Positions 1-64,000 of a stretch of 64,000 nucleotides of DNA are shown piece after piece; position 1 is the first letter of the stretch; the number at the start of each line of letters is the position of its first letter. The position numbers and the translations under genes were made by a program. The DNA is from Conchocele bisecta (taxonomy: Eukaryota; Mollusca; Bivalvia; Lucinida; Thyasiridae). Below the pieces are notes generated by a model, which was not told the DNA's origin, did not search any database, and saw nothing but the letters and a program-made list of their open reading frames with translations. The stretch covers positions 4,342,160-4,406,159 of the forward strand of contig CM055275.1 in the NCBI GenBank assembly GCA_029237695.1, given 5' to 3'.

Positions 1-38
1 AAATATCAGACGTCAAAATCTAATTCAGCATTAGAATG

Positions 39-252
39 ATTAACCCATAGACCGCTACACACAACAATTGTATATTTTGCCCTGTTTCTCAATAAAAACA
101 TGGTTTGACAAACATGGTTTGACAGCACTTCAGAATCTGAAGTGCTGTCAATGCATGTTGTAAAGTGCTGTTAACACATGTTTTTGTTGATAAAAAATGG
201 AAAATAGAAAACAGCAGACGACAAAAAATGAAGATAGCGATGTAAGGGTTAA
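39..252. mobile_element. Family C foldback MITE, degenerate
   Basis: The ends read TTAACCCATAGACCGC and TGTAAGGGTTAA, with inner arms around tggtttgacagcacttcag. It is a degenerate member of the commonest foldback family in the window. The terminal TTAA suggests piggyBac-type insertion. Confidence 0.7.
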
Positions 253-971
253 AAATGGAAAACAAAACATAAACAGCAGACAACAAAATGATTAAGGCTT
301 CGACAAAATGTGTCATTGTAGTTCAATGCTATAATACGATCTGTTGTGTGGTTATCACGTGTCATTACGACATACCGATCATTGTCACGTAGATGCTTGG
401 GTGTACACCAGTGTGCGATGATGCTTGAACTTTGGAGCAGGAAATGTGTGAACTTTGCCATTTGTGTGAGGATTATGTATTTCGCGTGTAGAAAGATTAG
501 GAATATTACTGACTTTAAACAATGTTGTTTTAGTGAAAACATCGGTACCAAAATATCAATTAAATTAGATAGGCATGTGTGGATATAATTAAAAATGCAT
601 TAGTTTCAGATAGACAAATAAATGTAGTGAAACGGAAGTAATGAAAATGCTATGTATAGTAATTTCAAACAATTTATGAGATATGTGTGCGACTTCATGA
701 CTGTCTTGATATACATTCAACTTGATTGGGTCGGTGATGTTCTTGACTAAACATATCGTTGTTATTTTTATTTTTTAATGTGATGAATATTTTTTTCTGC
801 GTAAGGAGGAAAGTGATTATTTATTTATTTACCTTATCCTCATATTATAATACCTTCTGCAACATTCAAACATATATCACACTATTTTGTGAAGAAATAA
901 GAAAATCAGCCAAATGTGTCCTCAGATGTCTAGTTGTATCGAGTAGGCAGGATAGGAAACACTTCAGGAAC

Positions 972-1273
972 GTGTATTTCATCAAAATTGCAAAGTATAC
1001 TTATCTAGCAAAGTATACTTTGAGGGAGTAATCATTGATTTTTCCGAAATGCATTATTTCATACAGAACTAATGATTGCATATATTTGATGATTAAAACT
1101 ATGCAGAATTATTATACTGAATGTATTACATTATCACAGCCAAAATGGCTGTGATAATGTAATATAAATTCAGTATAATAAAAATTAATAAATTTTTCCT
1201 AAAATCGAAAATTTCTCCCTCAAAGTATACTTTGCTAGGAAAGTATACTTTGCAATGTTGGTGAAACAGGCTA
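972..1273. mobile_element. Family A foldback MITE (copy 1)
   Basis: Palindromic element with AAAGTATACTTTG repeats in both arms and a central hairpin around cacagccaaaatggctgtg. It lies between two ~56-bp direct copies of host sequence (924-979 and 1,275-1,330). Confidence 0.85.
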
Positions 1274-1528
1274 CAGATGTCTAGTTGTATCGAGTAGACA
1301 GGATAGGAGACACTTCAGGAACATGTATTTTACCAACTGGCTGTTCCAAGTCAGTATCTGTATCTCTTGTCACGTTTGTTTCTCAAGTATGTGTGTATTT
1401 GTACACGTATACATGTGTGTGCTAGAATTTGTTGTTTTGTGTCTTATTTATTGGTGTAGTGTTCCGTGTAGCATTAATTGCAGTTATTTATTAGTATCGT
1501 CTCATTTTCTTGTGTGTTGATTACCAAA

Positions 1529-1690
1529 AATGTTCGTCTGCTGCAATTTTATATATTGTATTCTTTCTCAGTAAAACATGGTTTGTCAGCACTTTAGAAT
1601 CATTTCCATTCTAAAGTGCTGCCAAACCATGTTTTTGATGAGAAAAATAGAAAATAAACAGCAGCAGCCAACAATTAATTCAGCATTCCC
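1529..1690. mobile_element. Family C foldback MITE, partial
   Basis: It has the internal arms of family C (catggtttgtcagcacttt and its inverse) without intact TTAACCC ends. Confidence 0.6.
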
Positions 1691-1699
1691 ATAGTGACT

Positions 1700-2216
1700 A
1701 CTGTCTGTTCCACGTTTTGCTGCCGACAAACTTTTGGCTATTAAACGCATCAAATCTAAAAAAATATTAAATGTTTAAAAAAAATGTTGATGAAATTCCA
1801 TCTTTTAATGATTTTATTGTGAAAAAACGATTTTCCTATGGGAATTTAACAGGGGGTTGGGGGGGGGGGGGCTAAAAATACATTTTGTTTAAATAATTTT
1901 TTTTATTTGTGGACTGATTTTCAAAAGCTACCTAACTTGTTTTCTTATTTACATCATTTCCAAACTATCTCAGTTTTCGGAGTCTATTCCCAATTTTTTT
2001 AATTTTTCCACCCTCCTTTTTGCCCCAAAAAATCGTTGTTTTTCTATAAAATCAATATTTGATGGAATTTCATCAAATAAAATTGTTTGTGGAGGGTGAC
2101 TTTTGTTATTGATGAAAAAGTACTTACATTTTAATTTTTGTTTAGATTTTAATATTTTTTAGATTTTATGTGTTTAATAGCCAAAAGTTTGTTGACAGCA
2201 AAACGTAGAACAGCCG
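1700..2216. repeat. Family P long inverted repeat
   Basis: The left arm (gttccacgttttgctgccga) and right arm (cagcaaaacgtagaacag) are ends of an imperfect ~500-bp palindrome containing a G run at 1,853-1,870. Half-copies occur at 6,490-6,880 and about 20,850-21,000. Confidence 0.65.
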
Positions 2217-2489
2217 CCAGTAAGTGTTCATGGTCTGGTTGTTGCAGTAGGTGGGCTACGATAATGGGGCAATCTCCTTCTGTTCTGGTTCACTAAACGC
2301 CAGAAAACTATTACCACTTTCAATTTGTCGCCATTTTAACAAGGATAACAATTGCTGTGGTATGTTAATGGGAAACTTTAATGCAGTTTACCACATCGCT
2401 GATGGCAGTTTGTGAGCCACTTATGTTCGGAATACGCTGTTTGTCATAAAATTATGGACATTATGAAATATTTTTGTTGCTATTTCTGA

Positions 2490-2815
2490 TGTGGGTATGT
2501 GATGGGTAATTTAACGATCAGGGTTCATCCTTACCGGAAATCCTACTGCCGTCTGGTCTGTGACGTTATGTGAGTATTATGATTACTCGTAATCCTATTT
2601 TAGGGGAAGGGGCCAAGTGACTGGTGTGGTATGGACCTGGCACCAGGTCAGGTTATTCTAATTTCAGGGCTGAATATATTTTTTCTCGATGTAAATATTA
2701 CATTCTGATTTTGGGATTTTCCCCCCAGTTAAAACAGGATCGAAACCAGTTTGCCCGGCCTTGCATGACCATAGCTGTTGATAGGCCGTTAAACACCAAT
2801 AAACAAACAAACTTT
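2490..2815 (+). mobile_element. SINE-like element, internally deleted
   Basis: It shares gatgggtaatttaacgatca, a central ctaatttcagggctgaatat and the tail gataggccgttaaacaccaa followed by (AAAC)n with the fuller copy at 12,968. The part after the ctggagacctgg block is missing. Confidence 0.7.
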
Positions 2816-2963
2816 CTATTTCTGAATCAAAGTGTATGATGTGACCACTCATTTGAACTGTCTCGACGAGAACTATTTTACATTCCTCATAACCCATCAC
2901 GCACATCAAAATTGTGCACATTTATGGACTCATGTCCAAGTGTTGAAAGTTTTCAAGCCACGT

Positions 2964-3208
2964 TAACTCTTTACATGCTGGGAAATGTGTGGGCTATAAA
3001 TAGTTCAAAAATAGCAGATGACAATTCATCATGTTTTCTTGTATTTCTCACCGTAAATATCATGAATATGTCTTGAATTTCATTAGAATTGAGTCCTGAG
3101 GACTCAATTCTAATGAAATTTCAAGACATATTTACAGAGAGAAATAAAACATATACTCCTAATTCGTTTGGTGGATATTTTCGCCGCTAGCATGCAAAGA
3201 GTTGAACC
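2964..3208. mobile_element. Foldback MITE with TTAACTCTTT ends
   Basis: Left end TTAACTCTTTACATGCTGGG, right end CATGCAAAGAGTTGAA. The centre is a strong palindrome around ttgagtcctgaggactcaa. Half of a similar element is fused to another family at 32,730-32,840. Confidence 0.7.
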
Positions 3209-3339
3209 ACGCCTTTTACCCCTAAGTAACGAGAACTATCATATATGTAAATTCCTCGTAACACATCACGCACTTCACAATTGTGCATATTTATGGACTT
3301 ATATGTCCAAGTGTGGAAAATTTTCAAGCCAAGTTAAAC

Positions 3340-3680
3340 AACCCTTAACCCTTTCACCCCTAAGTAACTGGAATGGATTTTGATATGTTAATTTTGCAAC
3401 CAATCCAACCATCACAAAATGATTTTCAGACTAGTCCCTTTATGAAAACGGGTGTTTCTTGCTCTGAAAACTATGAAAATTATTTGCAAAAAGTGCAGAT
3501 CCTGATGAGACGGCTTGAGTTTATGACTATACAGGCATGTGGTGTTGAATGGGTTAAATACAAATGTATAAGCTACGTAAGTAACTAAATTGTGTTAGTT
3601 TATGATTATACAGGCATGTGGTGTTGAATGGGTTAAATATAATAAGCTGCAGAAGTAACTAAATTGTTTGAGCTTATGCG
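3340..3680. repeat. Family D fragment followed by an ~82-bp tandem duplication
   Basis: It starts as family D (aaccctttcacccctaagta). From 3,519 a segment containing caggcatgtggtgttgaatg is present twice in tandem, to about 3,680. Confidence 0.65.
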
Positions 3681-3894
3681 CATTGACCATACATACTTGT
3701 ATATAGGGGCAGTCATATATTTCGCTTAGGGGGGTGGGGTAGTGGGGGGGGGGGGGTGTTCTGGCCTAGATGACTATCCCAACTTCCTCATAGCAAATGA
3801 AATCAAAATTCTCGATTTATAGACTTTATATATCCGTGTATGGAACGTTTTCAAGCCAATTCCCAGCATTAAATATAAGACAAGTAACTGATAC

Positions 3895-4120
3895 ATGGCT
3901 GTGACTGGAGAAATGGGTCTTATGGGTTTTGTGACCAGTGTAGATCCAGATCAGATCATGATCTGCACTGTTCACCATTCTATCAATGAAACAACTGTCA
4001 TGTTTCGAACAAACAATATGGATCAGTATCAGGCTGCAAGAGTGTGCTATTTGATCAGGAGCTACACTGGTCACGAACCCATAAGCCCATTTTGCCAGAC
4101 ATATCCATATTTGTGTGAGT
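3895..4120. repeat. Family M dispersed repeat
   Basis: Ends resemble ggctgtgactggagaaatgg and its inverse. Other copies lie at 20,425-20,640, 33,725-33,920, 50,925-51,175 and 60,960-61,130, and a tandem cluster at 52,015-52,380. Confidence 0.65.
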
Positions 4121-4324
4121 TTATGTGCGGTGACCTTGCATGTACAAGGTCAGCAATGTCCTAGGCTGACAACCGAGCTGACAGGCCAATTAAATAGCAA
4201 TTATGTGCTGTGGTGAACTGGTCAATGTTTGGGTGTGAACGTTTTTGGCAGTGGTCTGGCCATGTGGATTCTGGGTATGAGGGCTTGTCTCACCCACAGA
4301 CGTGGAAAGTTGTCGACAAGTTCG

Positions 4325-4400
4325 ATACAGTGAAACCTCTCTAAACTGGACACCCTGGGAGGTCCCCAGGGTGTCCGATTTAGAGAGGTTCCACTGTAAA
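4325..4400. repeat. Inverted repeat, CTCTAAACTGGACACCCTGG type
   Basis: The arms read ctctaaactggacaccctgg and ccagggtgtccgatttagag. Related sequences are at 19,683-19,920, 32,437-32,625, 41,208-41,280 and 50,830-50,890. Confidence 0.65.
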
Positions 4401-5105
4401 TCAGACTTATGACCATTCTGAAATGTATTGGCATGCTTTGCAATCATGAACATACATTAACATCTGAGATAAATGATCAAGTATCACATCACAGAGGTTG
4501 GCATGGTGTCAGGTTTAGAGAGGTTGCACTTTAATAGCGGCGTGATCGTTGTTGGTTTCAACAATTTTGGACGTATGTAAATGTATGCATACATGTATCT
4601 CCAGACATGTTGGTCAGATCTTTAACAAACATTGACGTTGGTGACCTTGACCTTCGTGGGTGAGCCACTCGGCGGCGATCACTTGTCAACGATCTCTTCA
4701 GAACACAGTTCTACTGTATGGTCTATATTGGTTACAAATCCCGTAATGTACCCTCGATCAGCCTGTGGCTTTGTCTCAATTGAAATAAGCGTTGTAAATT
4801 GTATCTGTCTGCTTGGATGTCTTGCTTGTATGTTATATTATTGATTTATATCATAATATGCTCTTCAGTTGTTCAAATTTTTTACGCCCTCTCTGTCAAA
4901 TGTCTCAGTCCATCAGGGTATCCGTCAGTTTTTGTGTGGTTAGGCTACGTTTTATGGTTCAGCTACATGTAGTCATTTTGTTTGACAATGTCATCGTCCA
5001 ACTGACAGGCACATCAGTGGGCAATTATGTATGTTGGTCAAGTGGTGTCGTACTTGTGTCAATGTCCTAATTATCCTGTCCAAGCTGGCATAAAGTTACT
5101 CTGTA

Positions 5106-5545
5106 TCAGGGCCCCAGATAAGGAATTATTAATTGGGTATTGTCACTCCATCATTTCTTAAGCAATTGGGTATTTAAACAAATTTAATTGGGTAAAATAA
5201 AATCACACTACAATTTAGACATCAACAGACAGCAATTATTTAATAGTTTGCTTCGAAATGAAAACAAGTCTTGGCATTTCATTAGAATTGTCTCTAATGA
5301 AATACCAAGATGAGTTTTCTAAAAAAATATGCTATATTTGTGGTCTGTTTATTGTTTTATGCAGCATGAAAAGGGTACCATCAAATTTGTATTGCTGTTT
5401 GATACTCGCTACTTCTGATTTCAATTGGGTTTTGGGCATTCTATTCTATTCTATTCGGCTCGAACACCTTCCATACCCGGAATGGGTTTTGGGCAATTTT
5501 AATTGGGTATTTAAGGAAATACGCAGCTTATCTGGAGCCCTGCTT
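5106..5545. mobile_element. Family F foldback element
   Basis: Ends ggccccagataaggaatta and cgcagcttatctggagccct, with internal AATTGGGTA motifs in both arms. Related copies are at 14,250-14,456, 27,535-27,904 and 36,205-36,592. Confidence 0.7.
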
Positions 5546-5798
5546 TATCATTATAGAATGTGACCCACCACAAGAAAATAGGATTTATTGGGTTTGCAGT
5601 CAGTGAGGACCCAGATCAGCCTATGCATCCGCATAGTCTGACCAGGGTCTACACTGATCGCTGGTGAAACAGTTTTGATGCATCTCTATTTGCTGAAATG
5701 GCTCTTGTGATGTGTGCCAAATTTGTTTATGATCCACAGGAAAATGGAGTATTGATATTTTGTTTAAATTCTGTGTATGCGCTCACCAAAAAACTTCC

Positions 5799-6196
5799 TA
5801 ATTTAACCAAATTTTCACTCAAACATGATTTGACAGCACTTCAGAATCATATCCAATGGAAATGATTCTATGGTGCTGTCATACCATGTTTTTTTTATTG
5901 AAAACGAAGACTGAATATATAAAAACAACAGTAGCTGACAATTATCTTTGATTCTAAGGGTTAACTCTTAGACCGCTAACTTATTTGTTTTGTTGTCTAC
6001 TGTTTATTTTCTATTTTTATCATCAAAAACATGCTTTGACAGAGAATAATTTACAACATGCTTTGACAGCACTTCAGAATCATTTCCATTGGAAATGATT
6101 CTGAAGTGCTGTCAAACCATGTTTTTATTTAGAAATAAGGCAAGATATAAAAGCAACAGCAGACGACAATTGTTGTGAGTAGCGGTCTAAGGGTTA
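5799..6196. mobile_element. Two adjacent family C foldback MITEs
   Basis: One diverged copy (about 5,799-5,963) shares its TTAA end with a second copy (5,961-6,196) that has ends TTAACTCTTAGACCGC and GCGGTCTAAGGGTTAA. Confidence 0.7.
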
Positions 6197-6886
6197 AGTT
6201 CTGTTGCTGTCTCCAATGCCTGTCTGCCCCTGCAAGTAAATGGGTGATGTTGATATAGAAATGTAGGAATGTTGGGAGATATTTACCATTGTGACCCAGT
6301 GTTTGCCTGTCACATGTCCTGTTTCACCAGATGAGGGATCAAACATCCCTGAGATAAAATTGTTCTGGTAGGTGGGCACAGAAAATTGTCATTTATTGTT
6401 CCAATTAAGGCCATACGAAAATCGAACCTGTTGGCCGTCTTATTAAATGTCCCTAGCTGTTGATAGGCTGTTAAACACCAATAAATCAAATCCATGTTTT
6501 ACTGCTGACAAACTTTTGCCTGTTAAGTCTAAAAATATTTAAATGTAAGTACTTTTTCGTCAATAACAAAAAAGCAAAAAAATATATTTGATGGAATAAC
6601 TATTTTCCTACGGGAATTTAACATGGGGGCTAATAATAGATTAAAAAATATTAATTTGTGGACAGATTTTCCAAGTCTAACTACATGTATTGTTTTCTTA
6701 GTTACATTATTTTCAAGCTATCTTGCCAGGTTTCGGAGTCGCTCGCCAAAACATTTTGGCTTTCGACACTTTTTTCCCGTGTTAAATTCCCATAGGAAAA
6801 TTGTTTTTTTAGCAATAAAATCAATATTTGTTGGAATTTCATCATATATTTTTTTTTGTGGAGGATGACTTTTGTTGTTGATGACG

Positions 6887-7139
6887 GGAACGAATTGTCA
6901 ATTTGTGGGAACGAATTGTTAATCGAGGGAACGAATTGTTAATTCGAGGGGACGAATTGTTATATCGTGGGAACAAATTGTTATATCGTGGGAATAAACT
7001 GTTAATTCGAGGGAACAAATTGTTAAATTGAGGGAACGAATTGTCATTTCGTGGAATGAATTGTTAATTCGAGGGAACAAATTGTTATATCGTGGGAACA
7101 AATTAATAAATAAAAAATCCATGTCCCATGCGGGGCTCC
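6887..7139. repeat. Family L element (AATTGTTCCC array), copy 1
   Basis: An array of ~20-bp units (gaacgaattgttaattcgag) ends in the signature gcggggctccg. Other copies are at 25,372, 31,310, 39,317 and 45,088. Confidence 0.75.
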
Positions 7140-7224
7140 GTATAATGATACTATAGCTGTTGATTGGCAATTAAATAAATAAATGATGAGAATCAGGTAC
7201 TTTGTAGTATGAACGAGAAAAGCC

Positions 7225-7485
7225 TCTTTATATCATACCCAGCTTTACTCTGATATTTAATATATAGAAGGTAGGACACTCGCCATCTTTTCAACCAACG
7301 GAAATTGGTTATTTACAATGTATGTTGGGCCTGGCTCGCTAATTCAGTAATCGTAACGCGCGCGAAGGCCGGGACCAGCAGGGTCCCGGCCTTCTCGCGC
7401 GTTACGATTACTGAATTAACGAGCCGGGGCCAGGGTACACTTCCGTTGCTTGAAAAGAGTAAAAAAAATGGGTATGATGTAAACA
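7225..7485. repeat. GC-rich palindrome
   Basis: The core arms (7,331-7,376 and 7,381-7,432) pair nearly perfectly, with cgcgcgaaggccgggacc opposite ggtcccggccttctcgcgcg. Weaker pairing extends outward (tatcataccc / gggtatgatg). It is much more GC-rich than its surroundings. Confidence 0.75.
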
Positions 7486-7511
7486 GCTTTTTGTCTTCCA
7501 CAAAGTGCCTG

Positions 7512-7650
7512 TGGCAGGGATTCCGTTGGGGAAAAAAAAAATCGCCACTTCAAAAAAAAAAAAAATAATGCAATTTTTTATCGCCAACTGTTTATTTTTA
7601 TCGCCAATTGCGAAAGTGGCGATCGCCAGTGGAATCCCTGTGTGGGTTAT
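7512..7650. mobile_element. Family J foldback element
   Basis: Ends cagggattccgttgggg and cgccagtggaatccctg with repeated tttttatcgccaa. Other copies are at 51,353-51,572, 55,385-55,445 (partial) and 58,856-58,997. Confidence 0.75.
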
Positions 7651-8362
7651 TGAGGGAGGGTTCACTCATCTTACTGTGTTTGTATACGACTTTGTGATGC
7701 CGAGTGTTGACTGTAAGTTACAGTGAGTATCAGATAACAGAAGTTGATGGTCTGTGACATGCATGTATACTGCACCTAATGTAAACATTTACCTGGGCTA
7801 GGATGGCACGTTATCAATCTTGCGTTACTCGCAATTTCAGTGTGAAGACAATGTTATATCTGTGTGAATATGTGGGATGGTGATCGTGTGTTTTGTAGAT
7901 TTTGATACTTGTCATTTCTGTGTTGTAAATTGTAATAAGTTTCCGCCACAACAAAAAAACACTTGTTTAGTGGTTGGCCAGTTTCTTGAATATCTAGTAC
8001 ATGTATATACCACAATGTGTATATAACACAACACAGAAGTCTATTGTGAAATGTTGAATGTCGCAACAATTTTATTATTCGTTGACATAAACTATTTTTG
8101 GCAAAAATGATTCATGCAAACAGACACCGATTATCTTGTTACGTCCCGTATTTCCTTCATATTCATAAGATATTTTGACATTAGTCCAACGATCGTTCGT
8201 CCACTTCAAAAATTGTAAAAATTTTGTGACGTTCAGATTAAAATGTGATTTATATGATCCGCTAGTTTAAATTGTATATGAATGCAAATGTGTTTACTGC
8301 GAGTTTATCTGTATGGTACTAATCATACTTCGACTTCCCATTATAGTTCTTTCATTGTATCA

Positions 8363-8605
8363 GGGGCCCGTTTCACTAAACTTTGTACGACTAAAATGTT
8401 TGTAAGTGCAAAATAATGATAGTCTGTAAATTTCACATTCAGACTGTTTTCTTGTAAACAATTATTGGATTTACATTTATTGAGCATAGGCTGCATATGC
8501 AGCCTATGCTCAATAAATGTAAATCCATCAATTGAAATGTCCAGACGATCCTAAATTTGCACTTACGAACATTTTATTCGTACAAAGTTTAGTGAAATGG
8601 GCCCC
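8363..8605. mobile_element. Family B foldback MITE (copy 1)
   Basis: Full-length palindrome with ends GGGCCCGTTTCACTAAAC and its inverse, and a centre around ggctgcatatgcagcc. It is flanked by CAG and CTG. Confidence 0.85.
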
Positions 8606-8735
8606 TGCTGTGAGAGTGGAATGGATAATATGACACATTTTGAACTTAACCGTTGTCTAATTTTGGACTCGCGGACTTAAATTTTGTGTCTAATTCGTGG
8701 AACATGGATTGTCTATACCCACCATGCAGAACACT

Positions 8736-9292
8736 ATTGTACAGATTTTCAGTCATTTCCGTAGACTTATACCTTAGAGAGGCATGTGTCAGTCATTTCC
8801 GTAGACTTATGCCTTAGATAACATTTGTCAGTCATTACCGTTTGTCAGTCATTTCTGTAGACTTATATCTTAGATAGCATTTGTCAGTCATTTCCGTAGA
8901 CTTATGCTTTAGATAGCATTTGTCAGTCATTTCCGTAGACTTATACCTTAGATGGCATGTGTCAGTCATTTCTGTAGACTTGTACCTTAGATAGCATTTG
9001 TCAGTCATTTCCTTAAACTTATACCTTAGGCAGCATTTGTCAGTCATTTCCGTAGACTTGTACCTTAGATAGGCATGTGTCAGTCATTTCTGTAGACTTA
9101 TACCTTAGACAGCATTTGTCAGTCATTTCCGTAGACTTGTACCTTAGATAGGCATGTGTCAGTCATTTCCGTAGACTTATACCTTAGATAGCATTTGTCA
9201 GTCATTTCTGTAGACTTATTCTTTAGATAGCATTTGTCAGTCATTTCCATAGACTTCTATCTTAGATAGCATTTGTCAATCATTTCCATAGA
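8736..9292. repeat. 38-bp minisatellite
   Basis: About 14 copies of a unit containing gtcagtcatttccgtagact and taccttagatagcattt. Units vary by a few bases, and some carry one extra G (ataggcatg). Confidence 0.9.
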
Positions 9293-9403
9293 GTATTTCC
9301 ACTACTCAATTTGAAAATCAATGCATGTTTTCACATTGCTGTGAGTATACACACCTTATCTGAGACTCTGTGAGATATAACACTTAAATGGTGACCGACA
9401 CCT

Positions 9404-9702
9404 GTAGCCTATTTCATCAACATTGCAAAGTATACTTTAGTAGCAAAGTATACTTTGAAATTTTCATTTTTTTTTTAAATTTATTAATTTTTATTATACG
9501 GAATTTATTACATTATCACAGCCATTTAATGGCTGTGATAATGTAATAAATTCAGTATAATAATTCTGCATACTTTTAATCATGAAATATATGCATTTGT
9601 TAGTTCTATATGAAATAATTCATTTCAGGAAAAATAAATGATTACTCCCTCAAAGTATACTTTGCTAGTAAAGTATACTTTGCAATGTTGATGAAATAGG
9701 CC
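9404..9702. mobile_element. Family A foldback MITE (copy 2)
   Basis: Full-length, with tagcctatttcatcaacatt at the left, the inverse at the right, and the central cacagccatttaatggctgtg hairpin. Confidence 0.85.
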
Positions 9703-9949
9703 CCTGGTTACATTATTGCACAGATTTATATTGTTGTAAATGGCATTCCACGGTATACATAGACATATAAGGTAGATAGCGATAATTGAGATAATTGCTC
9801 TCAAATGAACAGAAATACTTTCTACTTTATCTCATAGCTTTATATATAGAAACATCTTATCACGTAATTGGAAAATTCCTCACTGGGTGTGTCTGTCTCC
9901 TTGTTTGTTTACATTTCGGGCGAACCATGTGATTTTGTACCTATTAAGT

Positions 9950-10307
9950 AGAGCTCCAGATAAGCTTTGTGTCTAAAGCGTACTATATATGCCCCCTGAT
10001 TTCAAAATCATTGCATATTTTACTTTTACAAATGGATTATTGATTTCTATATTACTATATTACTAAATAGGGAACAAAGGGTAAAAAAAAATTAAACATT
10101 CACTTATTTGAGCTGCAAAATTTGCTTTTTGCAGCTCAACTAAGTGAATTTTCAACTTATTGACAATATTGTCACTACTCAATTTGAAAATCAATGCGTA
10201 TTTTCACATTACTGTGAGTATTTTGTACTCCCACTTTTGATAATCAATGCGTATTCAGCTAAACTAATTGCGTAAAATACGCAAATACGCAGCTTATCTG
10301 GAGCTCT
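9950..10307. mobile_element. Family F2 foldback element
   Basis: Ends AGAGCTCCAGATAAGC and GCTTATCTGGAGCTCT. A left-end fragment recurs at 10,557-10,615 and a right-end fragment at 32,160-32,280. Confidence 0.7.
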
Positions 10308-10419
10308 GCAGTAAGCACAGAATAGCTTTGTAACTTAATGGGCTGTTCCATGCCACTGTTTCATGCTATTTCATTGGTCCATTCAAATTTTCAGGCTATT
10401 CCATTCTTCAGAAAGGGTA

Positions 10420-10556
10420 ATTTTTTTCAAATTTGATAACTATTAACAAACAGTGGAGATCCTGATGAGACGGCTCGTTATGAGCCGGCTCATCTGGATC
10501 TGCACTGTTTGCAAACATTGTCTCTATGGAGGTCTGTGGTGTTGAAAAGGTTAAGC
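10420..10556. mobile_element. Family D fragment
   Basis: Contains the D hairpin atgagacggctcgttatgag and the end gttgaaaaggttaa. Confidence 0.6.
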
Positions 10557-10934
10557 AGAGCTCCAGATAAGCTTTGTGTCTAAAGCGTACTATATATGCC
10601 CCCTGATTTCTTAAATGGAACATTCGCAAAATAAAGAGTATTTGATTTTATTAGATTAGCAAAAGGATCAACATCTATTGAGATGTGCAAATTTTTCTTG
10701 AAAATTATTTACAGAAACTGTGATATTTTATGTCAATGATGTCTAAATCGAAAGATGACAAAATTTTCATAGCAAAATGCGGAATGAAATTTCGTCAATT
10801 TTCTATTTCATTGACCGAAAATATTGTAAATTTCATAAATATTTTTCATGAAGTATTGCACATGTTCCAAGGTACAAAATAACATGACAAGTCTCATTTG
10901 TGAATAGATTGGTTTTCTATTGTGGATACTTCAG

Positions 10935-11236
10935 TAGCCTATTTCATCAACATTGCAAAGTATACTTTCCTAGCAAAGTATACTTTGAGGGAGTAATCAT
11001 TTATTTTTCCTGAAATGCATTATTTCCTATAAAAGTAACAACTGCATATATTTGATGATTAAAAGTATGCAGAATTATTATACTGAATTTATTACATTAT
11101 CACAGCCAAAATGGCTGTGATAATGTAATAAATTCAGTATAATAAAAATTAATAAATTTATCAAATTTTTTAATATTTCTCCCTCAAAGTATACTTTGCT
11201 AGAAAAGTATACTTTGCAATTTTGATGAAATCGGCT
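10935..11236. mobile_element. Family A foldback MITE (copy 3)
   Basis: Full-length copy. The ~60 bp of host sequence on its left (10,868-10,934) is repeated directly on its right (11,237-11,296). A partial copy with the same central hairpin follows at 11,320-11,470. Confidence 0.85.
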
Positions 11237-11494
11237 AAGGTACAAAATAACATGACATGTGAATAGATTGGTTTTCTATTGTGGATACTTCAGAGCCAGT
11301 GCCCCAGATAAAGGTACCACAAGCATATTATTTTGATGATTAAAAGTATTCAGAATTATTAATACTGAATTTAATACATTATCACAGCCAAAATGGCTGT
11401 GATAATGTAATAAATTCAGTATAATAAAAATTAATAAATTTATCAAATTTTTTAAAATTTCTCCCTCATATGTTTCTTATTATACCCCTGCAAC

Positions 11495-11725
11495 TGAAGT
11501 CAGGTTGTCTGTCCGTCCGTCCGTCCGTCCAGGCACACATTAGGGTACTTATGTGGCTAGCCCCACAGGGTTATGGACTTGGTAAAGGATAGGGTTGGTT
11601 ACAATTAGCCACCTAAAAAATCGTTTTATGTGGCTAAAAATCGTTTTATGTGGCTAATATTTAACATGTGATAAGCCACATAAGTACCCTAATGTAAGAA
11701 CGTCCGTCCGTCCGTCCGTCCGTCC
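11495..11725. repeat. Family N element with (CCGT)n ends
   Basis: Two CCGT arrays flank a body with inverted ends (cattagggtacttatgtggc / gccacataagtaccctaatg) and internal aaaatcgttttatgtggcta repeats. Related copies are at 15,440-15,835 and 49,953-50,230. Confidence 0.8.
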
Positions 11726-11737
11726 GAGCCCCTAAAC

Positions 11738-12300
11738 CTATTTTAGTTTAGGGGCTATTCCTTTGATCTTTTAAAGAACAAATAGCCCATAAACCCAAAA
11801 TGTTAGTATGTCCGTCCGTCCGTCCGTCCGTCCGACGGACTGTCCGTCCGGAACGTCCGTCCGCTCTCCCTGAAGTGACGTTGTGGGGTGAATCATAAGT
11901 ACATGACATGCATGTGGGTTTTTTGTTGCATGTGGGGTGCACCCCATACGCAACTATATCTTAATGAACTCCATCACTTCTGAAAAGCCCAAAAAAGCAA
12001 TAAAAAATTGACACGCCAGAGGGTGATGGTCAAAACCGTCCGTCCATCCAAACCCCACAAACAATGGCTGACTAAATTTCCCCACAAGTACATATTGTAC
12101 TTCACTGATCAAACCCAAATACCCCACAAGTGCATGCAGGAGGCATAAGAAAACGAGAGCAAGTTAGTATAGGGGAGATAACACCTTTAGCATTGTTTGC
12201 ACCCCACAAATAGCACCCAAAAAACCCCAAAAGACTTGGCCAAAAACCCCACATGCGACAAACCCCACAACGTCACTTCAGGGAGTACGTCCGAGCAACC
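11738..12300. repeat. Inverted-repeat element with CCGT array
   Basis: ctgaagtgacgttgtggggt (11,871 on) pairs with the inverse at about 12,260-12,285. The interior has several runs containing accccacaa. Confidence 0.6.
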
Positions 12301-12308
12301 AACCCTAG

Positions 12309-12455
12309 GGTGTAGAAGGGGCCATGAGGCAGAGCCTAACACAAAAGAATCCTTTGATTTATACCGTGTGGCCCCTTATTCTATTCATTACAAGGGGCCA
12401 TCTCTTTGATCTAGAACAATGGAAATGGCCCCTTCTTCACTATTGGTGGGCATCT
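12309..12455. repeat. Dispersed repeat, aaggggccat type
   Basis: It contains ccttattctattcattacaa and ctttgatctagaacaatgga. A second copy lies at 50,229-50,393, and in both places it follows a CCGT-bearing element. Confidence 0.7.
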
Positions 12456-12469
12456 GTGCGTCCGTAAAA

Positions 12470-13690
12470 TTAACATCAGAGAAATATTGTTTTAACTTCT
12501 ATTTCCTTCATCTAAAATGCTTAATATTTCACACATGCTTTCCTGTAAGGCTCTACTACAAAGCTGTGCCAAATCCACGACCGTCCAACCCCCGCTCATC
12601 CCAAGGTCAAGGTCAAGGTCAAATACTTATTATCTTTACAAAACTTAACATCAGAGAAATATGTTATAACTTATATTTCCTTCATCTAAAATGCTTAATA
12701 TTTCACACGTGCATTCCTGTAAGGCTCTACTACCATGCTGTGTCAAATCCACGACCATCCAACCCCCGCTGATCCCATGGTCAAGGTCAAATACTTGGTC
12801 TCTTTACAAAACTTAACATCAGAGAAATAAGTTATAACTTCTATTTCCTTCATTGAAAATTCTTAATATTTCACTTGTGCATTCCTCTAAGGTTGTACTA
12901 TCATGCTGTGACAAATCTACGACGGTCCAACCCCCGCTGATCCCAAGGTCACATACTTAGTCTCTTTAGTGGGTGGCAGGTGGGAGCACGCGATGGGTAA
13001 TTTAACGATCGGGGTTCATCCTTACCGGAATCCCGACTGGAGACCTGGTTTGGCCCTCACATACATCTTTGGAATTTTGTATGTGACAGTTGAATCTGGT
13101 TATACCCCTTATGTGAGTATTACGATATTCGTAATCCTATTTTAGGGGAAGGGCCGCCAAGTGACTTGGTGTGGTATGGACCTGGCACCAGGTCGGGTTA
13201 TTCTAATTTCAGGGCTGAATATATTTGTTCTCGATGAAAATATACCGTTCTGATTTTGTGATTTTCACCCCAATGCAGCAGGTTAAAATGGGATCGAACC
13301 CGTTTGCCCGGCCTTGCATGACCTTAGCTGTTGGTAGGCCGTTAAACACTAATAAACAAAAAACAAACAAAACTTAGTCTCTTTACAAAACTTAACATCA
13401 GAGAAATATGTTATAACTTCTATTTCTTTCATCGAACATTCTTAATATTTCATGCATGCATTCCTGTAAGGCTCTACTATCATGCTGTGACAAATTCCCG
13501 CTGATATCGAGGTCAAGGTCACATACCTAGTCTCTTTACAAAACTTAACATCAGAGAAATCGGTTATAACTTCTATTTCCTTGCTCGGATCTGCTTCACA
13601 TTTTACACACGCATTGCTCCAATGGACCTCTACCACCCTGTGACAAATTCACATTCATGCCACACCCGCTAAGCCCAGAGTCAAGGTCAC
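12470..13690. repeat. ~180-bp tandem repeat interrupted by a SINE
   Basis: About five units share acttaacatcagagaaata, atttcacacgtgcattcctg and aacccccgctgatccca. A SINE-like element (12,968-13,375) splits the array. Confidence 0.8.
12968..13375 (+). mobile_element. SINE-like element, full-length reference copy
   Basis: Starts gtgggtggcaggtgggagca and contains the ctggagacctggtttggccc block, a B-box-like inverse sequence (gggatcgaacccg), and the tail taggccgttaaacactaata with (AAAC)n. The box suggests a tRNA-related origin, in reverse orientation. No protein is encoded. Confidence 0.75.
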
Positions 13691-13784
13691 AAGCCCACAC
13701 ACTTGGAAATTTTTACATATTTTAGGGGTACCTGGGCCCACGAAGGGGGTATTCTGTAAGCCTCGCTTACTGACCAATCTAGGT

Positions 13785-14245
13785 CTAAGACTAAAATGTT
13801 CGTAAGTGCAAAATTATGATAGCTGTAAATTTCACATTAACATTGTTTTCTTGTAAACAATTATTGCATTTACATTTATTGAGCATAGGCTGCATATGCA
13901 GCCTATGCTCAATACATGTAAATCCATCAATTGCAATTCCCAGATGATCCTAAATTTGCACTTACTAACATTTTAGTCGTACAATGTTTAGTGAAACGGA
14001 CCCTGATTTGGCCCTCAATTACGTCTTTGGCATTTTGTATGTGACAGTTGAATCTGGTGATACTGGTGAGTATTACGATTATTCATAATCCTATTTTAGG
14101 GGAAGGGGCCAAGTGACTTGGTGTGGTATGGACCTTGCACCAGGTCTGGTTATTCTAATTCCAGGGTTGAATATATGTTCTCTCGATGAAATTGTTTCGT
14201 TCTGATGTTGGGATTTCCTCCCAAATGCAGTAGGTTAAAACGGGA
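13785..14245. mobile_element. Family B MITE (copy 2) joined to a SINE-like element
   Basis: The MITE occupies about 13,785-14,002, is truncated at its left, and ends at the CTG of the SINE sequence ctgatttggccctca. The SINE body continues to about 14,245 and lacks its left part. Confidence 0.7.
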
Positions 14246-14249
14246 TCGA

Positions 14250-14456
14250 CACATCTTGGTATTTCAAGGAGACAATTCTAATGAAATGCCAAGACATGTT
14301 TTCATTTCGAAGCAAACTATTCAATAATTGCCGTCTGTTGATGTGAAAACGCTAGTGTAATTATATTTTACCCAATTCAAATTTTGAAATACCCAATTGC
14401 TTCAGAAATGATGGAGTGACAATACTCAATTACTAATTCCTTATCTGGAGCCCTGC
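14250..14456. mobile_element. Family F fragment
   Basis: Right half of family F, ending ccttatctggagccctg. Confidence 0.6.
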
Positions 14457-14498
14457 CATATGCTTCGGACGCAATGGCCTTGTTCAAGGGGAGGTACT

Positions 14499-14668
14499 CA
14501 GAGCTCCAGTTAACGTGCGTAATTTGGAGGTAAATTTCTTATTTCTCCATCAAAAATGGCAAATTGGGAGTGCTTTAGAATCGTCTCAATGAGCACTCCC
14601 AACTTGCCATTTTTGATGAAGAAATAACAAAATTTCACCCAAGTTGGTAAAATTATCTGGAGCCCTGG
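14499..14668. mobile_element. Family G foldback element
   Basis: Starts agagctccagttaacgtgcg and has palindromic arms around caaaaatggcaaattgggag. A second copy is at 46,974-47,160. Confidence 0.7.
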
Positions 14669-15439
14669 TCTCCTTTGTCAACCTTTGGCGCATCACTGTC
14701 TGAACATTTTCACTGAAGTCTGTTAGATGAGAATATAATTTGCTATTGATATGATAATCTAACCCCTTACAAATGTTGAGCATTTAAACACCGTGACCTA
14801 TCAGCAATGTACAATATGTAACCCAATGAGGAGGTCATTCTGTCGACATTGAGTTTTGTTGTTGATAATTTGACATAATATGTAAAGATCTATACAAATG
14901 TGTTACCGTAATAACCATACATATTCGCACACAATTATTTAGGAAACACATATAAATATAAGGTTCGACAATGTCGAGCCGTGGGTAAACGTTTTCCATG
15001 GCACGAGGGAACTGTTTGAACCCCAAGGCCATAGTTTCCGGCTGCATATTATAGTGTAATTTGAGCATATAAATAATTATATGTTACGGGGCCGCAGTAC
15101 ATGTCACGTGATGCAGCCACATCAAATTCAAAATTTCAGTGCGACTGTTGGGAACTGGTCTGGTGACGTAATGGCGCATTCTAGTCTAGTAAAGTCATGA
15201 GACACATGCATTACATAGGTGTTGGCTTGGCCCCGGAATGAGCATTGTCAAACAGCACATGCTGTACGTTTGAACACGGCTGTGAGCGGTGTCAAACAAC
15301 AGGAGTCATGTATAAATATCTGGTTTCCCACAACTCTGGTTGTCCCAATGTGTAGGGTCAGTATGATTATACTGGTATATCACTTTAACAATATATTTGG
15401 ATGCCATTATGCCACCGGGTTTCGAAGAAACGGGTGGCA

Positions 15440-15835
15440 TATAGTGTTTGGACCGTCCGTCCGTCCGTCCGTCCGTCGTCCGTCCGTCCGTCCGTCCGTC
15501 CGTCCGTCCGTCCGTCCGTCCGTCCGTCCGTCCGTCCGTCCGTCCTGTCCGTCCGTCCTGTCCGTCCGTCTGTCTTGTCCGTCCGTCCGTCCGTCCGTCC
15601 GTCCGTCCGTCCGTCCGGGCACACATTAGGGTACTTATGTGGCTAGCCCCACAGGGTTATGGACTTGTTAAAGGATAGGGTTGGTTATAATTAGCCACCT
15701 AAAAAATCCTTTTATGTGGCTAAAAATCGTTTTATGTGGCTAATATTTAACATGTGATAAGCCACATAAGTATCCATTTGTAAGAACGTCCGTCCGTCCG
15801 TCCGTCCGTCCGTCCGTCCGTCCGTCACACTTTTC
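15440..15835. repeat. Family N element with long (CCGT)n arrays
   Basis: About 160 bp of CCGT (15,453-15,616) is followed by the family N body and a further CCGT run. The array opens frames of Arg-Pro-Ser type in several phases; none is a gene. Confidence 0.85.
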
Positions 15836-16059
15836 GGTTAACCACTTTGTCACAGTTTCTCAAATATGCTGCAGGTGGCATCCGCGTTCGACAGACGCAT
15901 TTCTTGTTTGTTTTGGGAAACAACTATTCCCAAAATAAATTGTGTCCGAATATTTATGGCTATTACGATAACGTTTCATGTTATTTGAAATTAAATATGT
16001 ACATTAATTGGCTGTTCTAAATGTATAACTTTAAAAGAAATACTGTTCTATAAGTGTTT

Positions 16060-16276
16060 AACCCATTACGTTCAGAATACACCTTTAAGGGCATGAATTA
16101 AATATTTTATTTTTGTTATTTCTCAATGAAAGTATATGTTGTGACCACTCATTTGAACCGTCTCGACAAGACGGTTCAAATGGTGGTCACCACATATACT
16201 TCTAAGGACATCTAGAGAAATTATTCATGATTTTCCACGAGCAAAATGGCGTATCCCCAGCATGAGATGGGTTAAA
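16060..16276. mobile_element. Family H foldback MITE, TTAACCCAT ends
   Basis: Ends TTAACCCATTACGTTC and GCATGAGATGGGTTAA. The centre pairs atttgaaccgtctcgacaag with its inverse. Related hairpins are at 2,840, 19,975 and 27,257. Confidence 0.75.
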
Positions 16277-16468
16277 AAATTATTTGGGTCAGTTGCATCG
16301 CGAAAATACCTATTTATCGGGTAATAGTTACTGTACAAGTACCGTATATTTTAGGGTCATTTCTTTAGTGCCAGGTGTTGGTAGTTATGTAAGCCATCAA
16401 GTGTAGTTGGATTAAATAGTAGTTGTATGTAGTTGGATTAAATAGTCTCAAATACCTATTTAGTATTA

Positions 16469-16975
16469 AAGGTACATGCCCACTCAGTAGGCACAAAATG
16501 TTCTTTATATCAGAGACATCATCTGACACATTTTCTGGCAAAATAAACAACATTCACCATTACCCCATGTATTGATTGGCATTATTATACATTTTATATC
16601 AGATGTAAATTTCCACACTGTTATCAAGTGCGATAACCGTGTTTCCATAAAATGTTAACGGACTACTATTTATTATCTGTATTTATTTTTTGATGTGCAA
16701 TGATCATACTTTATAATCTGTCGAAAATATTATTTTTTCAGGTGACACATTTAATTAGTATAAATAATTAAAAAATGTCCTGCCTCATTTGCATATGAAA
16801 ATAGCCTGATACCACCGCGCGTCACTATCAGTAAAATATATATTATGATACTAGATTGTACTGTATAGCGGTCACTCATAATTTTTAGAACTGGTGAATA
16901 GTGACACAATTATACACTTACTTAATTCCTAATAAGAACAGTTTGTGCCTACTGAGTGGGCACGTATCTTTAAGC
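16469..16975. mobile_element. Family E inverted-repeat element
   Basis: Ends gcccactcagtaggcacaaa and gtgcctactgagtgggcac. A second near-complete copy is at 34,584-35,070, and a right-hand part at 26,920-27,243. Confidence 0.8.
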
Positions 16976-17374
16976 TCCAAATACATCACATTCCAATATC
17001 TAATGAGGCAAATTGTAATTTGTTGGCTAATATGTATTGAAAATTGTTGGCAAATATATTGAAAATTATTGTAATTTCACTGTTTTATATACTTTATATA
17101 AACACATTTAGTGATTGGTGAGCTGTTACTATTATAGGATGAGGATAAACTGGTTCAAATTTGAATTACAGGTAATCCTTCAAAATGGACAAGAAACTTC
17201 AATTGCTGGCAGTTAACAGAATTTGATTCAATTCAGCTTATATTTAAATGTGGGAATTGGCTCGAACACCTTCCATACCCAGTTAACAGAAACAATGATT
17301 CTGCACTAAATCTTCACAAAATAATACTATAGGCCAGAACTAAACACACAACCTCCATGTCATGGCAACATTCT

Positions 17375-17617
17375 TAACCCTTTCACCCCTAAGTAACTGG
17401 AACGGATTTGTATATGTCAATTTGCAACCAATCCAAATATCACAAAAGGATTTTCAGACTAGTCCATTTCTGAAAAGGTGGTGTTTTTGTTCTCAAAAAT
17501 ATGAAAATTACTTGCAAAAAGTGCAGCTCCTGATGAGACGGCTCGTTACGAGCCGTCTCATCTGGATCTACACTTTTTGCCAATACCAATATGTATGCAG
17601 GTGTTGAAAGGGTTAAA
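17375..17617. mobile_element. Family D foldback MITE
   Basis: Left end TTAACCCTTTCACCCCTAAG, right end TGTTGAAAGGGTTAA, centre gacggctcgttacgagccgtc. TTAA at both ends fits piggyBac-type insertion. Related copies are at 24,285-24,510 and 53,720-53,960. Confidence 0.8.
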
Positions 17618-18359
17618 CTATTGTAGCTATTGTGTTCATAATCAAGATTTTCTATTCAAAATATGCTTAGTAATAACAATTATTGGATAATACAATTAAT
17701 AACAAAGATCAAGTTTAAATCATATAAAGGTATAATATTTACATATGACCCTCATATATTTACATATGACCCTCACAATTGTCAACTAATGGTGTGAACT
17801 TTGAGACAGTATCAACATCCAGGATAACAAACAGGTGGCTATCATGGAAATTATTGTTAAAGGTGTTGGCAAACTGATTGTTTGTTGATTATCAGCTGTT
17901 TACTGATTGCAATCAGTGTGCCTACACCTGTAACAATAATAGCCGTTAGCTTGTTTGACACTGTTGATCATTATCAATCGCTGAACATGACAGAAGCTGT
18001 AGTAGGGATAAGGAAATGGTAGTTTACCTTTAGCTAAAGGTGTCTGCAAAACAATTATCATTATCTATTAGTCCTAATGGTGCTCCTCTATTTTAATTTA
18101 GGATGTTTTCCTCAGCTGTACTGACATATGACACAACTTACATTTGTTTGGCAATCAAGTGAAGAATCAACAATACTCTGGCAGAAAAACAATTTGGATA
18201 TCAGATACAATGTTGTTGTATTAAATGAACTGGTATTGGCGATCTTTCGTCATTGTAACTTTTTGCACGAACCGTAAATGTGCTGTTAAATCTGATTGTG
18301 TAATATCTTAACTAAACCTGAATTAACAGATTGTATCAGAAGCTTGTAAGGTCAACAAA

Positions 18360-19674
18360 ATGTCATTCAGGAAGCCTAACAATATTGAAAACTTGTGGAA
18401 GAATATTGAACTACCGAAGCCAAAACCATGTATTGGTAAACCGAAACTGACAATCAATGAACCAAATGGACCAGTTTCGAATCCACTTTATGGAGTAACT
18501 GAAGTCATAAATCACTCTGTGAAAGATTCAAATGGGAATTCTACAGATATGGAACAAACTGGAAGTACAATCGACAGAGGGTACATAACATCAAGTATAG
18601 ATTCGTATGGAGATCAGTTTGAGCATGAGGCTGATGGAGAAGACATAGACGATGCAGAGGTAGAGATAATCAACATAAATAATCGAGTTTCCCGGGAGTT
18701 CAGTTTATCCCGGTATGACGTGGCCGTGCATCAGTTTCTCAACGTCAGAACAGCGGCACTCAGCAGGGTTATTCCGATTCAGATGGGCAGTCACCAGTAG
18801 AGGACTTTGTAGAGTTTGAAAATGAAAACGTTTTTCTTCCCAGGGAGAGAACTGACCATGGATCTGGTCATGTGATCTGTAGCTGTGACGATTGTGTAAA
18901 CCAGAAAGAGGCTGTAGACTGTCACTGTGAAAATTGTCTTTCAGCAAGGGGAGTAACTGATGTTGAACTTACTCACCAGCCAAGGGAGGTAATTTGTGAC
19001 TGTGAAGATTGTGCCAATCACTCTGGCGACTCGTATACTTGCGAGTGTGAGAATTGTTTACGGACGTACAAAGATTACGACAAACCGATAAATAATAACG
19101 TTCCGGGAGATGTGTGTAAATGCAAAAATTGTCTAGGACACAAGTCACAGACATCCGAGGTTTCTTCTTGCGAGAAATGTTGCGAAGAGGTTCGACTATC
19201 TGATAGCAGTACGCCAGACGTTGTTGGAAGGTCAAATGGTAACGTTGAAAGGTCATCGCCACGTGACTATGTGAACTTTGACCTTCCAAGCATATCTGAG
19301 CATGAAGACTCGGTCGATTGCGAACACTGCAGTGATCTGCATACTTCAAGGTCAGATAACTCTGCTCATTCTTTTTATGAAAAGGGAAGTAATTCTAGTC
19401 ACCCATCAACAAATGTCGGCTTTGAAATGCAATATGAATCGGAGTCGGAAAACGATGAAGTTTTAGACATCAGTAATTTGTGTGAACATTGCGACGATGG
19501 GCATAGTTTAGATGGTGGGTGTGCAATAAATATCTTGAACAATCATGACAATTGCGATGGCAGTAGTCTAGTGCTTGAAAATGTCACAGCAGACAGATGC
19601 GTGTGCAAAACATCTCTGAAACTACCGAGCAGACATCATGATGTACAGTCTCCAGTTTATGTTGACATAAATAG
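18360..19674 (+). CDS. Myo5: Myosin V gene, large cysteine-repeat exon (frameshifted as read)
   Basis: This exon joins in phase to the coiled-coil exon at 21,004: it ends with two bases of an Arg codon before a consensus donor (AG|gtgagt). The ATG at 18,360 has A at -3. The frame is open back to 18,327, so an internal exon with an acceptor at 18,327-18,329 (aattaacag) is also possible. The first part is hydrophilic and acidic. It is open to a TAG at 18,798, but from about 18,719 on the protein-like reading moves to another frame, which runs to the donor. One missing base between 18,719 and 18,797 would join them into about 438 codons. The second frame has five CxCxxC motifs (18,878, 18,920, 18,995, 19,040, 19,115), then looser Cys pairs (CEKCC, CEHC twice). 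I recognise no known domain. Membership in the myosin gene rests on the donor, phase and strand; a separate gene is less likely. Confidence 0.6.
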
Positions 19675-19682
19675 GTGAGTAC

Positions 19683-20348
19683 ATTGGAACCCCTCTAAAC
19701 TGGACACTGAGAAAACACGTTATCTCAATTTTTATGAATTTCTTGGTCATTTATCTCGGGTGATAATGTCTGTTCGTGATCGCATAGCACACAACTATGG
19801 CTCAGAATGGTAAAAAAACATCTCTATGCCAGACACCCTGGGGACCTCCCCAGGGTGTCTGGCATAGAGATGGGTTTTTTACCATTCTGAGCATAGAGCT
19901 CTTTCACTGTAGTCTTGGTTCAGAAGAACTAAGATTTTCCTTATGAAAATCACAATCATTTTTCACTACTTATTTCAGATTGAAAGTATTTGTTTTGACC
20001 ACTCATTTGAACCGTCTTGTTAAGTGGTCACAACATGTGTACTTTTTTTGCATAATTAACAGAAATGTTTATATTTTTCTGTATGAAAAAATATGCATTC
20101 TCTGGCTTAACCCTTAGACCGCTACTCACCACAATTGTCGTCGGCTGTTGCTTTTATATCTTGCCTTATTTCTCAATAAAACATGGTTTGACAGCACTTC
20201 AGAATCATTGAAATGATTCTGAAGTGCTGTCAAAGCATGTTGTAAATTATTCTAAAGTGCTGTCAAAGCATGTTTTTTATGATAAAAATGGAAAATATAA
20301 GATCAACAGCAGACAACAACAAAAATAAGATAGCAGTCTAAGGGTTAA
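19683..20348. repeat. Foldback repeats in the first myosin intron
   Basis: A palindrome at about 19,795-19,905 (cagacaccctggggacctcc / inverse) is followed by a family H fragment at 19,975-20,095 and a full family C MITE with TTAACCC ends at 20,107-20,348. Confidence 0.75.
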
Positions 20349-20424
20349 TTGGATTATACATAGTGTATTTGTTATTTGCATATTATGCATATTATATGAT
20401 TTCTGTATGATGACAACATATTTG

Positions 20425-20830
20425 TGACTGTGACTGAAGAAATAGGGCTCATGGGTTTTGCGACCAGTGAAGATCCAGATCCACATGGTCTGATGGATCT
20501 TCACCGTTCGATAGTCCATCAATGAAACATGCTGTCGTGTTTCTAACAAGGAATATAGGTTACAGGAGTGTGCTATTGGATCAGGAGCTGTACAGGTTGC
20601 AAATACCATAAGCCCCATTTCTCCAGTTGCAGCCATTTTTTTTTGTGAAATCAGTACTATGAGTTATTGCTTGGGTTATTTTTATTGCATTTTAAAGCTA
20701 TTTGTAGGTATTGACGGGATAAATGGAATAGTAGGTTAGTGCCGTGAATGGCAGAGCCTCGCCCATCCCGTTTCCTAAGCCTTGCCAAGATATTTTTTCC
20801 CATTCACGGCACTAACCTACTATTCTCTAT
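20425..20830. repeat. Family M copy and a palindrome
   Basis: Family M at 20,425-20,640. A palindrome at 20,728-20,825 pairs atagtaggttagtgccgtga with tcacggcactaacctactat; a fragment recurs at 26,874-26,920. Confidence 0.65.
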
Positions 20831-21003
20831 TTCTCCTGTCATAGCCACAAACGAGGAGGCTAAAAATAGATTTTTTTTTTTAAATATTATTTTATTTGTC
20901 AACCGGTTTTCAAAATCTAACTTTTGTTTTCTTAATTACATCATTTTCAAGCTATCTCGCCAGGTTTCGGAGTCAATTTCCAATTTTTTTCGTTATATTA
21001 CAG

Positions 21004-21124
21004 ACTGCTGGAGGACCAACTACAGAGGTCTGAGGTTGAGCTGAAGCAGAAAGACGCTGACCACACCAAACTGATTACCGAGCTTCGGAAGGAAAATGAC
21101 AAACAGCAGAAAATCATCACACAG
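21004..21124 (+). CDS. Myo5: Myosin V exon, distal coiled coil
   Basis: The exon lies between acceptor ...ttatattacag and donor gtaatt and is 121 nt long (1 + 40 codons). It completes the split Arg codon of the previous exon and encodes LLEDQLQRSEVELKQKDADH, then a stretch ending LRKENDKQQKIITQ. Leu spacing and high charge are typical of a coiled coil. The end matches the segment of animal myosin Va just before the NLxLxPEA motif, which is where the next exon begins. It contributes to dimerisation of the heavy chain. The following intron is 11.2 kb and full of foldback elements. I see no further exon in it, and none is needed because the protein reads continuously. Confidence 0.85.
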
Positions 21125-21313
21125 GTAATTTGTGGGGCGAACAAACAACTGTCTTGCTTCGTTAGCTTTTAAATGGTGGGTGGTCCGGTCCATACAATCT
21201 TTGGACTTATGGCCGCCAGCAACTGACCCAGCAGCAGCAACTGTTTTTTCTTGGGTCGCCGGCTGAGGGTATTACGGCATACGCAGGAAATGTAGTCTGA
21301 TCTGATACACCTG

Positions 21314-21558
21314 TAGCCTAATAATTTTATGATAAATTTATTAATTTTTATTATACTGAATTTATTACATTATCACAGCCATTTTGGCTGTGATAATGTA
21401 ATAAATTCAGTATAATAATTCTGCATACTTTTAATCATCAAATATATGCAGTCGTTAAGTTCTATATGACATAATGCATTTCGGGAAAAATAAATAATTT
21501 CTCCCTCAAAGTATACTTTGCTAGAAAGTATACTTTGCAATGTTGATGAAATCGGCTA
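21314..21558. mobile_element. Family A foldback MITE (copy 4)
   Basis: Lies 189 bp downstream of a myosin donor, flanked by CCTG and CAGG. The left arm lacks the AAAGTATAC segment. Confidence 0.8.
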
Positions 21559-21741
21559 CAGGTCCTCCACAATGTCGGATGATGCGATTATTGTGTAGGT
21601 AGTCAGACTGGTCCGAGTCTACCGCTGGTCACAAATTCCGTAAGGACCTTAATGTCAGCTGACGACTGAAATTATGTAGTGGTGGTGGTGTACTGTCTTT
21701 TGTGTGTACATGTATCAGGGGCTTTACGCTTTCATCCCTGA

Positions 21742-21801
21742 ATATTCGCTTGGATGCTTCAATGTTGATGAAATAGGCTACTGAAGCATCCAAGCGAATA
21801 T
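21742..21801. repeat. 20-bp hairpin with a family A end in its loop
   Basis: Perfect 20-bp arms (21,742-21,761 and 21,782-21,801) flank a 20-bp loop that equals the terminal bases of family A (atgttgatgaaataggctac). Confidence 0.85.
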
Positions 21802-21821
21802 GTCAATACGGACCTTATCTG

Positions 21822-22125
21822 TAGCCTATTTCATCAACATTGCAAAGTATACTTTACTAGCAAAGTATACTTTGAGGGAGTAATCATTTATTTTTCCCGA
21901 AATGCATTATTTCATATAGAACTTAACAACTGCATATATTTGATGATTAAAAGTATGCAGAATTATTATACTGAATTTATTACATTATCACAGCCAAAAT
22001 GGCTGTGATAATGTAATAAATTCAGTATAATAAAAATTAATAAATTTATCCTAAAATTGAAAATTTCTCCCTCAAAGTATACTTTGCTAGGAAAGTATAC
22101 TTTGCAATGTTGGTGAAATAGGCTT
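21822..22125. mobile_element. Family A foldback MITE (copy 5)
   Basis: Full-length copy 20 bp after the hairpin above, flanked by CTG and CAG. A fragment of the central hairpin lies at 22,185-22,300. From 22,300 to 23,300 I see nothing I can name. Confidence 0.85.
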
Positions 22126-23315
22126 CAGAGCTATTGATCAAACTGCGCAGATGCACCGGATGGTCATATATTAGCCACTTTGGCCACTAGCCATTTTGGC
22201 TGTGATAATGTAATAAAATTCAGTATAATAATTATCCATAAGTTTAATCATCAAATATATTTCATGATTAAAAGTATACAGAGTTATTACAGTGGATATA
22301 CCTAGGTTCTGAATAATAAGCCTTCGCTGGCCAGTTACTAGAGCTATACGCATATACAAACGATTATTCAAAACTTTTTAAAACAATACACTTATCGTAA
22401 AAGTGCTGTGAAACCAGATTTATCTAAAAGTCGCACTTGTTTCCATGTCGTCCATCTTGTTAACGTATCGTATCATCCAGGCGCTTGTAGAAAATAGACT
22501 GTGACCTCAGAGTCTGGATTTTTTTTTGTTGGGTTATACTCATCCTGTATTGCGGCGCACCATCGGGTCAGTGTAAAAAATTGTTACCTAAATTATCAGA
22601 GGAGTGTACAGTAAACAATTTTCCACCATTTCCTTTGCCAGTTATAAATGACAATAATATTATCACAAGGCTAATAATCATAATGCAAGATGCATTCAGA
22701 TCACGTTTAATTTTCAGTTGTGGTACATGCTATTTTACCATATTCATTATGGTGCACACTACAGGCGGGATTTATACCAACAACAAGATTATAACAATCT
22801 ACAAACTGTTGCATATTATTCTGAGCATTTTTATAATCAACAGAACAATAAATTCTACTAAAAACACAGAGTTTATATCTACATCTGTGTTATCAAATGT
22901 AATTCTGTGTTAGTTTTTTATTGTTTTTCATATAAGACCCCCCAGTATAATGAGAAGGTATATTCTGGTAATTTGATAGCTACCAGTCTGTGTTCACATG
23001 ACATCGACTTCTCAAAATGGCTAAAGAATTAAGTGACGCAGACTGACAGAATCATGCTTTGTAAATCTTTTTGAATAATGATGTTTATGAGTGGACAAAA
23101 GTGGGAATAGCTGAAATACAACATTGTGAAGGTATTCTAACAAATTTGATTACAACCTTACATGACTAAGGGCGATGTGGAACATTTTTCTCCATTTGAC
23201 AGATAGGTGTCTTCTGAAAAAAATGTCCGCGAAACTGACAGTGAATTTTTCTGTGATCGACAAATGTGGTTTACGAAAATTCCCGATGCGGGAGTTATCC
23301 CGACAAATGGTTACG

Positions 23316-23482
23316 CTACTGTATACTGAATGTATTACATTATCACAGCCAAATTGGCTGTGATAATGTAATAAATTCAGTATAATAAAAATTAATAAAT
23401 TTATCATAAAATTGAAAATTTCTCCCTCAAAGTATACTTTGCTAGTAAAGTATACTTTGCAATGTTGATGAAATAGGCTACA
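23316..23482. mobile_element. Family A MITE, right half
   Basis: Starts at the central palindrome and ends gatgaaataggcta followed by CAG. The left arm is missing. Confidence 0.8.
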
Positions 23483-23628
23483 GATTAGAATATAATCTGT
23501 TTTCACTGACTGAATGGCAGACTGTGTCGATGCGCAGATTGATATGGAGCTATATTGGTTGCACTTATCATACTGTAACTTTTCTAAGCACGGGGTGTAG
23601 TTACTGTTGCCCTTTCTGATTCATTTCT

Positions 23629-24275
23629 GTGGGTGGCAGGTGGGAGCACGCGATGGGTAATTTAACGATCAGGTTTCATCCTTACCGGAATTCCGACTGG
23701 AGACCTGTAGCCGATTTCACCAACATTGCAAAGTATACTTTTCTAGCAAAGTATACTTTGAGGGAGTAATCATTTATTTTTCCTGAAATGCATTATTTCA
23801 TATAGAACTAACAACTGCATATATTTCATGATTAAAAGTATGCAGAATTAATATACTGAATTTATTTTATTATCACAGCCAAAATGGCTGTGATAATGTA
23901 ATAAATTCAGTATAATAAAAATTAATAAATTTTTCCTAAAATTGAAAATTTCTCCCTCAAAGTATACTTTGCTAGAAAAGTATGCTTTGTAATTTTGATG
24001 AAATCGGCTACTGGTTTGGCCCTCACATACATCTTTGGCATTTTCCCATATGTGAGTATTACGATTATTTGTAATCCTAATTTAGGGAAGGGGTCAAGTG
24101 ACTTTGGTGTGGTATGGACCTGGCACCAGGTCAGGTTATTCTAATTTCAGGGCTGAATATATTTTTTCTCGATGTAAATATTCTGTTCTGATTTTGGGAT
24201 TTCCCCCCTAATGCAGCAGGTTAAAACGGGATCGAACCCGTTTGCCCGGCCTTACATGAATTTAGCTGTTGATGA
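23629..24275 (+). mobile_element. SINE-like element interrupted by a family A MITE
   Basis: A full SINE is split at its ctggagacCTG site by a complete family A element (23,708-24,010). CTG is present on both sides (23,705-23,707 and 24,011-24,013). This defines the MITE ends as TAGCC...GGCTA. Confidence 0.85.
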
Positions 24276-24284
24276 ACCCGAAAG

Positions 24285-24510
24285 CCCGCTATAGCGGTTT
24301 ATGCAAACAGTGCAGATCCAGATGAGCCGGCTCATAACGAGCCGTCTCATCGGGATCTGCACTTTGTGAAAGAAATATTCATATCTTTGAGAACAAAAAC
24401 ACCGCCTTTTCATAAATGGACTAGTCTGAAAACCATTTTGTGATGGTTGGATTGGTTGCAAAATTAACATATGAAAATCCATTCCAGTTACTTAGGGGTG
24501 AAAGGGTTAA
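24285..24510. mobile_element. Family D foldback MITE, reverse orientation
   Basis: Centre gccggctcataacgagccgt; end acttaggggtgaaagggttaa. The left end is degenerate where it joins the SINE. Confidence 0.7.
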
Positions 24511-24589
24511 TACAGTTCCACTTAGCATAGATTGGCCTGTATCGCCAGTGGTGGTTATGATAGCAGAAAGATCCAGGTGTATTATTGCG

Positions 24590-25020
24590 CAGACAGGAAT
24601 ATCTTCACAAAACTCACACTTGCATAGACCACGACCCACAGGTGTAGTGTGTGCAAGAATGACAACTCTTGCCTCACTAATTTTCGAGTTATCTCACTCT
24701 CACTCGAGTTATCTTTCTTGTCTGGAGCATAACTCTACTACCCATTGCAATATCTTCATGAAACTTCTCACATGCGTAGACCACGACACAAATATGTGTT
24801 GTACGCAAGAATGACAACTCTTGCCTCGCTAATTTTCGAGTTATCTCTCTCTGGGTTATTTTGTGCACCGATTTCTTGTATAGAGCATAACCTGAATACC
24901 CTTTGGAATATCTTCATGAAACTTCACACATACATAGACCACAACCCATAGATGTGTAGCACATATGAATGACAATTCTTGGCTCACTTATTTTTTAGTT
25001 TATCTCCCTCTATCTTTGTG
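24590..25020. repeat. ~155-bp tandem repeat, three units
   Basis: Units contain atatcttcatgaaacttc, agaccacgac and gaatgacaactcttgcctc, and are 75-90% alike by eye. Confidence 0.75.
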
Positions 25021-25264
25021 CTGTATGCAACTCAGTAGCTTTAATAGCTTTCTGAAACACCTGTATAATGTTTGCAGAAATATGTCGCTATGGAAACTCG
25101 AGTATCGTTATATAAATGACAAATCTGAATTTCAGCTGAGCGATGTATACACAGTATGTATTGGCGTAGCCTGTACCACTATCGTGTTCCATTGTCGTCA
25201 ATATTGTGTATAAATTGTGTGAACATGATGATAAAATGGTTGTATTCCCCGAATTATGTTTCGA

Positions 25265-25663
25265 AACTCGCCGAAAATTGGAGAAATAAAAATAGCCATG
25301 AAAGCAATAAACAAATGTGTTGTTTGATTTTCATGGCTATTTTTATATCTCCAATTTCTCGCTGGATTCTACGAAGCCCCGCAGGGGACATGGATATTTA
25401 TTTTATTAATTCGTTCCCACGAAATAACAATTTGTTCCCTCAAATTAACAATTCGTTCCCACGAAATGACAATTTGTTCCCTCAATTAACAATTCATGCC
25501 CACGATATAACAATTTGTTCCACGAAATTAACAATTCGTTCCCGTGGGAACGAATTGTTATTTCGTGGGAACGAATTGTTAAATTGAAGGAACAAATTGT
25601 TATTTTGTGTGAACGAATTAATAAAAACAAGAATTCTACATCCGCTGTGGGGTTAGGTAAGAT
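25265..25663. repeat. Palindrome followed by a family L element (copy 2)
   Basis: The palindrome at 25,265-25,363 pairs aaaaatagccatgaaa with its inverse. Family L at 25,372-25,663 begins gaagccccgcaggggacatg and carries inverted AATTGTTCCC unit arrays. Confidence 0.75.
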
Positions 25664-25975
25664 TCGAAGCATAATTGGGGGAATCTTTTATCATCCCTAT
25701 CACATGTTATTTACATATTTCATGTTGTGTACGTTGTCGGTCACAAATATCTTTGATTTTTTTTTGGTTTCTTTATTTGTAGTTATATGTATCTATGTTT
25801 GTCATATACACTTTTAACCGTCAACATGGTGTGCGTTGTCCAAATACATGTTGACACAAGTAACATGAATGATGTACGAGACAGTGACGCTAATACATTG
25901 TATCATGGTCGATTTCGTTTACACTTTCGTTCATTGATGTTCTATTGGTTGAACGACACCACATGATCGCAAAGA

Positions 25976-26535
25976 GTGGGTAGCGATGGGTAATTTAACG
26001 ATCAGGATACATCCTTACCGGAATCCCGACTGGAGACCTGGGGGCCGTTTCAATAAACTTTGTACGACTAAAATATTTGTAAGTGCAAAACTGTGATAGT
26101 CTGTAAATTTCACATTAACAATGTTTTCTTGTAAACAATTATTGGATTTACATTTATTGAGCATAGGCTGCATATGCAGCCTATGCTCAATAAATGTAAT
26201 CCATCAATTGAAATTTCCAGACGATCCTCAATTTGCACTGACGAAAATTTTAGTCGTTCTAATTTAGTGAAACGGGCCCCAGGTTTGGCCCTCACATACG
26301 TCTTTGGCATTTTGTATGTGACAGTTGAATCTGGTTATACCCCTTATGTGAGTATTACGATTATTCGTAATCCTATTTTAAGGGAAGGGGCCAAGTGACT
26401 TTGATGTGATTATGACCTGGCATTTGGGATTTTCCCCCCAATGCAGCAGGTTAAAACGGGATCGAACCCTTTCACCCGGCCTTAAATGACCTTAGCTGTT
26501 GATAGGCCGTTAAACACCAATAAACAAACAAACAT
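25976..26535 (+). mobile_element. SINE-like element interrupted by a family B MITE
   Basis: The SINE is split at gagacCTG by a full family B palindrome (26,041-26,279), followed by CAG and then the SINE continuation gtttggccctcac. It is the same site that is occupied by family A at 23,708. Confidence 0.85.
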
Positions 26536-26873
26536 GATCGCAAAGAACATAATTCCAGTAGATGTTCATAAATGGACCGATGTTATTATTTCTTGACCAG
26601 AATAAAAAACGAAGATCGAAGGGGGTAAGTTGTCTTGCTGACAAATTGCAAGTTTGATTTAGAAATATTTTAGCACATTTTATATATCTGTTTAACCCAT
26701 TTCATTGTAACTAATCCGTTTCTAGGACACCATTTCCAATAAAAAGCTGGCTACCCGTTACATTGAATGTTAGTGGTATGGATGCCCAGGACACATGCTG
26801 AGGGACAGCGTGACTTTAGAATGGACATCTGGAATTTATAATGATAACAGGGAACAGTGAAATATAAATATAG

Positions 26874-27243
26874 AATAGTAGGTTAGTAGTGCCTTGAATG
26901 GGAAAAAATATCTGGCAAGGCTATTTTCATATGCAAATTAGGCATGATATTTTTTTTATTATTTATACTAATTAAGTGTGTCACCTGAAAAAATAATATT
27001 TTAGACAGATTATAAAGTATGAGAATTGCATTCAAAAAATAAATAGAGAGAATACATAGTAATTTTCTTTAACATTTTTATGAAACACGGTTATCACCCC
27101 TGATATCAGTGTGAACATTTATGTCGGATATAAAATGTATTGGGATAATGGTGAATGAATGTTTATTTTGCCAGAAAATGTCTCGGACGATGTCTCTGAT
27201 ATAAATAACATTTGGTGCCTACTGTGTGGGCATGTACCTTTAA
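26874..27243. mobile_element. Family E right part joined to an unrelated left end
   Basis: The left end (atagtaggttagtagtgcc) is that of the palindrome at 20,728. The rest matches family E and ends ctgtgtgggcatgtacctt. Confidence 0.65.
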
Positions 27244-27256
27244 GGATACACCCAAC

Positions 27257-27325
27257 GTGTATGTTGTTACCACTCAGTTGAACCGTCTCGTCGAGACGGT
27301 TCAACTGAGTGGTAACAACATACAC
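27257..27325. repeat. Perfect 34-bp-arm palindrome (family H core)
   Basis: Arms of 34 bp pair perfectly around a single T at 27,291. The core is gttgaaccgtctcg. It is the best preserved copy of this hairpin in the window. Confidence 0.9.
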
Positions 27326-27534
27326 TTTTGATGAGAAATAAGAAAAATGTAGAAAATAATTATCTGAATTTTATGAAAGTTGACGATCGTGTACGTCTCA
27401 TTTGCAATTGAGAATCCACGCCCCCGCTAGACACACATCCTGGATCCGCCCCTGCGTGTCCGGTTTAGAGAGGTTCTACTGTTCTTATAAATATGTAGTT
27501 CACGAAACAAATCAGAATATTTTCTGCCATGTTC

Positions 27535-27904
27535 AGCGCTCCAGATAAGCTGCGTATTTGCTTAAGTACCCAATTAAAATTGCCAAAAACCCAATTGAAA
27601 TCAGAAATAGCGAGTAACAAAAAGCAATACAAAAGTTATGGTACTTGCTGCGGAAAACAATAAACAGACCACAAATATAGCATATTTTTCTTATTTTCCA
27701 TGAAAACACATCCAAGGAGACAATTCTAATGAAATGCCAAGACATGTTTTTATTTTGAAGCAAACTATTCAACAATTGCTGTCTGTTGATGTGTAAACAG
27801 TAGTGTGCTTTTATTTTACCCAATTCAAATTTTGAAACACCCAATTGCTTCAGAAATGATGGAGTGACAATACTCAATTACTAATTCCTTATCTGGAGCC
27901 CTAC
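27535..27904. mobile_element. Family F foldback element
   Basis: Ends agcgctccagataagctgcg and ccttatctggagccct; arms carry AATTGGGT motifs. Confidence 0.7.
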
Positions 27905-28054
27905 ATGTTAATATTCTGCATTTTCTGATGAGCTGGGTTAACAGAGATATTGATTACTTGTTATGTTCCCTTGCGTTTCTCTTGAGGTCCCGTACGTCCG
28001 TCCGTGTACATTTACGTCAAAAAGTTTGTAAGAGTTTCTCCAGTTAGAATCCTG

Positions 28055-28290
28055 GGAGCCGTTTCACTAAACTCTGTACGACTAAAATGTTCGTAAGTGC
28101 AAATTTCGGATCGTCTGGAACTTTCCAGTGATGGATGTACATTTATTGATCATAGGCTATGCAGCCTATGCTCAATAAATGTAAATCCAATAATTGTTTA
28201 CAAGGAAACGTTGTTAATGTGAAATTTACAGACCATCATAATTGTGCACTTACGAACATTTTAGTCGTACAAAGTTTAGTGAAACGCGCC
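28055..28290. mobile_element. Family B foldback MITE (copy 4)
   Basis: Full-length, flanked by CTG on the left, in reverse arm order compared with copy 1. Confidence 0.8.
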
Positions 28291-28599
28291 CCTAATCCGT
28301 ACTCAAAATCAAACAATTCCATTGGCTGAGTTTGAGCATGTGCTCGGTAAGATTGATCAGGGCCTACAGTGTTTGATCAATACAAAATGTGTTTGTTGTC
28401 AATGGAAGAATTGCTTATTGTTCATAACTTGGCTAGTACATTTGAATGCACAACCTTTCAAAGCCGCGAAACATATATTTTTTGTTCTTCACCGATTTTG
28501 TTACAAAAACATGTTTTGGCAGCAGACACGTCTTCATCAAGAAATATGGAAAATAAAAAGTCAATAGCAGATGGCAAAACGTATTTAGCATATAAGAGC

Positions 28600-29090
28600 T
28601 AACCCTTCCTGCGCTGTTGACGGAAATTGCCGTCTGTTGTTTTTCATTTTTGCTTTAATTCTTAACAAAAAACTGGTTTTGACAGCACATTAGAATCGTC
28701 TCCACTGGAGACGATTCTCATGTGCTGTCAAAACCAGGTTTTTGTCGAGAAATATTGAAAATAAAACATTTCCAGCAGACAACAGAATTTAATTCAGCAT
28801 AGTAAGGGTTAAATGGACTACTGACATGTAGTGATAACTTGAGAGTAATTAACCCTTAGACCTTAGACTGCTATCTTATTTTTTTTGTTGTCTGCCGTTT
28901 ATTTTCTATTTTCCATTTTTATCATCAAAAACATGCATTGACAGCACTTTAGAATAATTTACAACATGCTTTGACAGCACTTCAGAATCATTTCCATTGG
29001 TGCTGTCAAACCATGTTTTTATTGAGAATAAGGTAAGATATAAAAGCAACAGCAGACGACAATTGTTGTGAGTAGCGGTATAAGGGTTAA
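28600..29090. mobile_element. Two TTAA-type foldback MITEs (C2 and C)
   Basis: C2 at 28,600-28,812 (cctgcgctgttgacgg; centre gtctccactggagac) and C at 28,849-29,090, each ending in GGGTTAA. C2 copies also lie at 40,939-41,150 and 50,597-50,814. Confidence 0.8.
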
Positions 29091-29199
29091 TATTAGGTGC
29101 ATGTATGTAGACTTGAAGTTGAATATTTGTAGAACACACTTTAACTACACATATTTATTTTCGTAAGAACGCATGTTGCTGAATGTGCTAAATCCATTG

Positions 29200-30120
29200 C
29201 TTGTTCCGTCGTCGTCCGAAATGTCAAAAACTTTGTATAAGCTTCGTCATCATGCTATAACTTTAATATTACTTTACGGATTGCTTCAATATTTGGACAC
29301 TTGATACATGTAAGCATTAGGAACACAGTCATGCTGCCACAATTCACATGACCTTGACCTTTTTTGGCTGAAACACTTAGTCATTTATTTGTGTCAAAAA
29401 CTTTGCACAAGCTTCGTCATCATGCTATAACTTTAACATTACTTTACGGATTGTTTCAATGTTTGAACACTTGATACATGTAAGCATTTGCAACACACTA
29501 TTGCCGCCATTCACATGACCTTGACCTTTTTTACCTTCAAATTTTTGTTGAAACACTTAGCCATTTTTTTGTGTCAAAAAGTTTGTACAAGCTTCTTCAT
29601 CATGGGATAACATTAATATTACTTCACGGATTGCTTCAATAGTTGGACACTTGACACATGTGAGCATTTGCAACACACTATTGCCGCCATTCACATGACC
29701 TTGACCTTTTTTACCTTCAAATTTTTGTTGAAACACTTAGCCATTTTTTTGTGTCAAAAAGTTTGTACAAGCTTCTTGATCATGGGATAACTTTAATATT
29801 ACTTCACGGATTGCTTCAATAGTTGGACACTTGACACATGTGAGCATTTGGAACACTCATGCCACCATTCAAATAACCTTGACCTTTTTCACCTTCATAT
29901 TTTTGCGGAAACACGTAGCCATTTTTATGTGTCAAAAAGTTTGTACAAATTTCTTCATCATCGTATAACATTAATATTACTTGATGGATTACTTCAATAT
30001 TTGGACACTTGATACATTTAAGCATTTGGAACACACTCATGCTGCCATTAACATGACCTTGACCATTTTGACCTTCACATGGTTGTGGAAACACTTACCC
30101 ATTTTGTTTATGTCAAAAAG
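29200..30120. repeat. ~178-bp tandem repeat, five to six units
   Basis: Units contain tgtacaagcttcttcatcat, acggattgcttcaata, ggacacttgatacatgtaag and acatgaccttgacctttt. They are diverged and not a gene. Confidence 0.8.
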
Positions 30121-30568
30121 TTTTGTCAACCGTGACCCTTTTCGTATTTTAAACATGCACTTCTCAACGATTTTTGTGATGCTTACTTTAGCACATGCCC
30201 ATGATCATGTTATGGTCAAATGTCTCGGCAGGCGTGACACCGCTTCCGTGGCGGAATTCTTGTTCAGCCAATAGTTTGCATGACGATTTATTTAACCTGT
30301 CTTATATTATGGCAGTGAAATATAGGGGCAGAAATTAAGGTTTGTCGGCCATAATTTCTTCTATTTAATTTAGAGGTGTGTATTTATTTGCATCAAGATT
30401 ACAGATTATTCACACACAAAATGCATCCTACTCGTTTTGATACAGACGTACAAACTAGGTTATCTAAAATGTTTGATTCTATATTAGTTTTCATATTTTA
30501 TTTTCAATAGAATTGCATGATGGTGTGTGCCAAGTTTGTTTTTTCAGTTTTGTTAGTTGTATATTGTA

Positions 30569-31193
30569 TTAATCCTTACACCGCTATCTTAATTTTTTGT
30601 CGTCTGCTGTTTATTCTCTATTTTGCATTTTTATCATCAAAAACGTGCTTTGACAGCACTTTCGAATAATTTACAACATGCTTTGACAACACTTCAGAAT
30701 CATTTCCATTGGAAATGATTCTGATGTGATGTCAAACCATGTTTTTATTGAGAAATAAGGCACAATATATAAGCAACAGCAGACGACAATTGTTGTGTGT
30801 AGCGGTCTAAGGGTTAATATGATAGCATGGTATGTTCTGTTCATTGTTAGAACATGATGATTACATGTACGGTGTATTATATTTTCACATACCAGTAGCA
30901 TATTTCACCAAAATTGCAAAGTATACTTAAATTATCTTCCTAAGTATATTTTGAGGGAGAAATTTTCAATTTAAGGATAAATTTATTAATTTTTATTATA
31001 CTGAATTTATTACATTATCACAGCCATTTTGGCTGTGATAATGTAATAAATTCAGTATAATAATTTTGCATACTTTTAATCATCAAATATATGCAGTCGT
31101 TGAAATAATGCATTTCGGGAAAAATAAATTATTACTCCCTCAAAGTATACTTAGCTAGATAAGTATGCTTAGCAATGTTGATGAAATCGGCTA
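30569..31193. mobile_element. Family C MITE and family A MITE
   Basis: C at 30,569-30,817 (TTAA ends). A at 30,896-31,193, flanked by CAG and CTG; its left-arm AAAGTATACTT repeat is mutated (taagtatattt). Confidence 0.8.
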
Positions 31194-31309
31194 CTGGCCT
31201 TCCCTTATCCAAATTCAGCAATTTCACAATTAACGCCGTAACTGTTTCTCGGCCATCTGAGTGCCGACTCGTCACTAACTGCACATTTATCAACATAATT
31301 AAGTTTAAA

Positions 31310-31570
31310 CTCTACGGAGCCCCGCAGGGGACATGGATTTTTTTCTTAATTCGTTCCCACAAAATAACAATTCTTTCCCTCAATTTAACAATTTGTTCCC
31401 TCAAATTAACAATTCAAATTGTTATTTTGTGGGAACGAATTGTTAAATTGAGGGAACGAAATGTCAAATGAATTGTTAATTCGTTCCCATTGAGGCAACA
31501 AATTGTTATTTCGTGGGAACAAATTAATAAAAAAAAGAATTCTACGTCCCCTTCTGGACTCCGTAAAACT
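31310..31570. repeat. Family L element (copy 3)
   Basis: Starts ggagccccgcaggggacatg and ends cttctggactccgt; AATTGTTCCC arrays in inverted orientation. Confidence 0.75.
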
Positions 31571-31826
31571 CCACTTGTCATATTTATTCTAATAAATGCC
31601 CCTGTCGCTATGTATTTTCATGAAATGGTTTACTATATTACTACATGTATCACCAAACAAATTGAAATGTTGATATTTGAAATATATAACTTTACTCTGT
31701 GGAATAGCGTATTTTTACTGAAGATATGAGACAGTATAGGGAATAAGTATGGTATGTAACCAGATTATCAGAAAAGGGTCATTTGTTCACACACAGAAAA
31801 GGGTCATTTGTTCACACACTAGTTTG

Positions 31827-32280
31827 TGGGTGGTTGGTCTGGTGTACGTGATGGTGTAAATTAACGGTAGGGGTTTTCTCCTTATAGGAATCACGATTTG
31901 CCTGGTTTGGCCCTCATGTACGTTTTTATCTTTGTCTCTTTTTGTTACCTGGGAACATTATAAAAGTAGTAAGAGTATTACTGATTCTTCTGCTTTTGGG
32001 AGGGGGCCAAGTGATTCTGGTGTGGCGGGGACCTGGCATCAGATCATTATGGTTCTGATTTCAGGGCTGAATATATAGTTCTTTTATTGTAAATATTCAG
32101 TTCTGATTTTGGGATTTTCCCCCCATTTGTACATGTACTGAAGATATGAGACAGTATAGTATTTAGTCCCTATTTAGTAATGAAGAAAATCAATAATTAA
32201 TTTGTAAAAGTAAAATATGCATTGATTTTGAAATCAGGGGGTATAGTACGCTTTAGACAGAAAGCTTATCTGGAGCTCTG
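31827..32280 (+). mobile_element. SINE-like element of a second subfamily, then a family F2 fragment
   Basis: gtgggtggttggtctggtgt and ctggtttggccctcatgtac mark a relative of the elements at 59,245 and 54,180. The F2 fragment ends agcttatctggagctctg, 54 bp before the next myosin exon. Confidence 0.65.
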
Positions 32281-32333
32281 ATTGGTGCATATCATTTCAT
32301 TCATGTGTCCGTCTGTCTGTCTGTCTCCACCAG

Positions 32334-32411
32334 AACCTGTCCCTCACACCGGAAGCAAAACTTGAGGCAACGATGCAGCACGAGATTGGCCGATTGACGT
32401 CCGAAAATCTT
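32334..32411 (+). CDS. Myo5: Myosin V exon, coiled coil (NLSLTPEAK segment)
   Basis: This is a phase-0 exon of 26 codons between acceptor ctgtctccaccag and donor gtaagt. It encodes NLSLTPEAKLEATMQHEIGR then LTSENL. Vertebrate myosin Va has [20 protein letters not shown] then LTNENL at the same place, an unmistakable match. The segment belongs to the last part of the coiled coil that dimerises the heavy chain ahead of the cargo-binding globular tail. The 579-bp intron that follows holds a hybrid MITE. Confidence 0.97.
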
Positions 32412-32636
32412 GTAAGTTAATCCATAATTTGTTGTACAGTGCCACCTCTCTACAACATACAACATCCAACCATGGGAAGACACAAAACTGGCTGTTGTAG
32501 AGAGGTGGCTGTTGTAGAGAGGTTAAACATAGAGGCAATTGCCCATTTGGGATATAAAATAATTGCTGTTCCAGAGAGGGGTTTGGTGTAGAGAGTTGGC
32601 CGTTCCGAGAGGTTCAACTGTACACCTATTTATTGC

Positions 32637-32840
32637 TTAACCCTTCCTACGCTGTTGACGTAAAATTTCCGTCAGCTGTTTTTCATTTTTGCTTTAATTC
32701 TTAACAAAAAAATGGTTTTGAAAGCACATGAGACATATTCATGACATTTATAAGGAGAAATAAAAGAATATATAATGAATTGTCATCTGCTATTTTTGAA
32801 CTATTTATAGCCCACAAATTTCCCAGCATGCAAAGAGTTA
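32637..32840. mobile_element. Hybrid TTAA foldback MITE in a myosin intron
   Basis: The left half is family C2 (TTAACCCTTCCTACGCTG). From about 32,732 the right half is the TTAACTCTTT family (cccagcatgcaaagagttaa). Its two arms therefore do not pair. Confidence 0.75.
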
Positions 32841-32990
32841 AGCCCCATGTTTTTCTGTCACATTGTACAAGCTTGACTGGCCATATATTTCATAAGTGCC
32901 ATTTGTCCAGTCACAGACCTGAAGTTACACCGGTCACAAATGCCATATTCCCATCTCTCCAGTCACATGTATGGTGTATTTTTTATCCAG

Positions 32991-33084
32991 GACCTTCGGG
33001 AGACCATAGACAAGCAAGCGGACCAGATCCGGAAACTGAAGAAGATGCTGAAGGTGTACGCCAAACGTCTCAAGGAAGGAGATG
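32991..33084 (+). CDS. Myo5: Myosin V exon, end of coiled coil
   Basis: The exon is 94 nt, with acceptor ttttttatccag and donor gtaagt, and it ends one base into a codon. It encodes DLRETIDKQADQIRKLKKML then KVYAKRLKEGD. Vertebrate myosin Va has [20 protein letters not shown] then KVFAKKIGELE. This is the last coiled-coil helix before the linker to the globular tail. In vertebrates this linker region carries alternatively spliced exons that select Rab partners, so the phase-matched candidate cassette 478 bp downstream is of interest. Confidence 0.97.
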
Positions 33085-33149
33085 GTAAGTTTGGTCGTGT
33101 ATTGATCTTGGGCCAGGGAATATTCACTTGTATGGTCGATCACCATCTG

Positions 33150-33490
33150 GGGGCCGTTTCACTAAACTTCGTACTACTAAAATGTTTGTAAGTGCAAAAT
33201 TATGATAGTCTGTGAATTTCACATTAACAGTGTTTTCTTGTAAACAATTATTGGATTTACATTTATTGTTCATATGCAACCTATCTGTGAAGATGTCTAT
33301 GGGGATTTAACATGGAGAAATTGTTTTTTCGCAATAAAATAAATATTTGACCCAATTTCACGAAATAAAAAATAAGGCTCATTCTTAAATTTTGATAAAA
33401 TTTAATAATATTAAAAAAAACATGTTTGCATTGTTTATATAGCCGTAAAATTTGGGCAGGTTTGTGAAACAGACAGTAATTTGTAACAGG
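33150..33490. mobile_element. Family B left half fused to family O
   Basis: B sequence runs from GGGGCCGTTTCAC to about 33,282 and then changes to family O (atgtctatggggatttaaca ... gggcaggtttgtgaaacag). Confidence 0.65.
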
Positions 33491-33561
33491 TGCCTCAGAA
33501 CCTTCAATAGTCACCTATACCTGTTCATGTATCTGTCTATACTTTCGTTTCCTGCTGCCAG

Positions 33562-33621
33562 TCACGGGATACCCCAAGCGTCCCCTTCTCTCCTCTTCCT
33601 GTTCCCTCAGCCCCACCACGG
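33562..33621 (+). CDS. Myo5: Candidate cassette exon of myosin V (60 nt, in frame)
   Basis: This is a 60-nt open stretch between a pyrimidine-rich acceptor (tttcctgctgccag) and a good donor (gtaagg). It starts at codon position 2 and ends after position 1, exactly the phase of the flanking junction (33,084 / 37,067), so inclusion would add 20 residues without shifting frame. The insert reads TGYPKRPLLSSSCSLSPTT after a split Val codon. It is Ser/Pro/Thr rich, like a disordered, phosphorylatable linker. It lies between the last coiled coil and the globular tail. I know no homologue by sequence, so the call rests only on splice signals, phase and location. Confidence 0.45.
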
Positions 33622-33724
33622 GTAAGGTGTCCTGCATGTCGCCCCTCTCTCTTCTCTCATTGTACGGTTCCGTCTCACTCGACTTTCGGATGGGACTTTC
33701 CGCCGAGGTGCCGTCGTCTCTCTA

Positions 33725-35070
33725 TGTGGCTGTGACTGGAGAAATGGGACTTAGGACATGTGCTCCTGATCATATAACACACTCTTGTTGTCGGAATTGG
33801 CGAATTGTTTCATTGATGGAATTGGCGAACAGTGCAGATCCTGATCAGACTGTGCGGATGCACATTCTGATCTGGATCTGCACTGGCGGCAAAACACATA
33901 AATCCCACCCATTCTCCAGTGAGAACCACATATGACCTTAGCTGTTGATGAGACATCAAAATCACTCACTTTTTCCTTATTCTCATTGAACTACATTGAG
34001 AAAATTGTGAAATTATGGTTCGTCACATTCCAGTACAGGGCACGAACATTCTTGAAATATTTACTCGTCCTTACTTTGACCGGAATGGCAAAATTCAGGA
34101 ATCTACATTACAAAAATGGAAATTTCCACTCGTCCTGCAGACATTTACACTCGTTCGGACGAGCGGACGAGTGGAATTTTCGTGCTCTGCAGTATTATCA
34201 TGTTTACATGTATATTGAATACGGATGAAAGTTTCATAACAACAGCCCTGTGAACCTGTTTCACAAAACTTTGTGCAAATACGAATATTAAAAACCATAC
34301 ATTGTTTTAAAGTCACTCTTTTTATTAAAACGTCCATAGTGTAGCAGTAAACTGGATGTTATGAGCCGGACGTCATGACGTCTGTATTGTAAGGGTTAAA
34401 CAGTGGTGCTGTGTCGTAATTTTTACAATGTGTGTTAAATGTACTTCCCTTCGGAGGTTATTGGAAATTATTAAAAACCGATAGAAAGATCCAAGATAGT
34501 AAAATGGAATGATACTGATATAATGTTCAACTCGGTAGCTGCATCATTATCGTTGTTGAATTGTTTTGTATAGAAAACCGTTAAAGGTACCTGCCCACTC
34601 AGTAGGCACAAAATGTTCTTTATAGGAATTAAGTATGTGTATACTTGTGTCGCTATTCCACGAGTTCTAAAATTACGAATACCCGCTATACAGATATAAT
34701 AGTTTAGTAATGTTTAATTTACTGATAGTGACGCGCGGTGGTATCAGGCTGTTTTCAGATGCAAATGACGTATGCTATTTTTTAATTATTTATACTAAGT
34801 AAATGCTTCACCTGAAAAAATAATATTTTCGACAGATTATAGAGTCTGATCATTTCATTAAATACAGAGAATATATAGTAATGCCCGTTAACATTTTAAG
34901 GAAACACGGTTATCAGTGTGTAAATTTACGTCTGATATAAAATATAGAATAATGCCAATCAATATGTGGGATAATGGTGAATGAATGTTTATTTTGCCAG
35001 AAAATGTATCAGATGATGTCTCTGATATAAAGAACATTTTGTGTCTGCTGAGTGGGCATGTACCTTTAAA
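33725..35070. repeat. Family M and family E copies
   Basis: M at 33,725-33,920; E at 34,584-35,070 with ends gcccactcagtaggcacaaa and gagtgggcatgtaccttta. From 33,960 to 34,580 I see no named repeat and no exon. Confidence 0.7.
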
Positions 35071-35085
35071 CCATGGTATTGTTTT

Positions 35086-35490
35086 TTATCAGGTAACCTG
35101 CCCTGTATTGACCGAATACGTACTGACTGATAACATATTGTTGTATCAGGCATTGACCTGATATCAACATCCGGGTTACAACAAAGTGAAAACTGACGTT
35201 CCTTTGGTCGGATGACGTCACGTGACGTTACCAAATGACGTCAGTGTAATGACGCAACGTAAACAAGTCCGCGTTCTGTCCATAGAATACGACGTCATCT
35301 AATGTCATTTTCGAGCATAAAACGTTACCTGATAAAAAGAATACCAGGCTAGTGTATTTTGATATCAAGTTTATCAGGCTCGGCTCGGAAACGGTAGGAA
35401 TTCCTCGGCAAGCCTCGAAATTCCTACGCGTTTCCTAGCCTTGCCTGATAAACTTGATATCAAAAGACACTAGCCTGGTATTCTCTATGT
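35086..35490. mobile_element. Family I element
   Basis: Contains aacctgccctgtattgaccg and a palindromic half (agtttatcaggctcgg / inverse) ending actagcctggtattct. Copies are at 51,576-51,950 and, inverted, 59,977-60,360. Confidence 0.75.
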
Positions 35491-35544
35491 AACATATGTT
35501 GGCCCTTAGCTGCATGTTTATTCCCCTTGTATTGTGTTGACGAC

Positions 35545-36592
35545 TTAACCCTTAGAATGCGGGAACCGAAAATAGTCGTCTGCTGTTAATTCATATTTTG
35601 TCTTTTCTCTCAGTAAAAACATGGTTTGGCAGCATTTTAGAATCATTTCCATTGGAAATGATTCTAAAGTGCTGCCAAATCAAGTTTTTGATGAGAAAAA
35701 TGGAAAAATAAAAAGTATTCAGCAGACGACAGAAATTTAAGGGTTAAACAGTCGTAATTTTTACCCCTTATTTGCATGATTCTCCCTCTTTCCCCTTTGT
35801 CTAGAAAACTTTCAAACCATGGAAATTTAATGTGTTGTTTGCATAAATGTACAGCAAAATCAACTGTATGGTTGTTACCATACATGTATTTACCATTAGA
35901 CCGCTACTCACAACAATTGTCGTCTGCTGTTGCTTTTATATCTTGCCTTATTTCTCAATAAAAACATGTTTTGACAGCACTTCAGAATCATTTCCAATGG
36001 AAATGATTCTCAAGTGCTGTCAAATCATGTTGTAAATTATTATAAAGTGCTGTCAAAGCATGTTTTTGGAAAATAGAAAATAAACAGCAGACGACAGCAA
36101 AATTAAGATAGCTGTCTAAGGGTTAACACTGAAAGCATGGCGTTGTTACCATGACTGTGTGAAACAAATAGCAAAACATTGTTTCTATAAATGATTCATT
36201 CATGGCTCCAGATAGGGAATTAATAATTAAGTATTTTCACTCCATCATTTCTGAAGCAATTGGGTATTTTGGCTGAAATAAAATCACACTACACATCAAC
36301 AGACAGCAATTATTGAATAGGTTGCTTCGAAATGAAAACATGTCTTGGCATTTCATTAGAATTGTCTCCTCGGAGACAATTCTAATGAAATACCAAGATG
36401 CATTTTCATGGAAAATAAGACAAATATGCTATATATGCTATATTTGTGGTCTGTTTATTGTTTTCTGCAGCATAAAAAAGGTACCACAAAATTGTTATTG
36501 CTTTTTGATACTCGCTACTTCTGATTTCAATTGGGTTTTTGGCAATTTTAATTGGGTATTTAAGCAAATACGCAGCTTATCTGGAGCTCTGA
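35545..36592. mobile_element. Two family C MITEs and a family F element
   Basis: C at 35,545-35,747 and 35,894-36,126; F at 36,205-36,592 with ends ggctccagatagggaatta and cagcttatctggagctct. Confidence 0.75.
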
Positions 36593-36639
36593 ATGATTTA
36601 TAAACAAATAGATCAGCGCTGTTTCCATAAATATTGCTC

Positions 36640-37058
36640 ACTCAACAAATAAAGCACGGCGTTGTTCCCACCATGAATAACAAATAAAGCACGCCGTTAT
36701 TCCCTCCATGAATAAACAAATAAAGCACGGCGTTGTTCCCACCATGAATAAACAAATAAAGCACGGCATCCACCATGAATAAACAAATAAAGCATGGCAT
36801 TGTTCCCATCATGAATAAACAAATATAGCATGGCGTTGTTCCCACCATGAATAAACAAATAAAGCATGGCGTTGTTCCCACCATGAATAAACAAATAAAG
36901 CATGGCGTTGTTCCCTCCATGAATAAACAAATAAAGCATGGCATTGTTCCCACCATGAATAAACAAATAAAGCACGGCGTTGTTCCCACCATGAATAAAC
37001 AAAAAAAACATGGCGTTGTTCCCACCATGAATAAACAAATAAAGCACGGCGTTGTTTA
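36640..37058. repeat. 36-bp minisatellite abutting a myosin acceptor
   Basis: About 11-12 units of gcacggcgttgttcccacca followed by tgaataaacaaataaa. The last unit breaks at gcgttgtt and runs into taccctgcag, the acceptor of exon 37,067. Open frames across it in both strands are by-products. Confidence 0.95.
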
Positions 37059-37066
37059 CCCTGCAG

Positions 37067-37213
37067 CGGCGGAGATCCAGGCGGAGCTGGAGAGGGAGGA
37101 GACAAAGAGCGTGGAGAACGTGGCACACGTGAAACACCGCGACCGCAACTACATGGGCATGCTGGAGTACAAGAAGGAGGATGAAAACACGCTCATAAAG
37201 ACACTCATCTTAG
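37067..37213 (+). CDS. Myo5: Myosin V exon, linker and start of globular tail
   Basis: The exon is 147 nt, phase 2 in and phase 1 out, with acceptor tttaccctgcag and donor gtacaa. It encodes an acidic linker (AEIQAELEREETKSVENVAH), then YMGMLEYKKEDENTLIKTLI and L. Vertebrate myosin Va has FQGMLEYKKEDEQKLVKNLI and L. This is the N-terminal helix of the cargo-binding domain. The exon sits between two minisatellites. The upstream one (36-bp unit) ends within about 20 bp of the acceptor, and the downstream one is built from the exon end plus the donor. The donor gtacaa is weaker than the consensus. Confidence 0.97.
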
Positions 37214-38430
37214 GTACAAATAGCACTCATGCAGACTATAAATAACACTCATAAAGACTATAAATAACACTCATAAAGACATTAGTATAAATAACACTCA
37301 TAAAGACATTAGTATAAATAACACTCATAAAGACTATAAATAACACTCATAAAGACATAAATAACACACCATTAAAGACTCTAAAGATAGTATATAAATA
37401 ACACTCATAAAGACATTATCATAAAGACATTAGTATAAATAACACTCATAAAGACTATAAATAACACTCATAAAGACATTAGGTATAAATAACACTCATA
37501 AAGACATTAGTATAAATAACACTCATAAAGACATTAGTATAAATAACACTCATAAAGACTATAATAACACTCATAAAGACATTAGGTCATAAATACTCAC
37601 TCTGAAGACATTAGGTATAAATAACACTCATAAAGACATTAGGTATAAATAACACTCATAAAGACATTAGGTATAAATAACACTCATAAAGACATTAGGT
37701 ATAAATAACACTCATAAAGACATTAGGTATAAATAACACTCATAAAGACATTAGTATAAATAACACTCATAAAGACATTAGGTATAAATAACACTCATAA
37801 AGACATTAGGTATAAAAATAACACTCATAAAGACATTAGTATAAATAACACTCATAAAGACATTAGGTATAAATAACACTCATAAATACATTAGATAAAT
37901 AACAACTCATAAAGACATCATGTAGGTTTAAAATAACACTCATAAAGACATTAGGTATAAATAACACTCATAAAGACATTAGGTATAAATAACACTCATA
38001 AAGACATTAGGTATAAATAACACTCATAAAGACTATAAATAACACTCATAAAGACATTAGGTATAAATAACACTCATGAAGACATTAGGTATAAATAACA
38101 CTCATAAAGACATTAGGTATAAATAACACTCATAAAGACATTAGGTATAAATAACACTCATAAAGACATTAGGTATAAATAAACACTCATAAAGACATTA
38201 GTATAAATAACACTCATAAAGACATTAGTATAAATAACACTCATAAAGACATTAGGTATAAATAACACTCATAAAGACATTAGTATAAATAACACTCATA
38301 AAGACATTAGGTATAAATAACACTCATAAAGACATTAGGTATAAATAACACTCATAAAGACATTAGGTATAAATAACACTCATAAAGACATTAGGTATAA
38401 ATAACACTCATAAAGACATTAGGTATAAAT
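37214..38430. repeat. 27-28-bp minisatellite derived from an exon end and its splice donor
   Basis: About 40-45 units of ctcataaagacattaggtat followed by aaataaca. The exon end and donor read ctcataaagaca...cttag|gtacaaatag, so each unit is a copy of that junction lacking ~6 bp. Units vary mainly in length (ttagta or ttaggta). Confidence 0.95.
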
Positions 38431-38559
38431 CTGATAGAAACTCAAATCTTATTTGTTGTTGAATATATAAAAAATATAAAGAAAAAAATTGAAGATGGTA
38501 CAAATTTCATTGAATTGCAAAGGCACATACAAACATTGCTGTAATTTCTGTTCTTTTTA

Positions 38560-39100
38560 TGCCCCTGGATGCATATAATAGTGTTTGGACTCTGTGTTCG
38601 TGTGTCCGTCTGGCACGTTAAGAACTTTTGCCAGAGTTTCTTAATTCTGTTATAAGTTCTGTATCCCTTGACGGATTACTTTAATATTTCAATATTTGTT
38701 CGCAAATGCAACATCCATGCTGCCCTTAACATGACCATTTCCATTGACCTTCACAACTGTGCTTATGAATACTCCTCACTGTTTTGTTAATCAAGTTTGC
38801 CGCAGTTTCTCCAATCTGCCACCAGGGGTATTTGTGTGCTGATAGGCCACATTTTCTTTGTTGTTTTTTTCTGTTTTACTTATTTCTGATTGTAAATACA
38901 TGTTGATTCTTCGCAAAAACGACAAGTTTGGGCCAAAGTACCGAGACCACCAAATGCAGCTTAACAAGACGCGTTTGATGCGCCGTATTTCATAAAAATC
39001 CATCACATAATAAGGACAAAATACGTACTTTGAATTGGAGGGCTTCTGGAAGTTTCAGTACTTGTTGTTGTTGTTGTAACCACGTGATCATACACCTTGA
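38560..39100. repeat. Dispersed repeat and half of a family Q element
   Basis: 38,890-39,090 contains accgagaccaccaaatgcag and ttgttgttgttgtaaccac, the right half of the palindrome at 61,555-61,895. Confidence 0.6.
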
Positions 39101-39138
39101 TATTATTGATCAAGTAAATCGCTTGTTCATTTTGGCAG

Positions 39139-39290
39139 AATTGAAGCCACGGGTGGCGGCGGGCCTGTTGCCTGGTTTACCGGCGTACATCATGTTTATG
39201 TGTGTGCGCCACACGGACTACATCAACGATGATGAGAAGGTGCGCTCACTGCTGACCAACACGATCAACGGCATCAAAAAATGTGTCAAG
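39139..39290 (+). CDS. Myo5: Myosin V exon, globular tail subdomain I
   Basis: The exon is 152 nt, with acceptor cattttggcag and donor gtaaga. It completes the Glu codon of the previous exon and reads [20 protein letters not shown] then [20 protein letters not shown] and [11 protein letters not shown]. Vertebrate myosin Va has [22 protein letters not shown]..., so this is a near identity through one of the most conserved parts of the class V tail. The domain binds melanophilin, Rab and other adaptors in animals and folds back on the motor to inhibit it. Those functions are known for the family, not shown here. Confidence 0.98.
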
Positions 39291-39316
39291 GTAAGACTTG
39301 TCACAGACCATTACTA

Positions 39317-39645
39317 TGGAGCCCCGCAGGGGACGTAGAATTATTTTTTAATAAAATTTGTTCCCACAAAATAACAATTCGTTCCCACGAATTAACAATT
39401 TGTTCCCGCAATTTAACAATTTGCTCCCACAAATTATGAATTTATTTCCACGAATTAACAATTTGTTCCTCAATTTAACAATTCGTTCCCACGAAATAAC
39501 AATTTGTTCCCACGATATAATAATTGTTATATTGTGGGAATGAATTGTCAACTGTTAATTCGAGGGAACGAATTGTTAAATTGAGGGAACAAATTGTTAA
39601 CTTGTGGATCAAAAAAATCCCTGCCCCCTGCGGGGCTCCATACAT
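39317..39645. repeat. Family L element (copy 4)
   Basis: Starts ggagccccgcaggggacgta and ends ccctgcggggctcc. Arms are arrays of acaatttgttcccac-type units. It lies 26 bp after a myosin donor. Confidence 0.8.
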
Positions 39646-39829
39646 TACAAAGCATAATGGAAACAATTATCATGACAGTACTGTAACCAGGATGAGGCTA
39701 AGAATAGAATTAATCAAAAGCCCGAGGTGGTGGCAGGGAGAATGCGCTCTTACCCACTCAGCTAACCGGGCGATCGTGTCTCACCTCCACTCACGGACAC
39801 TCCTCCCCTTCTTATCCTTTGGGAGCCAG

Positions 39830-40255
39830 GCATCAACCTCACATCTTCATGAGGAGTATAGCCTGCAACCCAAAGTACACCCAGGCACAATCATGTTTAC
39901 AATTTATCGCTACTGCCATTCCATGACTTTCCGTCAAATACATACAACTACAGATTTTTACAAGTACTCGTTCTTCCCTCGTACAGTGGTGCAGTGGAAC
40001 TCCCTGCCTGAACACGCATTGACCCAATGCGACCTTGACCATTTCAGGTCAACGTTGGGTGCTGCCCGTAACAAAAAGATAAACGTAGGTTAAAAACAAT
40101 CCATAGTGTCTTAAGACACTATGGATTGTTTTTAACCTACGTTTATCTTTTCGATCTATTTTTAACCTTTCATCTGTTGTCGTACCTTCTATCACACTTT
40201 TGCTGCCTTTTATCCGCGAGGGGGTGTAGCAGTATGTAAAGAAAGAAAGAAAGAA
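39830..40255 (+). pseudogene. Non-LTR retrotransposon 3' end fragment
   Basis: The frame ending at 40,093 reads YKYSFFPRTVVQWNSLPEHA then DLDHFRSTL, the typical C-terminal tail of LINE reverse transcriptase proteins (CR1/Jockey-like). The upstream RT and endonuclease are absent; the same open frame continues upstream only into family L sequence. After the stop comes a 3' region with a perfect 78-bp palindrome, then a tail of GAAA repeats (about 40,238-40,255). It is a 5'-truncated, dead copy on the same strand as the myosin gene. Confidence 0.75.
40074..40151. repeat. Perfect 78-bp palindrome
   Basis: Two 39-bp arms with no spacer; the centre is gtgtcttaagacac. The left arm includes the last codons of the LINE fragment. 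Confidence 0.95.
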
Positions 40256-40653
40256 ACCCACTTGTCCGATCTGGCGACCTCTGAACCATCGCACATACTG
40301 TCCTCTATTGAAATAGAGTATAAGTAATTTATTTACTGAAGTTAAAGTTTCTTGTTCGAACATGAGGGTGGGTGTGAGGGATATACCTCGGAACTCTCTA
40401 GCCAAATGGCGGTCCGTGTCGTTAGGCCGTGTGTCGATGCCGGCCGCGCAATCATATTACTCCTTGGCTTTGTCCAATTTTGGCATCTCTGTGTGATATT
40501 TATTTAACGAGATGAAATATTTCATAAGACGAGGCAAGTCCAAATGAAATTTATAAATTATTATCACACATTTATTATATCAAAGGTTGAACGGTCAAAA
40601 AGACAATTAGCCCCTGCCATAGCCGGTCACATGTGGCTACATTGTATTTATAG

Positions 40654-40894
40654 AAACATCACGACGACCTTGACCACGTGACCTTGTGGCTGGCCAACAC
40701 GTGTCGATTCCTGCACACACTGAAACAATACAGCGGGGAGAAGCCGTTCCAGAACGAAAACTCGACACGCCAGAACGAACACTGCCTCCGCAACTTTGAC
40801 CTGGCCGAGTATCGTCAAGTGTTCAGCGACCTCGCTGTGTGGATATACCAGACGCTGATCAAACTGATGGAGGCCACGATACAGCCATCTATAG
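40654..40894 (+). CDS. Myo5: Myosin V exon, DIL domain core
   Basis: The exon is 241 nt (80 codons + 1), with acceptor tgtatttatag and donor gtcagt. It contains [20 protein letters not shown] then [20 protein letters not shown]. Vertebrate myosin Va reads [20 protein letters not shown] and [20 protein letters not shown]. This is the first half of the dilute (DIL, PF01843-type) domain, which forms the helical cargo-binding bundle. The exon ends QPSI plus one base, which is completed by the next exon. The next intron carries a C2 foldback element only 45 bp downstream. Confidence 0.98.
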
Positions 40895-40938
40895 GTCAGT
40901 CAGCCCAGCCCAGTACAGTTCAGCCAGTCGTAAAATAT

Positions 40939-41150
40939 TTAACCCTAACTACGCGGGAGACGAAAATTGTCGTCTGCTGTTTTTTAATTTTTGCCTTAAT
41001 TCTCTCAAAAAACTGATTTGACAGCACATGAGAATCGTCTCCAGTGGAGACGACTCTCATGCGCTGCCAAAACAGGTTTTTATCAAGAAATATTGAAAAT
41101 AAAACATTTGCAGCAGACGACAAAATTTAATTCAGTGTCTTAAGGGTTAA
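40939..41150. mobile_element. Family C2 foldback MITE
   Basis: Ends TTAACCCTAACTACGC and CTTAAGGGTTAA; centre gtctccagtggagac. It lies 45 bp after a myosin donor. From 41,280 to 42,278 I see no clear repeat or exon. Confidence 0.8.
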
Positions 41151-42278
41151 GGGTTGGAATTGACTTAATGTATTGGAGGAAGATAATAGAAAGTTGCAAT
41201 ACACTACAACCCCTCGAAACTGAACACCCTGGGGACACACTGAAGAGTTCGGTTTAGAGGGGCTTTCTAATTCCAGTTAAAGAAATTGATCACATCAAGT
41301 GTTTACCGACTCGCAATCATCGATTCACAAAGAAAGCAAAACACGTCTCAAATTTAGGTATTGACACTTTGAAAGTGCCGCTGATGACGTTCCAAAACAT
41401 ACCGCTTAGTGCATTGTTTGTATTTAGCTGATCGGTAGTCGTTTCTAAAAATATATTATTGTCCAGTTTTTAGGATTTTATTTCTAAAATAACAAATTAA
41501 TACAGCATCCATATTATTTAGAGTGGTTCCGGATTAGAGGCGTAGAAAACAATGTGTTTATATAGCGGAGAATTCGGGACTTGATCGTCCGTTCGGTTTA
41601 GCAAGAATTCTGGTTTGGAGGGGGTTCGGTTCGGTTCACAATATTAGGCCATGGCAAGTTCTTTCTCTGTTAAGCGTCCGCGTGCGGGTATGTTTTGAGA
41701 GTGGCTTAGTGAAAAAACAAACAAACTATGTATGCTATTTGACTCTATTTACTGGTGAAAACTGATTGGGAACTTGGCACGTTTTATATCCGTTCATTAA
41801 TTTACACGCAATAAGTTTAATAAGAGTATATTCTTCTTATTCTTTTCTAAAGTTTGCTGGCGGAAATTTAAATGTATGCTAAAATTTTAAGGGTCGAGGA
41901 AGTTTTTAACATAAATGTATCTTCGTTTTTTTCAAGGCCTTGTTTGTTTATACCGGATACGTAGGTAGGTTTTGGTCAACTGGGTGGACGCTTAACATAG
42001 AAAAGATATGGTATGGCCTTATGTTATCTCGTCTAAACACTGAATTTCTGACACGATCTTCTGACCATTCGGGTGGAATATTCTTGTCCCATGTCAGTGA
42101 ATATGATGGATATTTTTTCTTGCCAAATTATAGACCATATTTGTCAGCCATAGTTGTTGTACCTGGAGAGAAATTACACTTAGCTTTTTGTTCACTTTAT
42201 ACACGTCCAACCGGTCCGCCATTTCAACATGTTTTCGTAAATAATTTGAACGTTAATGTCATTTTAGTGTTTGAATGT

Positions 42279-42490
42279 TAACCCTTACACCGCTATCTTA
42301 ATTTTTTGTCGTCTGCTGTTTATTTTCTATTTTCCATTTTTATCATCAAAAACATGCTTTGACAGCACTTTAGAATCATTTCCAATGGAAATGATTCTGA
42401 AATGCTGTCAAACCATGTTTTTATTGAGAACTAAGGCACGATATAAAAGCAACAGCAGACTATTGCTGTGTGTAGCGGTCTAAGGGTTAA
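42279..42490. mobile_element. Family C foldback MITE
   Basis: Ends TTAACCCTTACACCGC and GCGGTCTAAGGGTTAA; it lies 140 bp before a myosin exon. Confidence 0.8.
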
Positions 42491-42632
42491 TGCCATTTTA
42501 GTGGATGCCATTTTAGTATTTTATTGGAAATTATCAATTTGATAATCACCATGTCCGACATCAAAATCCACAACGTGACAGCCACATACGTCCTTGAATC
42601 ACTTTGTCATGTTCTGATTGTCTCACGTGCAG

Positions 42633-42757
42633 TGCCGGCGGTGTTGGAGCATGAGGCAATTGCGGGACTCACCGGGAGCAAGCCGACCGGCCGTGGAAGA
42701 ACGAGTAGCGTGACTGCCGACACCGTCGAATATTCCCTCGACACGCTGATGAAGTCT
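42633..42757 (+). CDS. Myo5: Myosin V exon, DIL domain with regulatory loop
   Basis: The exon is 125 nt, with acceptor tctcacgtgcag and donor gtaagt, and ends at phase 0. It reads VPAVLEHEAIAGLTGSKPTG then RGRTSSVTADTVEYSLDTLM and KS. Vertebrate myosin Va has GMLEHETIQGVSGVKPTG then RKRTSS at this place. The loop is the reported site of phosphorylation of the vertebrate tail by basophilic kinases (CaMKII/Akt type). The RxRxxS pattern is kept here, with the candidate Ser codon at 42,707-42,709. The loop is otherwise divergent. Confidence 0.96.
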
Positions 42758-42779
42758 GTAAGTTAGCTTGCTTTTTCTG

Positions 42780-43206
42780 TAATAATTCCAGCACAAAAGT
42801 ATTTACACAATTCCCTAACATTTGATTGGCTCGTAGCAAGTCTCTGTCCAAAATTTATATCCCAGTAAACTCCCACGCCAAACTACTTTCCGTAACCGTG
42901 AGCGCAGTTAAAATAATTCTTAAGAAAACGGAAAATAAACACATTTTCTTGATGAATTTATTTCAAATGCTGGAATTATAAGGAATGAATGGCCTTTTTG
43001 TGGAATTTATCGGGGATATAAACTTGGAAAAGTCGCGGGAATACTGGACGAGGCCTTAAAAAATTACAATTTTCGACAAAAAATAAAAAAAAAAAAAAAA
43101 AAAATTATTACGAAAAGAATTTGTTATCGCTTCGTCCAGTATTCCTGCGACTTTTCCAAGTTTATACCCCGATAAATTCCACAAAAAGGCCATTCATTCC
43201 TGTAAT
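42780..43206. mobile_element. Family K foldback element
   Basis: Arms ttataaggaatgaatggcct and its inverse, with a central A-rich tract (43,080-43,105). Copies are at 47,868-48,222 and 56,838-57,303. Confidence 0.8.
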
Positions 43207-43305
43207 AACACTGTGTATATGCATGCTACTTTGTTAATAAATATACATGAAGAAAGGGTACCTATTATCTATACGCGGCGTGCCCAGCTTATGCTCACAA
43301 TAACT

Positions 43306-43730
43306 ACTTGACATTTTGCAACCTACTGTCTGTTTCATGTAAAAAATGCAAAAATCAATAATTTTTTTCGATAATATTAAATTAAAGCAAAATTTAAGGA
43401 TGAGCCTTCTTTTTATTTCGTGAAATTTTGTCAAATATTGATTTTATTGCGAGAAACAATTTCCCCATGTTAAATCCCCATAGACATTTTTTGAAATTTT
43501 TAGAATTTTAGAAATATTTGACTGATTTTCAAAATTTAACTTTTGTTTTCTTAGTTAGATCATTTCCAAACTATCCAGCCCGGTTTCGGGATCCAAATTT
43601 CCTCTAACAGCTCCTCCACCTCCTTTTCCCCCATGTTAAATTCCCATAGATAAATAAATTTTTCGTAATAAAATCAATATTTGACCAAATTTCACGAAAT
43701 TTGGACAGGTTTTGTGAAGTCAGATTTGCT
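43306..43730. repeat. Family O dispersed repeat
   Basis: Contains ctactgtctgtttcatg, gaaattttgtcaaatattga and catgttaaatccccatagac. Copies are at 58,115-58,500 and 60,365-60,920. Confidence 0.7.
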
Positions 43731-44078
43731 TGAAACTTTGTATGCTTATTGATCATCATCCATATATTCATTCTGTGTCCCACTCATGCGGCCCCTGTGC
43801 CCCAAGGTCAAGGGACTTGGAAGTTTGCGTTAAAGTTTTTATCTAAATTTGCGTTAAGCTTTTCACATACTTAAAACTTTTCACATACTACTTTCTCTTG
43901 TAACCGTAAGTCTAGTTTTTCCATGTATCTGTTGCTACATTATATATATCTTACCCTGAGATCACCACAATGTCTGCACAATGCTTGAAGTTCCACTTCA
44001 CAGATCTTCACCAAATTCTGTTGACATCTTTATTATGGCATTTTCACACGAGTTGTTTCCCCTTGTTCCAAGTTTCTG

Positions 44079-44578
44079 GGGCCCGTTTCACTAAACTTTG
44101 TACGACTAAAATGTTCGTAAGTGCAAATTTAGGATCATCTGGAAATTTCAATTGATGGATTTACATTTATTGATCATAGGCTGCATAATAATGTAAATGT
44201 AAATCCACTAATTGTTTACAAGAAAACCTTTTTAATGTGAAATTTACAGATGATCATAATTTTGCACTTACAAATGTATATGTACGAACATTTTAGTGGT
44301 ACAAAATTTAGTACAAAATTTAGTTAGACACTCCTGGGGCCCGTTTCACTAAACTTCTTACGACTAAAATGTTCGTAAGTTCAAATTTAAGATCGTCTGT
44401 AAATTTCAATTGATGGATGTACATTTATTGAGCATAGGCTGCATATGCAGCCTATGCTCAATAAATGTAAATCCATTAATTATTTACAAGAAAACATTGT
44501 TAATGTGAAATCTACAGACTATCATAATTTTGCACTTACGAACATTTTAGTCGTATGTAAGTTTAGTGAAACGGGCCC
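44079..44578. mobile_element. Two adjacent family B MITEs
   Basis: The first (44,079-44,325) has a damaged centre and right end. The second (44,337-44,578) is complete and flanked by CTG on both sides (44,334-44,336 and 44,579-44,581). Confidence 0.85.
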
Positions 44579-45087
44579 CTGATCATGCCTCACTGGGCAC
44601 ATATGGCATGGGCGGATTCAGGGGGGGCGGACCCGGTGCACGCCCCCCCTAAAATTCGCCGAGTATAGATTTTTTACAAGTTACAAGGCACGTTTCATGC
44701 CAAGTGCCATGTTTTCCATGCATTTTTCGGTCGTTTTCTTATTGTTTCAAAATTTAAACGTTTTCAATAAAAAAATCATGTCTAAACATACTGTGACAGT
44801 GTCAATATTTTTGCTCCAAAATGCGCCAGAACGCAGGAAATGCGATGTAGATTTGCAAAATTTTCCGGTTGGGAATGCCCCCGGACCCCCCTAGCGCTAT
44901 CTCGACTATTTTGCAATACTTGACTATATTATCGAACGAATAGTTACGCCCCCCCAACCCGAAATCCTGGATCCACGCCTGTATGGTGACCGTTAGACAC
45001 TCCTGGTGACAGTCAATCAAATGCCTATACAGGTGCATTTCCGTCTGCAGTTGAACTGATGTCAAAGCACATACAATCAACCAACTT

Positions 45088-45403
45088 CAGAGCCCCACAA
45101 AATAACAATTTGTTCACTCAATTTAGCAATTTGTTCCAACGAAATGACAATTTGTTCCCTCAATTTAACAATTAATTCCCATGATATAACAATTCGTTCC
45201 CACGAATTAACCATTCGTTCCCGTTGGAACAAATTGTTATTTCGTGGGAACGAATTGTTAAATTGAGGGAACGAATTGTTAATTTGTGGGAACAAATTGT
45301 TATTTTGTGGGAACGTTACAAAATAAATTGAGGGAATGAATTGTTATTTCGTGGGAACAAATTAATAAATAAAAAATTCTACATTCTCTACGTGGCTCCG
45401 TAA
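45088..45403. repeat. Family L element (copy 5)
   Basis: Arms are arrays of aatttgttccctcaatttaa-type units and their inverse. The outer signature is eroded (ctacgtggctccgt). It ends 77 bp before a myosin exon. Confidence 0.75.
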
Positions 45404-45479
45404 CCAACCCCTCAAACAAGTGTATTATGGCCTGCATAAAACTTTCATTTGATCATTAATTTTCTGTCATATATTGCAG

Positions 45480-45637
45480 TTGAGCCAATTTGTGCGAGTG
45501 TTGAACCTGCATGCCGTGGACCCTGAGCTGACCAAACAGATTTTCCGACAGTTGTACTATTTCCTCGGTGCGAATGCACTCAATAACCTCCTGCTACGCA
45601 AGGATATGTGCAACTGGTCCAAGGGTATGCAAATCAG
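45480..45637 (+). CDS. Myo5: Myosin V exon, globular tail subdomain II
   Basis: The exon is 158 nt, with acceptor gtcatatattgcag and donor gtaagt, phase 0 in and 2 out. It encodes [20 protein letters not shown] then [20 protein letters not shown] and [12 protein letters not shown]. Vertebrate myosin Va has MDPELIKQVVKQMFYIIGAI, then [20 protein letters not shown]. This is the heart of the DIL domain. The last codon is a split Arg (AG|G). A long CCAACC-type array lies in the following 1.04-kb intron. Confidence 0.98.
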
Positions 45638-45769
45638 GTAAGTTCGCCATAAAAAATAGTCCATCACACACAGTATCTTATGCAGGCATTGGTATTCGGA
45701 CTTTCCATTTACCATGTGTGGTATCTGAGATGAAATTGGTCAATCTGACAATCAATCAATCAGACAATC

Positions 45770-46670
45770 AGTCAATATATCAGTCAGTCAATCCATCAAC
45801 CAACCAACCAATCAGTCAATCAAGCAGCCAACTAACCAACCAACCAACCAACCAACCAACCAACCAACCAACCAACCAACCAACCAACCAACCAACCAAC
45901 CAACCAACCAACCAACCAACCAACCAACCAACCAACCAACCAACCAACCAACCAACCAACCAACCACCTATCCAACCAACCATCCACCTATCCAACCAAC
46001 CAACCACCTATCCAACCAACCAACCAACTATCCAACCACCTATCCAACCAACCAACCACTTATCCAACCACATATCCAACCACTTATCCAACCACATATC
46101 CAACCAACCAACCACCTATCCAACCAACCATACACCTATCCAACCAACCAACCACCTATCCAACCAACCACCTATCCAACCAACCAACCAACTATCCAAC
46201 CAACCAACCACCTATACAACCAACCAACCACCTATCCAACCACCTATCCAACCAACCATCCACCTATCCAACCAACCAACCACCTATCCAACCAACCACC
46301 TATCCAACCAACCAACCGACTATCCAACCAACCAACCAGCTATCCAACCACCAAACCAAACCAAACCACCTATCCAGCAACCATCCACCTATCCAACAAC
46401 CACTATCCAGCCAACCTACCTATCCACCAAACCACCTATCCAACCAATCATCCACCTATCAAACCAACCATCCACCTATCCAACCATCCAACCAACCTCC
46501 TATCCAACCAACCAACCAACCAACCACCTATCCAACCACCTATCAAACAAACCATCCACCTATCCAACCAACCACATATCCAACCATCCAACCAACCTCC
46601 TATCCAACCAATCTAGATATAAAGTTTCTCAATATGAGCAACTAATCAATCTTCCAACCAACCATCTATC
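45770..46670. repeat. CCAA / TATCCAACCAACCACC array ending at a splice acceptor
   Basis: Pure CCAA at about 45,830-45,966, then a 16-24-bp higher-order unit tatccaaccaaccaacc to about 46,615. The end runs through accatctatcccccag, the acceptor of exon 46,677. The long open frame across the array is not a separate gene; its last part is the myosin exon. Confidence 0.95.
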
Positions 46671-46676
46671 CCCCAG

Positions 46677-46848
46677 GTATAACCTGTCCCACTGTGAGCA
46701 GTGGCTGAGAGACAACAAACTGCAGGAGTCTGGCGCGGGCTCCACCCTAGAACCGATCGTCCAGGCGTCACAGTTACTACAGGCCCGTAAAACCGAGGCG
46801 GACGTCGAGAGTGTTTGTGAAATGTGTTCAAAACTCACAGTCCCCCAG
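46677..46848 (+). CDS. Myo5: Myosin V exon, globular tail subdomain II
   Basis: The exon is 172 nt (1 + 57 codons), with acceptor accatctatcccccag and donor gtatgt. It reads [20 protein letters not shown] then [20 protein letters not shown] and later [14 protein letters not shown]. Vertebrate myosin Va has [20 protein letters not shown], then [20 protein letters not shown], then AICSMCNALTTAQ. The polypyrimidine tract of its acceptor sits at the very end of the CCAACC/TATCCAACC array, so the splice site may be made from array sequence. Confidence 0.98.
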
Positions 46849-46973
46849 GTATGTTGTGTTTCTGTGTGATTCACATACACGGTTTTTCTCTATCAATTTT
46901 TGTACAGCACAGAGAACCCCATTCAATTTATTTTTGTCGCGTTTGCTTTAGCAGAAGACATGACTATAGCAGA

Positions 46974-47160
46974 GCTCCAGTTAAGGTGCGTAATTTGGAG
47001 GTAAATTTCTTATTTCTCCATCAAAAATAGCAAGTTGGGAGTGCTTTAGAATCGTCTCGATGAGACGATTCTAAAGGACTCCCAGCTTGCCATTTTTGAT
47101 GAAGAAATAACAAAATTTCACCCCAAGTTGGACAAATTACGCACCTTAACTGGAGCTCTG
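46974..47160. mobile_element. Family G foldback element
   Basis: Ends agagctccagttaaggtgcg and cgcaccttaactggagctct; a near-perfect palindrome with centre gtctcgatgagac. Confidence 0.85.
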
Positions 47161-47661
47161 TATAGTCGCCGCTTTTTCCGTCGTTGTCGTCCGAAATATC
47201 AACATTGTTGTACAAGCTTCGTCATCATGGTATAACTTTAATATAACTTGACGGATTGCTTCCATATTTGGATGATTACGTCATACAAAATGACTGTCCT
47301 TTTATTTGAAATTTTTAACGTCTTCTTCTCGTGAACCGCTGGGCCAATGTTGGTCAAACTTCACAGGGATGGTGGGGGCATGTCAGATTTGTAAATTTGG
47401 AGGTCGTCGCCTAATCCAAGATGGCCGCTGTAGAAAAGTAGGTAATTTTTTTTAAAAATCTTCTTTACACGAACCGCCTGACAGAGTGGAACGAAACTTG
47501 ACAGGAACGATCAACAGTCAATGTTCCTTCAGAATTGTCAAAATGGTGACCCAAAAGGTCAAACCGGTATCTTTTTTATTCAAACAGCCTTTTCTCATTA
47601 ACCGCTTGGTCGATGCTGGCCAAATTTCATAGTTACATTTTTCAAATCGGAGATTGTCACA

Positions 47662-47811
47662 TAATCCAAGACGGCTGCCGTATAAAGTTGGACAAAATCT
47701 TTAAACAAGGTCTTCCCATTATAACCACCTGACTGGTAATCCAAGACGGCTGCCGTATAAAGTTGGACAAAATCTTTAAACAAGGTCTTCCCATTATAAC
47801 CACCTGACTGG
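47662..47811. repeat. Perfect 75-bp tandem duplication
   Basis: Two identical 75-bp copies start taatccaagacggctgccgt (47,662 and 47,737). It is therefore very recent, or an assembly effect. Confidence 0.95.
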
Positions 47812-47867
47812 TTTTGACAAAATATGAATAATGAATGTATAAAGCTCTCTCAGATTTACTTGCATAT

Positions 47868-48222
47868 AATTCCAGCACAAAAATATTTACACAATTCCCT
47901 AACATTTGATTGGCCCGTGGCAAGTCTGTCCAAAATTTATATCCCAGTAAACTCCCACGCCGAACTACTTTCCATAACCGTGAGGCGCAGTTAAAATAGT
48001 TCTTAAGAAAACGGAAAATAAACACATTTTCTTGATGAATTTATTTCAAATGCTGGAATTATAAGGAATGAATGGCCTTTTTGTGGAATTTATCGGGGAT
48101 ATAAACTTGGAAAAGTCGCGGGAATACTGAACGAGGCCTTCCGGCCTTCGTCCAGTATTCCCGCGACTTTTCCAAGTTTATACTCCGATAAATTCCACAA
48201 AAAGGCCATTCATTCCTATAAT
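47868..48222. mobile_element. Family K foldback element
   Basis: Arms as in the copy at 42,780; the centre is gaggccttccggccttcg, without the A tract. Confidence 0.8.
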
Positions 48223-48269
48223 ATATAATAACCGGGTGAGCGATTTAGGGCCACAATGGCCCTCTTGTG

Positions 48270-48478
48270 AGATTCTGTTTTCTATTTTTAGATTATGTGA
48301 TTCTATTTTTAGATTATGAAAATTCTATTTTTATATTATGTTTTCTATTTTTAGATTATGAAGATATTTTTTAGATTATGTTTTCTATTTTTAGATTATG
48401 AAGATTCTATTTTTAGGTTATGTTTTCTATTTTTAGATTATGAAGATTCTATTCTTAGTTTCTGTTTTCTATTTTTAG
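48270..48478. repeat. 20-22-bp minisatellite derived from a splice acceptor
   Basis: About ten units alternate attatgttttctatttttag with attatgaagattctattttt plus ag. The authentic junction is ctatttttag|ATTGTGAAGATTCT, so the repeat is the acceptor with the first exon bases. Confidence 0.93.
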
Positions 48479-48715
48479 ATTGTGAAGATTCTCAACCTGT
48501 ACACACCAGTTGACGAGTTCGAGGAGCGAGTGCCGATAGCTTTTATACGCAAGATCCAGCACCACCTTAAAACACGAGAGAACATGGACAACTCCCTTCT
48601 CATGAACCTCAAGTTCTCGTTCTCCGTGACTTTCCCGTTTAACCCATCAAACATTGCCCTAGAATCGGTGGAAGTGCCGCCACAGCTGCATTTAGCTTGC
48701 TTGTCGCGGCACTAG
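48479..48715 (+). CDS. Myo5: Myosin V last coding exon
   Basis: The exon has 78 codons plus a TAG stop, with acceptor ctatttttag at phase 0. It reads [20 protein letters not shown], then [20 protein letters not shown] and [20 protein letters not shown], ending LACLSRH. Vertebrate myosin Va has [20 protein letters not shown], then [20 protein letters not shown] and a C-terminus GFISRV, so the end is in the expected place and the tail is complete. The stop codon is the last triplet of the first copy of a 16-bp tandem duplication. Upstream is an array that repeats this exon's own acceptor. Confidence 0.97.
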   Translation: [78 protein letters not shown]

Positions 48716-48731
48716 CTTGTCGCGGCACTAG
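48700..48731 (+). repeat. 16-bp tandem duplication across the myosin stop codon
   Basis: cttgtcgcggcactag occurs twice (48,700-48,715 and 48,716-48,731). The TAG ending the first copy is the stop. Confidence 0.95.
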
Positions 48732-48819
48732 CCGGTGTGATGTTCCCATTTAGTGGTTAAATCAGCGCAAGTGCATGATAGCTCTCCCTCTTGCGTCAAC
48801 AGCCCCATGGTGCGTTAGT

Positions 48820-49185
48820 AGCCCTTCGACCGCTACACACAACAATTGTTGTCTGCTGTTGCTTTTATATCTTTCCTTATTTCTCAATAAAAACATGGTT
48901 TGACAGCACTTTAGAATCATTTCCATTGTAAAACCATGTTGTAAATTATTCTAAAGTGCTGTCAAAGCATGTTGTAAATTATTCTATTCTAAAGTGCTGT
49001 CAAAGCATGTTGTAAATTATTCTATTCTAAAGTGCTGGCAAAGCATGTTGTAAATTATTCTATTCTAAAGTGCTGGCAAAGCATGTTGTAAATTATTCTA
49101 AAGTGCTGTTGAAGCATGTTTTTGATGATAAAAATGGAAAATAAACAGCAGACGACAACAAATTAAGATAACGGTTAAGGGTTAA
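48820..49185. mobile_element. Family C MITE with expanded right arm
   Basis: A family C copy in which the segment aaagcatgttgtaaattatt plus ctattctaaagtgctg is tandemly repeated about four times. It holds the first AATAAA (48,886-48,891) after the myosin stop. Confidence 0.85.
48886..48891 (+). promoter_or_regulatory. Myo5: Candidate polyadenylation signal of myosin V
   Basis: AATAAA lies 171 bp after the stop codon and is the first in the 3' flank. It is a fixed part of family C, so it may be fortuitous. A longer 3' UTR is possible. Confidence 0.35.
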
Positions 49186-49841
49186 CTTCTGTCACATTCC
49201 CTTTCTTCAAATGTATGTAAGCTGGTCTGAACTTACATAATCAATCAATCAATCGTTCTTCTGTATCGTCGAAGCCCATACATAGTGACCGATTATTTGA
49301 ACCACCTCACTTCAAATGAGCGGTTGCAATACAGAATATGGTATCATAGTCCATATGACACTATTTAACGTGATAATGGGCTTTGGTTACATATTGTTTG
49401 TGTATTCGCACAAAATCATGCATTCCTGTCTCATTTCGTTGCCATTCCAGCTTATGTTAATTAGTGCTTATACTGCCGTTGTCTATTCAGACTCCACTGA
49501 TGAAAGGAACCTTGTAACCAGTGTAGTCGCTGATCAGGGCACACGCTATTCACCATTCGGTCTGTGATGTCGCCTTACTGTCGTCAGTAAATTGATCTGA
49601 TCATATATTGCATACATATTCGTGTTTCTAATGCGCTCTATTAATATCACACAATCGGATTGGCTGATGGTCATACATTACAGGTATATATTGTTGATGT
49701 ACGTAGAAAATTATTTGTGTGATCCGTCCGGTATGATCTGCGCAACCATCTTGTACTCCGGTACGATTTTCCAACTAGGCTCGATAAAATTTGCAAAACA
49801 GTAAAGGAGTGCATTAGAAATAGGTTAACCGCATTATAATT

Positions 49842-49920
49842 TTGAAATTTGCGGCGTATATCAGAAAATGATAGGTCGGAACAGATTTTCCGACCTATCA
49901 TTGTCGAGCCCGCTTGCGGA
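49842..49920. repeat. Short palindrome
   Basis: gataggtcggaa pairs with ttccgacctatc around cagatt. From 49,190 to 49,840 I see nothing else. Confidence 0.6.
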
Positions 49921-49952
49921 AAGCAAGACATAGTGATGACAATGATGTTCGG

Positions 49953-50393
49953 GTGTCCGTCCGTCCGTCCGTCCGTCCGTCCGTCCGTCCGTCAGTCTCC
50001 ATCCGTCCGTCCGTCCGGGCACACATTAGGGTACTTATGTGGCTTGCCCCACAGGGTTATGGACTTAGTAAAGGATAGGGTTGGTTACAATTAGCCACCT
50101 AAAAAATCCTTTTATGTGGCTAAAAATCGTTTTATGTGGCTAAAAATCGTTTTATGTGGCTAATATTTAACATGTGATAAGCCACATAAGTATAGTACTG
50201 TAAGAACGTCTGTCCGTCCATCCGTCCGAGCAACCAAGGGTGTAGAAGGGGCGGGCCATGGGGCGGAGCCTAACGCAAAAGAATCCTTTGCATTATTCCG
50301 TATGGCCCCTTATTCTATTCATTACAAGGGACCATCTCTTTGATCTAGAACAATGGAAATGGCCCTTTCTTCACTATTGGTGGGCCGTCCGTC
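49953..50393. repeat. Family N element plus the aaggggccat repeat
   Basis: CCGT array, family N body, short CCGT run, then the 12,309-type repeat: the same order of modules as near 11.5-12.45 kb. Confidence 0.75.
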
Positions 50394-50596
50394 CGTGTGT
50401 CCGTGCGTGCGTCTGTCCCAAATCTGCGTTAAAGTTTTTAAAAATACCATCAAATGCCTCGGCGGGCTCGACATGAGGGCCGCGGCCATCTGGTTTTCTG
50501 ATATACGCCACAAATTTCAAAATTGTAATACAGTTAACCCTATAGTGAAGTTATGTAAGGTCTACCAAGGTCTACATTTGATGCAATCGTTGTAAT

Positions 50597-51175
50597 GATT
50601 TAGCCCTTCCTACGCTGTTGACGGAAATTGCTGTCTGCTGTTTTTCATTTTTGCTTTAATTCTTAACAAAAAACTGGTTTTGACAGCACATGAGAATCGT
50701 CTCCACTGTAGACGATTCTCATGTACTGTGAAAACCAGGTTTTTGTCGAGAAATATTGAAAATAAAACATTTTCAGCAGACGACAACATTTAATTCAGCG
50801 TAGTAAGGGTTAATGTAGTGAAATACTCGTGTAAACCAGACACCCTGGGGGGTCCCTACGATGTCCAGTTTAGAGGTGTTTTCTCCACCGTATTTCACAC
50901 ATGAGCACGCTTCATTGAACATTTGTGGCCGTGACTGGAGAAATGGCGTTTATTGGTTTTTGTGACCAGTGCAGATCCAGATCAGCCTGCGCATCCGCGC
51001 AGTCTAATCAGGGTCCGCACTGTTCGCCATTCCATCCATGAATCAGCTGTCGTGCTTCTAACATGCAATATAGATTGTTATCAGGCTACAGGAGGGTATG
51101 GGTTATTTTATCATGAGCTACACTAGTAATAAATCCCATAAGCCCCATTTCTCCAGTCAAAGCCACATTTATGTG
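50597..51175. mobile_element. Family C2 MITE and family M copy
   Basis: C2 at 50,597-50,814 (ctacgctgttgacggaaatt; centre gtctccactgtagac); M at 50,930-51,175. Confidence 0.7.
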
Positions 51176-51352
51176 CTTTGTAATAATGAACAGACATTAT
51201 CATCAGAGATAGAGTACGTGAAACTCGTCGTTTATCGTTTTAACTCTAGTCCTATGTTTGTGTGTAGCTAGAAAGTAGATAGTGTGCTGGGAGAATTTGT
51301 TCTCCGTTATCTCGGAACATTTATGGACGGCCAAGCTGCTTTTCCTCTTGCA

Positions 51353-51950
51353 GGGATTCCGCTGGCGATCGCCACTTTCGCAATTGGCGATAAAAATAAA
51401 CAATTGGCGATAAAAAATTACAGTTTTCGAGAAAAGAAATCCAAAAACAAATATTTTTATTTTTTTATTTTTTTTTTTTATTTTTTTTTTCTCGAAAATT
51501 GTAATTTTTTAGCGCCATTGTTTTATTTTTTTTGAAGTGGCGATTTTTTTATTTTCCCCAGCGGAATCCCTGCTCTTGTATCGGGTAACCTGCCCTGTAT
51601 TGACCGAATACGTACTGACTGATAACATATTGTTGTATCAGGCACTGACCTGATACAAACATCCCGGTCACAAGAAAGTGATGACGTCACTTGACGTTAC
51701 CGAATGACGTCAGTGTAATGACTCAACGTAAACTAGTCCGCGTTCTGTCCATAGATGACGACGTCATCTGTGATCATTTTCGAGTACAACACGTTACCTG
51801 ATAAATAGAATACCAGGCTACTGTCTTTTGCTATAAAGTTTATCAGGCTCGGAAACAGTAGGAATTACGCTGCAAGCCTCGGAATTCCTACGCGTTTCCT
51901 AGCCTTACCTGATAAACTTCATATCAAAAGACACTAGCTTGGTATTCTCT
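51353..51950. mobile_element. Family J element and family I element
   Basis: J at 51,353-51,572 with ends cagggattccgctggcgatc and ccagcggaatccctg around a T-rich centre; I at 51,576-51,950. Confidence 0.75.
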
Positions 51951-52014
51951 ATATATCATCCATTTATGGACAGCCAAGCTGCTATACCCTTGTATGTATT
52001 CCGTGTCCCGACTG

Positions 52015-52380
52015 TATGTGTGACTGTGACTGGAGAAATGGGGCTTATGCCATTTGTGGTTACTGGAGAAATGGGGTTCCTGATCTGTGACTGGAGAAAT
52101 GGGGCTTATACCATTTGTGGCCAATCTTGCTCCTGATCTGTTACTGGAGAAATGGGGCTTTTGCCTTTTGTGGCCAGTCTAGCTCCTGATCTGTGATTGG
52201 CGAAATGGGGCTCCTGATCTGTGACTGGAGAAATGGGGCTTATGGCATTTGTAGCCAGTCTAGCTCCTGATCCAACACACTCTAGCATGGTGATAACGGT
52301 GAACAGTGCAGAACCTGATCAGACAGGCTGATCTGGGTGTTCACTGGTCACAACAGCCATGAGCCGAATATATCCATTCG
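52015..52380. repeat. Tandem cluster of family M end sequence
   Basis: gtgactggagaaatggggct recurs about five times at irregular spacing, with ctagctcctgatctg between copies. Confidence 0.75.
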
Positions 52381-52465
52381 GACATATTATTTGTTTACAC
52401 GGACATGATTTGTTTATACTTGTAACATCCGGAGCTTTTCATAAATGTTTTTTCTGATCCTTGCA

Positions 52466-53042
52466 AGGCGGAATTAGATTTTATCGTCTGCTGTTCATTT
52501 TTCATTTTTCTCAAAAACATGGTTTGACAACACTTGAGAGAATCATTTCCAATGGAAATGATTCTCTAAAGTGCTGTCAAACCATGCTTTTATCGAGAAG
52601 AAAGACAAACTATAAAACAGCAGATGTCAATTGTTGTTTCCGGCGGTCGGGTTAACGTGGTAGGATAACGTGCCATGATAACGTGCCACGGCGACGCATT
52701 CATATTAGTTGTTGATTTTGTTACTTGTTTGTGTATTTATACGTGCATTTGTGTATTTTGTGTACGTGCGACTTTAGTAGCAAAGTATACTTTGAGGGAG
52801 AAATTTTCAATTTTATGATAAATTTATTAATTTTTATTATACTGAATTTATTACATTATCACAGCCAATTTGGCTGTGATAATGTAATAAATTCAGTATA
52901 ATAATTCTGTATACTTTTAATCATGAAATATATGCATTTGTTAGTTCTATATAAAATAATGCATTTCAGGAAAAATAAATGATTACTCCCTCAAAGTATA
53001 CTTTGCTAGTAAAGTATACTTTGCAATTTTGATGAAATCGGC
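52466..53042. mobile_element. Family C MITE and family A MITE
   Basis: Diverged C at 52,466-52,656. A at about 52,770-53,042, lacking its extreme left end and followed by CAG. Confidence 0.75.
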
Positions 53043-53189
53043 TACAGATATCACATATGAGCTGGCAAATGTTCCAAATTCATTACATGGCTAGGATTAC
53101 TTCGTTGTTTCTGTTTTTTTGTACCACCTACATATATACTTATTGCGTGCATGCACAAAATTGCAGAACTTGTGGCATAAAATGGGCTT

Positions 53190-53960
53190 TTGCAGCTTTG
53201 GCCCCTTCCCCTAAAAGTAATAGGATTATGAATAATCGTAATCTCACATAAGGGGTATAACCGGATTCAACTCTCACATACAGGAAAGCCAATACGTGAG
53301 GGCAAACCAGGATCGTAATTGTTAAATTACCCATCGTGGGTGGCAGGTGTGAGTATGCGATGGGTAATCTAACAATCGGGGTTCATCCTTAACGGAATTC
53401 CGAATGGAGACCTGATTTGGCCCTCACATAAGTCTTTGGCATTTTGTATGTGACAGTTGAATCTGGTTATACCCCTTATGTGAATATTACGATTACTCCT
53501 AATCCTATTTTAGGGGAAGGGGCCAAGTGACTTGGTGTGGTATGGACCTGGCACCAGGTCAGGTTATTCTATTTTCAGGGCTGAATAATTTTTTTCTCTA
53601 TGTAAATATTCCGTTCTGATTTTTGGAGTTTCCCCCCAATGCAGCTGGTTAAAATGGGATCGAACCTGTTTGCCCGGCCTTACATGACTTTAGCTGTTGA
53701 TAGGCCGTTAAACCCCCCTTAACCCCTTCAACACCACAGGCCTGTATAGTGGTATTGGCAAAAAGTGTAGATCCAGATGAGCCGGCTCGTGACGAGCCGT
53801 CTCATCAGGATCTGCACTTTTTGAAAGTAATTTTCATAATTTTGAGAACAAAAACACCTCGTGTTCATAAATGGACTGGTCTGAAAATCATTTTGTGATG
53901 ATTGGAATGGGTTGCAAAATTAACATATCAAAATCCATTCCAGTTATTTAGGGGTGAAAT
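53190..53960. mobile_element. Head-to-head SINE-like elements, then a family D MITE
   Basis: A reversed SINE part (53,190-53,335) meets a full forward SINE (53,336-53,716, intact at its CTG site), followed by family D (53,720-53,960). Confidence 0.75.
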
Positions 53961-54179
53961 AAACAATGTTTAGCCCTTCGCGCCGTCGTTAACGCACCCC
54001 CCTAAATTAATTCCTGTGTACGGGCCTGCAAGTTTCCATTTGATGAGATTTATGAAACGAGTCGCACACAATTTATGCACCGAGCCTCTGGCGAGGTGAA
54101 TAAAATTGCGGACGAGTTATAAGTCTCCTATCAAAGGGAAACGAGTTTGAGATTCTGTTTATCACATAGCCCCGTGCAG

Positions 54180-54640
54180 GCACCGGGGCGGGATCAACTG
54201 ATCCTGAGAATAGTGCTGCAGTAGCCATTGCTTGTCGTAAAAGGCGACTAAACTGGCTTAACGATTGGGTTCATACTTTCCGGAACCCACTATACCGGAT
54301 TTGGCCCTCATGTACATTTTTGGCTTTTTTGTATGCGAGAGTTGAGTCCGGCTATGCCCCATATATAAAAGTAAGATTAGCGCTAATCCTATTACTTTTA
54401 GGGGATGGGATAAATGATGCTGGTGTGGCGAGGGCCTGGCACCAGATCAGGTTGTTCTAATTTCAGGACTGAATATATATTTTGATTGTAAATATTGAGT
54501 TCTGAAGTTGGGATTTACCCCCTCGGACAGGTGGATACGGGACACGACCCCGTTGACCCGTCTGCGTGTAGACTCCCTGAGGCTTGTACCTCTATGTCAG
54601 AAAAGCGGACGTTAAACCCTATTCACTCACTCACTCACTG
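54180..54640 (+). mobile_element. SINE-like element, ACTC-tailed subfamily
   Basis: Contains ttgcttgtcgtaaaaggcga, ggatttggccctcatgtaca and a tail aaaccctattcactcactca. The same element is inserted in reverse in the minisatellite at 63,073. Confidence 0.75.
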
Positions 54641-56290
54641 TTTATCACATGACTTCAGCCTCCAAAGAGCAGAAAACTTGGAGATAATAAGTTTCAGTGA
54701 GCAGACGCCGTCGACTATTTTTGCATATATTTGAAAATCTCCACAGAGAAAAATATTGCAGTAATTTAAATGAGTCACAGATGCTTCTAATGACGTCAAC
54801 GTCAAATCATCGTTGCTTTGTCGCGCCATTACGCACATCATTTGGAACATCTCTTATTTTATTCATTTGGCATAACATTGGCGCATAATACGAATACATA
54901 ATTTGAGTGAGGCGGCCAGCCAATCAAATGCGCTCCAGGTGTTATTAAACGCGTGTCATAAATGGGTTAAAACACACAATAACGAGGATTTCATGTGATA
55001 AACACGGCATAGACTGGATCTGGAAATGACCGACATATCAATTGGAGACGGGTGTGTTTTGTAGCATGCTTAGACAGCGAGACTATATACATGTATGTAT
55101 TCATTGTGCCATTGCTTTGCGAAATTGCTATATACAAATGTCTTGTCACATGTCTGTTGTTAGTGATCCCAGGCATGGGAGTGGAACACTATCCCCAATC
55201 CTGAAAATTTATTTGAGCAGCGGATTGCGCTGCGATTTGCTAGGGGGGTCTAGATGCTGTGCATCATTCTGAGGTATATTTATCATTAAATAGATCACAT
55301 TTTCCCCCCCAAAAAAAATAGGCTATAATTGGCAACATAATCCATTTCAATTTAAAATAATACTTGCAACAAGAAGTCAGTACATGTATAACAGGGATTC
55401 CGCTGGGGAAAATAAAAGAATCGCCACAAAATTGTAGATTTTTTATCGCCATTCTCAACGGATTTACAAGATTCACACAAGTGGTCCCTGGTACCTCAAA
55501 TCCGGATTTTCGGATTAATCCTGAAATTTCCCGAAATAATCCTGAAATTTCCCATGCCTGTGATCCATCACGAAAGTAAAATGTTACGATGTAATACATA
55601 ATTTTTCAGAATCATAATAGTTTTCATGTATACATGAAAACTATTCTGATTCTGAAAAGTTCTGTGAAAACGATACCCAAAACATATAATTCACAAATTT
55701 AAGAAAATATTTATGCTGTTACATTTCTATGTCCTACTATGATAGTGGAGGGGGCAGAAATGTCCTACCATGATATGATGGTGGAGGGGGCATCTAGTGT
55801 TACCCTTGTCTGTCTTTCACCAACTTTGTAACTCGTAAAACCTTTAAACCCTAATAGCTACAGACCTGAAACTTGGTATGTAGCTTCCTTATGACGAGTA
55901 GATGCGCAAGTAGATTTTTGATTCGACCCACAAGTCATGGATTATCTCCCCCTTTTCGACTTAGGATTTGGCAATTTTGCCTTGTAACTTTTAAACCGTA
56001 CTAGCTACAGACCTGAAACTTGGTATGTAGCTTCCTTATTGCTAGTCGATGTGCAGTTTATTTTGATTTTTGCTTTGACACTGAGCCATGGATTATCTCC
56101 CCCTTTTGGACTTGGAATTTTGCCTCATTTACTATCAAAGCGATGTGGGGCAACCGTGTTCTATGAACACATTTTCTAGTTATTAATTTATCTTTGATTG
56201 CACACACATGCCATCGATGTAATCCATTTTTGGGTTTTTAATTTTGGATTTTGAAAACAAAATGTTTTAATATTGAGAATGGTAATGGTA
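54641..56290. other. Mostly unassigned DNA with small repeats
   Basis: Family J fragment at 55,385-55,445, a short palindrome at 55,610-55,665 (ttttcatgtatacatgaaaa), and two ~140-bp tandem units at 55,837-56,120 (agctacagacctgaaacttg). No exon seen. Confidence 0.6.
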
Positions 56291-56294
56291 AATG

Positions 56295-57303
56295 GATCGC
56301 CGTTGCTAGTATGGACCCGACACCAGGTCAGGTTATTCTAATTTCAAGGCTGAATATATTTTTTCTCAATATAAATAAACTGTTCTGATTTTGGGATTTT
56401 CCACCCAGTGCAGCAGGTTAAATACGGGATCGAACCCGTTGACCCGGCCTTAATGACTGTTGATAGGCCGTTAAACACCAACAAAATATTGTTGCTTACG
56501 ATTTGTTGTCAGTGGCATATCGTGTTTAGCCTGTCCGTCTGTCAGTAGACAATTTTCCTTTTTGGCCGATTCTCTTGGCTCATTCTCGGTATACATCCAA
56601 ACCATCAAGTGCAACGTAAAAATGTGTGTAACGTAAAAATGTTCGCTGTCCCACCGAGCCATCCGCATTATGCCCCTTTTTCGACTCTGAAAATAATTTG
56701 TTCTCCAATTTTTTGTTCAACAGTGATGACATTTTGTTTTACAAACAATTTTCTAGTTTAGAATTTTGTTAGACATGTTGACAGACAACGGTTCAGACAC
56801 TTCACAAATGGCGTTCCTGAAGGTATTTAAACATTTATTACGGTATAATTCCAGCACAAAAATATTTACACAATTCCCTAACAATTCCCAAATCTCTGTC
56901 CAAAATTTATATCCCAGTAAACTCCCACGCCGAACTACTTTCCGTAACCGTGAGGCGCAGTTAAAATAATTCTTAAGAAAACGGAAAATAAACCCATTTT
57001 CTTGATGAATTTATTTCAAATGCTGGAATTATAAGGAATGAATGGCCTTTTTGTTGAATTTATCGGGGTATAAACTTGGAAAAGTCGCGGGAATACTGGA
57101 CGAAGGCCTTTTCAAATGCTGGAATTATAAGGAATGAATGGCCTTTTTGTTGAATTTATCAGGGATATAAACTTGGAAAAGTCGCGGGAATACTGGACCA
57201 AGGCCTTCTGGCCTTCGTCCAGTATTCCCGCGACTTTTCCAATATTCATTTGGATCCGTTTATACCCCGATAAATTCCACAAAAAGGCCATTCATTCCTA
57301 TAA
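56295..57303. mobile_element. SINE fragment and family K element with a duplicated segment
   Basis: SINE right half at 56,295-56,485. K at 56,838-57,303, in which the aatgctggaattataaggaa to tactggac segment occurs twice in tandem. Confidence 0.7.
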
Positions 57304-58114
57304 TAGTCCCGTCTAAGTGACGCTTGTTTGACCATTTTTGTAATCTCTTGCTTGCAAATGATACAAACAGAACGGAACGACCACGTGGACAGACAGAAAT
57401 GCGAGGTCAAATCGGCAGGTTACATTGACAGGACCAAACATAATGGCTAAATTTCTTGTACCTGCAAGTTTTATTTACGTGTGTATATTCAAGCTTGTTT
57501 TTATACAAGATTGTTAAGTTATGATGGTTGTGTTTTACTTCATGATAATTAGCAGTGATTATTATCAACAGCGAATGCTGCCAACCTTTTGTAACTTTTA
57601 TTATTATTATTAAACCCTGCTTGACAAAAGATTCTACTTTCGGTATACTAATAAATGCCCCTGCAGCGATGCAGTATATGGAAGTACATGCATGTTCTTA
57701 CATTTTATTGCATTATGCCATAAAATGGGGTTTCACAGTGTAATAAAAATCTTAATACACCAGTGTAATAAATACTCGAATGAGCCCCACACAGAAAAGA
57801 GGTAATCAGTACTTCAAATTATGATGATGTGCTTATGCAATAAATAGAATCTAACATTTCTGTAGATTTTATACGAGTCAAACCTGTCAATAAAGGCCAG
57901 ATTTTCAGTGGGAAAAGAAAATCTGGCCTTTATTCACAGAGACATTGCTATAGACGGGGAATTGCTATAGGTTTGACTGTATTTATTAAACTCGTCGACT
58001 GATGTTTATATCAAATATACTTTATGAAATCAGTAAAATTGTTTAATAAATCAACACAAATGTCAGATTCTATTTTTGCATAAGCCCGTCTAGTGATCCT
58101 CTATTTCTTGCATT
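57304..58114. other. Unassigned DNA with one hairpin
   Basis: A hairpin at about 57,893-57,935 pairs aaaggccagattttc with its inverse. Otherwise nothing recognised. Confidence 0.55.
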
Positions 58115-58997
58115 ATTTCATTTGTTTCACGTAACCTGCCCAAATGTTACGGCCATATAAACAATGCAAAAACAATAATTTTTTTGATAATGCTAAATTT
58201 TATCAAAATTTAAGAATGAACCTTTTTATTTTGTGAAATTTGGCCCAGTATTGATTTTATTACGAAAAAACGATTTCCCCATGTTAAATCCCCATAGACA
58301 TCTTCAGAGTGACATACTTCTAATTTCAAAAATAATGGACCGATTTTCAAAATGTAACTCGTTTTCTTAGTTACCGGTAATCATTTCCACTATCTAGCCA
58401 GATTTTGGAGTCGATTTCCAAGCATTTTTCATTTTTCGACTCCTCTCACAGCTCCTCCACCTCCTTTTCCGCCATGCTAAATTCCCATAGACAAATCAAT
58501 AGCACTATGGGGTTACTACGATACCACTATAGATACCACCTATAGATACCACTATAGCAAAGTAAATGATGTCAGATAATGAAAAATAGAAGTTAAACAT
58601 GATATAAAGACATCCAGGCTTCGACAGCACTTTAGAATAATTTACAACATGCTTGGACAGCACTTTAGAATAATTTACAACATGCTTGGACAGCACTTTA
58701 GAATAATTTACAACATGCTTTGACAGCACTTTAGAATCATTTCCATTGGAAATGATTCTGAAGTGCTGTCAAACCATGTTTTTATTGAGAAATAAGGCAA
58801 GATATAAAAGCAACAGCAGATGACAATTGTTAAATGAAAATAACGTACAACTCAGCAGGGATTCCGCTGGGGAAAATTAAAAAATCGCCACTTCAAAAAA
58901 AAAATATATTTTTTTTTTTCGAAAATTGTAATTGTAATTTTTTATCGCCAATTGTTTATTTTTATCGCCAATTCGATCGCCAGCGGAATCCCTGCAA
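58115..58997. mobile_element. Family O, expanded family C and family J copies
   Basis: O at 58,115-58,500. C at 58,618-58,835, with the 33-34-bp segment tagaataatttacaacatgc repeated about three times in its left arm. J at 58,856-58,997. Confidence 0.75.
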
Positions 58998-59244
58998 CTG
59001 AAATGGGGATGGGGTCTACTATTAGAGAAGGCATAAACAGAACAACACAAACACGGGGTACGAAATGAAGTTTTATTCCATAATTCTTAATGATATAAAT
59101 GAAGGTATCGTATGCCCGTATAACCAGCTTATAATGCTTATACATTTGTTCTGAGTAGTACATGTCCATTCTCGTGCTTTATAATGTCAGGAAGTTTGAT
59201 TAGCCGAGGCTGGGCGGAGCTGCGAATGAAACTGCCCAATTATA

Positions 59245-59880
59245 GTTTGTTTGTTGTGGTTTAACACCCTATCAACAGCTAAGGTAATTTAATTGGGTTA
59301 AGTTCAGCCCTGAAAGTAGAATAATCCTGATCTGGTGCCAGGTCCTCGCCACATCAGAATCACTTGGCCCGCTCCCAAAAGCAGCAGGATCAGTAATAAT
59401 CTTACTACTTTTATAAAGGACAATATAAACCCAATTCAACTCCCAGGTAACAAAAGAGCAAAACGATAAAAATATACCCGAGGGCCAAACCAGGCAAATC
59501 ATGATTCATATAAGAAGAAAACGCCTACCGTACGCTGTCACGTTTGTCCAACCAACCACCCACACCCAATTTTAGAGTTTGTTTCTTTGGGTTTAACGGC
59601 CCAATCAACAATTAAGGTCATTTAAAGCCCGATGGTCAGGTCCTCACCACACCAGAATCACTTGGCCCCCTCCCAAAAGCAGTAGGATCAGTAATAATCT
59701 TACTACTTTTATAATGGGTAATAACCCAATTCAACTCCCAGGTAACAAAAGAGCCAAAGATAAAAACGTACCCGAGGGCCAAGCCAGGTAAATCGTGATT
59801 CCTATAAGGAGGAACACCTACCGTTAATTTACGCCGTCACGTTCGCCCGACCAACCACCCACGCCCAATTTTAGAGTATC
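59245..59880 (-). mobile_element. Two tandem SINE-like elements, reverse orientation
   Basis: Both units (59,245-59,560 and 59,575-59,880) carry ccacaccagaatcacttggc-type sequence, aaaagcag(c/t)aggatcagta and end in ccaaccacccac. They belong to the subfamily at 31,827. Confidence 0.75.
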
Positions 59881-59976
59881 TTCACCATATATTGTGAACG
59901 TTTTATCAGCATGGCCCAGATCTACGTCCGGGCCCGTCAAATGTGGCTATTCAGGGTCAACACAGGCTGCAAGGCA

Positions 59977-61440
59977 TAGAGAATACCAGGCTAGTGTGTT
60001 TATCGGGCAAGGCTAGGAAACAAGTAGGAATTTCGAGGCTTGCCGAAGAATTCCTACCGTTTCCGGACCTGATAAACTCGATATCAAAAGACAGTAGCCT
60101 GGTATTCTATTTATCAGGTAACGTCTTATGTTGGAAAATGACCACAGATGACGTCATCATCTATGGACAGAACGCAGGTTTCTTTACGTTGCGCCATTAC
60201 ACTGATGTCATTCGGTAACGTCACGTGACGTCATCCGACCAATGGAACGTCAGTTTTCACTTCGTTGTAACCCAGATGTTTGTATCCGGTCAATGCCGGA
60301 TACAATATGTTATCAGTCAGTACGTATTCGGTCAATACAGGGCAGGTTACCTGATAAATGCATGTACCTACTGTCTGTTTCACGAAACCTGCCCAAATTT
60401 TACGGCTATATAGACAATTCAAAAACAATATTTTTTTCGATAATATTAAATTAAAGGAAAATTTAAGAATGAGCCTTCTTTTTATTTCGTGAAATTTGGT
60501 CAAATATTTATTTTATTGCGAAAACAAAATTTCCCCATGTTAAATCCCCATAGATGTCTATGGGGATTTAACATGGGGAATTTTTTTTTAATTTTAGAAA
60601 TACTGGACCGATTTTTAAAATTTAACTTGTTTTCTTAGTTAGATCATATCCAATCATATCCGATCATATCGGAGTCGATTTCCAATTTTGTTTCGTTTTT
60701 TGACTAATCCCACACTCCTTTACCTCTTTTTCTCCCATGTTAATTCCCATAGAGAAATCAATTTTTCGTAATAAAACCAATATTTGACCAAATTTCACGA
60801 AATAAAAAGAAGGCTCATTCTTAAATTTTGCTTTAATTTAATATTATCGAAAATAATATTGTTTTTTAATTGTTTATATGGCCGTAAAATTTGGGCAGCT
60901 TTCGTGAAACAGACTATAGCTACAACACTCGCTCATGTTAACAATGATCGACTATGCTCAATGTTTCACAACTGTGACCGCGACTGGAGAAATGCCATTT
61001 ACTAGTCCTGTGGCATGGTAACGACGGGTGATTCACTGACTGAATGTCAAGAAGTACAGATCCTGATCAGTCCGATCTGGATCTACACTGGTTGTAAATG
61101 CCATAAGCCGAATTACGCCAGCCACAGCCATTTTTATTTAACAATTATTGGGTAGGTAAAAATAATCTGTCGAGTCCTCTAACATGATTTGTGATCAAGA
61201 ACAATTTACAAGTACATAGTGTTGCCACCTACCAAAAAAGGCGGGAACCGAAAATGTCGTCTGCTGTTATTTCATTATCTTGTATTCTTTCTCAGTAAAA
61301 ACATGGTTTGACAGCACTTTAGAATCATTTCCATTGGAAATTATTCTAAAGTGCTGTCAAATCATGTTTTTCACGGGTATAATGGCAAATAAAACATAAA
61401 CAGCAGACGAAAAAATCGAATTCGAATTCAGCAGTGTAGA
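59977..61440. mobile_element. Family I, O, M and C copies
   Basis: Inverted I at 59,977-60,360; O in palindromic form at 60,365-60,920 (centre atccccatagatgtctatgg); M at 60,960-61,130; C at about 61,245-61,440. Confidence 0.7.
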
Positions 61441-61554
61441 TCCTGATCATTAAGTGATGATAACGTTTTCTGAATAGATATTTTAACGTTTAACGTTCCA
61501 ACAACAGCCAAGAGACGGGACGACGTTTTCCAGTTTTGTATGAACAAGGTGCAT

Positions 61555-61895
61555 GATCACGTGGTTACCACAACAACAACAAAGTCTGAAAGTGTTGAAA
61601 GCGCACCCATATTTTCCTTAACATGCAACGGATTTTTATGAAATATAGCACAGCAGACGTGTCTTCATGACCTGCATTTGATGGTCTCAGGACTTCGGAA
61701 CATACTTATGTCGTTTTTTCGAAATATTCCTCGCAAAAACGACAGAAGCACCGAGACCACCAAATGCAGCTTACCAAGACGCGTTTGATCCATTACATAA
61801 TATGGACAATATAACAGAATACGTGTTTTGAATCGGAAGCGCTGCTGGAAGTTTCAGTAATTGTTGTTGTTGTTGTAACCACTTCATCATGCACC
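61555..61895. mobile_element. Family Q palindrome
   Basis: Left end acgtggttaccacaacaaca, right end tgttgttgttgtaaccact. Internal arms pair tttgatggtctc with gagaccaccaaa. Confidence 0.75.
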
Positions 61896-62189
61896 TTGAT
61901 GAAGCACCAGTCGAACAGAAATAATATAACGTCTTAACATTGAAGTCTACCGTAAGACTATCAATCCATCCATGATTTAATACATTCAAACATGATTGCT
62001 CGCAATCAGTAGGTTAAACGTCGGGCAGCCACTGAAGCTGCTTGCTTTATAAAAAATACATGAACGAGCACGAAATGAAATAACAGCATGTATATTTGAA
62101 CACATGTGAATACGGAGACAATGAAACTACTTAATATACAAATATAGTCTAATGATCAGGAATGAATACACCATGTCTATTTACACGTG

Positions 62190-63072
62190 CAAGCATATGA
62201 AATACATGTACGTCTATTTACACGTGCAATCAGATGAAATTATTTACACGTGCAATCAGATGAAATACATGTACGCCTATTTACACGTGCAATCAGATGA
62301 AATTTACACGTGCAATCAGATGAAATGCATGTACGTCTATTTACACGTGCAATCAGATGAAATTATTTACACGTGCAATCAGATGAAATACATGTACGTC
62401 TATTTACACGTGCAATCAGATGAAATACATGTACGTCTATTTACACGTGCAATCAGATGAAATACATGTACGTCTATTTACACGTGCAATCAGATGAAAT
62501 ACATGTACGCCTATTTACACGTGCAATCAGATGAAATACATGTACGCCTATTTACACGTGCAATCAGATGAAATACATGTACGCCTATTTACACGTGCAA
62601 TCAGATGAAATTTACACGTGCAATCAGATGAAATACATGTACGTCTATTTACACGTGCAATCAGATGAAATACATGTACGCCTATTTACACGTGCAATCA
62701 GATGAAATACATAACAGCCTATTTACACGTGCAACCAGATGAAATACATGTACGTCTATTTACACGTGCAATCAGATGAAATACATGTACGCCTATTTAC
62801 ACGTGCAATCAGATGAAATACATGTACGTCTATTTACACGTGCAATCAGATGAAATACATGTACGTCTATTTACACGTGCAATCAGATGAAATACATGTA
62901 CGCCTATTTACACGTGCAATCAGATGAAATACATGTACGTCTATTTTACACGTGCAATCAGATGAAATACATGTACGTCTATTTACACGTGCAATCAGAT
63001 GAAATACATGTACGCCTATTTACACGTGCAATCAGATGAAATACATGTACGCCTATTTACACGTGCAATCAG
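62190..63072. repeat. 37-bp minisatellite
   Basis: About 24 units of acgtgcaatcagatgaaata followed by catgtacgtctatttac. The open frame across it is a by-product. A degenerate continuation lies at 63,515-64,000. Confidence 0.95.
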
Positions 63073-63514
63073 TGAGTGAGTGAATAGGGTTTAACGTCCG
63101 CTTTTCTGACATAGAGGTACAAGCCTCAGGGAGTCTACACGCAGACGGGTCAACGGGTCGAGTCCCATATCCACCTGTCCAAGGGGGGTAAATCCCAACT
63201 TCAGAACTCAATATTTACAATCAAAATATATATTCAGTCCTGAAATTAGAACAACCTGATCTGGTGCCAGGCCCTCGCCACACCAGCATCATTTATCCCA
63301 TCCCCTAAAAGTAATAGGATTAGCGCTAATCTTACTTTTATATATGGGGCATAGCCCGACTCAACTCTCACATACAAGAAAGCCAAAAAATGTACATGAG
63401 GGCCAAATCCGGTATAGTGGGTTCCGGAAAGTATGAACCCAATCGTTAAGCCAGTTTAGTCGCCTTTTACGACAAGCAATGGCTACTGAGCATATTCTCA
63501 GGATAGTTGACCCC
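63073..63514 (-). mobile_element. SINE-like element inserted in the 37-bp minisatellite
   Basis: Reverse copy of the 54,180 element, starting at (TGAG)n and ending at ccattgcttgtcg-related sequence. acgtgcaatcag is found on both sides (63,061-63,072 and 63,515-63,526); it could be a target-site duplication, or simply array sequence. The inverse strand shows a B-box-like gggtcgagtccc. Confidence 0.8.
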
Positions 63515-64000
63515 CACGTGCAATCAGATAAATACATGAACGTCTATTTACACTCAATCAAATATATTTACACTGCAGCAGTATCTTTCAGAATCAGACT
63601 GCAGCAGTATCTCAGGATCAAGTTTGATCGCACGTGCAATCAGATGACATGTCGTCTATTTACACTGCAATCAGATGAAATACATGTCATTTACACTGCA
63701 ATCAGATGACATGCGACTATATTTACAGTGCATCAATGATACATACGCTAATTTACACGTGCAACATGAAATACATGTACGTAAACTATAACACGTGCAA
63801 TCAGATGATACAGATACGTCTATTTACACGTGCAATCAGATGAAATACATTTAACGTCTATTTCGTCTATTTTTTTTTTTTTTTTAACACGCATCAGATG
63901 ATACATTTTACAGATATACATATTTACACGTGAAATCATGCAAGACTCCTATTTACACGTGAACAAGAAATACATGTACGCCTATTTACACGTAGCAATC
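63515..64000. repeat. Degenerate end of the 37-bp minisatellite
   Basis: Units are broken by many small deletions (for example atttacactgcaatcagatg), unlike the near-identical units before 63,073. A T run occurs at about 63,870-63,885. Confidence 0.85.

Follow-up and report, generated by a model that had tools for sequence, protein, structure and literature searches.

In the clam Conchocele bisecta, the myosin V gene probably possesses, as read from its sequence, an alternative first coding exon that runs from an ATG at 18,360 to a splice donor after 19,674 and would give rise to a product without a motor. Headless unconventional myosins are a known kind of protein, and the one described here would be a class V variant; judged from the assembled sequence of the window (the whole 64-kb stretch of DNA that was analysed), it begins at a start codon of its own, downstream of the motor, and is joined to the tail, with one frame break in the assembled exon. 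The initial annotation had taken the cysteine-rich part of this exon for a segment inside an ordinary class V myosin, adjoining the coiled coil. That reading is unsupported because the exon has its own ATG, its relatives lack a motor or IQ match in Pfam, and the cysteine array ends about 180 residues ahead of the junction with the coil. The coordinates of all features are collected in Table 1.

Table 1. Features of the putative alternative first exon and of the myosin V tail, in positions of the window
Feature	Position	Strand	Evidence or remark
Frame A, 5' part of the putative alternative first coding exon	18360..18749	+	from ATG; acidic; starts MSFRKPNNIENLWKN, ends SREFSLSRYDVAVHQFLNVR
Single frame break, frame A to frame B	18740..18760 (approximate)	+	open frames overlap 18719-18797
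Frame B, 3' part of the putative alternative first coding exon	18746..19674	+	Cys array, Cys pairs, end ...SPVYVDIN-AG
Array, five CxCxxC motifs	18878..19132	+	motif positions, DNA repeat, shuffles, Cys kept in Mya
CSCDDC	start 18878	+	frame B
CHCENC	start 18920	+	frame B
CDCEDC	start 18995	+	frame B
CECENC	start 19040	+	frame B
CKCKNC	start 19115	+	frame B
Looser Cys pairs	19169..19606	+	CEKCC 19169, CEHC 19319, CEHC 19481, CVC 19598
Splice donor GTGAGT	19675..19680	+	TAG/GTGAGT; own TGA also ends open frame
First myosin V tail exon in the window, coiled coil LLEDQLQ...KIITQ	21004..21124	+	entry phase AG/A; aligns to mollusc and vertebrate myosin V
Tail exon, NLSLTPEAKLEATMQHEIGRLTSENL	32334..32411	+	tblastn, splice sites and phases
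Tail exon, coiled coil DLRETIDKQ...LKEGD	32991..33084	+	tblastn, splice sites and phases
Tail exon, linker and start of globular tail	37067..37213	+	tblastn, splice sites and phases
Tail exon, globular tail	39139..39290	+	tblastn, splice sites and phases
Tail exon, globular tail	40654..40894	+	tblastn, splice sites and phases
Tail exon, globular tail	42633..42757	+	tblastn, splice sites and phases
Tail exon, globular tail (DIL part)	45480..45637	+	tblastn, splice sites and phases
Tail exon, globular tail (DIL part)	46677..46848	+	tblastn, splice sites and phases
Last tail exon, to TAG stop	48479..48715	+	tblastn, splice sites and phases; tail aligns to 7yv9

Ten tail exons, placed by tblastn with a human MYO5A sequence, follow one another in order between 21,004 and the stop at 48,715, with their splice sites intact and their phases fitting. 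When spliced, they encode 507 residues, of which 1-506 align to chain residues 1321-1827 of the solved myosin Va 7yv9 (E 3.3e-182), and a DIL domain (PF01843, E 8.1e-36) is found with nearly the whole profile covered. By these matches, this part of the gene is a complete class V myosin tail. No second copy of the tail was found elsewhere in the 64-kb window, and queries with motor, IQ and proximal-coil sequences (from human and from databases) gave no convincing match in 1-21,003. Two tandem repeats lie against tail exons: a 36-nt repeat of 11.6 copies (36644-37056) reaches the acceptor region and ends about 10 bases before the exon at 37,067, and a 42-nt array (48280-48492), containing TTCTATTTTTAG-like stretches that resemble splice acceptors, overlaps the acceptor of the last tail exon at 48,479 together with the opening bases of that exon.

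The coding exon extends further than the initial annotation had described, beginning at the ATG in a second open frame (frame A, open over 18,327-18,800), upstream of which in-frame stops stand at 18324, 18309 and 18222. Frame B, which holds the cysteines, is open for 319 codons (18,719-19,674), against 225 for the longest frame in 100 simulated 64-kb windows. The codon-position asymmetry of the 926-nt stretch 18749-19674 is 68, compared with a maximum of 22 in background windows taken at 50-base steps across the first 17 kb; frame A gives a weaker value of 15.5, its background having a 95th percentile of 12.2 and a maximum of 19.0. Third-position GC in the exon (0.34-0.37) equals the overall GC of the window (0.37) and stands at 0.70 in the tail, a point that weighs against the headless reading.

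The passage from one frame to the other can be followed in tblastn with P0013, a protein of the bivalve Mya arenaria, whose residues 116-147 align in frame A up to 18749 and residues 149-257 in frame B from 18746, so that one exon with one frame break is the simplest account. The assembled exon therefore does not encode the whole protein, and the break may reflect an assembly error, an allele or decay. Two other causes of the frame change were considered. A 29-nt intron (gt...ag, 18,720-18,748) was dropped because the alignment of Mya residues in frame A continues to 18,749, and a -1 frameshift signal was rejected, with no X-XXY-YYZ heptamer in frame A across 18,690-18,800.

At its 3' end, the exon joins the tail in phase, as had been proposed: the splice from 19,674 to 21,004 completes AG/A as Arg, and LLEDQLQ follows. 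Scored with a matrix made from the nine other donors of the gene, the donor following 19,674 comes 5th of 1383 GTs within 1-21,000; the acceptor preceding 21,004 comes 4th of 1000 AGs, being itself within the training set of its matrix. With 9 donors and 10 acceptors behind the matrices, the scores are rough. Just 3' of the exon, at 19809-19882, lies an inverted repeat whose 36-base arms, when a few mismatches are allowed, are separated by almost no loop, and which is probably a small mobile element.

The description of the array in the initial annotation has been confirmed in its particulars. All five CxCxxC motifs, spaced 14, 25, 15 and 25 residues apart, lie in one frame; two motifs fall in each unit of 39-40 residues; and the looser Cys pairs follow after the array. 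In the DNA of the array, a 20-nt unit recurs at 42, 75, 45 and 75 nt. The array is beyond chance, its five motifs comparing with a mean of 0.16 and a maximum of 3 in 20,000 shuffles of the 308 residues, and His residues can be seen by eye near several of the motifs. The claim that no known domain fits the segment also agrees with the searches of Pfam, NCBIfam and the PDB, none of which returned a significant match. Nothing was found in Pfam at E 1 with either the frame A or the frame B part, no NCBIfam family matched the frame B part, and the best PDB entries were the ATXR5 PHD domain (E 0.93, sequence query with the Cys segment) and AvrSr27 (E 0.38, profile search with the repeat), neither of them significant. 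AlphaFold2, run on 3 sequences, gave a mean pLDDT of 31.8 and no confident fold, and such low confidence from three sequences fits a disordered or a metal-dependent region while proving neither. On its sequence, metal binding or redox-linked folding of the array is plausible.

It had further been claimed that no known class V myosin carries such a segment. This holds only in part, as two database entries of Mya arenaria, P0012 (912 aa) and P0013 (1033 aa), carry the array, and both are without a motor. The two are MYO5A-like, show no motor or IQ match in Pfam, bear database names that make no mention of the array, and resemble the window in having a related N-terminus, a CxCxxC array, the junction and the tail. 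Their N-terminus and array are directly joined to LLEQQLQ... and the tail, which bears out the assignment of the exon to a myosin V gene. They differ from the window in having six motifs in a row rather than five (at spacings of 14, 26, 16, 23 and 19), with one more near the exon end in P0013, and in that several tail copies are listed on one contig in Mya.

The relationship extends over both halves of the exon. Within a set of 57 proteins, blastp aligns frame A to residues 3-147 of P0013 (E 1.9e-6) and frame B to residues 149-257 (E 1.1e-14), and 0 of 500 shuffles reached the score of either half against the P0013 N-terminus. The start codon is common to both, P0013 opening with MGDIEELWKK and the window with MSFRKPNNIENLWKN. 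Across motifs 1-4, 12 of 12 cysteines are kept between the window and Mya, as are 14 of the 48 other aligned residues; with the cysteines masked, the match of frame B to Mya still beats the shuffles, but narrowly (109 against 106 for the best shuffle). The residues that follow the opening CxCxxC of unit 1 (NQ) and of unit 2 (NH) agree, by eye, between the window and Mya, and the two units were therefore probably present before the lineages split.

The set of 57 was drawn, within length limits, from the 7991 candidates sharing most words with a query of frame B plus tail, and motor-bearing full-length myosins were mostly out of reach of this search because of those limits. A protein search with frame B alone returned 0 of 402 candidates, longer relatives being perhaps beyond the length limit. 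With the Mya array as the query, a further protein search found only the two Mya proteins among 190 candidates, so that the array is seen only in the window and in Mya. The relatives appear to be database predictions, some of them marked partial.

Beyond Mya, the motorless layout recurs with the same junction and other N-termini in models of Pecten (P0003), Mytilus (P0041), Patella (P0007), Littorina (P0006) and Biomphalaria (P0008). Like the window, these five place a long acidic N-terminus directly before the same tail exon, and the Pecten, Mytilus and Patella models have one CxCxxC near the junction; unlike it, none of the five has an array. The window N-terminus is not significantly similar to any of the five, shuffles often scoring as high, and neither is that of Mya P0013, for which Biomphalaria P0008 is borderline (2 of 200 shuffles reach the score). 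Pecten and Mytilus are significantly similar to each other in the N-terminus (255 against 150 for the best of 200 shuffles), and their ends are closely similar around CxCxxC...STMCP(E/D)E(P/A)PYVLMCEICE. What is common beyond Mya, as far as these sequences go, is thus the position, the acidity and often one CxCxxC, whereas common descent is not proven.

In all, nine mollusc models have an N-terminus of their own before LL(E/Q)xQL (P0003, P0006, P0007, P0008, P0010, P0012, P0013, P0016 and P0041, with P0010 and P0016 marked partial). This count excludes P0001 and P0011, where no more than 24 residues precede the junction; three models with a coil, P0004, P0005 and P0017; P0009, whose sequence opens at the junction; and P0002, P0014 and P0021, where no junction pattern could be found. 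A CxCxxC occurs in five of the nine (P0003, P0007, P0012, P0013, P0041) and is absent in four. Seven have a strongly acidic N-terminus, with a net charge of -24 to -140; the values for P0010 and P0016 are -6 and 0. The residue split by the junction varies among models (R, G, E, Q, L, I), and each could be encoded by a codon whose last base is A, which is what the phase in the window demands.

Motorless models are also seen in crustaceans. In the decapods Petrolisthes (P0024) and Cherax (P0055), a different and mutually similar N-terminus, MTF...LPDI(L/I)SVV..., is joined without a motor to the myosin V coil upstream of the tail, and headless class V products may thus, on the face of these sequences, exist in crustaceans too. 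Two myosin Va models of the barnacle Amphibalanus (P0039, P0045) have an unrelated N-terminus shortly before the globular tail, without a motor or a long coil.

In Pecten and Littorina, second models (P0004, P0005) have a coil exon ending in ...NR before the same tail, and the coil-bearing and headless models share every residue of the tail from MQHEI on (460 and 466 residues), which argues for the alternative use of one gene. It is possible, though rather unlikely, that the whole gene in the window is instead a stand-alone, motorless gene, in which a duplicated tail has a first exon to itself, and is no isoform of a motor-bearing gene. Such a duplicate would agree with the lack of any detected motor or coil exon in the 21 kb upstream, and with Mya, where several tail-bearing models are listed with one contig, so that tail copies seem to duplicate there; the identical tails of Pecten and Littorina, pointing to one gene, and the single tail copy found in the window speak against it. 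The Mya models concerned (P0001, P0002, P0010, P0012, P0013 and P0016) are motorless, are listed with one 52.9-Mb contig, form a Mya-only group and comprise about four distinct tails (P0001 with P0016, P0002 with P0012, P0010, and P0013), as if the tail gene had duplicated within this lineage. With support of 100/99, the tail of the window falls together with these six Mya rows, which probably indicates a source among bivalves near Mya.

Less probable is that the exon has lost its function and is in decay, with a real and fixed frame break and a codon usage that has drifted to the background. The break itself and the third-position GC, which does not depart from that of the window, would suit such a remnant; however, about 130 and 310 codons are open on the two sides of this one break, the codon-position asymmetry of frame B is high, motifs 1-4 have lost none of their cysteines and the donor is intact. 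It is similarly improbable, and slightly more so, that the exon is a cassette in an ordinary motor-bearing myosin V, spliced from an upstream coil exon and inserting about 440 residues before the distal coiled coil, as the wording of the initial annotation implied. Frame A opens at 18,327, just before an AG at 18,328-18,329, so that splicing to 18,330 could leave it open, but this acceptor is poor (rank 417 of 1000 AGs), the Mya proteins have no motor match and their first residue is the equivalent methionine, and an upstream coil or motor exon was not detected in 21 kb. A separate single-exon gene nested in a myosin V intron and unlinked to myosin V, its TGA stop resembling a donor by chance, is very improbable: the frame does end at a TGA within the donor and a polyadenylation-like AATAAA lies at 20,175, but the donor is among the highest-ranking GTs with a phase that fits the next exon, and related sequence is fused to the myosin V tail in two Mya proteins.

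For the headless isoform of myosin V, we infer a transcript, a promoter, zinc binding, pairing and a competitive or anchoring role along the following lines. An internal promoter within the large intron would drive a transcript that starts at the Cys exon and splices from it into the last ten myosin V exons. The product would combine a long acidic N-terminal region bearing the CxCxxC array with the end of the coiled coil and the complete cargo-binding globular tail. Each CxCxxC, helped by a Cys or His close by, would most likely hold a zinc ion, and the resulting small metal-braced knuckles could bind a partner or oligomerise. The coiled coil could pair the product with itself or with full-length myosin V, and the globular tail would occupy cargo adaptors without moving them, making the product a competitor or an anchor and not a transporter.

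Two known systems lend themselves to comparison. Headless Myo10 lacks the motor, arises from a transcript that starts inside the gene and keeps the tail, and is described as forming dimers with full-length Myo10 and as a competitor for cargo (PMC6345916). Like the product predicted from the window, it is an unconventional myosin with the motor missing and the tail retained; unlike it, it is of class X, from mammalian brain, with a MyTH4-FERM tail, and the available portion of that report does not mention a long acidic first exon with a Cys array. A coil and a full cargo-binding tail without a motor would therefore, by analogy with headless Myo10, most likely mean pairing or competing with full-length myosin V for cargo. 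The SV40 small t antigen binds two zinc ions through two CxCxxC clusters, each with a fourth Cys or His (PMC1945078), and the CxCxxC clusters of the array would, by analogy with this solved viral protein, most likely bind zinc. In many metazoan separases, a conserved CxCxxC occurs with a nearby His, with metal binding only suggested (PMC5921967). Small t and separase have the same six-residue motif as the array, but they are unrelated proteins without tandem arrays, and no homology is claimed.

Among the matches listed from the open-licence literature, neither a motorless class V isoform in molluscs nor this array appears in the titles or the beginnings of the abstracts, and the words 'headless' and 'without motor' do not occur in the available part of a survey of myosins (PMC5583752). 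If a class V counterpart of headless Myo10 does recur across molluscs, a main actin cargo motor of animals would there be balanced by its own motorless tail, the tail exons being conserved while the first exon changes quickly. A more far-reaching possibility, put forward tentatively, is that motorless class V myosins are regular products of molluscs, and perhaps of arthropods, encoded from alternative first exons that evolve fast, and that the tandem array grown in this exon in the clam lineage forms a new zinc- or redox-responsive domain, making the myosin V tail a metal-gated cargo anchor that works against the full-length motor. In the clams, the first exon would have gained a repeated cysteine module that is unmatched by the family libraries searched (Pfam and NCBIfam), and the gene may yield a cargo-binding tail without its engine.
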